Below, in pieces: positions 1-64,000 of a stretch of DNA of 64,000 bases. Position numbers and translations under genes: made by a program. Numbering within the stretch: position 1 is the stretch's first letter; every line of letters begins with the position of its first letter. Origin of the DNA: Tubiluchus corallicola (Eukaryota > Priapulida > Priapulimorpha > Priapulimorphida > Tubiluchidae); contig JAQGDQ010000361.1 in the NCBI GenBank assembly GCA_030141605.1, forward strand, positions 1-64,000. Direction: 5' to 3'. The notes under the pieces were generated by a model. The model was not told where the DNA came from. It did not search any database and was given only the letters and a program-made list of their open reading frames with translations.

Positions 1-207
1 CATGTTGTTTCAAATCGACATGATAATTACACAAGATATTCAGTCGAAAACTATGTACTCCCCCTTCCAAAAACAAATATAATGAAACAGTCATCAAAAT
101 ATAATGCTATTAAAATATGGTCATCAATTCCGCGTGAAATGAAAACTCTTAATCTCTACCAATTTAAAAAAGCATCAAAGAATTACCTACTACAACGGTA
201 TAATTAA
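1..207 (+). pseudogene. C-terminus of a non-LTR retrotransposon ORF2 (5' part outside the window)
   Basis: Frame 1 is open from the first base to a TAA at 205-207. The peptide has the usual spacing of a LINE ORF2 tail: HDNYTRYSVENYVLP, then KIWSSIP, then YQFKKASKNYLLQRYN. This is the region downstream of the reverse-transcriptase thumb, with the W-x-x-(I/L)-P and FKK..L patterns typical of CR1/L2/Jockey-like elements. A 3' UTR follows with AATAAA at 352-357 and an ATTCAATTCAA tail. The upstream RT core is not in the window, so activity cannot be judged. The same peptide at 25705 is broken by loss of one C. Confidence 0.75.
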
Positions 208-739
208 CTCACAATTTTACTCATCCTGATCTTAAGTTACTAACAAAACTTATTTTGTTCTAATGTATGCTATAACTGATGAAAATGTAATGTTAATTGT
301 CAATTGTTTCACATGTTATATCAATTTATATGTATGTTTGAGTTGCTGTGGAATAAATTCATAATTCAATTCAACTGAGTGCTAGAAAAAAAATATTATA
401 GAGTAATCAAGTTTACTTATTTTCTTTATAATTGTGCAATTAATCGAAAAGTGTATTGATGCGCTATTTATATGAGTATGAATTCATAGAGAAAAGTCTG
501 CGAAATGGAATTTAGAACTACACTATTCCTGTTGGGTTCAGTGGGAGTGTTTTAGTGAACTGCAGTGCCTTTCAACACCACTTTTTCTCTGTTCAAAGAA
601 CTCTCAAAATCGCTCTTAAATTACCACAACAAACTTTTTAGTACATGATAGATATGGTACTAAGGCAAAAACAAAAGGGCATTTCCTGGGAGTTGTTTGT
701 CTTCCAAGAAGTCTACAAATAACTCCCATCAAAGACTCG

Positions 740-1015
740 CAAATGCTTTCTGGTGGTTCAGAAGTGACTGCATATTGTACGCCGTACAAATTTTGCGCTA
801 GTCTACAAATATAGTAATCATAATGTGAATTGCTTTCTTCGTTGCAATACAAATGACGAAATCGAAATATGCCTTCAGATGAAAAAACATCAACACTGTC
901 GTCAAAATTCTCAGTTCAGGTGAGAGACAGTGACAAGATGTATTATGCATACTGACTTTGTTTGTGAATACACGCTGAGTATTGAAACTGAGGTGCAGTG
1001 TTGTAGATATATAAT
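740..1015 (+). pseudogene. Relic of the polycystin cysteine-rich region
   Basis: This stretch aligns in the same orientation with about 21060-21370 of the polycystin gene. The reading frame from about 816 gives VYKYSNHNVNC and KKHQHCRQNSQF, matching VLDYRCSKHNVKC and KKHQRCRQSSQF in the gene, then ETVTRC and CRYIML. It is stopped by TGA at 921-923, where the gene has a TGC (Cys) codon, and by TAA after CRYIML. No flanking WSC, REJ or channel sequence is attached. It is therefore a fragment of a paralogue (or of an older copy), not a whole pseudogene. The same lesions occur in the duplicate at 26545-26790. Confidence 0.8.
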
Positions 1016-1059
1016 GCTTTAAGGAATGGAAAGGGATTTTTAAAGTGTGTTCAAAAAAG

Positions 1060-1490
1060 TTTTCATACAAAGTTATATTACTTTTCATAACGCCTACCTG
1101 TCTGAACGACTTATATAACTAGAAAAGAAACGTCTTAGCGATTTAAAATGTGTGCATCTATTGGTAAAACAGCACTCCCACTGATTCATTAGAAACATAT
1201 TATTGATCTTAGTGACATGAATATAAAGTAATTTAAACGTTTGCTTAGTTAGTCAAGAATTTGTTACAAATGTTTTCAAACTTTACCCAATGTTATCTAA
1301 ACTTCTTACCGTTAAGATAGCCGCGGCTAACGGTCACCGCGGGAGTTTAAATTTTCTGCTAACGTTACTGCTAACGCAACCTTTGTAGCAATAATAGAGC
1401 ATGCAAGTCGTATAAACTTTTCAAGACGAATTGTTTAACCTTTATTTATAAAAAGTGCTTTCTTGTACTTTAAAACTGATGAGCATTCGA
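1060..1490 (+). repeat. R1 dispersed repeat, copy 1
   Basis: This is a member of a family of about 400-480 bp found seven times in the window. Shared landmarks in this orientation are aaagttatattact, acttatNtaactagaaaagaaa, taaaatgt...attggtaaaa, aatgttatctaaact, a core around gctaacggtcaNcgcgggagt, gttactgctaacgcaa, and a 3' end ctttcttgtNctttaa. No terminal inverted repeats or clear coding frame are evident. Its class is unknown to me. Confidence 0.7.
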
Positions 1491-2307
1491 CAGTCGAGCG
1501 TGGTACAAGTTTTTCTTCTTGTAGTGCAATATTTTATCTGTGTCTGGTCTAGTTGCCACACAGCAATTACGCTAAATTGTCATTAAAACGACGTGTTAAG
1601 ATGATAGTAATAAGACGTCATAGATCAAATTTTGTTAATTTTGTCATAAAAATATATACCAGTAAAACACATTTGATAAATTAGTTCCTAGGATGTTTTT
1701 TGTAAACTATTTTAGTAGAATTTGTCATTATTAGACATTTCACACAATGTATACAATGATAAATACATGACATAACCACAATAATACCTTTTAGTAAAGA
1801 GGCAAGACAACAAAAATTATAAAACTTTACTACACCATTGTGGTAAAAGAGTTTTTCTAGGCGTTAAGACATATACTTACTTGACAGCATCATGACCTGT
1901 GTCGTTTATATAGGCTATAATGGAAGTTTAAAGTTATACAACTTTTAATCATAAAGAATTGCGTTATGTTAGCAAATTAATATATGATGTTATACTACTT
2001 ATGAGATAACAGTAATAATGATGCTAATCGCAACTGATTTTAAGCTACCATAACTATGATCGCATTGCTTTGATTTAATACATATTAGATAAGTGATATT
2101 GCATGAACGATGTTTTCAGGAGCGTTGCTTAGACAAAAATTATTATTTGCAGAACAAGCAAATTATGATTTACTTATTAGGCCCATTACACATATGATAT
2201 ATGAACTAGGCCTAGGTGCTTTATAGGCCAGTTAACAGGTTAAATTTCTACCACCAATTCACACTCGTGAGAAACTATGCAAAACGCACGTTTCTATGTT
2301 GCAGGCC

Positions 2308-2550
2308 TTAGTGGTATCCACCACCACCACTGCTGTATTTGCCGTAGCTTTGATAAGTATAATAAGTAGATGTATGGAACACGTAATGATCAGTGTATGT
2401 GAAATCGGACAAGTCTTCATACGGGATAGTATGTCGCTGGAAGTAAACGTATGATCTGTGGCTGGGATTACTCTTCTGAATGTATCCATACTAAGCACTG
2501 GGTCGGTATCCGTAGCCACCGCCATGCTGAGCATGCGTAAAGACAACAAC
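2308..2550 (-). pseudogene. Terminal exon of a small Tyr/Gly-rich secreted protein, with an in-frame stop
   Basis: On the minus strand an acceptor (ttgcgtttcag, AG at 2552-2551) opens a phase-0 frame starting VVVFTHAQHGGGYGYRPSA. It then meets TAG (2493-2491) and continues with YGYIQKSNPSHRSYVYFQRH, several Tyr-rich turns (STYYTYQSYGKY) and GGGGYH before TAA at 2310-2308. The hydrophobic start followed by THA and Q looks like the end of a signal peptide (cleavage after Ala), implying a short upstream exon with the start methionine. I could not find that exon. The composition resembles secreted structural or matrix proteins (Gly/Tyr-rich), but I recognise no family. The single stop means a recent pseudogene, a sequencing error or a wrong exon model. 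Confidence 0.45.
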
Positions 2551-2841
2551 CTGAAACGCAAAATCGAGATTAAAATTTTCCTTGATTAATTAGCATTTAC
2601 GTCATGAACCTTAAGTTAAAAAAATCGGTGTTCTTAAATGTGGTCTTAAAGTACAATTATACGCGTTTCTACTAGATTAATTATACACTAGCAAAGGTCC
2701 CGCAAAAATTTTGCGTATAAATACACGTATAATCAAAAATATGGGAACATCCTACATAGTCCTCAATTCGCCGTGGCCCTCTCGCGAATTCTAAATATGC
2801 CTATTACACCCCGTTAAAGGGGCTATCTATCCATATCTAGC

Positions 2842-2905
2842 CTCGAATCTTATATATATATATATATATATATAACATACCAGTAGAATTAATTTATAGA
2901 TTCTG
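2842..2905. repeat. (TA)n microsatellite with conserved flanks
   Basis: A (TA)n tract is preceded by tcgaatctta and followed by gtagaattaat. The same flanks surround the (TA)n tract at 17663-17730 upstream of the polycystin gene, so the two are copies of one short repeat rather than independent expansions. Confidence 0.6.
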
Positions 2906-3162
2906 CATTACATTGGTGTAATAAATTGTTGTTTTCTACAATTACCTATGACAATTTAGGCAACATTCAGTAATTTTAATACAGTACAAGAACTTGAAGA
3001 CGCTGCTATAATAACATGGCTAGGACAATGAGAGTCTGTCAACAAGCTTGTGTTTTAAGGGCGTACCAGCTTGATAGTGCCATGCACGTTTCAATGCTTA
3101 ATGACTGAAGTTTCTTTCAAGTCTGGGTGGTTTTGCTTCCCCAATTGCATTAAATATTAAAA

Positions 3163-3258
3163 CAATCAGCTGCCCTCATCTGTGGTACACTGTGCAAACA
3201 ACAAACCAGTTGTACAGTATTGGTACCACAGTGTACTACTGATGATGATAGCTGATTG
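3163..3258. repeat. Imperfect inverted repeat (~36-bp arms), MITE-like
   Basis: The left arm caatcagctgccctcatc...ggtacactgtg is matched on the opposite strand by caatcagctatcatcatc...agtacactgtgg reading in from 3258. A ~25-bp loop separates the arms. It could be a very short foldback element or a transcribed hairpin. No TSD was identified. Confidence 0.5.
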
Positions 3259-3378
3259 CTATCGAATCATTTGCACATGTTTTTCAAACAGTTGTAAATT
3301 ACAGTTTTAAATAAAAGTTGTGTTGTTTTAATAATAAAATAATAAATGCTTTGAAGTGCCTGCATAAATTGGTCTGGA

Positions 3379-3392
3379 TAATAATAATGATG

Positions 3393-3482
<90 letters not shown>

Positions 3483-3512
3483 TTAATAATAATAACAATA
3501 ATAATAATAACA
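3379..3512. repeat. (AAT)n microsatellite
   Basis: About 130 bp of nearly pure ATA/AAT triplets lie immediately upstream of the 5S-derived SINE. The tract may be the tail of an earlier retroposon into which the SINE inserted. Apparent poly-Ile, poly-Leu or poly-Asn frames here are not genes. Confidence 0.95.
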
Positions 3513-3514
3513 AC

Positions 3515-4050
3515 AACTACGGCCAAATCACGTTGAAAACGCCGGGTCTCGTCTGATCACCGAAGTCAAGCAACGTAGAGCTGGTTAGTACTTGGATGGG
3601 TGACCGCCTAGAAATACCAGGTGCTGTAGGCTTGCGGGATGCCCACACTGTATCTCAAACTAGGTGGAGGAGCTGTAGAAGCTGCCAACTGCTAGAGGGC
3701 AGAGGAGGTCAAGTGACCCAACGGCCATACGTAGAGGAGTAAACCTTCCGAGTGGAGCCCCAAAGGCGGACCAGTCCAGCATGCTCACTGACTCCGGCAG
3801 CTCCTGCAGCCAACCTGGTGCCAAACGTATCGCCCCGCTTTCCTTTGGACTACACCAGCGAGGAAGAGAGGGGGTTCCTGTGGTCTGGGCACCTCAGGAT
3901 CTCCATACACCTTGCCCAGCCGTGCGCCCTGGAGACATTCAAGGATCGGACTCTCTTGGCGCACATTTCATTGTCTTCCGAGACAGAAGGATGCCAACAA
4001 CAACAATAATAATAAAAAATAGAAATAATAATAATAATAACAATAATAGA
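3515..4050 (+). mobile_element. 5S rRNA-derived SINE (SINE3-like)
   Basis: The first ~120 nt (3515-3634) are a nearly full-length 5S rRNA: ctacggccaaatcacgttga, then tctcgtctgatcaccgaagt, then ggttagtacttggatgggtg, ending ggtgctgtaggctt. The TFIIIA/TFIIIC internal control region (the aagcaacg and tacttggatgggtgaccgcc boxes) is intact. About 370 bp of unrelated, relatively GC-rich body follow, then a caacaacaac(aat)n tail to about 4050. 5S head plus body plus short-repeat tail is the architecture of SINE3 elements. A true 5S gene would end after the gcctt with a T-run terminator, which is absent. The microsatellite upstream prevents recognition of a TSD. Confidence 0.8.
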
Positions 4051-6690
4051 TGATTTTTTAAACAGCATGAGTCTCATCGCTGTTTACTGCAGTTAACATA
4101 GTAGCTATAATTAGAAAATATTAAATTAATAGGCCTACAGTACGAGCATCGAGTTCATATTAAAATGCCTAATACAGTAAGAAACCACAATTTGATAAAA
4201 TTATAGATTAAGGTATAGTGAAAATAGCACAAAATACACAGGTTTGTTAAACAATAAGCTATTATAAAGTTTATGTTAACTAAAACAACTAGAAAATGAA
4301 AATAAATTTAAAACATAATTGTAGTATCGTTCGTCTATAATAGGCTTTTTTGAAAAGAAAACGCTCTTGAGTTATTTTTGAAAGTGGTCATAGACCCTGC
4401 CTGGTGCAAATAAATGGATTGTGGAAAGATTGTGAATAAATGGATGAGGCAGCAATAGAAAAGCGAGCTGACGGTAAGTGGATTCAGATTTGTGTGGCTC
4501 AGGGTGAGAAGGGTGTTACTATAATAGGCCTACGCGATCGGCCGTTCGCGAAGCCACCGATGGTTTCTGGACAGTGGAGACTTTGGAATGACCATAGCTC
4601 AGTCTGATTAGTGACTCATCAAGAGTGGAAGATTGCGGCACAACGCCCTACACGACACGCCACAAAATAAGACACGAGTATTACTGTACCTTATATCCCT
4701 TTCAGTTACAAATCATTTTTTTAATAAGAAAAAATTTTTTGGCTTGGTACTTTTGTTCAGTAAGTCCATCTTGTTTACACATAATAATAATTTTTTTCTA
4801 CCTTCATTTTACCTAGCTACATACACAACATTCTTTGTCATGTGCAAAAAAGCAAAGTCCGACTTTTTCAAAAACACAACAAAAGCAAAAAATGTGCTTC
4901 ATTTTGCACCTGCTGATAATTTTTTAAAGTATTTAAGACATTTAGTATGCATGCTATGCTGATCTGTACAAAGTCATCTCTAAAGTACTGTACCTTGCAC
5001 AGTTTTTTGTGCTATGTAGATTTTCTAGTTTGCCATTTTATCACTATTTTAGTCCATTGTTACTGGCTTAAATCAAAATAACTATTAACAGATCAAATAA
5101 CTGTCAGTTTTAAAATTTTATTAATTTTAAAGGCAGAAAATATTCTCGTATCCCACGGGATACAACGGGTATGAAAGGGTTATGTAATAATCACACGTAC
5201 TTGTTTGCAATATTGCCCTTACATAAAAGCGAGAAACCTAACTGTTTGTGGCGTATTATTAATTACGTCTATTAGATGTTGGACAAAAGAAAATCATTTT
5301 ATTCTAAATTTAAATTTATGTTGTACTATCCTACTTGTATTTATCCTAATGTCATCATACTTTTTTAGTTTTGGATAGTGCTGCCACCTTCAGGTGCTCT
5401 TGTTAAAATTGTTGAAGCTTTCCCTTTACTGTTTAAATTTTCATTGGCTTCTACAGTCTTTGTGAATGCATAATCTCTAAACCTGTTTTCACACCTAAAT
5501 GATTTCACTTGTAGTTCTGGTCACTTGGTTTTCTGATTTTCAACATGACACTACTTCACTGTTAATGTAGACATTTCAGAATAAAATCTTGAAATTAAAT
5601 TTCAAGTTTTTTGGTTTCTTCAAACCAGATGTATTAGATTACAACAAGGATAAGCATTTCCCGAGGATAATTTTTTAACACTGGGCCCGTAAAATGCAGC
5701 ATCCTTCAAAATTGTTAGTCTGTTGGTAGATGTGCCCCTGTTAACACATTATACATCCGTCCCGATTTTGCTTGTTTTATTAATATGCTCTTCTAGCTTT
5801 AGATTAACTCATCATAACCTTTGCACAGGCTGACAGAGTCCATCAAAAACCATTTCAACATGCATGAAGAAGGTAAAACATTTAAATATGTTGCCTGCCA
5901 AAGATAAATAGCGTAATTTCTGTTGGCAAAGAATGATCTGCTTTAGGTGTCAGTAATTGCCAAATCATCACGCATTTTATAATCGTTGCAAACACAGACT
6001 TTTGCACAACTAGTAATAGTGACTGGTAGTAAAGTTAATCTTTTGCACACGTACATTACACTATATTTGATGCCAATTTCTAGTTGCCTGTACTTACTAT
6101 AATTATTTGTGTGCTCATGTGGTATATAGGCAACATATAATTGAAAAACTTACAATTATTGTATATAAGAAGCTTTAGATTTAAATGCGTACAATTGTTT
6201 TTTTGCAAATTACAAAAAAAATATTGTAAAATGTTTTAGACGTCTGATGAAGATTACAAAATTTGCTGTCCGGTGCTGGGATGGAGCGGGAGATTTTATT
6301 CTGTAGCAATGCGATTATAGTTACACTTATCTCTGGAGTTTGAACAACTTGTGATATCAAAGACATTGTAAGAGCCTGTCATACTGATTAAAAATTAAAC
6401 GTGTGCATTTTCTCATTAAAATCACGAGTGATAAAAGACAGTTGCTCAGCGAAAAGCTTTAGAGAGATTTAAAACTTTTTGTTGCGCAACTGTTTTTTTT
6501 GCATATCCAAGTAACGTCTCAGAGACTTTAGTTACTTCTGATGCACTTTATTACAAAACGTTAAAAACGAAAACTTTATAAAACTAAATACTATGCTAAA
6601 TTGTGCACTTAAACTAATACATGGCTAATACCCCCCCCCCCCCCCGCGTCTGCTAAACAACATGCTCCTTCTACAACAAATTTAAGAATC
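4051..6690. other. AT-rich DNA without recognised genes
   Basis: I see no supportable coding frame, RNA gene or repeat with a second copy in the window. Short open frames at 4625-4962 are low-complexity, Phe/Lys-rich and probably chance. A 17-base C run at about 6631-6647 is the only striking local feature and may be an assembly-sensitive homopolymer. Confidence 0.5.
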
Positions 6691-6699
6691 TTCCACAAA

Positions 6700-6977
6700 A
6701 AAACTCAGATAAAACATTAATATTTCTTTATGAATAAACTGAGCATTCCATTTCTAAATAATCCTTTATCGTCCATTCCTGATATATCTGTAAACAATAC
6801 AATGCACAATTTAAAACAAATTACTGTGCAAAATGAATTTGGAATAGTCATAAATTCATGGAACTTAAAAAAATATCTCCCCAATTCAAAAAGAAATTAA
6901 AAGAATATCACTATGACAGCTGCCAACTTCCAAATTATGCGTCTGATACTAATTACACACAGTCAAATTTTGTCTAA
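6700..6977 (+). pseudogene. C-terminus of a second non-LTR retrotransposon ORF2
   Basis: The frame ending at TAA 6975-6977 gives NEFGIVINSWNLKKISPQFK followed by KKLKEYHYDSC. This is the W-N-x-L ... FKKKLKEY signature of a LINE ORF2 tail. Upstream sequence to about 6700 is compatible in pattern but degenerate, and nothing resembling the RT catalytic core remains. It is a 5'-truncated, decayed insertion. Confidence 0.55.
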
Positions 6978-8995
6978 TCACTGATTTATGTAAGATGGCT
7001 GAAAATACATGATATGGCAATCAAGCTGTTATTTAAATAAAAAGAAATATATTACAGGCCCATATAAATCTGAGTGCCGCAAAAAATTACACGTGAATAA
7101 TTAGCAGTTCCTTCACTGATAAAAACTTAAATAAACAAACAAGTTCATAATGAACTAAAAGCTGCATATAATAGAATAGTTTAACTCTTCTTTTTTAAAT
7201 TTGGTATCTATACTTACCGTTTTAAAGCAAAACACTAGATTAACAGGAACAGGTTAGCCAAAGTCTTTGCTGTTTTTTTTACTTCCACGTTTAGTTGTGT
7301 TTTACTGATCGTATTTCTAGAAATACTGTTTTTACATTATTAATTTCTTAGATAATTTTCAGTGTTCACAGCAGGTTTTGAGTTTAGGCTGTTTGCAGTT
7401 TTGCCTTCTGACTCACGCTCCTATAACTTGACAATTACCATTCTATGTAGTAATTTTGTTAAATAAACCTTAATGCAAAGTAAACATCAGGAACAATTAT
7501 GAAGAATAAACATCATATAATTTAAACATTATTTTTTCACATTGCTACTATATATAGGCCTATCCACCACCACTGAGAGACATATTTATATGAAACGCTA
7601 CCTAAATGCATGAGTTTGAAAGCATATAATCAAGCATACAATTAAAGCAAAAAATGTTTAGTCAGGGAGACCCAAGACTTCATTGATATAATATGGATTC
7701 GTGAAGACAGACGTCAGTAGGAACAAGCAGACATCTCAACTCCAAAGATAGCTAGTTCGAAACTACTTTATGGCAAACCATTTTAAACTACACTACAGCC
7801 AATCCCTTCTGATACCAGTGTTGCAAAAGCAAGGTCCAATATATTATCATTACACATAGAACTTTGTACACACTGAGTTAATCCATTTTCAAGAAAACAA
7901 TTACCAAACTTTTCATAGGTGGTTTAAATCAACAGCTACTACTTCCGTTTCATTGTACGTAGACACACGTACACTTTCTATTGTTTTTCGCATAAGCAAG
8001 ACTCCTCCGCCACATGACTCCCTGCTTTTCCTGTAAACCAGATACTCGTTTCCATAATCAAGAATTGTGTCAGGTACGTTTTCACGAGCCAGGTTGTATA
8101 TCTATGACTCTATACTTTGTAAAACCATGTATTGGAAAATATATCTTAAACCCAAAATCCATCATCGAATTACAAATCCAGTAAGACCTACTATTGAATG
8201 ATTGTGGCAGCATTGCTATCAGATATAATAACACAGTGATCATTATGTTGTATAACTCATCAGGATCTCTATAGTCCTGTTTCGTCCATATATTTCTAAT
8301 TAACTATTTTAATGCTAAATAAAAGTGCGCAATGGCTACCAGGCAAACAGTTCACATTATCGAGCTTTGATAACACTTATATCAATTAAGAGCAATAGCG
8401 CAATGCCTGCTGGTCACTCGACTGGTCAGGTCCAATTCTCCGTCAACTGCTTGCAGATGTCGCTAATGAGTATCGAATTACCTTCTGCCTATTCACAGAA
8501 TCACACTTGTCTCTCGGAAGTACAAATCAATGTGGGCAAACTTCTCCCAATTGACACAGAGTTCATCTCATAGTTTATATTTGCACTGATTTATTAATTC
8601 ACGTATTGATCACAACTGGAGTTGTCAAAGACGCTTTCATAAGCATATTATATGCATGGGGGAAGCTGAGTGAGTTCTCTTCAATTCAGCTGTTGTAAAA
8701 GCAAGGTCCAATATGTTACCACCATTACGCGTAGAACTTTGTACATAGAAAATGTTTCTTATAAACAACATATACAAAATGCAGAAGCTAAATAAGAAAT
8801 TACATAGCTATGTATATGTATTGCCATAAACTTTGGGAACGTTGTTTAGACAATACTTTTCTCTCGTATCTAATGTTTATTTTTCATTTTATTTTACTGA
8901 AGGTGGTTTAAGGTTAATATTCATTATTATCATTCATATATAATTATTCATTATATATTAATATGCCGTTTATTGGCATAAAGTTCCTACCCGGA
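6978..8995. other. Non-genic DNA with short repeats
   Basis: No gene is seen. A ~55-bp motif (gcaaaagcaaggtccaatat ... tagaactttgtacac) occurs at 7819-7872 and again at 8692-8745. The segment 8330-8500 (around gctggtcactcgactgg) recurs at 17175-17335, just upstream of the polycystin gene. These are fragments of repeats whose full extent I could not define. Confidence 0.5.
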
Positions 8996-9460
8996 AGTTG
9001 CATATCAGAATTTGTGCGTTTGCTTTGCTTTCGGATTTCACAAAAACTCGTTTCGTTTATAAATTTTTACCTTGTTGCGAGTTTAGGTTTTCAGCCTGTC
9101 CTTAACCAACTGTTTGCCTCTTCGCTTAAAGCATCGTCAAACTTTTGTTTGGCCTCTACACATAAAGTGCTTTGTTTTCAGGAGTTGGATATCTCAAAAA
9201 CTCTCTTTTTTACATTTTCCTACCCGCTGTGACAGCGTTGATAAATTTGCTGACCAGAACGGTTTGCTATGTTCACATAAGGTTTTCCTTCTTAGATATA
9301 CGTAACTTATGTAAAGCAATAAACCTTTAAACCATTCCCATAGAATTGAGACATCTCTGTTCACAGCAGAGCTATAAATTCGTTATATGCTGCTCTATGG
9401 CTACTTCCAATCCCACAAACCACCTTAGCCAATCAGCATTTTTTACATCATCCTGCGCTG
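8996..9460 (-). pseudogene. LINE ORF2 linker fragment (duplicated at 15049-15508)
   Basis: The minus strand reads KPFWSANLSTLSQRV, then KKREFLRYPTPENKALY, and in the duplicate VEAKQKFDDALSEEANSWL. This matches the linker between the endonuclease and reverse-transcriptase domains of LINE ORF2 proteins (KPWWS..L..L ... Y...K..FD..L..A...W). In this copy the frame has a TAG where the duplicate has an open codon (cacataaa versus catataaa). It is a decayed fragment. Confidence 0.55.
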
Positions 9461-11358
9461 AAATGCTTAAAATATCAAATTTACCATCCAGAAACGTAAC
9501 CCTAACTCAGGAAATTATAGAAATGAACCGAGAAGCAAGGTTCGGTTGGACAGTGAATGCGCGTCAATGTGAAACAAAGTACATTCACTGTCTAAACTTC
9601 TAACCAAACTTCCTACATATCAAGCAAGAAAACAGCGTAATGACATTGAAAAGAATTTTAAAAGTCTAAAACAAAGAAAATACAGATTCTTTAAAAATAA
9701 ATGCACAGAAAACTTATAAATTACAAGGACACTTCCGGCTATGTTTTCTGGAGACAGCTTTAAAAAGCCAAACAAGCGTCAGATGTCTATCCTACAGCAA
9801 CGTTTGATCACTGTAGGCAATAACTAGCATCTACTTAACCTGAATATAATCAGCATGATGGTGATGATAATTCTTTATTTCGTGAATGTATATATAAATT
9901 GGTACAAACAAACTGTTAAGGTCAGTTTCTGGCTTTAACATGTAGGTGGCAGCACCTATGTGAACTTACCTGTAATTTTACCTGGGAAGTTATAAATTAG
10001 GTTGTTGAGCCTCTTTAAACACGCTCACAGAAGCCTCAACAAACGTTAAATAATGTTTAGATAAATGTTCAAGTAATTATTTGTAGCGTCTCTACCTTAT
10101 TTGCTGTAAACCACTATGACGTTCCAAGGATGTATTAAGTTGTTATAGCCGCACGATGTGAGTAGTATTTACTTTTTTATTATCTTAAATTATAATAATT
10201 AGATCATCATATATTTGTAAGCAGTGAAAGCAGTCAAATTTACTATTTTCATTTTTACATCCCGTCACACAAACAAGGCCTCTATTTGCAGGTTGATAAA
10301 TTCGAGAAGTATTAATTTTCGTAAGTAGACTAAATAAATACAGTGCTATAACTAACAAATTCCTGGAAAATCATTTTCCGTTTACTACATGAATTTTACT
10401 AGTACTATATACAAAACTGCTCATTACACATTCAATAATTACCGTATACATCCAAATTTTATCAACAAATAGTGAAACCACTTAACCACACTTTACAATA
10501 TACAATTAGAATTATTGTTGATTGCCAAAGTCAGTAACATTCTAGCCAGTAAAAAAATAAATATGATTGTACTGTTTGTGGAATTGAAATTTTTAACTTT
10601 GGCAAACTTTATTTACAAGGGGAATAGACACTTGAACACAATTTAATTTCAGTAAACAAAAATTTCATGACAAAAATTATCAAAAATTAGTAAATTTACA
10701 AAAGCTTGAATGGTTTCCTGATCTTTAGCTATATAAATCCAATGTGGAACACTCTGGCCAAACCTGTCTACAACCTGCTGTCAATCCAGCAGCTTGCTGG
10801 ATCCACTTGCTGGCACGTGCCCAGGGTCTGGCTCTTCGCCAAACTGACAAAGTGGATTATCCAACTGTCCTATTTTGCACAAAAAATTGTTAAATTTACC
10901 CTAACCAGATAAGAAACTAATAGCAGTTGTTTCAATTTGTCTATATGACTTAGTCAGCGGAAGACTTATGCAATTAATGTCAAACTGTGTCCTATTTCGC
11001 TAACATGTAAAAAGAACGGAAGGATATAAGCCTTTTCACAGTTTCAGCGACTGATGATGATCGTGAAAAGGTCAAACTTTAAGTGAACCTAACAACGTCA
11101 TCTGAACCAAATAAAGCATTTGCTTGGTCCACGCCACTGTTAACAGTAACACTTCTTGGCTTTAATTTTCCCTTCAATTATTTCATATTTATGTGGATTG
11201 TTGTTGTTTGTATTTTTCTAACTGTTTTCGAATAAGAATATTATGTTAGTTCAAAACGTAGTATAAGAATAAAAGTAACCATGAGTTTCACCCATTTCAC
11301 CTACATATAGTTACGTACGTTAGGTTACCTTACTGTGGTAATTAAGTAACACGCGCTG
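9461..11358. other. 1.9-kb segment present here but deleted from the downstream duplicate
   Basis: The downstream copy (15049-17159) joins the equivalents of 9460 and 11353 directly at a shared gcgctg. The segment includes a charged open stretch on the plus strand at about 9588-9700 (KLLTKLPTYQARKQRNDIEK then NFKSLKQRKYRFFKNKC), which is probably a retroelement linker fragment. A retroposon-like 3' end on the minus strand at about 9860-9900 (ttctttattt) adjoins a gat-rich tract. The remainder, about 9900-11020, is AT-rich with no supportable gene. Confidence 0.55.
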
Positions 11359-11410
11359 TGTTCACTTAACCTTTGACCTACAGCAACTGCGAATGCGCAC
11401 AGCAATCTGT
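11026..11410 (-). mobile_element. Partial MITE of the aagccttttcacag family
   Basis: The outer end (ataagccttttcacagtttc, then gatgatgatc) equals the right end of the intact MITEs at 35353 and 41957. About 370 bp further in, acttaacctttgacctacag followed by caactgcg equals their left end, but without the terminal inverted repeat. The interior differs from the intact copies, so this may be a rearranged copy or a relative. Confidence 0.5.
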
Positions 11411-11877
11411 TTTCCGACAGATGGGCCAGAAAGTCAGACGTATGCCTCCTATTGTATCTAAAATTATCAATTGCTAAGTTCTCCAAGTGCGAGAAAAACG
11501 ATCGAATATTCATTAAACTGCCAATAAATCTTTTCATATTTGCCAAAATAATGGTATTTTACCGAGAGTCTGTAGCATTGTCTGTATGTCGATGAATAAA
11601 TGTGATTCCCAAACATTTTTGCTCTAAACAAGTCACTTATCACATGAAAGTACTTTCCGAAAAAGCTTTACAGCAATAATATTAACTTGCATATCGAGAG
11701 GCGGTAAATCGCATATTAACTCCAATTTGTATATGGCTCGATGAAAGTAGAACAGGTTGCAACCTTCATAGAGTCATATAAAATACCTGTGTGCTTCTTT
11801 CTCGTCCACGCCGTTGAAGCATACAAAAGTATTGGTAAAGCTGTAGCTGTAAACAAACATACTATTGTAGGTAAGTT

Positions 11878-12180
11878 TTATCCACTAAGTTTTCGACATT
11901 TATTTTTTATATTGATCCACTGGCTGCAAGCCCTCCTGCGAATGTTGTTAACATATTTTGTAAGCTTTAATTTATTATCGATGGTTAACCCGAGTATAGT
12001 CCTCTCTTCCACATACATCAAGACCAACTTTGAGATTCGGTGGAATAGGGTAGTTGGACCACGCACCAATTAATAAGGTTTCGGTTTTATTAGTGCGTGC
12101 ATGAATTTTTAATCTCCATTTGGTACAGCAATTATTCAAAACTTCAAAACAATTTTGAGCTGCACTTAGACACGAAAGAG
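11878..12180 (-). pseudogene. LINE reverse-transcriptase fragment (palm/thumb)
   Basis: On the minus strand, WRLKIHARTNKTETLLIG is followed, after a frame change, by ILGLTIDNKLKLTKYVNNI. These match the conserved W...IN..KTE.L.IG and LG.TID..L....HV..I motifs that follow the YADD box in LINE RTs of the CR1/Jockey type. The frame change and missing catalytic core show that it is dead. An identical fragment is at 16028-16330. Confidence 0.65.
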
Positions 12181-12336
12181 CATCCTTTCTAGATACATCC
12201 TTTCTAAGAATTCCGTTATATGCTGGCTATATGAAAGCCCAGCGAAATTCATGGTCTCTTTTGTCACATCTTCGAATTTTTTATGTCGAAAGTTCCTCAT
12301 GTCTGACAATCACCATGATTGTTTGTGGGATGTCCT

Positions 12337-12957
12337 TCAGCATTGCTGTACGAATGCCGCATGTTCTAACATGTCCGCATGCAACTCTTCGTCGGTATAG
12401 TTAACTTTCCCAAATCCCAGTGTCTTGTTTGAAGTAAACACCTGTCTGAGATATCTGATTAAATAAATGATTTTGGTGGTGGATTGTCCTTCAAGCAATA
12501 GGAGCAGATCTTCAATGTGCAACTGCACAGTTTTGACAACATGAAATTTGTGTTTTGCACATATCCTACTGAGTACCTCTTCTGTCATTGAGGTTATAGA
12601 ATGACCACAGTTGATTATTTGCACTGTCTCAAATGTGCGGTCACAGTTAGCAGTTGAAGCTAATTTTCTGCTGTGGGTAAGGAATCAGTTTACCCAGCCC
12701 AGTTACTGCCAGTTCCTATTCATAAAAGCAACGTCGGCATAATTACATGTGGCAATATTCCTGATCACTTTTATTTCCTGAGATATAGTTTCATTTTTGT
12801 AAAGGTGCTGGATGACCCTCCAGGGTGTGAGATCATTTCTTTGAAACCCTGATACAGTTACTAGTGGCTCGCACAAATACAAGACGTCAGGAGCATCTCG
12901 GCTTCTGAGCGCTTCGCTACCCTCTTTTATCACCAGGACGGAGTCCTGGGCTGTCAC
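12337..12957 (-). pseudogene. Unassigned minus-strand frames, duplicated at 16487-17062
   Basis: Two frames in the same register are separated by stops at about 12700. The upstream one (12957 to 12703) contains APDVLYLCEPLVTVSGFQ. The downstream one (12624 to 12337) contains VQLHIEDLLLLLEGQSTTK and HADMLEHAAFVQQC. Balanced composition and shared register suggest a once-continuous coding region, possibly retroelement-derived because an RT fragment lies just downstream on the same strand. I do not recognise the domain. The second copy keeps the same broken structure. Confidence 0.35.
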
Positions 12958-13059
12958 TGTTCTAAAACCAGTGGCCCGACTATCAGCCCACGTTAACCGT
13001 TCCTAGGTCCCCACCATGAAATAGTTAATATATAACGATTATTCAATATGTCTAATTAA

Positions 13060-13220
13060 ATTAAAAGTTGATAATAATACTGTTACCAATGATGCAGAAA
13101 TTGCAGAAGAATTTAATTCTTACTTCAGTGCCATCGGTCAGAATCTTGCTAATAAAATTTCTACTGCAGACATCCAATACCACCAATTTTTACTCACTTT
13201 CAGAACTGAAAAAATATGAA
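13060..13220 (+). pseudogene. LINE ORF2 linker fragment
   Basis: The plus strand reads DNNTVTNDAEIAEEFNSYFS then AIGQNLANKIS, ending at TGA. The pattern (nd..ia..FN.YF..ig..La..i) is the segment between endonuclease and RT in CR1/Jockey-like ORF2. It is isolated and truncated at both ends. Confidence 0.6.
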
Positions 13221-13619
13221 TTCATTCTTCTTTTGACCCATTTCTTGTCATAATTTTCAATGTGAATATTTTATGTATCTTATGTAAATATATTTGCCTA
13301 ATGATAGCTTGCGTAAACGTTATCGTATCGCTAGTCCTTCCTTTTACAAAATGTTATGACGGCGTCGAAAAGCCGTTTATTTTCATCTCCCACCTCCACA
13401 TTGTAATGGTCCGATCCATTATGAAACCATTGCGTGTACGCATAGAATACCAGATATAAATGAGCCGCGCAGGTAATTGTTCCGAGGTCTAGTGGCAGTG
13501 TGTACAGGTGAGTTTTGCCATTTCAGCACCTGTTTTGCAACCCAGAATGAGGGATACAGGACAAGTTTGACAAATTCAACATTAATTTCTAGACAAACTA
13601 TCAGCCATATCAGCACTAT

Positions 13620-13762
13620 CGCTCACATATGATACAGCACACAGCTTTGCTTTACACATATGTCATGTGACGGTTGTAGTTAAGACACGTTTATGTGATA
13701 CACTTAACCTCTGACCTGCAGCAAGTGCGCGTGCGCACAACGAACAGTGAAAAGGCTTGTTA
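13620..13762 (-). mobile_element. Terminal fragment of the aagccttttcacag MITE
   Basis: It reads tgctttacacatatgtcatg ... acttaacctctgacctgcag ... gcgcacaacgaac ... gtgaaaaggctt. This is the reverse complement of the left end of the intact MITE at 35353, including its terminal inverted repeat. The other end is missing. Confidence 0.7.
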
Positions 13763-14412
13763 TGAATGAACGGTACATAGACAATTATTAAATGATTCAA
13801 GTTTTTTTAAAGTTAGTCGGAATACAATTTAAACCAAATAGCAAATGTATAAATTAAACAACATAATGCACTGTAATTCAAATATGCCAGCTGGAAGTGT
13901 TTTAGTATATCGGGCCTTTCAGCATGCCCTATACTATAGTTCGGAAAAAAGTTTTGAAATGCAAATAAGACCTTCCAAACTTTGCAAAACAAATTTAAAT
14001 ACCGCTTATGCAAACATCCGTTAAGAAAATTTTATAAGCTCAAATTGCTCTGCGCGAACTAAGTTAAATAGGATGAATTCTAGAAAATATAATGTCTACC
14101 TCGTTGGTTTTGCAAAACGTCAAGTCTAGTGAAAATTAGAAATACTGAAAATTATGAAAAAGTGCTAATAATTATCAAACAATCTAGTAAATGCTTACAA
14201 ACGGAAGTGAACGAAACATCTAATCGCATCGCCATTAGCTGCAAGGTGACCGTCTTTAAAAACTACCAGAATTAACATATATAGCGGAACAGGTACCCAG
14301 CTAATAAATGGCGGATGGTATCCTAACGGTGTAGAGAGAAGCTTGGCAAACTTCTGAACATTGCTGTGGAAAATCAATATAAAACTGCATGCACAATAAC
14401 CAATACAGCACA

Positions 14413-14795
14413 ATGAACATAAACTATGATGAAGAAAACGTAATAACAACGGATAGCTGCATTTCGCCAATAAATCCAGCAGCAAATGAAGAAGAGAGTG
14501 AAATGAATGCAAAAAAGGACAGCACATCCAGTTACGAATAAGAAAAAGTAACAGAACAAACAGAAAACGGGAAGAAAATGAACGAAATCAGCACGAAAAA
14601 GCAAAAACCACTGCTACAGTAAGCGACACGAACACGAAGATTGAACCACAAACTAGAAGACTAGAGGCAGATAGATCAGAGACAAAAAACAAAATACAGC
14701 GCGAGCATGTCATGAAGTTACAAGAGAAAGACAAGGAAGCAACCGTTATAAGAACAAAACCATCAGCTAGCATTGGAAAAAGAAAGCCTAAGTAG
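14413..14795 (+). pseudogene. Charged coding-like region, function unknown
   Basis: A frame from ATG 14413 (MNINYDEENVITTDSCISP) runs to TAA at 14539-14541. A second frame overlapping at about 14500 stays open to TAG 14793-14795, with NRTNRKREENERNQHEKA and RREHVMKL-like charged, probably helical segments ending GKRKPK. Together they look like one Lys/Arg/Glu-rich protein broken by a frameshift, such as a retroelement ORF1 or a nuclear basic protein. No domain is recognised. The minus-strand hydrophobic frames over the same bases are probably shadows. Confidence 0.3.
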
Positions 14796-15048
14796 CGAAA
14801 TTAAGTCTGAAAAAATGGCACGGTACAAACGGCTCTGAAAAAAGCAATGCCCTAATGATGTTATCTAATTCTCGGAGCGTTAATGGTGAGTATTTCGTTT
14901 TCATTTGACGAGTTTTTATTTATTTCAGGTAGCCTAACTTCAATATCCCTTTTGAAATCACCAAAGGATTCATTTGACAAATGGTCCCCACAGAAAAACG
15001 GCTTAAAAACAGCTCTGCTTTTTGTTCTTCTTTAACTACAAATTCGTT

Positions 15049-15508
15049 GTTGCATATCAGAATTTGTGCGTTTGCTTTGCTTTCGGATTTCACAAAAACT
15101 CGTTTATAAATTTTTACCTTGTTGCGAGTTTAGGTTTTCAGCCTGTCCTTAACCAACTGTTTGCCTCTTCGCTTAAAGCATCGTCAAACTTTTGTTTGGC
15201 CTCTACATATAAAGTGCTTTGTTTTCAGGAGTTGGATATCTCAAAAACTCTCTTTTTTTACATTTTCCTACCCGCTGTGACAGCGTTGATAAATTTGCTG
15301 ACCAGAACGGTTTGCTATGTTCACATAAGGTTTTCCTTCTTAGATATACGTAACTTATGTAAAGCAATAAACCTTTAAACCATTCCCATAGAATTGAGAC
15401 ATCTCTGTTCACAGCAGAGCTATAAATTCGTTATATGCTGCTCTATGGCTACTTCCAATCCCACAAACCACCTTAGCCAATCAGAATTTTTTACATCATC
15501 CTGCGCTG
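15049..15508 (-). pseudogene. Duplicate of the LINE linker fragment at 8996
   Basis: Near-identical to 8996-9460. It ends at tcctgcgctg, where it switches without a gap to sequence matching 11353 onward. The minus-strand frame here is longer than in the first copy and includes VEAKQKFDDALSEEANSWL. Confidence 0.8.
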
Positions 15509-17159
15509 TGTTCACTTAACCTTTGACCTACAGCAACTGCGCCTGCGCACAGCAATCTGTTTTCCGACAGATGGGCCAGAAAGTCAGACGTATGCCTCCT
15601 ATTGTATCTAAAATTATCAATTGCTAAGTTCTCCAAGTGCGAGAAAAACGATCGAATATTCCTTAAACTGCCAATAAATCTTTTCATGTTTGCCAAAATA
15701 ATGGTATTTTACCGAGAGTCTGTAGCATTGTCTGTATGTCGATGAATAAATGTGATTCCCAAACATTTTTGCTCTAAACAAGTCACTTATCACATGAAAG
15801 TACTTTCCGAAAAAGCTTTACAGCAATAATATTAACTTGCATATCGAGAGGCGGTAAATCGCATATTAACTCCAATTTGTATATGGCTCGGTGAAAGTAG
15901 AACAGGTTGCAACCTTCATAGAGTCATATAAAATACCTGTGTGCTTCTTTCTCGTCCACGCCGTTGAAGCATACAAAAGTATTGGTAAAGCTGTAGCTGT
16001 AAACAAACATACTATTGTAGGTAAGTTTTATCCACTAAGTTTTCGACATTTATTTTTTATATTGATCCACTGGCTGCAAGCCCTCCTGCGAATGTTGTTA
16101 ACATATTTTGTAAGCTTTAATTTATTATCGATGGTTAACCCGAGTATAGTCCTCTCTTCCACATACATCAAGACCAACTTTGAGATTCGGTGGAATAGGG
16201 TAGTTGGACCACGCACCAATTAATAAGGTTTCGGTTTTATTAAGGCGTGCATGAATTTTTAATCTCCATTTGGTACAGCAATTATTCAAAACTTCAAAAC
16301 AATTTTGAGCTGCACTTAGACACGAAAGAGCATCCTTTCTAGATACATCCTTTCTAAGAATTCCGTTATATGCTGGCTATATGAAAGCCCAGCGAAATTC
16401 ATGGTCTCTTTTGTCACATCTTCGAATTTTTTATGTCGAAAGTTCCTCATGTCTGACAATCACCATGATTGTTTGTGGGATGTCCTTCAGCATTGCTGTA
16501 CGAATGCCGCATGTTCTAACATGTCCGCATGCAACTCTTCGTCAGTATAGTTAACTTTCCCAAATCCCAGTGTCTTTTTTGAAGTAAACACCTGTCTGAG
16601 ATATCTGATTAAATAAATGATTTTGGTGGTGGATTGTCCTTCAAGCAATAGGAGCAGATCTTCAATGTGCAACTGCACAGTTTTGACAACATGAAATTTG
16701 TGTTTTGCACATATCCTACTGAGTACCTCTTCTGTCACTGAGGTTATAGAATGACCACAGTTGATTATTTGCACTGTCTCAAATGTGCGGTCACAGTTAG
16801 CAGTTGAAGCTAATTTTCTGCTGTGGGCAAGGAATCAGTTTACCCAGCCCAGTTACTGCCAGTTCCTATTCATAAAAGCAACGTCGGCATAATTACATGT
16901 GGCAATATTCCTGATCACTTTTATTTCCTGAGATATAGTTTCATTTTTGTAAAGGTGCTGGATGACCCTCCAGGGTGTGAGATCATTTCTTTGAAACCCT
17001 GATACAGTTACTAGTGGTTCGCATAAATACAAGACGTGAGGAGCATCTCGGCTACTGAGCACTTCGCTACCCTCTTCTATCAGTAGGGTGGAGTCCTAGG
17101 GTGTCACTGTTCTAATACCAGTGACCCGACTATCGACCCTCATTAACCATTCCTAGGTC
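15503..17159 (+). repeat. Duplicated block B, copy 2
   Basis: Copy of 11353-13009 at offset 4150. It contains the same minus-strand RT fragment (16028-16330) and the same pair of unassigned minus-strand frames (16487-17062). Confidence 0.95.
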
Positions 17160-17670
17160 ATCTGACTACTAGGCACACAGTTCCCATGACCAAGCTCTGA
17201 CAACACTTATATCAATTCGAAACAATAGAGCAATGCCCGCTGGTCACTCGACTGGCCAGGTCCAATTCTCCATCAAACTGCTCGCAGACGATGCTAATGA
17301 GTTTTGAATTATCTTCGGCCACTTTTCGGCCGTTTTTCGCAAAACTTATACCTCTTATTTCTGAAGAACGGAATGGGTCGCGGGCGGTGCCAGCCATGAA
17401 TAGATAGGAAGCAGCACACATTTGGCTGAAGCAAAGTCTTATCACTTTAGTCCTTTTTGCACCAACTTTGTTTGAGTATCCTCAAAATTAATCAAATATA
17501 CTAGTGTTCATTTGTTTGACCAAGCACTTTTAATGTACAGTTGGTTACGTTCTTCGCGGTGGGCCCGATTCGAAAAATAAAACCCCAATGGCACGACACT
17601 AGATCGAGACCTTTCGTTTGATGTATAGATCGCTGCAAATGGTGCCGTCGTCGGGGCTGTAGCTTCGAAT

Positions 17671-17713
<43 letters not shown>

Positions 17714-17939
17714 GGGTAGAATTAATATATGCGATGTAAACTTTGCTAGAAAACAATGGAAGCACAGAAAACAATCGGCGTCGTAACAACAGTGCGTTCT
17801 ATAATTTTCCTAATCCAGCCAAGTGATACGAACTCACTTTTCTGAAAGGTTAGATATCACATAATTTGATGCTCTTTGCTCAAGCAATTCGTATTCAGTA
17901 TCTCCTGCAGTATCGAATACTGACGACAAAATATTTGCA
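17160..17939. promoter_or_regulatory. Upstream region of the polycystin gene
   Basis: It contains a repeat fragment (17175-17335, matching 8330-8500), the sequence up to about 17660, a (TA)n tract (17671-17712) flanked by repeat-derived motifs, and about 225 bp before the ATG at 17940. No convincing TATA box with initiator can be separated from the (TA)n tract. The promoter presumably lies here, which is inference from position only. Confidence 0.3.
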
Positions 17940-18290
17940 ATGGCAAAATTTTGGATTGCACTGGTACTGTGTTTCAGTTCTCTTCCAAAACTTAGTCTAA
18001 ACACAGTGATGTTTTACCTGGGATGTTATGAAAGATGGGATGACTTCGACATAACGTTTGATATGTCGGACTTCAAATATTACATGGATGCATGTGTTGA
18101 TTATTGCAACGAAAACAACAGTAAGTATGCCCTAATGGACAACAGTAAAACGTGTGGATGCTCTAGAAAGTACAGTACGGAGAGGTCACTTGCAGGCAAT
18201 GAAAGTTATTGTGCCACACGTTGTAAAACACGTAACCTCAATAAAAACTACGTGTGTGGCAGCAAAAGACATTGGAGTGTTTACGTCGTA
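17940..18290 (+). CDS. Signal peptide and WSC domain (N-terminus of the polycystin gene, before the frameshift)
   Basis: From ATG 17940 (context tttgcaATGGCA) the protein starts with MAKFWIALVLCFSSLPKLSL, a clear signal peptide. A WSC domain of about 90 residues follows: YLGCYERW, then CVDYCNEN, CGCSRKY, YCATRC, and VCGSKRHWSVYV. WSC domains bind carbohydrate and form the N-terminus of polycystin-1 and fungal wall sensors. The WSVY motif, its normal end, lies at about 18273-18284. This frame then runs into non-homologous residues to a stop near 18443, while the polycystin frame begins in +1 register right after a TAG (18289-18291). One surplus base within about 18285-18293 would join the two exactly at the domain boundary. 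An intron is implausible because there is no room for one. Confidence 0.85.
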
Positions 18291-18291
18291 G

Positions 18292-21200
18292 GTGACAGAT
18301 GCCCCTGTGACGGTATACAACTGTTCCATAAATTATTCCATGTCTCTCGCCTGGCATTTCAGTTTGGTGCCAGAGTCAGATATGTATTCTTGTCTGCAAG
18401 GAAGTCAACTTGCAAAAGAGACAACTCTAAAAATAGATTCTGATAAGTTCATCACAGTAGATACTGGTATTCTAGCACCAGGTACATACACTGTCAGCCT
18501 TACACCAACATTGACTTCAACACAGAGCTGGTTGAATAGTAGAAGCTATAAGCCTACATTGGGATGGATTATTATCTCCAGTAAGCTAGAACCTATTATT
18601 GCTGGAGAATTTCTTAGAAACATAAGCTGGAAAGACAATCTAACAATGGATGCGTCAGCTTCTTATGATGCCTGTGTGGCAACTAATGAAATCGACACTA
18701 ACCTAACCTACAAGTGGAGCTGTTATATAGAGCTAGATTTGTTTAGCTATTCATTCACAACGGGGATTGGCTGCATCGAACGTAACACTACTGCTCTGTC
18801 ATTTAATAAACCAACTTTTACAATTTCAGCCAAAACTTTTCCACAAGATTCAGTTTTAGTATTCACGCTTGAGTTGGGGAAGCCTAATCGGCCGTCAGAA
18901 ATAAAACAACAAGTAGTAAAAGTGATACCAGCAGGAGCCGAAATTATCCAAATAAATTGTTTAAAAAACTGCAGACGCCGTGTGAACAAAGCTGAAAGCC
19001 TAATCCTGCAAAGCGTTTGTGTGAGCTGTAATAACGATACTTTATCAACTGGTATCTATTATTGGACTCTAAGAGCAAGATCCTTGCTAAATGATGGTAG
19101 CACTCTCTTAAATATTACAGCATTTGCCATTGTCAGAAAGGGAACTGATGTAATTGTCCTGAAAAAAGATGTTTTCATTCCAGGACATGTGTATCTGATA
19201 GAAGTAAAGGGTGGTCCTGCTATTAGTATTCCAGGAACGGCCTTTTATGAAGTGTTTGTTTATGAGCCACCACCATTCAAAACTGCCTGTTCTGTTATTC
19301 CAAGCGAAGGAATAGCACTGAAAACAAAATTTTCGTTACAATGCGACAATAGTAGCTTCGTCAGCACCTTCTTCACCTATGATTTTTATTACAGAAATTT
19401 TGCAGGAAAAACTGAAATGAAAGGGTCTAAAGGAGATTTTTTATACAGCAGCACAGAGCCCATACTTCCGCCGGTAACTCTTCCAGCTGGAGAAGGTAAG
19501 ATTTTGCTTCAAGCAACGAATATTACAAAAGAAACATTTCTAGTTGAATATAATGTTACAGTTTTACCATTTCTATGTAACGAAACTGACAAGGTATCAG
19601 AAGTTGAATGCGAAACATACATTTTAAATGCTTTGAAGAATTTGACATCTTTGACAAGTATGAAAAATGAAACAGACATTCTTGATTTTATTCAGACTTT
19701 GAAAGTTATAATGGAGGAAGTAAGTAAAATAAGAAAACAAAATGAAACAGAAGACCCTGAATTTGTACAGAAAGTTACTGAGATGAAATCTGAGATCCAA
19801 GCGTTGGTGGTAAATCAACTTATTCAAGTTCCTGTGTCCACTCACAAAGTTATGAAATTCCTATCATCAATGATGAGCCAAGTCATCACTTCTGATGCCG
19901 ACCTAAATCCAGAAATCATAGTACCTATCACTGCGAAGTTTCACGATATTGCAACATTTATGAAACAAAGCACAGAAGATATAAACGTGAATGATTTAGA
20001 AGATACTACAAGTGCTCTTCTGCTTGCGGTATCCATTATTCTTGGTGAAACTACTAAACGAACTAGCACATCTAATGATGAAAAATTTAAACAACTTTCA
20101 AAAAGAGAACTTCAAAATACATTTCGTCACAAACGCGAAAATGTTACACAGGTTAAAAATATAATTCTGAAATCAATTGACACGATTCATAATGCAGCAT
20201 CAGCTACTTTACGTCATAAAATTGTATATGATGAACCAACTACTTTCACGACAAATCTATTAACGCTTAGAGTAGCACGGCAAAAGGTTAGTCATTTAGG
20301 AGGTTCGGAACTGCAGTTAAATGGTTTTGGTCATTTTCAGTTGCCTTCTGCTGCAGCGCTTTCAAAAATGCAAGAACATGAAGATGAACTAGAATTAGAG
20401 ATTTTGTCCATAAAACAAAATATATTCACACCTTTTGAGTCGACTCTTCACAGTAGCATTCCTATTGCAAGTTTATCTATTGGCAGACAGCTGAGGCATT
20501 CTAGAACTGAATTTGATGAACTTTCTGAGCCCCTAGAATTTTTCATGGATGTTGCAGCTGATGCAAAGTACTCAAAATCATCTTTTGTGAAACTTGAAAA
20601 CCATTTGTTTAACAAGTACATAACTGTTCACTCATTTGTTCTTAATGCTCATAGTACAGCTATAATGTCTTTTCAAGACATGCCTGTCGGAGTTGCATTA
20701 AAGGTCGTTACCAAAACAGGCAAAAGACCTGTGATTGAAAACTTCAATGATGGTTCCACTGTTTTTCACATTCCTGCCATAAATGGAGGCTATTATAGTA
20801 GACAGTTTGCTGACAATATTGTGAGTTTCTATAATGAACAGAACGTATCCATTAAGTATTTCGCTGGCATTTTATTTGACTCTTATTATGAGCCTTCGTG
20901 CTTCCATCCATCTCTTAGATGTAAGTCAGAAAATGTTGAGTGCATGGCAGGGATCTACAGCGATTGTGATGGCAGCCTACATGAAGCTTCGTGCAAAGGA
21001 AATGCAAGTAGGATTTGCAGTGTAGATAACTGCATGCAGAAGTATGCATGCTATAATGATTGGGTTGAAAACTGTAAAAATATATCTCGTTATTGTGATT
21101 CGCAGCACAGACAATGTCTGTCAGTGCTAGACTACAGATGCAGTAAACATAATGTGAAATGCTCTCATGATTGCAGTACATCTCTCGAAATTGAAACTTG

Positions 21201-24200
21201 TCTTCCGATTTGTACGAAAAAGCATCAGCGGTGTCGCCAGAGTTCTCAATTCAAGTGCGAAACTGTAAAAAGTTGTGTTAGGAATAGTGACTCTGCTTGT
21301 ATTGATACACTGCTTGTTGAAACCAAGGCACAGCATTGTAGATATATGATGCTGAAATGTGACGAACAGTCGACAGGTGAGTGTGACACAAGTTTTGTTT
21401 CTTGTAATACAACGTGTTATCAATGTCTGCCTAAATGTGATGCAGAAGTTACACAAAATTGTGTCAAAGCCTGCAAAAACCTACGCACATCTTGTTATTC
21501 AATGGCTAATCAAGTATGCAGGCAATACGTAATTAAGAACAATGATAATTGTGCTAATATTCCATGGAAAACAAATGAAGAGCAAAACGAAGCTGCAACT
21601 CCTGCATTTCAGGAGCCAGATTTGACATATTTTGTGTTTTTACATACAGCTGATATTAAGGATAGTGGTACCAAGGCACGCGTGTATCTCAGACTTCATG
21701 GTAATCGCAGAATTACAAATGAGCTGCTGCTTTCTAAAAGAACGTTTAAACGAGCTACAGTTGAAAAATTTACAATAGAGTCACAGTCAATTGGAAAATT
21801 GGAAAAAATTACTGTTTGGCACAATAACCAGGGAATAGGAGCAGGGTGGCTCCTGGAAAAGATAGTTGTCAAGGAAGAACAGCTAGAGTTTACTTGTCCC
21901 TGTATGACTTGGCTGGCTGGTAGCCCATTAGAAAACGAAAAAATATTTTCCTGCTACGTGGTTGCAAATTTTACTCCTACTGTTAATCCTCCCATACAAC
22001 GTGTTGACTTCAATCTCAGCTTTTACTCAGTAAAGTGTCTATATTGGAACATATCATTGTACAATTGGTTGGACGGGGGATGCTTTGTGGGCCCATTAAC
22101 AACGCCAAGTCGAATTCATTGTAAATGCTATCATATGACCATATTTACTGGAGCCGTTGTTGTAAAACCAAATCAGATTGATCCATTTGAAGATGTTGTT
22201 CTGTTCGCGACATTTTTTGACAATCCCGTAATTATTGTGTTCATGCTGGTTGTGTGGTTGTTGTATTTGACCTTGCTTCTATATGCAAGGAGAAATGATC
22301 AAAAGGATACCACGCGGGTAGGTGTGACAGTACTGGAAGACAATAATCCCATTGACAAATATACATACCTCATCATTACGTTCACAGGATTGAGGCAAGG
22401 TGCAGGGACAACTGCTAAAGTTACATTTTTAATCGAAGGAAAAAATGGAAATAGTTTGCCTATTAAGCTTTATCATAAAGACAGATCAACATTTGACAGC
22501 GGAGCTGACGATTGGTTTCTGATGACTACACATCAATGTCTTGGCGAAATTACTGCTATCGAAATATGGCATGATAATTCTGGATATGATCCTAATTGGT
22601 TTCTAAAACTAGTCATTTTAAAAGACGTACAAACAAATGCAGTCTGGTGTTTTCCCTACAATAACTGGCTAGCTATTGATCGTGGCCCACAGACTGTGAA
22701 GTGTAGGCTCTTCCCAGCCTTCAAACATGAACTTGTGAGGTTTACTCACATCTTTGCTTATAGGGCTTTGCGAGGCTTTAGAGACGGCCACTTGTGGGCA
22801 AGTGTGTTTTACAGACCACCTAGAAGTAGTTTTACAAGAGTTCAAAGGCTATCATGTGCTTTGTCATTGATGCTGACTGCCATGCTTTCCAACATTATGT
22901 TTTACGGGATAGCCACCAATAAGCCTGAGACTCAAATAATAATAGGGGAAATTCAGTTATCTTGGACTCAAATTTATATTGGTGTTGCAAGTGTCTTAAT
23001 TACTTTTCCAATCAACATACTTATTATTCAAATGTTCCGCTCTGCAAAACCTTATCCGGGCAATCGTTTCAAGCATTTTTCTTTTGGATGGTGCTTTAGA
23101 AGAAATCGTGATCATACAGAAAACGAGAGCTTAATTGAAAGCGATTCCTCAAGAAATTTTGAAGAAACAACGAAAGAAAACGTTGTCTTGTTTGGAAGTG
23201 AAAATGATTGGCTGAAGTGGATAAATAACACTAGACATATCGAAATTGAAACCTTAAAGGAAATACAGCACAACATTGTGGAGGCAAGAAGAATGATAGA
23301 AATTCTGCCAAAGTGCGTTCCTGCATTAGATCAAAACAGACATTTGGCTAGAAAATCTGTAATATCACTGAAAAGAAATCCCTACATTTATTCCACAAAT
23401 ATCAGTCGAAAAAATAGAGTGGAATCTAACATAGACATCGCTTATAAATACAGTGACGACTTCAGCATTGACTCACAGAGTACAAGTTCTACCATGAGCA
23501 CTGACAATCATATAAAATCGATACCATTTCCCTTTTCACTCTGCACTGGGAAGGACGTCTATGGCAGTCCAGTCATGATTTTGCCATGGTGGTTTGTGTA
23601 TATCGCTTGGTTGTTAACTATTAGCATTTCATTGATTTGTACTTATTTAGTCATGCTTTATGGTTTAAAATTTGGCTATCAGAAAAGTGTCGAATGGCTC
23701 TTGTCAATGTTGGTGTCAGTTATGTCCAGCATTTGCTTAACTCAGCCAGCAAAAGTTCTAATATTGGCTCTAGTGATAACGTTGATATTTAACCATCCGC
23801 CTGAAATAGAACCTGCAATGGCCGAATTACAGCTATTGCAAGTTGAAGAAAGTAACAGGCTGCAATCTGACTGGCTGGTTAAACATCGAATTATTACAGA
23901 GCGACGATATAAATACAGACCTCCAAAGGAAAGTGAAATTGCTGTTATCAGAGAAAAACTTCTACAAAAACAGAACTTCAATAAAATAATGAGCGAACTT
24001 CTCCTTTTTAGCTTTTTCGCTTTAATTTTATCAACCCTAGTTTTTAACTTTCGTGACAAAAGCTTTTTCTGGGTAACCAAAACTGTTAAGGATCTTGCGA
24101 TTAATGGAGCTTACTATCAAGGAAATACAACGTTCGCTGCAATAACGGATGTTCCAGGTATATGGGATTATGTAACTAACTCTTTGCTACCAAGTCTGAC

Positions 24201-25611
24201 GCCAGGGAGTCTTTATAACGGGCAACCAGTACCATTTGTAGTCGCTGCTGATTTAGTTACGAGGTTAATAGGAGTTGTCCGATTTCGTCAGGTACGAGTG
24301 AAACCAGGCCAGTGTTTTGTGATTTCAATTTTTGAACCGTATGGTCGAAAGTGCACCGGTGAATACCATTGGCACCGAGAAGATACCACCTCCTACGGGC
24401 CTGGGTGGAGCTACAGTCGATATCCCCGCTATCCTCCTGATCACTGGACATTTCAGTCTAGTTTGTCATTGTGGACTCCTGCATTCCCTGGTAGATTTCA
24501 TTTATACAGTGGAGGCGGTTATTTGGTGGAACTAAATCATTCTACTGCTGAAAACAGAGCCATTATTGAATCACTGATCAACTCGAGGTGGATAGACGAT
24601 CGCACTCGCGCTTTAATGATTGAACTTACTTTATTTAATTCTAACACAAATTTGTTTAGCATTGTTATTTTGATAGTAGAATTTACTGGTCTAGGTACAG
24701 TAACTCCATTTTATAGCATCTCCACCATGGACTTGGCAAAATATGCCACATTTTTAGATGTACGCGTCATGGTAACTGAAGGTATTTGTTTAATTATACT
24801 AATTATTTTCATATGTATGGAAGTTAAGAAGTTCAATGTAATTAAGTTTGAATATTTTCGTAACTATTGGAATTATGTGCTATTAACTATAGTGATTTTG
24901 TCTGCTGTTCGCATAGTAGTTTTCTACAGAAGAACAATTGCAGTTAACACACTTTTAGAGAAGAACTTTAAAGGGAAGCAGTCTAGTTTTGTTAACTTTT
25001 ATGAGGCAGTAAGTTGGCATTACTTGTTTACAATAACATTGGGCACACTCGTCATCAGCGTAACAATTTATCTTTGGCACATGTTACTATTGAACAAAAG
25101 TATGTCAGTTTACTGGTTAACTTTATCACTATCCTTCCGACCTATGTTACATTTTTGGTTGCTAGTATTTATTTTTTTAGTACCGTTTGTACTTGTACTG
25201 ACTACATTGCTTTCCGCAAACATACAAGAAGATTTTAGCACGAATGCTAAAACTCTTCAAACTTTATTACGCATGATTTTCAGATCAGGTAAATTTTGTG
25301 CCTTGGAGACCTTACAGTGGGGACTGGGCTCACTGTTCGTTGTTATTTTCATATTTATATCTATAGTCATTTTGCTTTGCATGTTAAGAACAATATTAAT
25401 GCTATCGCATCGAATTGCAGTGCAACGTTGGTTAAATACGAAAAATCATTATGATATTTTTTATCATTTTTATCATTATATCACTCAGAAAATGCCCTGG
25501 TTACAGCGAAAACAAGATGCCGCAAAAATACTACCAAGTCGAAGCATCTTTCGTTTCACGGGATTTCCTCTACATGATAGATATTCGATTGATGAGTCTA
25601 ATTTCTGCTAA
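18292..25611 (+). CDS. Polycystin-1/PKDREJ-like protein, 11 transmembrane segments, intronless
   Basis: An open frame of 2439 codons. Residues are counted from the GTG at 18292. 1-99: beta-rich, possibly PKD-like. 100-430: REJ module (EPIIAGEFLRN, LTMDASASYD, YKWSC). 440-865: GAIN-like. 869-1087: 32 cysteines. 1110-1222: PLAT-like. 1245-1290: GPS (CLYWN..W..GC ... CKCYHMT, cleavage expected before T). 1311-1333: TM1. 1356-1477: second, canonical PLAT. 1517-1539 and 1554-1582: TM2-3. About 1583-1760: cytoplasmic loop with a helical stretch. 1765-1833: TM4-5. 1903-1920: TM6. 1932-2143: polycystin/TOP extracellular domain. 2157-2371: TM7-11 with pore region. The tail ends DESNFC. Family members are receptor-channel subunits in cilia or sperm acrosomal membrane. 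Mammalian PKDREJ is likewise single-exon. Orthology to PKD1, PKD1L or PKDREJ is not decidable by eye. The long intact frame implies selection until recently. Confidence 0.93.
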   Translation: MTDAPVTVYNCSINYSMSLAWHFSLVPESDMYSCLQGSQLAKETTLKIDSDKFITVDTGILAPGTYTVSLTPTLTSTQSWLNSRSYKPTLGWIIISSKLEPIIAGEFLRNISWKDNLTMDASASYDACVATNEIDTNLTYKWSCYIELDLFSYSFTTGIGCIERNTTALSFNKPTFTISAKTFPQDSVLVFTLELGKPNRPSEIKQQVVKVIPAGAEIIQINCLKNCRRRVNKAESLILQSVCVSCNNDTLSTGIYYWTLRARSLLNDGSTLLNITAFAIVRKGTDVIVLKKDVFIPGHVYLIEVKGGPAISIPGTAFYEVFVYEPPPFKTACSVIPSEGIALKTKFSLQCDNSSFVSTFFTYDFYYRNFAGKTEMKGSKGDFLYSSTEPILPPVTLPAGEGKILLQATNITKETFLVEYNVTVLPFLCNETDKVSEVECETYILNALKNLTSLTSMKNETDILDFIQTLKVIMEEVSKIRKQNETEDPEFVQKVTEMKSEIQALVVNQLIQVPVSTHKVMKFLSSMMSQVITSDADLNPEIIVPITAKFHDIATFMKQSTEDINVNDLEDTTSALLLAVSIILGETTKRTSTSNDEKFKQLSKRELQNTFRHKRENVTQVKNIILKSIDTIHNAASATLRHKIVYDEPTTFTTNLLTLRVARQKVSHLGGSELQLNGFGHFQLPSAAALSKMQEHEDELELEILSIKQNIFTPFESTLHSSIPIASLSIGRQLRHSRTEFDELSEPLEFFMDVAADAKYSKSSFVKLENHLFNKYITVHSFVLNAHSTAIMSFQDMPVGVALKVVTKTGKRPVIENFNDGSTVFHIPAINGGYYSRQFADNIVSFYNEQNVSIKYFAGILFDSYYEPSCFHPSLRCKSENVECMAGIYSDCDGSLHEASCKGNASRICSVDNCMQKYACYNDWVENCKNISRYCDSQHRQCLSVLDYRCSKHNVKCSHDCSTSLEIETCLPICTKKHQRCRQSSQFKCETVKSCVRNSDSACIDTLLVETKAQHCRYMMLKCDEQSTGECDTSFVSCNTTCYQCLPKCDAEVTQNCVKACKNLRTSCYSMANQVCRQYVIKNNDNCANIPWKTNEEQNEAATPAFQEPDLTYFVFLHTADIKDSGTKARVYLRLHGNRRITNELLLSKRTFKRATVEKFTIESQSIGKLEKITVWHNNQGIGAGWLLEKIVVKEEQLEFTCPCMTWLAGSPLENEKIFSCYVVANFTPTVNPPIQRVDFNLSFYSVKCLYWNISLYNWLDGGCFVGPLTTPSRIHCKCYHMTIFTGAVVVKPNQIDPFEDVVLFATFFDNPVIIVFMLVVWLLYLTLLLYARRNDQKDTTRVGVTVLEDNNPIDKYTYLIITFTGLRQGAGTTAKVTFLIEGKNGNSLPIKLYHKDRSTFDSGADDWFLMTTHQCLGEITAIEIWHDNSGYDPNWFLKLVILKDVQTNAVWCFPYNNWLAIDRGPQTVKCRLFPAFKHELVRFTHIFAYRALRGFRDGHLWASVFYRPPRSSFTRVQRLSCALSLMLTAMLSNIMFYGIATNKPETQIIIGEIQLSWTQIYIGVASVLITFPINILIIQMFRSAKPYPGNRFKHFSFGWCFRRNRDHTENESLIESDSSRNFEETTKENVVLFGSENDWLKWINNTRHIEIETLKEIQHNIVEARRMIEILPKCVPALDQNRHLARKSVISLKRNPYIYSTNISRKNRVESNIDIAYKYSDDFSIDSQSTSSTMSTDNHIKSIPFPFSLCTGKDVYGSPVMILPWWFVYIAWLLTISISLICTYLVMLYGLKFGYQKSVEWLLSMLVSVMSSICLTQPAKVLILALVITLIFNHPPEIEPAMAELQLLQVEESNRLQSDWLVKHRIITERRYKYRPPKESEIAVIREKLLQKQNFNKIMSELLLFSFFALILSTLVFNFRDKSFFWVTKTVKDLAINGAYYQGNTTFAAITDVPGIWDYVTNSLLPSLTPGSLYNGQPVPFVVAADLVTRLIGVVRFRQVRVKPGQCFVISIFEPYGRKCTGEYHWHREDTTSYGPGWSYSRYPRYPPDHWTFQSSLSLWTPAFPGRFHLYSGGGYLVELNHSTAENRAIIESLINSRWIDDRTRALMIELTLFNSNTNLFSIVILIVEFTGLGTVTPFYSISTMDLAKYATFLDVRVMVTEGICLIILIIFICMEVKKFNVIKFEYFRNYWNYVLLTIVILSAVRIVVFYRRTIAVNTLLEKNFKGKQSSFVNFYEAVSWHYLFTITLGTLVISVTIYLWHMLLLNKSMSVYWLTLSLSFRPMLHFWLLVFIFLVPFVLVLTTLLSANIQEDFSTNAKTLQTLLRMIFRSGKFCALETLQWGLGSLFVVIFIFISIVILLCMLRTILMLSHRIAVQRWLNTKNHYDIFYHFYHYITQKMPWLQRKQDAAKILPSRSIFRFTGFPLHDRYSIDESNFC

Positions 25612-25614
25612 ATT

Positions 25615-25816
25615 TTAATAGCATTATATTTTGATGACTGTTTCATTATATTTTTTTTGGAAGGGGGAGTACATAGTTTTCGACTGAATATCTTGTGTAA
25701 TGATCATGTTGTTTCAAATCAACTTGATCATTACACAAGATATTCAGTCGAAAACTATGTACTCCCCTTCCAAAAACAAATATAATGAAACAGTCATCAA
25801 AATATAATGCTATTAA
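25615..25816. repeat. Near-perfect palindrome (~92-bp arms, 18-bp spacer) abutting the polycystin stop codon
   Basis: The left arm (25615-25706) starts 4 bp after the TAA at 25609-25611 and is the reverse complement of 25725-25816 with only about three mismatches or indels. The right arm is LINE ORF2 C-terminal coding sequence, so the left arm is the same piece inverted. The symmetrical tgatca motifs (25701 and 25725) mark the inner edges of the arms. Transcribed as 3' UTR it would form a long hairpin. Confidence 0.93.
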
Positions 25817-25900
25817 GATATGGTCATCAATTCCGCGTGAAATGAAAACTCTTAATCTCTATCAATTTAAAAAAGCATCATAGAATTACCTACTACAACG
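25727..25900 (+). pseudogene. LINE ORF2 C-terminus, frameshifted copy
   Basis: Same peptide start as in copy A (YTRYSVENYVL), but ctcccccttcc there is ctccccttcc here. Loss of one C shifts the frame and leads to an early stop. Confidence 0.75.
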
Positions 25901-26011
25901 GTATAATTAATTCACAAATTTACTCATCCTGATCTTAAGTTACTAACAAAATTTATTTTGTTCTAATGTATGCTATAACTGATGAAAATGTAATGTAAAT
26001 TGTCAATTGTT

Positions 26012-26091
26012 TCACTTATCTGGAGGAGGATTCGAAAGCTCAATGCTCCTTCCTCCTCCTTACAGTAACTCGCATAGTTTATTTTTTTCAA
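26012..26091 (+). repeat. 80-bp segment with a GGAGGAGGA/TCCTCCTCC hairpin, only in copy B
   Basis: ctggaggaggattcgaaagc is followed by tcaatgctccttcctcctcc, giving arms of at least 9 bp. It lies in the LINE 3' UTR between cdoding end and tail. Copy A lacks it, with a clean junction at ttgtttcac. It may be part of the LINE's native 3' UTR deleted from A, or an insertion in B. Confidence 0.6.
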
Positions 26092-26129
26092 TATTATATC
26101 AATTTATATGTATGTTTGAGTTGCTGTGG

Positions 26130-26135
26130 AATAAA
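26130..26135 (+). terminator. Candidate polyadenylation signal for the polycystin gene
   Basis: This AATAAA belongs to the LINE 3' tail and is the first canonical signal I see after the stop at 25611. If used, the transcript would have a ~540-nt 3' UTR that includes the palindrome and LINE sequence. That use is inference. Confidence 0.3.
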
Positions 26136-26544
26136 TTCATAATTCAACTCAACTGAGTGTTAGAAAAAAAAATTATAGAGTAATCAAGTTTACTTATTTT
26201 CTTTATAATTGTGCAATTAATCGAAAAGCGCATTGATACGCTATTTATATGAACATGAATTCATAGAGAAAAGTCTGCGAAATGGAATTTAGAACTACAC
26301 TATTCCTGTTCGGTTCAGTGGGAGTGTTTTAGTGAACTGCAGTGCCTTTCAACACCACTTTTTCTCTGTTCAAAGAACTCTCAAAATCGCTCTTAAATTA
26401 CCACAACGAACTTTTTAGTACATGATATGGTACTAAGACAAAAACAAAATGGCATTTCCTGGAAGTTGTTCGTCTTCCAAGAAGTCTACAAATAACACCC
26501 ATCAAAGACTCGCAAATGCTTTCTGGTGGTTCAGAAGTGACTGC

Positions 26545-26790
26545 ATATTGTACGCCGTACAAATTTTGCGCTAGTCTATAAATGTAGTAATCATAATGTG
26601 AATTGCTTTCTTCGTTGCAATACAAATGACGAAATCGAAATATGCCTTCAGATGAAAAAACATCAACACTGTCGTCAAAATTCTCAGTTCAGGTGAGAGA
26701 CAGTGACAAGATGTATTATGCATACTGACTTTGTTTGTGAAGACACGCTGAGTATTGAAACTGAGGTGCAGCGTTGTAGATATATAATGC
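26545..26790 (+). pseudogene. Second copy of the polycystin cysteine-rich relic
   Basis: Same alignment to 21060-21370 of the gene as the relic at 740-1015, with the same TGA (26694-26696) replacing a Cys codon and the same terminal TAA. Shared lesions show that the fragment was already broken when the 2-kb unit duplicated. Confidence 0.8.
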
Positions 26791-26849
26791 TTTAAGGAAT
26801 GGAAAGGGATTTTTAAAGTGTGTTCAAAAAAGTTTTCATACAAAGTTAT

Positions 26850-27265
26850 ATTACTTTGCATAACGCCTAACTGTCTGAACGACTTATGTAACTAGAAAAG
26901 AAACGTCTCAGCGATTTAAAATGTGTGCATCTATTGGTAAAACAGCACTCCCACTGATTCATTAGAAACATATTATTGATCTTAGTGACATGAATATAAA
27001 TTAATTTAAACGTTTGCTTAGGTAGTCAAGAATTTGTTACAAATGTTTTCAAACTTTACCCAATGTTATCTAAACTTGTTACGGTTAAGATAGCCGCGGC
27101 TAACTGACACCACGGGAGTTTAAATTTTCTGGTTTTATAAAGGCGTTACTGCTAACGCAACCTTTGTAGCAATAATTGAGCATATAAGTCGTATAAAATT
27201 TCAAAACGAGTTGTTTAACCTTTATTTATAAAAAGTGTTTTCATGTACTTTAAAACTGATGAACA
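26850..27265 (+). repeat. R1 dispersed repeat, copy 2
   Basis: Duplicate of the R1 copy at 1060-1490, carried along with segmental copy B. Confidence 0.75.
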
Positions 27266-27852
27266 TTCGACAAACGAGCGTGGTACAAGTTTTTCTTCTT
27301 TTAGTGCAATATTTTATCTGTGTCTGGTCTAGTTGCCACACAGCAATTACGCTAATTTGAGTCATTAAAACGATGTGTTAAGATGATAGTAATAAGACGT
27401 CATAGATTAAATTTTTGTTAATTTTGTCATAAAAATATATACCAGTAACACATTTGATAAATTGGTTCCTAGGATCTTTTTTGTAAACTATTTTAGTAGA
27501 ATTTGTCATTATTAGATATTTCACACAATATATACAATGATAAATACATGACATAACCACAATAATACCTTTTAGTAAAGAGGCAAGACAACAAAAATTA
27601 TAAAACTTTACTACACAAATGTGGTAAAAGAGTTTTTCTAGGCCTTAAGACATATACTTACTTGACAGCATCATGGCCAGTGTCGTTTATATAGGCTATA
27701 ATGGAAGTTTAAAGTTCTACAACTTTAATCATAAAGAATTGCGTTATGTTAGCAAATTAATATATGATTTTCACTAATTTTATTACGCAAATAGCATCAG
27801 TGTACTATATATATAGTCAATGTCTAATTTTAATTATTATTGAGGATTCTAC

Positions 27853-27991
27853 CTTCAGTATTAAGTTGAAAGGCTACTTCGGCCCACAGCTGCCTTGTAG
27901 TTGTAAACTCCTTGTGACTATATTTGGGATTACTTTTGCCATACAAAGCAGGTCTAGTCTTCACAGCGTGTACGATCTGTTCGTCCTCCAT
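27853..27991 (-). CDS. First exon of a MADF-domain protein (orphan exon)
   Basis: On the minus strand ATG at 27991 begins MEDEQIVHAVKTRPALYGKS and continues YSHKEFTTTRQLWAEVAFQL NTE to a GT donor (GAAG|GTAGAA at 27853/27852). This matches the MADF DNA-binding fold, a Myb/SANT-like three-helix domain: (E)xLIxxVxxRPxLY, ten to fifteen residues, then xWxxVAxxL. The rest of the domain (KKWKNLR..) should be in the next exon. It is not visible: only ~85 bp remain before the end of the duplicated unit. MADF proteins are transcription factors or PIF/Harbinger accessory proteins. CpG-rich sequence upstream (28030-28200) could be its promoter. Confidence 0.55.
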
Positions 27992-27999
27992 TATGAAAA

Positions 28000-29034
28000 T
28001 GAGCTTATCCGTCCGCACAAAAAAGGTAGAACAATTAAAGAGCCTGTCCTTGCGTATATGTGTCTTTCCGTGCGGACACAGTGAAAACGACAGACACGTA
28101 AAACAATGGTACTCAAAGGCGTTGTTTCAATTTTTTCATACAGAAAAAGTCCGTGTCTGTGCGGGCGCAGGGGAAACGCGGCGTAAGGTGTTCCTGGCGC
28201 CATCTAACGAGTAAGATGCACGAAATGAAGTTCCAGATTTTCTTCGGAAATGACACTTCCACACCCGATTTCCTCTTATATAAAACTACCAGGAAAAAGT
28301 TCAAAGTATCAGAAAATCTTAGTTAGAGCATTTTGCTTTTTGTTCTTTGTAAAACTGAAACTTCCATAGCGTACGCTTTAAGCAAGATTTTTTATACACC
28401 AGTACTGAGTGGTAGCTTCAATACCTTTAACTGCAGGTTTTTAAGTATGTGCTACTATTTTATTTATCTCCCTGCTAATGCGTACAGTACAAGTTAAGGG
28501 AAAAAGGGCAACGCTTTAGTAGTGTCGGCATGAAATGACGTGACCTTGGGAAGTCAGGCAAAGAGGAAGTAGAAAGTGTTTTGTTTCGTGAAGAACTCTA
28601 GTATTAGCGCGAACGAATTGCACATTTCTTTATAAAACAAACACAAGAAATTCATTTAATTTCTTTAAAGTTTTATTGATGCCATTTATTCATACATGTT
28701 TAGTGGAAACAATACAATCATGTTAGTGAAATTAGTATAAACAAACAATAACACAACATTATCCTTATTATAACACATTCTCACAACACAGAACGGTTTG
28801 AGAATGTTTTTACTACTCTGATTTAACTAAAAAGCGTGATTTAATTATACAAGCAAAACCGATAAACGAAACACCAAATTCAAGAACAAAATGCAAGAAA
28901 AAACACGATCGGATGTCAAATCAGAAGACGAACTTGGAGTAGAACTGTGAAATAGCCTCAATGGCCACTTCGTTGACGCGGGTTTTCTGAAAACGCGTCC
29001 CCAACGCATTTGCTGTGCCAAACGTCTATTTTAC
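28000..29034. other. Non-genic DNA; CpG-rich patch then AT-rich sequence
   Basis: 28030-28210 is locally GC/CpG-rich with recurrent gtgcggac motifs, possibly promoter or transposon-end sequence of the MADF exon. From about 28210 to 29034 I see nothing assignable. Confidence 0.4.
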
Positions 29035-29565
29035 ATACGTAAACGTAAACCCGATTAGTGAGCACTTTTGGAACACCCTGTATTTATTCCCAAAGGTTAC
29101 ACACTCAGTAGCTAAGATCATTGTATATCGCCGTATAAAGTGGATTATAATCATCAGTTCAGTATATCTTACGAAATAATGACAATGTAACCGGCTAGCA
29201 AGTCCCCAAGAAGAAACCAATTACTGAGTGACTTATGGAACATCCTGTATTTATTCCCACAGGTAACACACTCAGTAGCCAAGATCAGTAAGATCAAATA
29301 CTATCACCATATAAAGTGGATATAACCATCAGTTCAGCATATCTTGCGAAATAATGAGAATATTACCGGCTAGCAAGCCCTCAAGAAGAAACAATTAATG
29401 AGTGACTTATGGAACGCCCTGTATTTATTTCCGCAGGTAACACACTCAGTATCTAAGGTCAACCACTGTCACCGTATAAAGTGGATATAATCATCAGTTC
29501 AGCACATCTTAGGAAATAATGAGAATATTGCCGGCCAGCAAGCCCCCGAGAAGAAACCTATTTCG
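29035..29565. repeat. Three-unit tandem array, ~170-bp period
   Basis: The motif ggaacNccctgtatttattN starts at about 29070, 29237 and 29411 (periods 167 and 174). Each unit continues with aacacactcagta, cNtataaagtggat, atcatcagttcag, aaataatgaNaat, and ccggcNagcaag. Each unit also carries cttttggaacaccctgta or a variant, which is the reverse complement of a Tc1/mariner-like terminal motif (tacagggtgttcc). Confidence 0.9.
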
Positions 29566-30089
29566 ATCAATTAATCCAATTAGATACAGTGTACCTACAC
29601 TCTCTGTTGTAATTAATAATGAACTCACCGTCTGAGGTAACGACGCCATCACAAACGCAGAGGTATTCCAATTACCACTGCATCAGTTACTCTTGAGAAT
29701 TCAAATGCCTGCTGTGAGATGCGAAACTCTATCAACGTTTCGTAATTGCAATGTTATTGAAAAGGAAATCGCCACTAGATTTTACATTTTAGCTAAAAAG
29801 TTATTATAATTCTTCTAGTTCAAAAACTGAAGTTCATAATTATAATTCGTGATAACAATGTATTCAACTTATTGCAAATCTAGAACTGTTCAAAATAAAT
29901 TGAACGAGAAGTTTTTTTTATGGAATCTCAAATTGATTAGCTAAGTAAAATTTTTAGTACAAATATTAGCTATACAAATATTTAACACTGCATCAACGTA
30001 TACATATCTTTGTGTACTTACAATTGAACGTTGCCTGCAACTAGAAGCCATTCATGTAAATATGTATTTAAAAATAAAAGACTAAGCAT

Positions 30090-30130
30090 CATCAACATTG
30101 ACATCATCATCGTTGTCGTTGTCGTTGTCG

Positions 30131-30169
<39 letters not shown>

Positions 30170-30170
30170 A
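30090..30170. repeat. (ATC)n microsatellite with GTC interruptions
   Basis: atcatcatcgttgtcgttgt is followed by a run of about 12 cat/atc triplets. Poly-Ile and poly-Met frames here are not genes. Confidence 0.9.
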
Positions 30171-30344
30171 TAACAGTATGGGTTCGAGTCGTTTGGAGAT
30201 TTTGTTCAAGTAAAAAAACTTTGTTAGTAGTGTGAATGCGAGTCATTGACTAAAACTTCTTAATAGAACAATCAAATATAACAGATCTTAATAGAACAAA
30301 ACGCAATGGAATGGAACGAAAAGGAACCAATTCAAACCAAACGG

Positions 30345-30455
30345 AATAGAACCGAATAGAACAGAACAGAACAGAACAGAACAGAACAGAACAGAACAGA
30401 ACAGAACAGAACAGAACAGAACAGAACAGAACAGAACAGAACAGAACAGAACAGG
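30345..30455. repeat. (AGAAC)n pentanucleotide satellite
   Basis: About 20 copies of agaac, with degenerate gaac/ggaac precursors from about 30300 (aatggaacgaaaaggaacc). The gradient from degenerate to pure units suggests recent expansion at the 3' side. Confidence 0.95.
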
Positions 30456-31288
30456 TAAGCAGTTATTATTTTACTTTAAATGCAAGCAAGATTTAGTGAC
30501 ACAAGATTTTACACACTCTGCATATAATGGTAAATCATTATAGTGGTTTAGTTATTTGTGATTCGATATTGACTGAGCAGAGGGCCAATTGCCCTGCGTC
30601 TGCCAACCTGATTCAACACATTGACAGTAAAAAATTACATGTTTGTAGTTTTGTTCTTTAATAAATGTGACAAACTACTGATTATACCCAGTGCTTAAGC
30701 TTAAAGTGTATTTATTTAGGTAAAGAGTCTCATGGCGAACGGAACAAGAAACAACAGGGAACCGTTTCTCGCCATCAAAAGCACAAAATTTATGTGTTAA
30801 TTCAAAAACAGCAACTGCTTTTTAATCAGTGAATTAACTAGTTTTCATCCACTAGCCTTTATACTTTACCCGGTATAAGTCTTAACCTATACAAACCGTT
30901 TAACCGCGAGGAATTACTGAGCAAACAAAATACAGCAAGGTTCACTAGCTCCAATTTACATGTTGATATACTTCTGCGAAAGACAATCACGCTCCTCGCG
31001 CCAACTGATTACAGCTAAATTTTGTTGCACGTAACTTTCCAAGTCTAAAGTAAAATAAGTTACTAGGCGATAAAATGAGTTAACTCATTATTCCTGTGCA
31101 CAACTTCTCAAGAAACGTTTTTCTTTCTTTGCTGAAAAGTTGCAACAACAATGAGGTATCCTTTGTTGTTGTCTACAGTTCAATTTTGTTGACAGAAAGA
31201 CGGAAATTATGCTACTAATACGCGTTATGGAAAGGCTTATAGATAATTAAATGGTGAGAAAACTAAATAATGGACCCAGCGAGACATT

Positions 31289-31928
31289 TTTTCTTTAGAC
31301 CCGGCGCACTTTAAGCACTGATCACATCACCAGTAATGAAACAACTTAACAGACGCTGTCCTTTCTTTAGACCCGGCGCACTTTAAGCACTGATTATACC
31401 ACCAGTAATGAAACAACTTAACAGACGTTGTTCTTTCTTTAGACCCGGCGCACTTTAAGCACTGATCACATCACCAGTAATGAAACAACTTAACAGACGT
31501 TGTTCTTTCTTTAGACCCGGCGCACTTTAAGCACTGATTACACCACCAGTAATGAAACAAATTAACAGACGTTGTTCTTTCTTTAGACCCGGCGCACTTT
31601 AAGCACTGATTGCACCACCAGTAATGAAACAACTTAACAGACGTTGTTCCTTCTTTAGACCCGGCGCACTTTAAGCACTGATTGCACCACCAGTAATGAA
31701 ACAACTTAACAGACGTTGTTCTTTCTTTAGACCCGGCGCACTTTAAGCACTGATTGCACCACCAGTAATGAAACAACTTAACAGACGTTGTTCTTTCTTT
31801 AGACCCGGCGCACTTTAAGCACTGATTATACCACCAGTAATGAAACAACTTAACAGACGTTGTTCTTTCTTTAGACCCGGCGCACTTTAAGCACTGATTG
31901 CACCACCAGTAATGAAACAGCTTAACAA
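31289..31928. repeat. 72-bp minisatellite, nine units
   Basis: ttctttagacccggcgcact starts at 31291, 31363, 31435, 31507, 31579, 31651, 31723, 31795 and 31867, a strict 72-bp period. Units differ mainly at gatcacatcacc/gattgcaccacc/gattataccacc and ctgtcc/ttgttc. Because 72 is a multiple of 3, one minus-strand frame stays open as a 24-residue repeat (FHYWWCNQCLKCAGSK...). I treat this as a by-product of the period. Confidence 0.97.
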
Positions 31929-33200
31929 GCCTTTTTTCTTACAAAAGTGATTAAAACGTTCACTCAATTATTAAAAGATTGCGCCTTGATAAGCGCAAGT
32001 AATTCAGCCAATGACGCTTTAGCGCATTTGCTTATTAAATTAATTCTGTCTGCTGATTTGATTATTTTCTCTCTGTGTCACCGTAATTGCTCGAACGAAG
32101 ACAACACCTGAAATGAGGCTGCCACACACAAACATCAATAAGTAAGCATAATCGCAAATTGAGATATTGATGAAGAATTAATAATACAATGGGTATGTCT
32201 ACAGAAGCGTGCAAAGATACAGTGAACTGTAGATGTAGCTTTGCTAAGTGCAAAATTCTTCTACCCCACATGTATTTTCCCCATGTACGTAATCTTATAC
32301 AAACGCTGTAACTTGTAGCACAAAATTAGATTACTTTATTTCAGTTTACTTTATTACTTAAACGTAAAACACTATAATAAAGTACTACAATAAAATCTAC
32401 ACTAAAAATACTACTGCATGTACAACATATACAGTGAATAAACGTTCATATCTACCACGTTCGACAATTGTTATTTACAAACTAACCGTTGTTCCACATC
32501 TTAAAATAACGAGATTGTATTATTCGTACAGATCTGACAATTGTTAGTAGATGTTTATCGTTCACAAATTCTAGTAATCGTTTTCTTATACTGTAACAGG
32601 TATACTGTACTGTACTGTGGCAATGATAAATTTGCACACTTGCCCAGAATCACTACAATCACTTTATGGTAATTTTAACAGCTTCCTAACATGTATTTGT
32701 TAAAGTTGGTACTGTCAACAAGTTTTTGTCTGTGTCTAACGTTGTCACAAAAGCGCTGTGTCTGGGTCGCTACACTGGTTTTTCTGTTAAATGTAATATT
32801 TACTCATCCTTTTGTATTTGTGTTATGGAAATAACCCCCAATGACCAATTACATAAATTCTACTAAACTTCTAATGTTACAGGAATAACTGTCATTTATG
32901 CTGATGCAGTTGTGAAAGTCACTTGCCATGCAAACTAAAAAATATAATGTCTAAAATTTACAGTGTTTGCTCCTTATTGATGTTAATGTGTAAGCAAATA
33001 AATATTAAAAAATATGAAACTACATCGTCGTACAACATGACTCAACTAACTCGCAATTCTTCATTCTAAAAGAGCATTTGTAAAAGAGACCCACACTACT
33101 ATGTAACCCGGTTGTTCTGTTTTCAATTGAGTTGTAATTTTACGTCTTAGGACTCCGCTAAGCACCGCTAGGACGCTTTTCTACACGATGTTCCAGCAAT
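31929..33200. other. AT-rich DNA without recognised features
   Basis: No convincing coding frame, RNA gene or repeat. The short minus-strand frame at 32062-32271 has no recognisable domain and I do not support it. Confidence 0.45.
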
Positions 33201-33212
33201 GAGCAATTAAAA

Positions 33213-33480
33213 ATGGGCATTTTTGAGGTTTTTCTAGGGGTCGTTCCTAGGGGAACGGCGTATAAAGAAAAGTTTCTAGAGGCATTTGGAGGGAAATTCG
33301 TAGCTCTTTGGCAAGAGGAACACCCGTGCTACACGACGATGAGGGTCACTTTTACATATGTCTTTACCAGGGTGAATGGCAACGCGTCAAATTGGGCGAA
33401 CGTATTTTCTGAACGCACATCTGATAGTTTAGATCTTTGCCCACTAGAGTTCATTAATGCGCGAGAATTTCACAACTGAT
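33213..33480 (+). repeat. Short dispersed repeat related to 34020-34125
   Basis: ggaNgNNNattNgtagctctttgg then gctacacgacgatg matches ggaaatttatagccctttgg ... gctacacaacgatg at 34070-34120, and tttacatatgtctttaccag matches the far side of the SINE insertion at 34526-34550. An 88-residue frame spans it but shows no domain. The second copy shares DNA, not a conserved frame. Confidence 0.45.
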
Positions 33481-34128
33481 TTTATATCAATAGAGCAAAA
33501 GCTGAATGTTGCATAATTTATGATCGTCTGATCAGCTTATTAGCATCACTGTAATGAAGATTCAATTGCAATAGAAAATTTGTTGTAGTTGTCTCAGGAC
33601 TCAAAAACTCTGATTACCTGAAAAGACAATGTCAGAATTTCCGTCTAGTTGACCAACTAAGAGGCTAATAAACGTTTCAGGCATAGAAAGAGTGTATAAT
33701 AATTGTATGCCTAAATGATGTAGAGATGAGAACCCTAGTAATAAATTTTATATATGAAATCAGTAAGAAAAAGGAAGAGAAACATGATAGCAAATAACCT
33801 TAATTTGAACTCGCAGCCTACAAAATGTATTGTTACTATAGTTGTTCTTTCCGTGCCAAATAAAACAAATATATATATATAATAAAACATATTAAAACAA
33901 AATCACAAGGCGTTTCAACACTTGTCTTGTGTAAATCTTCAGTTGTAAATGTTCAAAACATGTAGCTAGGAAAACCGAAAGGTAATTAGTGGCGTATTTA
34001 CAAATAGGCTAATTGAACTGTGACCCATGAAAAAACGGCAGCTTTTGGAAGTTTTTCACTGGCCGTTTCTGGAAATTTATAGCCCTTTGGAAAGAAGAAA
34101 CATCTGGCTACACAACGATGTCTGTATT

Positions 34129-34521
<393 letters not shown>

Positions 34522-34599
34522 CTGTACATGTCTTTACATGTGGGTGACGCAAAACATCAGCTCATTACCTTCATTTGTTTTACGTGGACTTCAGACAAT

Positions 34600-35020
34600 T
34601 TCTACATTCGACTTATGCAACTAGAAAAGAAAATGGTTAATTATTTAAAATGCTTTCACAAATTGGTAAAATGTCCCTGACTCACCCTCCAGGGTGCACC
34701 ACTCACTAACCAAAAACGTACATTTAATCTTATTGACCAGATACAGTAGTTTTAATTTTTTCTTAGCTAGTGGCGTGTACGCTAGGAGTGCTCTTGTTAT
34801 TATTTTTTCAAACTTTACAGAATGTTATCTAAACTTGTTTCAAATGACTTGTCGTCAAAATGGCTGCGCGTAACGGTCATCGCGGGAGTATAAAATGTTT
34901 TATACAGCGCTACTGCCGGCGCAAGTCTAATGTGCAGAAAGGCAGTTAAGTAGGTGTTATAACATTTCTAGACGAATTTTTTAAGCTTTATCTAAATTGA
35001 GGGCTTTCTTGTGCTTTAAG
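34600..35020 (+). repeat. R1 dispersed repeat, copy 3
   Basis: acttatgcaactagaaaag ... attggtaaaatg ... aatgttatctaaacttg ... aaaatggctgcg ... gtaacggtcatcgcgggagt ... gggctttcttgtgctttaa. It has the typical order of R1 landmarks. No coding frame is supported. Confidence 0.75.
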
Positions 35021-35352
35021 TAGTAAATAGCCTAACGCAGACACATTGCAAGAAAACTAAAACGTACAGAGTCACAATTATTAATTCAGCACGCTTAGAC
35101 CCTCTTAGCTAGCGCGAAACTTTGAATGATTTTTTCCCCACAAAACACAAAAAAGATAAATCCTCATTAACCTTCGGTAAACTGTAGAAACGTCGTTTTG
35201 ATGTCACTTCTTGCAAAAAATATATAATCGATAAAAACCGCTTAAACTTGTGGCTTAAAACGAAGAAAATTTCATTAAATGTTGACATTTGGCTTGCAGT
35301 AAACGTAGACGTATAAACGCATTTAGAAGACACCATTACCCTATAGCAGCAT

Positions 35353-35745
35353 AATAAGCCTTTTCACAGGTTCGTTGTGTGCACGTGCAGTTGCTGTATG
35401 TCATCGGTTCAAGTGTGAGCAGTTGCAGTAGGTCAAGTGTACCACAGCAACGCGTTTTAACCATAAGCGTCACGTGACATGTGTGTAAAGCAAAGCAGTC
35501 TGTCGCATCAGTTCAGTAACCTCAGTTGTTTCACGCGGACTTCTTAATTATGCATCTGTGCGTAGAGTGATTTACTAGCAGGGTCTTGCTTGGAAACAAG
35601 AAAAAATGAACTCGGTAATGTCTTAGCTACGATAGCTTGAGCTGTGAGGCACTGTCAAGTGTACACGAATGCGTTGTCTGGTACACTTTTACCTTTGACA
35701 TGTCCATAATCATCATCAATCGTTGGAACTGTGAAAAGGCTTATT
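35353..35745 (+). mobile_element. MITE, full length (~393 bp)
   Basis: Ends are aataagccttttcacaggtt and ...gaactgtgaaaaggcttatt, terminal inverted repeats of about 18 bp. The interior (tgacctNNNNNaactgc, gcaacgcgt, cgtagagtgatttNctagcag, ttgcttgg) is shared with the copy at 41957-42337. No coding capacity. The superfamily is uncertain: TTA or TA flanks are possible, but the exact TSD is ambiguous. Confidence 0.85.
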
Positions 35746-36299
35746 GCCGAAAATAAAATATAACAGTATTCATAGGAGTCTATGTTTTCAGATTTAACAG
35801 ACGTTTTCGTATCAGACACATCTTTGTTAATTTATAACAATTTTTTTATGAGGATAGCTGGGTAAACAAATTTTTCTGCACTACCTTGCATTTGACTTTC
35901 TAGGCATCCCTAGGCTGTCACGTGACCTTGAAATTTACCCTTTGTGTTGCCGTTTTCACGCCGTTATCATGCTTATTAAGCTGAGTAGCTATTTAGTAAA
36001 CGCGTTGCTTCGGGCTGGTTGTTTGAGAATTATATTTTCCGTCAAGTCACAGGACTATAATTGGCTTGATTAACCATAGCAAGTGAATTCCGTTTAAAAC
36101 TCACTGAGATGACATAAATTACTGAGATGATAGCATTTGGAAGCCAAGTTTTTTTGAAGCTAAGAGAAATTTCATTTGAAGGCGATTAGCAAAAATTGTG
36201 TACTTGTGCAAATGCCATAATGCAAAATTAAAGAACCGCTAAATTTCTAAACTGCTAGTACTCTTAATGGCTTCCATGAAATTCCGTCATAATGTCGAA

Positions 36300-36905
36300 C
36301 GGTCCTACATCCAAGCAAAACCGGAGCCAATGTTAAACTGTAGGTCTAAACAGACTATTCTTTAAATTATTGAAGAAAACGTACTATTTTTTTCAAAAGT
36401 GACTTACGTGAAAGAATTGTTACCACACAAACACAATTTCACTAGTTCTTCGCTGTTACATGCATTTCGCTTTTCGCTAGTTAGTCGGGCCCTAGCGCCT
36501 GCATTTCGTAAACGCATTGCACAAAAAACTGGTGCCGTACCTCTCAATTCAGATGTGTTAGTTTGTGATAAACTTCATGTCCATGCATGAGCACAGTGTC
36601 TAAATTTGAAATTTGAATTTTTATCTTAAAACTTGCCTAGTTTTAGTGCAACACACTGAATCTCTTACAGTAGCACTGTACTTCAATTTTCGCTTTCACA
36701 AACACGTGCAACACGCTCGTGGAATGTTTTTGATGTTGAAGGTTATGTTAGTTAGTGTTGTCATCACTAGTTGCGTTAATCGCCCGTCGTTAATTAAGAT
36801 TTTAATCTATTATTTAAAAACGTTTTTACATTATTATTGGTGTTAAAATGTATACTTTTTACAGTACTTGAAAATGGGGTAGTATATGAAAAATCATCCT
36901 GTCTT
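36300..36905 (+). repeat. R2 dispersed repeat, copy 1
   Basis: A family of about 610 bp with landmarks aaaccgga(c/g)ccaa, actgtaggtc, cttacgtgaaagaatt, gcattgcacaaaaaac, gtgttagtttgtga, cttacagtagcactgtactt, caattttcgctttc, and cgttaattaagNttttaatc, ending tatgaaaaatcatcctgtct. Other copies are at 40155, 47430 and, in part, 37020 and 44365. The three long copies contain similar but individually interrupted frames. I cannot assign a class. Confidence 0.75.
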
Positions 36906-37019
36906 CCTTTGCGCTATAGCTCAAGTATATAATATTTAACGAAAACATAATTGTTTTTCGAGAATGTCATGCAAGAATTATTACTATGAAAGTTTAATTT
37001 ACGTTCGTGCCCCGTTCTT

Positions 37020-37240
37020 CTATTAGCTAGTTAGATGGATACAACGCCTGCATCTCGAAAAGCTTTGCACAAAAACGAATGCTGTACTGTTCAGTTCAGT
37101 TCTGGCATATTGCACATTTGTGGTGAAATCACGCTGAATGCTGCATTGTACTTCAATTTTTTCTTTCACGTGATATGCTCGTGGAATATTTGTAACCGTT
37201 GCAAAAATTATGTACAAATTATGTTTCATAGAGGTGTGTC
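37020..37240 (+). repeat. R2 partial copy
   Basis: gcctgcatctcgaaaagctt, tgcacaaaaacgaatgctgt, and gctgcattgtacttcaattt match the middle of R2. It is cut off at about 37240 by an (AAAAT)n-flanked LINE fragment. Confidence 0.55.
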
Positions 37241-37287
37241 AGAGGTTTACAAAAAATAAAATAAAAATAAAATAAAATAAAATAAAA

Positions 37288-37620
37288 TTGTCATATCATA
37301 TCATTTCAAATGGGCAGCTGTACAGCAGCGCTAAAGAGGATCTTTGGAGCACTGAAATCAGAATCAGAAAACCAAGATTGGTAGGACATATAACGAGATT
37401 GCCGGAAACAACACCAGTAAGATTAGCATTGAACGAGGCGCTGAAACCTATTAAAAGACCTCCAGGCAAAACCAAAAACAACTTGGATATCAAGAATTAA
37501 TAAAGATTTACAACAGCTGGAACCAAACTAACAAAGAGTTGAAAATTTTAGCTGCAGACAGGAAACAGTGGAGTGTTCTAATAAAGGATATATGTCAACA
37601 ATGGATATTTAGAGCAACAG
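37288..37620 (+). pseudogene. LINE ORF2 C-terminal fragment (ETW/RLRW..H type)
   Basis: The frame to TAA at 37498-37500 reads IRIRKPRLVGHITRLPETTP then VRLALNEALKPIKRPPGK. It continues in another frame with a W-rich tail and tandem gaa codons. This is the region after the RT thumb of LINEs in which (I/K)xRRLRWxGHxxRLP..xPxRxALxEA is conserved. It is related to the fragment at 43900-44220. Confidence 0.6.
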
Positions 37621-38255
37621 AAGAAGAAGAAGAAGAAGGAATATCTTTCTACACAGTACACATGTATCACACTTAAATCAACGATTGCATCTTGAATAAT
37701 TGTTTTTTGATGTTAAGCTAGATACTGATCCGCCTCACAACCAACGCCATAGTAATCCCTGCCTTTTATCGAGTGCACGGATTATGGCGTGTAGTCTCTA
37801 CACACTGAGTGCAAGTCATGCTCATATGCAATTCAGACTCGTGTTAAAAACAGTAGACGGCTTTGGCCTTCTGCATAAAATACTATGACGACACTGTTTG
37901 CAAAAATTATCACAACATTTATAATAATTGCGATACAATTTCACAGATTTTTCTCATAATCGCAATACAATAAAACCAAAAAAATACTTGAGCCAAAACA
38001 TTATTAATTTTTTTTTACAAAGTGTAACAATTTCGTGCAAGTATGAAAGGTTGATTTTTCCACTGAAGCTACGCTCATCTGACGTCACAGTAATGATGAA
38101 GATCGAAAATTTTTGTGGTAGAAACTTCCCAGTTGTTTTTCCCTTCTGCTTGTAAATTTGTCATTTCAATTTTGCTAGGGAGAATTTTCAATAATATTTC
38201 TGAAAAAGAAAAAAAATCATGTATTAGTAAGGTGCTCTAAGCGCGATTTAAAATT
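37621..38255. other. Non-genic spacer
   Basis: I see only chance frames. A (gaa)n-type run at about 37620-37640 ends the preceding LINE fragment. Confidence 0.4.
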
Positions 38256-38501
38256 TTGAATGATGGCATCGTAATTGATGAGACGCAAAATAGGAAACCG
38301 AAAGCAATATACTGTTTTGTCAAAGATAAATCAATTCTCACCAGCAAGAAACTTTCCCTCAAAACAAATTTGAGACTTCTCAGTGCATTTGTAACCAGTA
38401 TCTTCACGTACAATAGTAAAATGTGGTGTTTGACTGCAACTCTGGAAATGCTAATAAATTACGACACAATTTCATACATCATTGTATGTCAAAGTAAATA
38501 A
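38256..38501 (+). pseudogene. LINE ORF2 fragment upstream of the ETW region
   Basis: ILTSKKLSLKTNLRLLSAFV then TSIFTYNSKMWCLTATLE matches KKLSLDVRLRLFNAYVTSIF and FNSETWRLTVTQE of the minus-strand fragment at 42941. It is truncated and its frame ends shortly after. Confidence 0.6.
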
Positions 38502-38586
38502 CCTGCAGTTCCAATTCAACAAATATTCTCAGTAAGGCTGTCATACCGTGAAGTTTTGCAGAGCCTGTATTTCGACAGAGATGGAC

Positions 38587-39040
38587 CTACCCCCGTCGTT
38601 GCCCTTTAGGTCTAGGTCGTTGCCATGGGGGCCGAGGGCGCTGCCCTGGGGGCCGAGGGCGCGGAGGTCCCCCTCCTAAAACCCAAGGATTGTCGATTGA
38701 GATATATACTCCAGGCTGTGGATTGAAAGGAGAGCGTCTACCAGAACGTCTTCCATAACGAGAACGTCGACGGGAAGGATGGCGCCGACGGGAACGTCTT
38801 CCATAACGAGAACGTCGACGCGAACGGGAACGGGAACGTCTACGGGAACGTCGTCTCTCAAGGCGAGAAATTCCACCTGGAAAGCAAAGTTTATTAAAAT
38901 CACACGGATTTCTTAATTGATTTCAACATCAGTTTCCTAATCCTCCTTATTACTCCAGGCATTAATTGCTTTAATGAAGGTTTATACTCTTATCTGCTTT
39001 TTGACGCTATAACATGCCTGTGTGCCTACTTACCAGCCAT
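38587..39040 (-). CDS. Two-exon gene for a 98-residue Arg/Ser- and Pro-rich, protamine-like protein
   Basis: Exon 1 (39040-39034) is ATGGCTG followed by a strong donor GTAAGT. A 157-bp intron (39033-38877) ends tttgctttccag. Exon 2 (38876-38587) continues in phase to TAG. Residues 1-51 read MAGGISRLERRRSRRRSRSR, then SRRRSRYGRRSRRRHPSRRR and SRYGRRSGRRS. 52-69 are PFNPQPGVYISIDNPWVL. 70-98 are GGGPPRPRPPGQRPRPPWQR then PRPKGQRRG. Two SRYGRRS repeats are visible. Exact phase joining of ATGGCTG to the acceptor, and conservation of both splice sites in a paralogue, support the model. The Arg/Ser blocks resemble sperm nuclear basic proteins and, less closely, SR proteins. The Pro/Arg tail recalls Pro-rich antimicrobial peptides. 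Function is inferred from composition only. Confidence 0.65.
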
Positions 39041-39449
39041 ATTTTTCTTTAGTTGGTAAAAAGAGAGAGATCCGACACCAACTTCCTCAGCCGAGCGTCA
39101 GACGGAGAATCAACTCCTTCAGATTCTGGTGTTAGTTCAAAAAGAAAGTTGAACAGTTTTCATGGCAACGATTGTACGTCATCAATACAATATGCGTCAT
39201 CGTGCATACGTATCAATATTTGCAGTGATTTTGTATAATGGAAAACCTAGACAAAATTTGGTTTTAACGACCAGTTTTGAAATCGCTGGAATTTCTAGGA
39301 AAATGTTAAAGGAAATGAAAAGTAAAATAAGTCAGTGTAAAATTTAATATTTATTTTATCGCGCTGTACTAAATTTAACAGAATTACCGAAATTTATCTG
39401 CATGTTATTTACACAAACAACTGAGAGTCTCATACATATCTTCATAATG

Positions 39450-39841
39450 TCCGATCTTGATAATTGCAATAGTTAATTTTTGGACTCCCTGAATACGAAA
39501 ATCGCAAACAGCAACTAATTCAGAACTCTGTTGGTCAGACCTCAGAATTCAGTGCTCATTATAAAAACTATGATAACATTATACCCATTCTAAGAGAGTT
39601 ACAATAATTGCCCATAAAGTTCCAAATTCAATTTAAAATTCCTTGTATCACCTACAAAATACTACATGGTTTGGCACCTGCATACTTTACTGATCTTCTA
39701 ATATGCCGTAGCATAGGTCAAACACTTTCTTCTAATGCTAATGAAAAAATTAATTTACATCAGCCAGTTTCTCTCTTTGCTTCGAATCTCTGGAATAACT
39801 TACCGGTTACTAAATGTTCTGAAAATTATATCTTTAGCTAA
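39450..39841 (+). pseudogene. LINE ORF2 C-terminal fragment (CR1/L2-like)
   Basis: LPIKFQIQFKIPCITYKILH then GLAPAYFTDLL, followed by SLFASNLWNNLP, is the classic LHWLPVKYRI.FKIL.LTYK.LHGLAP.YL.DLL and W.NLP tail. Upstream, LDYCNS appears in a different frame. It is decayed by stops and frameshifts. Confidence 0.8.
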
Positions 39842-40154
39842 GCTACATAACTGTTTATCTTGTATGTCCAGTATGTATGACTTTTATGTGCTTTAATGTT
39901 TTCAGTTTTCCAATAAGGGTGTCATAGTTTAAGAAAATTTAATTAAATGAAATCGTAGCATCATATTCATGTAAAGTAGAAAAATAGATTATGGTTTATT
40001 GTCGTCATCGTAGTCCTTGACGTCGTTGTTAAACAAGTTATTATAATTTTTATAGGCTTGCTGCTTCTTTGTCACAGTAATTTTAATGTGTTTGTCTGCA
40101 AGATGCACCTGCAATCAACACAAAATTACCATTACTGTTTTATTTTTAAATATT

Positions 40155-40765
40155 AAAGCAAAACCGGACCCAAACTTAAAATGTAGGTCAAAACAATCTA
40201 CTCCTTAAAATAATTAAAGGAAAGGAACTACTTTTACAAAAATGGCTTACGTGAAAGAATTATTACCACACAAACACAATTTCAGGTTCGCGCTACTAGT
40301 TCTTTGCTGTTACCTGCATTTCTCTATTTGCTAGTTGGACGAACACGCGCATTTCGGAAACGCATTGCACAAAAAACATATGCTGTACCTCTCAGTTCAA
40401 ATGTGTTAGTTTGTGACGAACTATACACGTTTGACAGTTCATGCGTGAGCACAGCGGTAAATTTGAAATTTGAATTTTTATTTTAAAACCTATATAGTTT
40501 TAGCGCAACACATTGAATATCTTACAGTAGCACTGTATTTCAATTTTCACTTTTGCAAACACGTGCAACATGCTCGTGGAATACTTTTGCTGTTGAAAAT
40601 TATGTTAGTTTGTGATGTCATCAATAGTTGGGCTCGCCCGCCGTTAATTAAGTTTTTAATCTATTATTTAATTATCAGAAAAGCTTTTGCAGTATTAATC
40701 AGATTACATTGTATACTTTTATCGGACTTGAAAATGGGGTAGTATAGGAAAATCATCCTGTCTTC
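40155..40765 (+). repeat. R2 dispersed repeat, copy 2
   Basis: All R2 landmarks are present in order, from aaaaccggacccaaa to aaatcatcctgtctt. Open frames inside (for example RIAQKTYAVPLSSNVLVCDE) have counterparts in the other copies but are not co-extensive. Confidence 0.8.
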
Positions 40766-40824
40766 TTTTAAAGCATCCAGTTTGTCTAACACAGTCGCCA
40801 TTTTTCCTACGTTTTAGGCGAGAA

Positions 40825-40915
40825 AGGTAAGAGTAGGATGAAAATAGAGTGCGCTTGGTAATCAAAGTTAAGCAATACTAAATCTGGTCAGTGTAAGTGC
40901 TTGAGATAATGAGAG
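40825..40915 (+). pseudogene. Degenerate 5S rRNA-like sequence
   Basis: gcttggtaatcaaagttaag then caatactaaatctggtcagt and gcttgagataatgagagacc align with 5S positions around tctgatcaccgaagtcaagc, aacgtagagctggttagt and acttggatgggtgaccgcc. The control boxes are damaged. It is probably a SINE3 or 5S pseudogene remnant. Confidence 0.4.
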
Positions 40916-41084
40916 ACCCCTAGAAAACTGTTTCTTTTTTATTTGCTTTTCATATTGACCCGCCTATTTACCTTGTTGAGGGAGAACATATAAAGCCAAA
41001 GTACAAGGCTAAGTACTAGGTTGCGGGCCGGTAACAGCTATCAACATCCGTCCAGAAATAGTGAAATTGGAGGAAAAGCGGATT

Positions 41085-41570
41085 TTAAGACATATCACAA
41101 ATAACTTCCCATGCAAAGTTGTGCTACCTAGCATTACATTATTTGAAAGATTTATGTAAATGGAAGAGAAAATTTTTAATAATTTAAAATATTCGTGCCA
41201 CTTGGTAAAATGTCACTGTACCACCATCCCAGCGTGCACCACTGATTTGCCAAGAAAACTACACGTTATTGGTCTTACTAAGAATATAAGGTACGTGTAA
41301 TTTTTGTTTAGCTAGTGAAATCTGAAATAGGAATATTCTCATTATTTCTTCAAACTTCACGTAATGTTATCGAAACATGTTTCAAACGATCTACCGTTAA
41401 AATGGCTACGGCTAACGGCCGTCGCAGAAGCTTAAATTTACAAGTTTTATACAGCGTTACTACTAACGCAAACCCCGTATGTAATAAGATAACTAGTAAG
41501 TGATACAAAATTTCAAAAAGAGTTTTTCAAGCTTTATTTGTGAAGAGTGTTTTTGTGCTTTAAACAACAC
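41085..41570 (+). repeat. R1 dispersed repeat, copy 4
   Basis: Complete set of R1 landmarks (gatttatgtaaatggaagag, acttggtaaaatgtc, cgtaatgttatcgaaac, taaaatggctacggctaacg, and gcgttactactaacgcaa). A 62-codon frame crosses the core but is not preserved in the other copies. Confidence 0.75.
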
Positions 41571-41956
41571 AGGAATTAAGTTTGCGCAAGTGTAATAAAA
41601 GTATTAATGACAAAGGTATACACGCGTAGCGATCACAAAAAATGGGTGACTTCTCTTCAAAGTCTTACTAGTTTTTTTGAAAGTTTAACAAGTTTGTGAA
41701 ATTTTAAGTAGCTTGTTTTTACTGATAGTCATTACAGAACTTACTAAAACGGAAAGCGTTCTGGCTTCAGGTTCTCTTTGTTATTGTTTTTCTTCTTCGC
41801 TTGCTGAGTGGCTTCTAAAATCTTTTTAGAGAAAATCTTGCATTGATAAAATTGCTGAAAAAGATGAAAACTATAAGCTAGCCATCTTAGGCAGCTGACA
41901 CCTTTGTTATATATATGACCGCTAACTGACACAGATGGCAAGATTTGTACAGTTTT

Positions 41957-42337
41957 AATAAACCTTTTCACAGTTTCATTGTGCGCTCGCGCAGTTGCTG
42001 TAGGTCAAAGGGTAAGTGTACCACAGCAACGCGTATTAACTGACATATGTGTAAAGCAAAGTCATCTACCTGCATCAGTTTAGTAACTCCAGTTGTTTTA
42101 CGTGAATTTTACTTAATAATGCATTAGTCTGTGCGTAGAGTGATTTATTAGCAGGATCTTGCTTGGGAACAAGAAACAATGAACTAGGCAAGGTTCCAGC
42201 TAGCTGTTAAAACTGTTACTATTACAATAGTACGGGCTGCGAGGCGTTGCCAAGTGTACACAAATGCGTTGTCTGGCACACTTAACCTTTGGTCTTCGGC
42301 GATCATCATCAATCGCAGGAACTGTGAAAAGGCTGAT
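41957..42337 (+). mobile_element. MITE, second full-length copy (~381 bp)
   Basis: aataaaccttttcacagttt ... ggaactgtgaaaaggctgat; it matches 35353-35745 throughout. Terminal inverted repeats are slightly eroded. Confidence 0.85.
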
Positions 42338-42559
42338 TTTCATTGTAGATAGATAATCCAAAGTTCCTATTCAAAATGTCATTTATTTAGCAAGACTGCT
42401 CATAAAAATCCTAAGTTAAATTCTCCTTTCATTTTTATTTTTGTTTATTAAATTTTGTTGACATCATATAAAATTACGAAAGGTAAGAACAGACAAGAGA
42501 TAAATCTTATTTGAACAAGTCTAATGTGGTATCAATATTCAAGCTAGGGCCATCTCTTA

Positions 42560-43615
42560 AATCAACAGTAATAACTACATTTACATAAAACATGTTCCTT
42601 ACTTTGAATGATCGAACGGTGAGACACGGGCAAAGAAGCCATTCTTTGTGAATCCTAGATATGTGGCCGAAGTGGCCCCCTAGAGGGCCTAATAAACCCA
42701 TCCTCCTGCACGAGAGCCTCGACGTGAACGGTAACTGATTGAGGCTGATTAAGAAATTGAGGCTGAAAAGCAAAGTTCATGATAATATTTTTTCTTCAGA
42801 ATCTCATTCCACCTATTGTAGGCATTGATGCATCAACCTTTATCAGAGTATTCCACCCACTCTTATCTGCAGGTAACAGCATAAGTTCTTCTACTCCTAA
42901 AGATAGATTTGGTTGAAGCTGTTGAACATCTTTATTTATCTTAGCTATCCAAGTAGCTTTTGGTTTGCCATGTGGTTTTTTTGCAAGATTTTAAGGCTTC
43001 CTCTAAGGCGATTCTTACTGGTGCTTCATTTGGTAATCTTAAAAGATGCTCTTGCCATCTTAATCTTCGAATCTTAACTTTTGAACTCCAAGAAATTTCT
43101 TTCGTTTTGGTGTATAAATCTTTATTTTTGATTATGTATGGCCATATTACCTTTAAAACTTTCCTTAGAAGACTTCCATGAAATGTGTCAACTTGCTTTT
43201 CTTGAGTAACTGTTAAACGCCAAGTTTCGCTGTTGAACATAAATATGCTGGTAACGTAAGCATTAAATAGTCGAAGTCTTACGTCAAGACTTAATTTCTT
43301 GTTAGCTAATACATTTTTATGTTGAAGAAAAGCAAGCATTGCTTGTTGCTTTCTGTTTTTAATATCATCTGCGGTGTTTAGAATACTGCGCATGTACTTG
43401 CACTTTTTCCAAGACTGATTTCCATCTCTTGCAATAATATAATCTTCTGTTTTTGACTAGTTTACTTGAAGATTTTTTCTCTATTTTTTTTGGAAAATCC
43501 CTTTTTATTGTGTTAGTTTAATATTACATGATCCAAATAACTTTACAAGATCCAAATAAATGTGGTACAGAATTCGATTATTAAGAACTTGACATAGAAC
43601 CAACTTACCAGCCAT
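42560..43615 (-). pseudogene. Decayed paralogue of the protamine-like gene, intron split by a LINE fragment
   Basis: Exon 1 and donor are identical to the gene at 39040: ATGGCTG|GTAAGTTGG, ATG at about 43614. The acceptor side is gaactttgcttttcag (about 42764). The intron shares aggcattNatN...cactcttatctgc with the intact gene, but about 730 bp (42873-43600) containing a LINE piece has been inserted. Exon 2 in the matching phase reads ASIS then TAA, followed by SYRSRRGSRAGGWVY and more stops. An alternative frame gives RPSRGPLRPHI. I read it as a pseudogene. Confidence 0.55.
42941..43393 (-). pseudogene. LINE ORF2 C-terminal fragment inside the paralogue's intron
   Basis: A 150-residue minus-strand frame: KKLSLDVRLRLFNAYVTSIF, then SETWRLTVTQEKQVDTFHGS, LLRKVLKVIWPYI, and KIRRLRWQEHLLRLPNEAPV then RIALEEALK. 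This is the region downstream of the RT thumb in LINEs often annotated as endonuclease-reverse transcriptase. It is the best preserved of the four fragments of this type in the window (others at 37288, 38256 and 43900). Confidence 0.75.
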
Positions 43616-43859
43616 GTTCCCGGGAGAGAGAAACCCAAAATGACGCTTTACGCTCTAAACAAGCCACTCAGACAAGCAAAAGTAAGCATCAGAATGAATT
43701 TGTACAAAGTTAAGTCGTTGTCATGGTAATTTTCACTAGACATCATCACTAATTCGATTATATATCTCATAATGCATGATGAAAAATGCGTCAGTAATGG
43801 CTTTTCCAAATTCTGAACAGATCAAGAATTCCCAAAGTTACTAAAAAAGAAATATCAAA

Positions 43860-44230
43860 TTTAATAACACGAAAATTGAAGAGTATTGAAATTATCCCTC
43901 AAAACAAGGCTGTGACTCATGTACAACAGTGAAATGTGGGTCTTAACTGAGGATACAGAAATAATTGTATTTCACAGAGTCCCACTTAGAAAACTGCTAA
44001 AAATAAAATGGACATATATCATTTCAAATGAGCAGCTGTATAACAGAAGTAAAATCAGAATCGGAAGGCTAAGATGGGTAGGACATTTAATGAAATTGCC
44101 AGAAATAACACCAGTAAGATTAGCATTAAACGAGGCACTGAAACCTACTAACCAACCTCTCCAGGGAAACCAAAAACAACTTGGATATCAAGAACTAATA
44201 AATATTTACGGCAGCTGAGACCAAATTTAA
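43860..44230 (+). pseudogene. LINE ORF2 C-terminal fragment, plus strand
   Basis: MYNSEMWVLTEDTEIIVFHR, RVPLRKLLKIKWTYIISNEQ, then RIGRLRWVGHLMKLPEITPV and RLALNEALKPTNQP. It is close to the 37288 fragment (shared VRLALNEALKP), so it belongs to the same LINE family. No RT core is attached. Confidence 0.7.
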
Positions 44231-44364
44231 CAATAGCATCACAGGAGGTTTTTCATAAATTTAGCTGCAGATAGAAATTCAGTGGTGTGCTCTAATAATG
44301 GATGGAGGCTCAGTGTGTACAATAGATGTTTTGGGCAACAGAAGAAGAACAACAAAATTATGTT

Positions 44365-44530
44365 CAGTTGTGACGTTATCGCTTGTTGCGATCTCCGCTC
44401 GTTAATTAAATTTTTAACTTATTATTAAATTAACACCAACACTCAGCATTATTGTAGGTGTTAAAATGTATACTCTTTACTGTACTTCAAAATAGAGCAG
44501 CATATAAAAGATCATCCTGTTTTCCTTTAA
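44365..44530 (+). repeat. R2 3'-end fragment
   Basis: ctcgttaattaaatttttaa then gtgttaaaatgtatactctt and aagatcatcctgttttcctt match the last ~160 bp of R2. The preceding LINE fragment probably interrupts or replaces the rest. Confidence 0.65.
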
Positions 44531-44734
44531 TAAAATAAAATAAGCTTGCCATAAGAGGAATGTATGAAGAAATTCGTCAGATTTTGTATTATATTATATT
44601 TAACTAACGTAAATATTCTTGTAAATTCTTACTAACAAAAATTGACGAATTGCACGGTTATAATATATACCTAATATAAGAATAGCTAATGGCAACGCAA
44701 AACCAACAGTTTTTAGCATGCCAGTACAATATAA

Positions 44735-45060
44735 TTGTTTATTTTTTCATTGTTTGCTAAATGTGCGAAGCTTGATTGTAAAGTGACCACTCCCTTAATG
44801 GCTGTTGTTTGTTTTGATATATATATATATATATATACTATGCTGAATTCTTTCCAGGTGACAATAGGTAAACAATACATAAGTATTATATCACTTGATC
44901 AAATGATCAGCACTGCATGCTATGAATTTATAAATAGAAATAAGTCGGCTGGCTGGTTCGATAACGTATGTTCTTCGCCACCCCTTCCCATTTGATCGGC
45001 TATACATCACACTAAAATTACATGTTGGGATTAAACAATAAATGATTTGATTTGATTTGA
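44735..45060 (+). mobile_element. 3' end of a LINE with (TGATT)n tail
   Basis: The sequence ends ttaaacaataaatgatttga tttgatttgaac, a short-repeat tail typical of CR1/L2-clade elements, with AATAAA inside. The upstream frame (to 44995) is short and unassigned. A (TA)n tract at 44817-44836 interrupts it. Confidence 0.5.
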
Positions 45061-47429
45061 ACTTCATTCACGTGCGCTTGGCGAAGTGATATACAATGGT
45101 TCTTACGTAGCGTATAGACAAAGTATGCTTCTACATTTGGAAAAGTAATTATTATTGAACCATCCTGGAAAGGAGGCTTCATAAAAACATTCTTCGTGCT
45201 CTGAGCTGCAGAACACGTGGCTTATTGGAAACCGATCATTAGCAGACAGTACATCAAAATAAGGCATGAATGAGGCCGAACAAAAGCAAATTGCGTACCT
45301 CGCTCACTAATTTATCTACATACAGATCGATGCAGCCCGCAAAATGTGCGCATGTGCAAACGTAACTGCTCTGCAGCAGCAGCAGCATTAGCAGCAATAA
45401 CAATTTTTCTTCACCTGTGTGTTTGTTAGGGCATCACTTCGCAGTGTTGTGTGGCTAAGAATTGTTTATTTTTTGCTTTGCGAAATTAATGTACTTCGCT
45501 GCTTACGTGAAATTTATACTTACTATATATGCTTATGGTAGATATAGAAAGATTGTGAAGCAAGTGTTCGCTAGTTATGCAGGCCTGTGTAGGCCTAACA
45601 GGTAGGAGGAAGGTATTGGGAAACATCGAACAATTATACAGCTCATTTTTAAAGTCGTTGAACAATATATTACATTTTTTATGTAGCATATAATTTATAG
45701 TGCACACGAATACACTACTGAAGCACACTAATCACACGTATTGTATAAACAATGGCATTACTATAGTGCAAAAGTTTTAATCATCGGAGGTAAAATATTC
45801 CAAGTTTGAAGTGCTTTCATAAGTTACGTGTTTGTCTCAAGTTAATATTAATTGAGTCAACTGTGTAGTGAGGTCCCCTCGAGACAGGGAGGTTTAGTGA
45901 TGCTGCAGACCTATTACGAAGATGCTAAGATGCAGATGCTAAAGTCTTCATGTCACGCGTAATGATAACGAAACAGGTATGAGTTTTTAGCTTTGTGAGT
46001 ATTTTAAAGTACTAAACTTTCATCAATTATAATTAAATAAGTAAGTAATTAACTAATTAAAATGATTCAAGTTACGGTTAACATGTGAAATATTGTGTCA
46101 ACACACAATATTTGATAATTTTTGTTAAATTTAAAGATTATCTGCTGTTGACAAGTTGATAGTGCATAGCCTGTACTGGAAATTATATTGCCTATTTCTA
46201 GGACCTGATAATTAAATATACCTATTTGGTAATTAAATATGTTGTAAACTAATGACTAATATATTAGTAGTAATTTTAAATACGTTGATTTCGTCACTTA
46301 AAGGTACTGTAAACGAATTAAGTAAACAGTATTAGTAAACAGTATTAGTAAACTGTATTAGTAAACTGTATTAGTAAACAGTATTAGTAAACTGTATTAG
46401 TAAACTGTTATTATGTGACGATTATTAGTAATTTCTTATGTAGTGATGAATCCCACTGAATTGATTGTGTCAAACGTCTTAAGAAATAATGAAGACGCTC
46501 GCGTCACGTAAGAAGCTTAACTCAGTCTTAGCAACGACGTATACAACGAAGCCACAGACGGTAATACACACGACTTCCATTTCTCAAATTGCATGATTAT
46601 TTAAATGTACGTAGAGCCAATTCTTGTGCGTAATGCGATATTATTTACGTCACAGGCACTCATTTTCCTGTTTCAAGTCACTGCAAAATCAAGTGTGTTT
46701 GTGTGTTTGTTCACAATGAGTGCCACTCGAAGGTCGTATTTGACTAAGGTCTAGAGATGATGAGAAGTCGCTTGCAATCATTGCGTGGTCGATATAGAAT
46801 TGTTGACTTGTTTGCCTGAAAACAACGTATTTACAACTGAAACGTCTTTCTGCACGCAGGAAATACTTTGTAAAGAAAGGATGGAAATTTAAAAAAAAAT
46901 TGACACTTTAAAGGGGGAGAAGCGCTGAATGTCCGAGGTTCTTAAATTACTCTTTCTTTAGTAACCAAAACCGAAAAAGCTTGAATAAAAAGAAATACGT
47001 ATTTATATGTAGACCACTGTACTTACTTGTGTTTAATAGCTGCCAAACAATGATTAAATGTAATGCTAACGTATATATTTTACATTATTTACATAGGCAA
47101 AGCAACAGTGAAAACAAATAAACAATATTAAACAATGCAGTTATCCATATAAACTAATCATAATTAAGCCGTCTAAACGGGGGTAATGTACGTGTTCTCC
47201 ACGACACAGTATCTACACATTACCAATGAGTTAGTTTGATATAAGGCTTTTATAACATTCGATATTCATTATATCTAAAAATAGGTGAGGTACAAGTTTA
47301 AGATTACGCATGACATGTCATCTTTGCAAGGTCAAAACTACCTGTGAATGTGACTTCGACAAGTGTTTGATGTATATCGCGACTGTTTGACACTTTGCAA
47401 CAGCCGCCACATACTTGAAGTGCACTGTA
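45061..47429. other. Unassigned DNA; contains a 13-bp tandem repeat
   Basis: gtaaacagtatta is repeated about seven times at 46322-46412, with a/t alternation at one position. A cagcagcagcag-type run is at about 45375-45395. Otherwise I see no supported gene, and the short frame at 45486-45728 (minus) has no domain. Confidence 0.5.
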
Positions 47430-48050
47430 TTAAATTAAAACCGGACCCAATCTTAAACTGTAGGTCAGAACAGTCTACTCTTTAAAATATTGAAAGGAAA
47501 CATACTATTTTTTTTTCAAAAATGACTTACGTGATAGAATTAGTACCACTCAAACGCAATTTCGAATTCGCCCCGCTAGTTCTTCGCTGTTACCTGCATT
47601 TCGCCTTTCGCTATTCAGACGGGCACTAGCGCCTGCATTTCAAAAATGCGTTGCACAAAAAACAGGTGCTGTACTTCTCAGTTCAGAAGTGTTAGTTTGT
47701 GACGAACTACACACGTTCGACAGCCCATGTGTGAGCGCAGCGGTAAATTTGAATTTGGACTTTTATTTTAAAACTTGCCTAGTGTTAATGCAACACACTG
47801 AATATCTTACAGTAGCACTGTACTTCAATTTTCGCTTTCGCAAACAAGTGCAACATTGTACATTTTTGCTGTTGAAAATTGTGTTAGTTTGTGACGTCAT
47901 CAATAGTTGGTCTTGCCAACTGTTAATTAAGTTTTTAATCCATTATTTAACTATCAGAAACGCTTTTCCAGTATTACTGCTGTAAAATGTATACTTTTTA
48001 CCGTACTTGCAAATGGGATAGTATATGAAAAATCATCCTGTCTTCCTTTA
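47430..48050 (+). repeat. R2 dispersed repeat, copy 3
   Basis: aaaaccggacccaatcttaa to gaaaaatcatcctgtcttcc, full length. It contains the same interior motifs, including gttagtttgtgacgaactac and gcgcagcggtaaatttgaa. Confidence 0.8.
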
Positions 48051-50330
48051 TCACTATTGTATTTACGCGTCACTGCTCTAAACTTTTTATGAAACAGAAA
48101 AAAAATCGAATTAAATTTTTAAAGTCATGTGACGCTGGGCATTACAGAGCAAGTTTTTCCAAAATTGTATTATTTAAGCTGATTTCCTTAATTTATTTGT
48201 ATTACATGATGGTAAATCTACAGTAAGAGGTCTATCACAGACCTTTTACAAAGTTCTTCATAATATTATAATCTCTTCCTTGAATATTTCAAGAGGCGTC
48301 TTTTTGTTTAACTTGATTTATTAGTTTATGGTAAAAGGGATGTAAACTTACCGATGTCGTCAAATAAACCAAGGATAGCTCGGATAATAGGAAGCAAGAA
48401 TTAGGCGTACAACGCATTGTTTAGAAGGTTCAACTAGACAGAAGTATAAACAATGGGCACTGCCTTCTTGTGAACCTTTCAGATGGGTAACGTTTTAAGA
48501 CAATTGTCCAAGAATTATTCGTTTTTTGTGATATACAATATGACGCAAAAAATGATGCGCCAAGTATGTGAACAAGCTAAATGCTGAGACACGTTCGCAA
48601 TTTCCAATGAAGCTAAAATTGCCAATAGCGCAGATTACTTAGAATTTACCAACCACACTGGATATACGAAAATGTGGCAGCCATTTTGAAATAAAAGATG
48701 GCTGACATAATTACGTATAATGTTATTCAACTTTAAGATGCATGAAATACAGGATTATTCTACTATAACTTTGAATCGTGACTTAATACCTTTATCTAAT
48801 TTATTTTTTTATTTAAATAATATTTAAAAGTCTTTTACTTAATAAACAAGTGTACAAATAGATACTATACACTTATATACAAGACCTCAATTTACAGGCA
48901 AGATTATATACTCTTAACTATAGTGCCTACAAACAACAATAAAAGTGCTTCGTTTAATCTGTCAATATTCTTTACATGATATTTCTGTATTCTAAAGTTA
49001 AATCAAAATTTCTTCTGTTTTTACGTTGTAAAAAGAAACGGTAAAAACGGATGTGCAAAAATACAAATGTACTACCATATCTGCGGTACTTACAAATTAT
49101 TGGACGTATATGCAAACGTGTGAACTCACCCTTGTGTTACAGTAGCTACGTTTTCCGGTCTGCAAGTACTCATGGTCTCCGCGGAAGTTCCGGTTCAGTA
49201 ATTTGATTTCTAGCTAGGCTTCACTAAATTTTTCAGCAGGGCGAGTTGGCGTGCAACTTACTGCTTCACTGATTTAATTTCACCGGTGGCGGTTTGGTCG
49301 ACGGAAAAAATTGCGATGTCGAGTTTTAATAAATTATTTGTGTAAGCTAAAGTCAACGGCGAAAGTGATTAAATATTCATATACACATTTTTTTACAAAA
49401 AAGTCAGACAGTCGAAAAAGTGTTAGCGTAAGCAGACGCCATTGCAATTCTCATAACAATGGCGTTTAGTCACACACTGTTTTTTCAGCCTCGAACCGTG
49501 CCACGAGCCTAATCCTCAGTACGGTTTCTGGCGCCGAGATCGGTCCATTAGTAAACTAGTCGTCTTGTACACAAGCTTTTCATGTATCCTATCCACGTTA
49601 TTTGCATTATATATTACTTGCACAACTTCAATAAGCTAAAGTCTGCTTACTCCACTGTTATTGTAAAATTCTTCAAATATGAAATGTTGTACTCGAGCTG
49701 CTACAATCTGTGTAAAAAATGATATTAGTCATTTTAAAGTTATTTTGTGTAAATGTATATATAATCTTAGATGCCGTGTTTTAAAGCTCATGTAATGGTT
49801 TATTAAACATGTAATTTACAATAGTGATGTTGTTATATGCTCCAAAATTTTTGCCTATTGGAATGTAATTTTAATGTACTTCTAATTTATGTCATTTTTG
49901 TAAATGTTTTGAATAATTCTTTTATTTTTCTGTAGATTGTAAATCATGTTTTCATAATTAGTTTTTTTCTAATATTTATTGTATTTTTATGGCTTAAGAC
50001 TATGTTCACAAGCTGAAATGAAGAATATAATAAATAAAATATAAATAAATAAATATATAAATATAGACATATGTAACTTATCATTTTACTTGATTATCAA
50101 GATTAACTTGATTACTTTGTATAAGAAATTTGTTAGGCTTTTTATAGGGTATGGTATTGTAATTGCTCAGCAACAAGTTTCAGTAGAATTGATAGCAAAC
50201 TGTGGCTTGTGATAGATATCGAAGAGTGTTAATGTGTTTAGGGCGATAAACGGGTGGAGCCAACAAAATCTTAACTCAATGAGCTTGGTTTGCCACCATT
50301 CAAAAGGAGGAGTGACCTTTAAACCGTTTG
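48051..50330. other. Unassigned DNA with a possible terminal exon and 3' UTR
   Basis: At about 49483 an acceptor-like tract (actgttttttcag) opens a short frame SNRATSLILSTVSGAEIGPL to TAG near 49558. An AT-rich 480-bp stretch follows, ending in overlapping AATAAA signals (50027-50050). This could be the end of a gene or of a retroelement; support is weak. ccattgcaattctcataaca atgg at about 49439 is a small palindrome. Nothing else is recognised. Confidence 0.25.
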
Positions 50331-50339
50331 AATAATCCA

Positions 50340-50600
50340 AAAAATATATTATAATCAAGCTCCTCAATACTTGTTTGAAATATTAAATGAATTTCGTCCC
50401 AGCAACCACTATGCTCTACGTGACCCATTTCTTTTAGGGCCTACACGAATGCTGTATTATAGTTTTTCACAATACAGCATTCGTCTGTGGAAAAGTTTAC
50501 TAATTGAAAACAGACAGGCTTTCCTATCTCCATTTGCCTATAAAAGTAGATTGTTGAACTTATGGGAAGTTGGTACTAAATCAGTTATAATGATGATCGA
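50340..50600 (+). pseudogene. Probable LINE ORF2 C-terminus
   Basis: LFEILNEFRPSNHYALRDPF, then LYYSFSQYSIRLWKSLLIEN and FAYKSRLLNLW. The F(S)xYxIRLWxxL ... FKxxL-like pattern suits a LINE tail but is weaker than the others. The frame contains a perfect 13-bp inverted repeat (50446-50458 with 50471-50483). Confidence 0.4.
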
Positions 50601-51479
50601 AGTGATGAGGTTTCAATACATAGATTCATTAACAATTTTTCACAATTAAAAGGTCACCTGATTTGATTTCCAGGAATTTTGACGATGACCTTTCATGTAG
50701 CTGCAACAATTCGACTAAGAACTCCAGCCATTATTTTTTTTTGAATGTTCAAACTATGACATACAGAGAACACTATTATTGGAATAGCTCTGTTATTATA
50801 AGATCTTACTCACGAATTACACGCCAAACCTAAACCTGCCATTATTTACAACGACATTTACAACAAACTCAGTTCAGGTCATCTATCCAGTGGAATTCTC
50901 TTCAAATTGTTGTTAAACTACACATACATGTCTTGGAGAGAAATATATAACTCGGGACACGAAGATGTAGGCCTCTTCATACAGTGTGGGACTTGGGGCC
51001 CTTGGTTTGTTGATAGCCTTAGTCCTGTGATGCCCTTAATCCAGCGCTGCTTCTGAGAGCAGAAGAAATTTCAAAGCCTGCAGAACAAGTATAAAAAAAT
51101 GTCTGATTTTAAAGCAATAACTTATGTTATGCTACAACTGAAAACTTGCTGTTTGCTGGTGGTTGTTGCCTACGCACATCCCCGGCAATGATTTATATCC
51201 AATCACAAATTTTTCCTCCCGGAAACTTAACTCTACAATCGATTTACATTTACATTTTGCAAAATACAAGACTAAATCAGTTCAGCACTGATTACTGTTA
51301 ACCCTAAATAGACCAAAATGAAGACCTGCTTGTCTTCCTGTGGACATCAATTCACACTCCCGTTTACAGAACAGATTACTAGATAAGAGAATAATACTAA
51401 AATTAGTTTGTTTATTTCAAAAATAATAGAACTATTATAAAAAATAAAGGAATGAAATAAACAAAGAAACTATTGCTTT

Positions 51480-51720
51480 TACCTACTGAACTGCTCTTCG
51501 ATGTTTTTTCTAAATTCTGGTAAATGTCTTTGTTTTAGTTTCCTTGATAATAAACAGCATTGTTTGAAACCGCTCGGCAATAAATTCCATTTGCAAGAAA
51601 TTACATTAATAGTTAAAACACTAGAACTTTATTAGAATTTTTAATTTACATAGTTAAAAATCAGCCAAACGTTTCGACAGAGTTATTGCTGTCATTATCA
51701 GTGGTATTTTTTTACAAACA
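51480..51720 (-). pseudogene. Retroelement terminal fragment
   Basis: The minus strand reads KWNLLPSGFKQCCLLSRKLK then QRHLPEFRKNIEEQF, a plausible LINE ORF2 C-terminus (WN.LP). Nearby, cagccaaacgtttcgacaga gttattgctgtcattatcag resembles motifs found near the ends of Penelope-like elements. The two signals may belong to different elements; both are weak. Confidence 0.3.
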
Positions 51721-54350
51721 TATAATAAGTTTATATAGGCAGAGCCGACAGTATAGAACATTATGCACTAATTAGGTTTTTAACAGATGTCAAATAGGTA
51801 ATGAATAAGCAGAGAGGTAGAAAAGAAATTGAAACAGTAAATTATGCACTTATTATGTATTTACAAAAAGCCAAATAGGTAATGATTAAGCAGACCTGAT
51901 GAAAACAAAGTGATACAGTACCAAGTAGCTAAGTGTTTGAAAATAAACTTAAAGGAATTGAACTGCTTTGTACATTAAGAGAAGGCTTATTAGGGTACAT
52001 AGATGAACTTTCTTTTCTTAATAAGTCCCAATTATTAATAAATAGCTATAAATGTTTTTAAGTGTGTGTAACAAAAAAGTTATATTAATTTAGCCAAATA
52101 CGTATAATTATATACATATTTGTTCGTTAAGTTTGTTATCAATTTCAGGGTGCTTATAAGTGCATGTAGTTGGGCTTATATCATACAGCAGAGTTTGATA
52201 TTGTTTTTATGTTTTATAATGTGCTATGTCTACAAATTTGTACTTATACATGTATTTGCTTTTGGCATTCTGTATCTAATGACCGCGTGTTTTTGTAAAT
52301 ACGTTTTCATCCAATAAATTAGTAAAGTACTTTAGCAAATTATTCACCAATTACTGTACAGATAACGTCAGTAAAGTATTGCTGGATCAGTTGACAAATT
52401 TAATTGGTGCTTCAAAAGAAACGTATATTACATTATACAAAGTCTAATAAGCGTGGTCAAAAACTGGTCACACCACGTTATACGGTAAAAAAAAATAATG
52501 AATAACAATAATTTCTTACTATTTCTTAACACTCAATCGTATTTCTTAGTGATTTGATTAGGTAGTTTCAGTTGTACTGTTTCTGCTGACGCACCCTGTC
52601 TAAGGCCCATTTCACATAGAAGACACTAGGAAAATGACGCACGAAATTACAGTCAGAAAATCAGAAAAATTCCAGAAGAATGGATTTTTTCGCGATAACT
52701 CAAGCAGCAATACAGTTCACTTCACACATAACTGCGTTGTTTTTGACTCACGTCTAACTATCTCCTGCTTTCAGTGCCTTTACGCGTTGCAATCTGCTCT
52801 AATTACAATTAATAGGTTTAATCAGAACAGTAAAACTGTTTATTTTTTGAGAGTAACCACTAACTCAGGTTGTCATAAGTCCAGCCAAAAAGTGCTGAGT
52901 TCCAGGTTGTAGAGTGCTGTAATGTATAAAAACACTGTAACATGTTCTAAAGAGGCGTTTACTAGATATTCGGAAAGCGTTGTTACGTAGCCAGTTGCGT
53001 ACAAAAAATCAATAGCAAATAGCTGCAGAAAAAATAACACAACAACGCAAGTCTGATAAACGGTTTCATTGAAAACAATATAACGTGATTTTACGCAATA
53101 ACGCATTTCGGATGTCTGGTATAAACACTGCTTAAGTCTATTTCGATTTTAGCAACGCCACTGTCGTTTTGTGATTCAGACGAATGTCGCTTTTTCATCG
53201 ACTGTTGCTTCCTGCAGACAAAAATTACTTCTGTGAGGCCTTAAGTATACACCAAAGCCCTGTTTAGATATCGGGTGTCCCCTCGTTACTGAATGACAGT
53301 CACAGTTGACATTCTTGTATGTCATTCATAGGTGTCTTGTGTCTAGGCTATCGGGCTTTCACGATGGAAAGCAAAGTTCTGCAAGAAAAGCAGCGGTCAC
53401 GTGCAAAAGTCCGGGCTTCTGATTGGACAGATCTTATCGAGAAAAAGTTGTCGGGAACTGTTTCAGGGAAGAATTATTCAAGTTAAATTTCATCACAAAG
53501 ACGTCATTCAAGCTTCTTTACACTGTTCGGAAAAAGTGGCACTCATTCCGACGACGAATCATTGGAGACGCCCGATAGTCTGAACTTACCTTAAGACAAA
53601 ATTCGTTGTTACGTCTTCACCGTTTGCCCTGTTTGAAAAGATATTGCTCTTCTGAGTCTTACCAGAATGGCAATAACGGACTTCATCAGCTTTAATTACT
53701 GTAATCTATAGTAATAATACTATAATTACGATAATATCATGGTCTTCGGGAAAAAACATTCATGAAATATGTTCGTCCTTGTAAATAATTAAAGCTGACG
53801 AATCCGTGAGGAACGGAAACGTCTGAGAAAAATAACGAATTTTTGAGACTTAATGGGCATTTTGACCACCATTAATCGTGGAAAATTGGATAAAATGTTA
53901 TTTCGTAAATGCCAAATAAAAAACATTTTGTTGTTTACCGGGTTGTTAACATTGGTAGCCTCCATTTTCTGGGACTATCTAAGTGACTGGGTCCTTCTCT
54001 GAAATATCATTTATTTTCTTTCACTGTAGGGTCGATTATAGTTAGTTGCATCTGTTGCACATATATATATATATATCTGTAGTATGTCAGTAGCAGGCAG
54101 CTTCTTCAGGTTTTCTTTATACTGTACGAAGTAATGTATTACTCTATTTGCTTTTCAGTGGCCCATAAATATTTTAATTTGCAATATTACATGCAGTGAA
54201 GCACGTTGGCAACAGATACGATGAAAACAGTTTGCATTTTAAATTTCAATCACGTACTCTATAACTAACGAAAATTTGAGGCGATAACACTGTCACACTG
54301 TCAGCGTTTTGCAGTGTTAAACAAGCGCACAAATTAGGTAACGGAACACC
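51721..54350. other. Unassigned DNA; one small ORF between inverted repeats
   Basis: A 40-codon frame at 53364-53486 (MESKVLQEKQRSRAKVRASD then WTDLIEKKLSG) lies between gctatcgggc (53347) and gcccgatagt (53571), so it may sit in a small foldback element. A (TA)n tract is at 54061-54075. I see no supported gene elsewhere here. Confidence 0.3.
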
Positions 54351-54357
54351 ATTAGAG

Positions 54358-54423
54358 AGGTGGATGGAGAGAGAAAGAGAGAGACAGAAAGAGAGAGAAT
54401 TTAGAGAGAGAATGAGAAACGGA

Positions 54424-54480
<57 letters not shown>
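54358..54480. repeat. (GA)n-rich simple repeat
   Basis: About 60 bp of imperfect gaga-rich sequence followed by a ~50-bp pure (AG)n tract ending near 54479. Confidence 0.95.
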
Positions 54481-54482
<2 letters not shown>

Positions 54483-54499
54483 AGGAGATATATTGATAA

Positions 54500-54975
54500 T
54501 GCATCATTAAAGGACACGAAAATTTTTTAGTTACGTAAAGTTAAAAGAATTGTCTTGAAATTTTGTTTTACGTTCATGTCGTGTTATTGCATGTAGTGTT
54601 TGTGTCAGCAGTAACGCTGTATAAAATTTGTAAAATTAAACTCCCACCATGACAGTTAATCGCAGCCATTTTAAAGGTAGGTCGTTTAAAACAAGTTGAG
54701 ATATGTGTTGCCAAAAGTTTGGAGCATTCGTAGCGCACACTTCACTAATTAAGCAAAAGCATAAATTACTTTATGTTGTAAATAAAATTTAAAAAAATTT
54801 TGGTGAGTCAGCGGTGCACACTGGGAAAGCTAGTCAATGACATTTTACCAGCTGGCGCCAACGCTTTAAATTACTAAGAGCCTTTTATCTAGTTATACAA
54901 GTCTTTCAAAGAGGCTAGCATAATGCTAAGTAATATAACTTTTCATAACGTTGCGTGGAAAGCTTTTTGGGACAT
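54500..54975 (-). repeat. R1 dispersed repeat, copy 5 (inverted)
   Basis: Reverse complement of the R1 landmarks: agtaacgctgtataaaattt, cgcagccattttaaaggtag, ggtgcacactgggaaagcta, agttatacaagtc, and taatataacttttcataacg. Confidence 0.75.
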
Positions 54976-55247
54976 ACTTTAAAATTCCCTTTTCTTTTCC
55001 TTCAATGAAATTTGTGCAGCAGTGGTAATTGACCAGCAGAGAAACCTACACATCTTTTCAGATGAAGCACATTATTTTTTATGCCATGGTGTCAATCTGC
55101 TGACACGTTTAAAAGGCAAGTGTAGTAAGTAATTACCATGATTGGCTTCTGACAGTTGTATAATACATAGCTTAATAATTGCTCATAGAATTTCCCTATT
55201 CTTAGTAACACTGATCACTGTTTAGGACAACTAGCTAGAGTCTGCTA

Positions 55248-55776
55248 TACAGGGCGTCTCAAAAGTTACTACACGTTGATTTTCAACAATTTTCTTCTTA
55301 AATTTTCTCCAGTCTCTTTAAGTTCTGAATATAACGGGACCTTTAGCAATTTTTATTTATGTTTTGACCGGTAACCTGTTGCTATGGCGACGACCATCAC
55401 GCTAGAAATGAGGTGCAAAATAAGCCTGGCAAAAGATTCTTCGATCACCACTAGAAGTTCAGCGGAAATTAAGAGCACCATATGGACCACATTACTAACA
55501 AGGTTTATCAGTAAGCCTTTCTTCACTAGTCATGGCTGTGAGAGACTTTCTCCAGGCCAGATGCCCGGACATGCATTTAGATTTGTTTCTGAAGTTTTTG
55601 AAGTCCCAGAACAAGGCAGAGGACAGCAAAGCCTGTTATTACAGCAGTTCTTTTTAGATTTTCGGTATAATTTGACTAACAAAGGGCAGGTGTGTGCCTT
55701 TTTTCAGACATTTTGTTTTGTTTATTGAATAATATGGAAAATGTAATATGTGTAATTACTTTTGAGACACCCTGTA
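55248..55776 (+). mobile_element. Tc1/mariner-type MITE (529 bp, TA target duplication)
   Basis: Terminal inverted repeats tacagggcgtctcaaaagtt ac and gtaattacttttgagacacc ctgta face each other and are flanked by TA (55246-55247 and 55777-55778), the target duplication of the Tc1/mariner superfamily. An internal frame from ATG 55384 (MATTITLEMRCKISLAKDSS) vaguely resembles the N-terminal helix-turn-helix of these transposases, but there is no DDE domain. It is therefore non-autonomous, possibly an internally deleted copy. Confidence 0.75.
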
Positions 55777-55779
55777 TAG

Positions 55780-57470
55780 AATATTGTTCATTTTATGCTA
55801 TTGCTAGTAAATCACAAATGGAAATAAAGAAGCATCATTACATCTGCTTCACTGCGGTCATATCGTTTTACACTACGACAGCAACAGTCACAATCATCAT
55901 CATTATTATTGCCATCGTTGTCGTCAACACCATCAGTCTTTCTCTTTTCGTCTTTTCGCCTCATTTTCTTTTGCAATTGTCTTTTCTTGTGCTACCATTT
56001 TTTTCTTTTCCTTCTTTTCACTTTTCTGCTTTTATCCCCTTTCAACCGTTTCTTTCTCATTTTCCTTTTCCTGTTCTTCTTGTTTCTTTCTCCCTCTTGT
56101 GCGAATAAATAGTCACCCATGACCATGTAAATAGTCAATTAATTTTGCCTCTGTGGTGCTGACTGCATCGTAACCTTTTGAAATTAACATCTGATATAAA
56201 CCTCATTCGTGAAGCCAGAAACAGCTGCATGAAGCCAACCGGAAGTACTCATTCAGTTCAATAATTTTGTGCTTGAGAAGCCACGTAAACGCCGTCAAAT
56301 CTTGACAAAAAATTCATAAAAGGGAGGTGTTGTGGTTCAGGTGAGAACGTGAACAGTGCCGCCTGTTTGCATGCCCAATCAACCGAATCAATGGCTTCAT
56401 TGCCAGGTGTTATTGTTCCTTACGAAAACAGTATTGACGCGAGTGCATGCAGAAATGTGCTGTAGCATGAATGCTGCTAGGTGGGTTAATAAAATGAGGA
56501 ATAAATAAGCAGCGCGGACTGGGTATTGCAGCACGGTAATAAACATTAACAGGTGTCTAATTCAGGCGAAGGTAAAAGAGCTGAGTGGTCACGGTATGCG
56601 CTTGACAACCGAAGCTGAGCAAACCTCTATGCTTGAATGAATAGGTGACAACCAGGTTTGGTTCTTATTCTAAGTGGTTTTATTCGCCCTTATTAAAACC
56701 TGATACTGATTCTGATCGTTTTCTTCGTTCAGCGTCTCATATTGGAGACTTAGCGTCGATATTGAGACAGATTCCGGTCTTGCCATAAGCAAGAGTAGGT
56801 CCTACTACTGAACGCACGATTTGAATTGTATAGAAAACCACATTTGTATTAGTAATAAATTGTGATTCTCTTGTTTCTCTATTTGATCCAAAAACGAACA
56901 GACAAGCAAACAAACGATTATTGTAGTGCCTGTATACATCAGAACAGGTCATACTGTTTGTAGTAGAATCTTTTTTATGTCAGTTGTTGTTGAACATTTT
57001 ACACGTAGACTTTTGAATGTACATATAATCAATGCTTACAATTGCTATTACTTTTTTAATTGTTATAACCTGGAAATGCCACACAGTACATTAATTGCGC
57101 TTATAGCAAAGCTACATCCACGCCGCAAAACACACATCAGATGGTTAGCAGCATGGATTACTTTAAGCTAAGGGATTTTGTCCTACAAACATTCATAAAG
57201 TCCTGTTAGAATTGGGTGTAACAAAGCCAGGTTAACAGGGGACAGCAGGTGGTGGTGAGAGTAATGACATCACTTAGGTTTACCGAGGTAAACAATTTAC
57301 TATATAATGCGCAGTCTGTCTGAAAAAATAATAGCATATTGGTGTCTTAATAGTAATCCCCACTCCCAAGGCTCTCACAGTTTGTCAGTAAATTGAGTTA
57401 GATCGTGGTCAGTGAGACGAAATGCACTGTTTGCCTTAAGTAATGTACTACGTTGTTACAGCAAAAACAC
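55780..57470. other. Unassigned DNA with one degenerate 5S-like stretch
   Basis: At about 56580-56660 gcttgacaaccgaagctgag, then caaacctctatgcttgaatg and aataggtgacaacc parallel the 5S control region (gatcaccgaagtcaagcaac ... tacttggatgggtgaccgcc). A C/T-rich tract runs 55935-56100. Chance frames only. Confidence 0.35.
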
Positions 57471-57479
57471 GCTCCGTCA

Positions 57480-57860
57480 CCTAATACTATCATTAGTGTC
57501 TTATTGCACACAGAGCTTGTGAAAGCAGTAACGCTGTCTAAAACTTGTAAATTTAAACACCAGCAATGACGGATTTCAAAGGTAAATCGTTTGAAACAAA
57601 TTTAGATAAGATTGTGTAACGTAAAGTGTGAAAAAAGTCATAGCACTCGTACCACGTACTTCACAAACTATACAAAAGTTTAAACTACGTTATCTTGTCA
57701 ATAAGACTAAAAATACAGTCTTTTTTGTCAGTGGTGCACACTGGGAAAGGGAGTCAGTGCATTTTACCATTTGGCGTGAACATTTTAAATCTCAAGGAAT
57801 TTTCATTTTCATAACAGGTAAGTGTAATGCTAAGTAATACAACTTACAAGCTTCTAGAAC
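57480..57860 (-). repeat. R1 dispersed repeat, copy 6 (inverted)
   Basis: agtaacgctgtctaaaactt, tttcaaaggtaaatcgtttg, ggtgcacactgggaaaggga, and tttaccatttggcgtgaaca; it is inverted relative to copies 1-4. Confidence 0.75.
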
Positions 57861-58799
57861 AGTCAAGCATGTGGAAAGTATATCAAATTATGGTTAAAAG
57901 ATGAACGGAGATAAGCAGTTTAGTACTAAATAATGTTTTGAAATGGATAATTATCATTCCAGCACCGTAAAGTTTTGTTAATGGAAGGAAATTTTATGAC
58001 AATTAATGACTTCTCGGGGGATTTAGAGCAGCCTGGTTTGAGATAACGTAGACAGAAAAATTATTCGTGCAGCAACGGTTAGAAATAATACTTGTCTAGA
58101 GAGAAATATTTCATTTATAACAGCTGCGTTATTGCATGAGTCGCCTGGAAGAAAGGGATATAGGCTCCGTTCTCAGGGCTCACAGCAAAACAACGTTGCT
58201 CTTATTAACTGTGATTCCCAGTTTGCTGGACACTTGGCAAGTAAAAAACCTGAAACGAGCTAAAATAAATTTCTACGTTACGAAAACGTGAACTTCCAAC
58301 CACAGAGTTTTTTATAACTTTTTACCTACTAATTTAAACAGTCAAACCACGAGTAATTCGATTTGACGTCCGATTCCCCTCAGATGCCGTGTGCGCATGC
58401 TCATTTGAAAGCGAATCAGTACTAATCATTGCTTTACTAGTATAATTAATTATTTATTGTACGTGGATAACAAAGTAAGGTAAGTAATCAAAATTATAAA
58501 CTATTAGTTCTAGTTCCAAACCCGTCCACAATTTAGAGTAAAAGCAAATAGTATTATACAAACATTTTATAGAGTAAGCATTAGAATTACCGAGTTAATT
58601 TATTTTTAGCAGTTACACAGTTTAAAAGCGATATTTAAAATTTTCACAAATTATACAAAATGGACTAAATAAACAAAACATACTCAGGAATGCACAATTT
58701 ACGCACATTAGTAAAAATCTGCAACAAAAGATATAAAAAGAAACATATTTATATTAGTTTTCAAGCTACAGTATTCCTAGTAAATACAGTATTACGTTA
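57861..58799. other. AT-rich DNA without recognised features
   Basis: No supportable gene, RNA or repeat seen on either strand. Confidence 0.4.
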
Positions 58800-59990
58800 A
58801 TCTTGCCCTTAAAAGCATTGACGGTACTAGCATCGGTTACTTTTAGTTTGTAAAGAATTCCATAGTTGTCCTCCTGAAAAAGCTAAAGTACGTTTATAAA
58901 TTTTTATCATTGGTAAGTAAAATCTGTGGGACTCAGCTGCTTGTGTGACCCTGATGTGCATGTCTGAAACATATTTAAATGATGCCCACAGGCACATGAT
59001 CATTCACGATTTTATACATCATCAGACCATTGTGATATTTAATCCTGTCAGCCAAAAGAAGCCATTTGAGCGTGGCAAGCAAATCATTCGTGGGCGTTTC
59101 CGTGCTTTTTGTTGAGTTGAGCCGCAGGCCTCTTTCCTGGATTCTCAAGTTTGCTTTTCACAGCTGCCTCAGATACTGCAACAATACTCAAGACGAGGGT
59201 GAATTTGACTGTTATAGAACAATGTTTTCGTCATTCTAGGAAGATATTTTCTTAGTCTTCAAAGAACTGCTAAACTTTCCAAAGCCTTTTTCTGTATTCA
59301 GAAACATGAACTTCACAGGATAAAGTATTGTCAATAACTAACCCTAATACTTTTTTGCTGTTGTTAATCGAGTCTCCCTCCACAGTAACATTTATGTCAT
59401 CAGTAAGACAGGCTAGTTTCTGATTAGGTGCCTAGTACTATTGCTTCGTTTTCTCTGCTTTTATTACCACGTCATTATCAAGAACCCATGGACCGATGCT
59501 ATTAGCACAAACGTGGAGTTTAGTTTCGAGTTCAAGACCGGAAACAGAGATAGACATATCAGCAGCATCAACTTCAGCGTTTGTCTTATCCGATGCGTTG
59601 TTTACAAGGTAAGGCATGTCGTTGGTGAACAGTGTAATAGAAGGGGCCAAGGACTGATCCTTAAGATGTTGTGTATCGTCATATCTTTATGATATTTAAT
59701 CGCATCAGGTATCGTCGTAAAGCATGTCGTTGGTGAACAGTATAAAAACAAGTGGCACAAGGATTGATCCTTGGCGCATTCCATTTTTCACGTTGGCAGA
59801 CGTGGAATTGGTTCTTCCTAGGCTCACGATTTGTTGCCTTTCACCGACATAGGAGCGGAACTAGTTGATAGTGAAATCATCACTGTTAGTTTTTCGAACA
59901 GCATCTCATAATTAACGAGGTCAAGTACCTTTTTAGGTACGCCAATAGTAACCCAGTGAAAAACCTATTGTTCATGTCGCTTAAGCATTT
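58800..59990 (-). pseudogene. Decayed LINE reverse transcriptase (CR1/Jockey-like)
   Basis: Reading 5' to 3' on the minus strand: LDLVNYEMLFEKL (RT block with FD.VNH..L..KL), then FTNDMPYLVNNASDK, VDAADMSISVSGLELETKL (the catalytic YADD is degraded to AADM), NSIGPWVLDNDVVIKAEKTK, a thumb region around NGLMMYKIVNDHVP, and STVNAFKGKINV near 58830. Many stops and frameshifts are present. A ~60-bp stretch (gcatgtcgttggtgaacagt ...) is tandemly repeated at 59610 and 59722 within the RT. It is the most complete RT core in the window and inactive. Confidence 0.8.
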
Positions 59991-60252
59991 AAGCCGAATA
60001 AGGGCTGTTAGGCATGATTTGGCCTAACTCCAGATTGTTGATTTGTCAAACGGTGATTGGTAAAAAGATAATTGGTTCAAAAAATTTTATCACTTTTCAA
60101 AGAATAGATACGGGAAGGAAGTTTCCTGGTTTACTAGGTGATCCACCCTGCGGACAGGGATGACCTTAGTGCAATTCCACTGGCTTGGAAATGTTGCTCC
60201 TCATTTGAAGATCATTGATTAATTATGATTGTGATTGCCAGAATTTTACAAA

Positions 60253-61990
<1,738 letters not shown>

Positions 61991-61991
61991 G

Positions 61992-62206
61992 CTATAGGAT
62001 AGAGTCATCGCGCTGGGCGAATAATGCGTATTTCAACTGATCCATAACTGAACCTGAAATATCCTTCTTATAAAAGCTGAATGGTTTAGAAGCTAAACCA
62101 TCGTGGAAGACAAAATCTTCTCCTTCAATAGATACTAGACTAGATGACTTGGCTGTATTCTCTATAGACAGCACGTAGTCGAACAAGACATCTCTTAATG
62201 GATTCC
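61992..62206 (-). other. Unassigned coding-like frame (possible terminal exon)
   Basis: The minus-strand open frame after a TAA near 62207 reads RNPLRDVLFDYVLSIENTAK, SSSLVSIEGEDFVFHDGLAS, then KPFSFYKKDISGSVMDQL and ends SIL. Amino-acid composition is balanced and non-repetitive, unlike the chance frames around it. There is no ATG near its start, so it would need an upstream exon or is a fragment of a mobile-element protein. It directly abuts an R1 copy. Family not recognised. Confidence 0.3.
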
Positions 62207-62224
62207 GTTAGTTTCTTTTGTAAT

Positions 62225-62715
62225 TAAATCATTTAAAGCACAAGAAAGCCATCCACTTACATAAAGCTTAAAAAATTCGTCTTGAAATTTTATACCACTT
62301 ACGTACTACTTTTATGCATGCAGGGTTTGCATCGACAGTAACGCTGTATAAAACTTGCAAATTTAAACTTTCGCGATGACCGTTAGACACAACCATTTTG
62401 ACGATAAGTCATTTCGAACAAGTTTAGGTAACACTGAGTAAAGTTTTGAAAAATAATCAGAGCATTAGCAGCGCTCGCGTCATTAACTAAGCAAAATTCT
62501 AAATTACTGTATCTTGTCAATAAGATTAAAAATGCGTTTTTTGATTAGTGAGTGGTGCACCTTGGAAGTGAATCAACGACGTTTTACCAATTGGTGAGAA
62601 CATTTTAAATAACTAATAATTTTCTTTTCTAGTTACATAAGTTTTTCAAGCATGTAAGCGAAATGCTAAGTAATATAACTTTGCATGGAAAGTTTTTTGG
62701 GACATAGTTTAACAT
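62225..62715 (-). repeat. R1 dispersed repeat, copy 7 (inverted)
   Basis: Full-length: aaagcacaagaaagcc, agtaacgctgtataaaactt, ttcgcgatgaccgttagaca, caaccattttgacgataagt, gagtggtgcaccttgg, and taatataactttgcatggaa. Confidence 0.8.
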
Positions 62716-64000
62716 TTCCTTTTCTTCCCCTGATTTACGTTGTGCGTATGGAGCAGTCGGAATCCGTACTATACGGGAGATTCAAAATGAAAACAAACGA
62801 AAAATCCTTTCAACGCGAGTACGATATATGCATAAAATTGCTATAAAGTATGTGTGTAGTTTTTTTAAGCGATTTTTCTGAAACCTACGTCAGGTACCCC
62901 TTTTCTTGACTTTTAATACGTCACTAAACTGAATTTTGAACTAATTTTCTTCGCTCGCTGTAGTTATCAGTTCAATAATCACATTATGCTTTGTTTACTT
63001 ACTCCATAACAGGCAACATAGAAACTTACTTTATGCCCCTAAGAAATTCTTAAAACTGTCTCAGTTTATTTCAACATCGGAACACTTTATTACGTTAAGT
63101 CAACCTATGCAAATCTGCCGACAAAAGCCTGGATTATTGAAATTAATGTTCTCACGAAAGCTCCGTTAGGATTAACATAAAATTGATGATATCAATGCAC
63201 GAAGAGAGAATTCAAAGCTATCAGGAGGACTATTATCACCATCGGCTGCCTGTAATAAGGCACTAAGATGCTGGACACAGGTGCAACATCTAAACAGGTT
63301 AATATTTTATCGTTATAACGACAGGATCAACTGCTGTAGGGAGTTTAACTCTATCAGCTCTTGTTGTCAAGCGCCATTAGGTCTTGCTGAAACTTTGCAA
63401 GTTTTGCTTTGAAACAATTAGAAACAACAGAAGGTTCTGTTGGTAATCCGATATTTGATTTCACTGTGCCGTGCGTCTTTCATCAAAGAGTTGTTGCCTA
63501 TTTTATTTTATTTATTTAAAGTTTATTTTGGCACATAAAATGTTATATAAAAGTTATTATTTACATGTCAGGCACCATTAAGACAGCTACGAAAATTTAC
63601 AAAAAAATAAAAATGTTTACAATTCACAAACTTTTACTGATGTTTTGTATTTTTAAATTCTGTGAATATTTTTATTATAAGTATTTTTTATTTACTATAA
63701 ATCGCTTCATCAATGTCTTTAATCATGTATTTAATAACAATCTGACACTATCGTAAAACATCAGTCCAAAGACTGAGCATACATAATTATTTATATGTAT
63801 TGTGATTTTATTACTGTACATTTTGTGTATGTTTTATCACAATATGCTTTACTGACTCAGCTAACTTATCCTTTAACTTATATATATATATATATATGTA
63901 TAAGTTAAAAGCCTGCGGTTACTACTTCAGTAAATCATGCCATCTTCTAAATATTCTGCTATAAAATCGACATCAGTTTGGTGGCATATATAATATACAA
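62716..64000. other. AT-rich DNA without supported genes
   Basis: A TTTTA-rich run at 63500-63530 followed by agtttattttggcacataaa could be the 3' end of a minus-strand retroposon. A short (TA)n tract lies at 63880-63898, flanked by the inverted words ataagtta/taacttat. Nothing else is assignable. Confidence 0.4.

Follow-up and report, generated by a model that had tools for sequence, protein, structure and literature searches.

An arginine-rich, candidate protamine gene of Tubiluchus corallicola appears to belong to a partly tandem family of about 15 related copies

Results

Structure of the gene and its product

The window analyzed here comprises 64,000 nucleotides, positions 1 to 64,000 of contig JAQGDQ010000361.1 of the T. 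corallicola assembly GCA_030141605.1. On its minus strand lies a small two-exon gene. The coding part of exon 1, ATGGCTG (39034..39040; ATG at 39040-39038), supplies Met, Ala and the first base of codon 3 and is followed by a phase-1 intron of 157 nt (38877..39033, minus strand; GTAAGT...TTTGCTTTCCAG) with tttgctttccag as its acceptor. Exon 2 opens with GTGG, and its coding part (38587..38876, minus strand) specifies residues 3-98 up to the stop codon TAG at 38589-38587. Donor, intron, acceptor and phase join had been proposed in an earlier note on this DNA and proved correct to the base; the 98-residue product was recomputed identically from the joined frame. Exon 2 lacks an in-frame ATG, as had also been stated, because the sole Met is residue 1.

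The spliced product (98 aa, 11.7 kDa) contains 34 R, 15 P, 12 G, 12 S and 1 K. Its N-terminus, MAGGISRLERRRSRRR, leads into an Arg/Ser core starting RRRSRRRSRSRSRRRSRYGRRS... (residues 10-51; 38731..38856, minus strand). A Pro/Arg-rich tail follows (residues 52-98; 38590..38730, minus strand), which differs between paralogues and in the window copy carries PRPPGQR-type 21-bp repeats at 38614-38662. The N-terminal Arg-richness described earlier was found again, with a slightly different count: residues 1-51 hold 26 R and 11 S, compared with a claimed 27 or so Arg in 50.

The GC content of exon 2 is 59%, versus 35% across the window. Other frames are likewise open because of the Arg-rich repeat. 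Dinucleotide shuffles of the upstream 400, 600 and 1000 nt (2000 each) gave a phase-correct ATG...GTAAGT model in 2.1, 2.9 and 6.9% of cases, respectively, and in 0.3, 0.25 and 1.25% when a good start context was required. Taken alone, the window copy is therefore only moderate evidence for a gene, since shuffled upstream sequence yields such models in 2-7%.

Other features of the window and its contig

A Pfam search with 94 ORFs of the window returned four weak one-member matches (best E 0.00049) and no additional gene. A largely intron-free polycystin-1-like gene occupies 17940-25611 (plus strand), where an ORF with a WSC domain overlaps a 2439-codon ORF with REJ, PLAT and polycystin channel domains and a GPS just under cut-off. 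The sea urchin receptors for egg jelly are described as belonging to the polycystin-1-like family (PMC1934368). This REJ-bearing polycystin, together with H1 genes of animal type elsewhere in the genome, marks the DNA as animal. At 3515-4048 (plus strand), there is a 5S rRNA match (Rfam, 86 bits) with about 370 further bases and an (AAT)n tail behind it; the whole resembles a SINE derived from 5S rRNA and not a 5S gene. A tandem array of a 72-bp unit (8.9 copies, 96% matches) with an open minus-strand frame is situated at 31290-31927. Elsewhere on the contig, a single-ORF gene of glycosyltransferase family 11 was seen (L027:1295-2341, minus strand). A search of the whole assembly for COX1 found none, while the control search recovered it in 8 of 14 genomes, so that the assembly probably lacks the mitochondrion.

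Paralogues in the same genome

Exon 2 of the window gene was searched against the same genome (343.5 Mb, 2344 contigs), so that all comparisons below concern paralogues inside one genome. This gave 24 matches, the window counted, and every other match region was examined for alignment from promoter to exon 2. At least 14 close units, the window copy and at least 13 others, align from the promoter through exon 2, and a diverged fifteenth member (L018 on C840) has an intron of 557 nt; these counts are lower bounds. Two loci that matched by the Arg repeat only, without exon 1, were dropped from the counts (L016 on C161 and L019 on C2055). Subfamily A consists of the window copy, L014 (C198, at 130 kb), L009a (C814), L010b (C1237), L012 (C2117) and L017 (C1844), and subfamily B of L009b, L010a, L010c, L011a, L011b, L011c, L013 and L015. 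Tandem units occur on C814 (two), C1237 (three) and C1876 (three), with a spacing of 2.8-4.6 kb.

Exon 1 and its donor, ATGGCTG/GTAAG(T/C), are present in 14/14 close units; L018 reads ATGGCAG/GTAAGT, one base changed. The acceptor AG was kept in 12 of the 14 close units, with introns of 145-162 nt, and is gone in L010a (L010:2357-2790) and L014 (L014:1644-2575). The latter, on the window's contig about 91 kb away, is additionally frameshifted, so copies of this family also die. It is the paralogues that decide on the reality of the gene, because the 7-nt exon 1 and donor recur in all close units and in L018. From these alignments the two-exon gene looks real, one of about 15 related copies with at least two broken. 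The cryptic gene proposed earlier is thereby strongly supported and extended to a multigene family.

The duplicated unit, as delimited by matches of the subfamily A copies to the window, extends approximately over 37684..39827 (minus strand). The shared edges at 39827 and 37684 at first resembled the ends of a mobile element; this reading was rejected and the unit was treated as an ordinary duplicon. Beyond the 37684 edge, most pairs of other copies remain homologous over a further 80-155 bases or so, L011a and L011b over more than 1.1 kb and pairs with L010c over just 7 bases. The window copy adjoins another repeat at 37684, and this left end is not proven as an element end. A search with the 3′ region gave 40 scored matches, 29 of them outside the protamine-like family; part of this region is probably a dispersed, LINE-derived repeat. 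The arrays and the retention of introns indicate duplication at the DNA level and not retroposition. The 3′ part of the unit also contains a complete CRE palindrome, TGACGTCA, at 38080-38087 (minus strand), and a well conserved ctttttcag at 38200 (minus strand) that could end a 3′UTR intron.

Proteins encoded by the family

Following in-silico splicing, 13 of the 15 units (12 of the 14 close units and L018) gave proteins of 47-122 aa, open to a stop codon. These consist of 28-49% Arg with 0-5 Lys, and each contains 2-8 runs of at least three Arg and 6-14 RS dipeptides. The computed pI was 12.0 in 13/13, which is the ceiling of the programme used. All 13 start with MA(G/V) and carry E(R/K)RRS at residues 9-13, and ten have RSRSRSRRRSRYGRR in the core, altered in L010b, L017 and L018. 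The tails after RSRSRSRRRSRYGRR differ by copy, for example GPPRPRPPGQRPRPP..., KIIQPPPPLPPPFIIWPEDQ, PFLPPRPGSSGVPGAPGWQPY and VPHFWYNWWPTKRQKHYY. Most are Pro-rich, with recurring modules of the PRPPGQR and PPRPG types; L010b, L011a-c, L015 and L018 lack the Pro/Arg tail or have a very different one. L013 (50 aa) and L015 (47 aa, without Pro) are short.

The window protein was compared with Pfam, NCBIfam and PDB, and nothing above cut-off and no other domain or family was found. The sole Pfam match was a gyrovirus capsid model (E = 0.29, below its cut-off); NCBIfam, a prokaryotic library, gave no match. There was no match to a curated protamine profile. Such profiles are lineage-specific, and a match to one is not a defining feature of protamines.

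The RS dipeptides found in every family protein would also suit a small, RS-rich nuclear protein of somatic tissue that binds RNA or is associated with splicing, instead of a protamine, and SRSRSRRRS runs do resemble RS domains. However, the Pfam search found neither an RRM nor another domain in the window protein, the family proteins consist of a basic core and a variable tail, and housekeeping splicing proteins would not usually be encoded by some 15 partly tandem copies whose tails vary and whose promoter has an X-box (see below). We consider such a splicing-related function unlikely.

A secreted Pro/Arg-rich antimicrobial peptide had been offered in the earlier note as the alternative to a chromatin protein. 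Arg/Pro-rich peptides can kill bacteria, and the tail of the window protein carries PRPPGQRPRPP. This proposal nevertheless fared badly: by inspection, the N-terminus MAGGISRLERRRSRRR, charged from residue 7 and without a hydrophobic stretch, contains no signal peptide, and several members have no Pro/Arg tail or an unlike one. Because a signal peptide is lacking, secretion as an antimicrobial peptide is extremely unlikely.

Promoter elements

Upstream of the window gene, an RFX X-box, GTTGCCATGAAAAC, was found at 39156..39169 (minus strand). It has two mismatches to the palindrome and fits the degenerate consensus. In paralogues its commonest form is GTTGCCATGGAAAC, one mismatch from the palindromic GTTGCCATGGCAAC. 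In 11 of the 14 units, an X-box with one mismatch lies between -120 and -191 relative to the ATG. The X-box of L009b has three mismatches and fits the degenerate consensus; those of L010c (four mismatches) and L018 (GTTGCCATGGAAAT at -104, two mismatches) fall outside it. Just before the X-box, TGACG(T/C)A occurs in 12 of the 14 units, being absent from L011a and L017; in the window copy it is TGACGTAC (39174..39181, minus strand). We take this motif to be a CRE-like half-site.

Both strands of the 64-kb window contain no X-box with zero or one mismatch, and the degenerate consensus matches 54 times over the two strands. Only the strict form is thus informative, since the degenerate one is common. 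Between subfamilies A and B, identity within the 5′ part of the unit (promoter to exon 2) peaks at 0.92 in the 20 columns 39174-39155, inside which lies the X-box. It is 0.85 at the acceptor, 0.82 at exon 1 and the donor, about 0.2-0.7 in the intron and 0.07-0.40 upstream of about 39205.

The X-box consensus, RYYRYYN(1-3)RRNRAC, and the palindrome used above are those given in PMC4168999. In mouse spermiogenesis genes, RFX2 sites are reported as a 14-bp inverted repeat near the start sites (PMC4498915). In the part of that study used here, Rfx2 mutants showed no reduction of Tnp1/2 mRNAs, and a direct link between RFX and protamines in mammals is accordingly not shown there. An RFX X-box beside a CRE-like half-site is as would be expected of flagellum or spermatid genes, with the X-box being only circumstantial in this respect.

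X-boxes also mark ciliary genes in general (PMC4168999), and the family might accordingly encode an RFX-switched protein of cilia or flagella, of the axoneme or the sperm-tail matrix, whose Arg-rich part binds tubulin or RNA and whose tail could mediate protein contacts. Against this, 28-49% Arg with a pI of 12 is typical of DNA packing and no conserved non-basic domain is visible, making a ciliary role very unlikely.

Substitution patterns and recombination

Pairwise differences in codons 10-44 of ten members numbered 62, 26 and 129 at codon positions 1, 2 and 3, respectively. The pattern points towards coding constraint, but the pairs are non-independent. A per-site test, also on ten members but partly different ones, gave 8, 10 and 10 variable sites at positions 1, 2 and 3 over 35 codons and hence no sign of purifying selection (p = 0.46); the counts were 5, 4 and 8 (p = 0.17) for codons 10 onwards and 3, 6 and 2 (p = 0.93) for codons 3-9. 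NG86 dN/dS in the core ranged from 0.11 to 2.64 among 24 listed of 55 pairs, with one undefined. The substitution patterns are mixed, and selection appears neither proven nor excluded by them. Gaps in exon 2 over 45 pairs comprised 180 runs that are a multiple of three and 155 that are not, from which no inference is drawn either way because the tails do not align.

In part of the 3′ flank, the window copy is 90-95% identical to ten other copies from both subfamilies, which is above the identity of the 5′ part; L009b has a dissimilar 3′ flank. Strong divergence between the 5′ parts of A and B, set against similar 3′ flanks with L009b as an exception, makes recombination or gene conversion among copies likely. 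Identity between copies is therefore not in itself a sign of function. The case for a working gene was built on preserved architecture and not on dN/dS.

Several of these observations would suit an old DNA duplicon whose copies are decaying or were never translated and whose repeat units, being multiples of three, keep the frame open. The codon-position test is not significant, the 3′ flank is at least as similar as the gene, other frames are open as well, the acceptor was lost from L010a and L014, and L013 and L015 are short. Yet exon 1 with its donor, the acceptor and the X-box stand out from their surroundings within the 5′ part, the diverged L018 retains the architecture and a similar protein start, and 13 of 15 units are open to the stop despite very different tails. 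A mere duplicon is on this evidence distinctly unlikely.

Discussion

The window gene probably is functional and belongs to a family, expanded recently and in part tandemly arranged, of genes for short, extremely Arg-rich and Lys-poor nuclear proteins, that is P-type protamines or protamine precursors. Extreme Arg content, near absence of Lys, lack of domains, small size, many variable copies and an X-box promoter are together best fitted by a family of lineage-specific, fast-changing P-type protamines, as we infer from the sequence. The male-germ-line chromatin function suggested in the earlier note agrees with composition, absence of domains, fast diversification and the conserved X-box, all of which are observations at the sequence level.

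In such a protamine family, an RFX factor, perhaps together with a CREB/CREM-type factor, would act through the X-box/CRE block, some 100-190 bases upstream of the ATG, to activate the genes in spermatids, and the intron would then be spliced out of the transcript. The Arg clusters would bind DNA electrostatically and displace histones, while the Ser residues between them could be phosphorylated and dephosphorylated during loading. The variable, less charged tail may tune condensation behaviour or be cleaved off.

In mollusc P-type protamines, Arg clusters are separated by Ser, Tyr and Gly. The proteins of the gastropod Monodonta turbinata and the squid Loligo opalescens are, like the window protein, small and highly Arg-rich, the likeness being one of size and Arg content. 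The protamine of M. turbinata, with 106 aa (PMC12216123), is similar in length to the 98-aa window protein. Unlike mollusc P-type protamines, the window family has a Pro-rich tail that differs among copies. Protamines are characterized as highly Arg-rich and Arg-clustered, with a pI of at least 12 and 30 to 106 aa (PMC11607694; PMC12216123). Their mass range is given as 3-10 kDa (PMC11607694), which the window protein slightly exceeds at 11.7 kDa. Four of the 13 members are below 10 kDa (L010b, L013, L015 and L018) and L012 reaches 122 aa and 15.2 kDa; cleavage of a precursor is possible.

Insect protamines share the Arg clusters, their precursors have less charged regions, and from sequence microheterogeneity several closely similar genes were inferred by the authors (PMC12216123). 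The present family differs in having been read from a genome, in being partly tandem and in having tails that are largely replaced, not just point-substituted. Drosophila SNBP genes are also fast-evolving, with copies gained and lost (PMC9917458), whereas Drosophila Prot A and B have a mixed Lys/His/Arg composition (PMC12216123) and the window family is nearly free of Lys. Among papers on multigene families and on the protamines of cnidarians, molluscs and limpets, no comparable family was found in the available text, and prior publication is possible; strings like SRRRSRYGRRS gave no literature match.

More tentatively, and with some doubt, the family may represent birth and death of sperm protamines in which a near-constant Arg core is joined to different, mostly Pro-rich tails through repeat turnover and recombination. 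If so, sperm chromatin would be assembled with a changing mixture of tails, subject to conflict or to sperm competition. The new aspects are the constant Arg core, the variable tail, the tandem arrays and the dying copies, among which a specialist would find the tail variability new. The copies offer a ready-made series for studying the function of the non-basic region of protamines. Annotation of protamine genes is reported to be poor, as their sequences are short and repetitive and their ends vary, so that ordinary searches fail (PMC12216123). The fixed architecture of seven coding bases, phase-1 intron and Arg core, combined with an X-box promoter and a free tail, provides a search rule for other invertebrates.

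H1-derived protamine-like (PL) proteins are likewise basic sperm chromatin proteins, from which the window protein differs by having no linker-histone domain (Pfam). A search of the same genome with the linker-histone model PF00538 gave five places, none of them at a family locus (0/5). Three are H1 genes and Lys-rich, so no H1-derived Arg-rich sperm protein was found by this search. Besides the H1 type of L029 and L031, a second type, AIKKYIAANYPKCDVEKLAPFIRRYLRTGV..., was seen at L030 near 1405-1970, which could be a germ-line or sperm H1.
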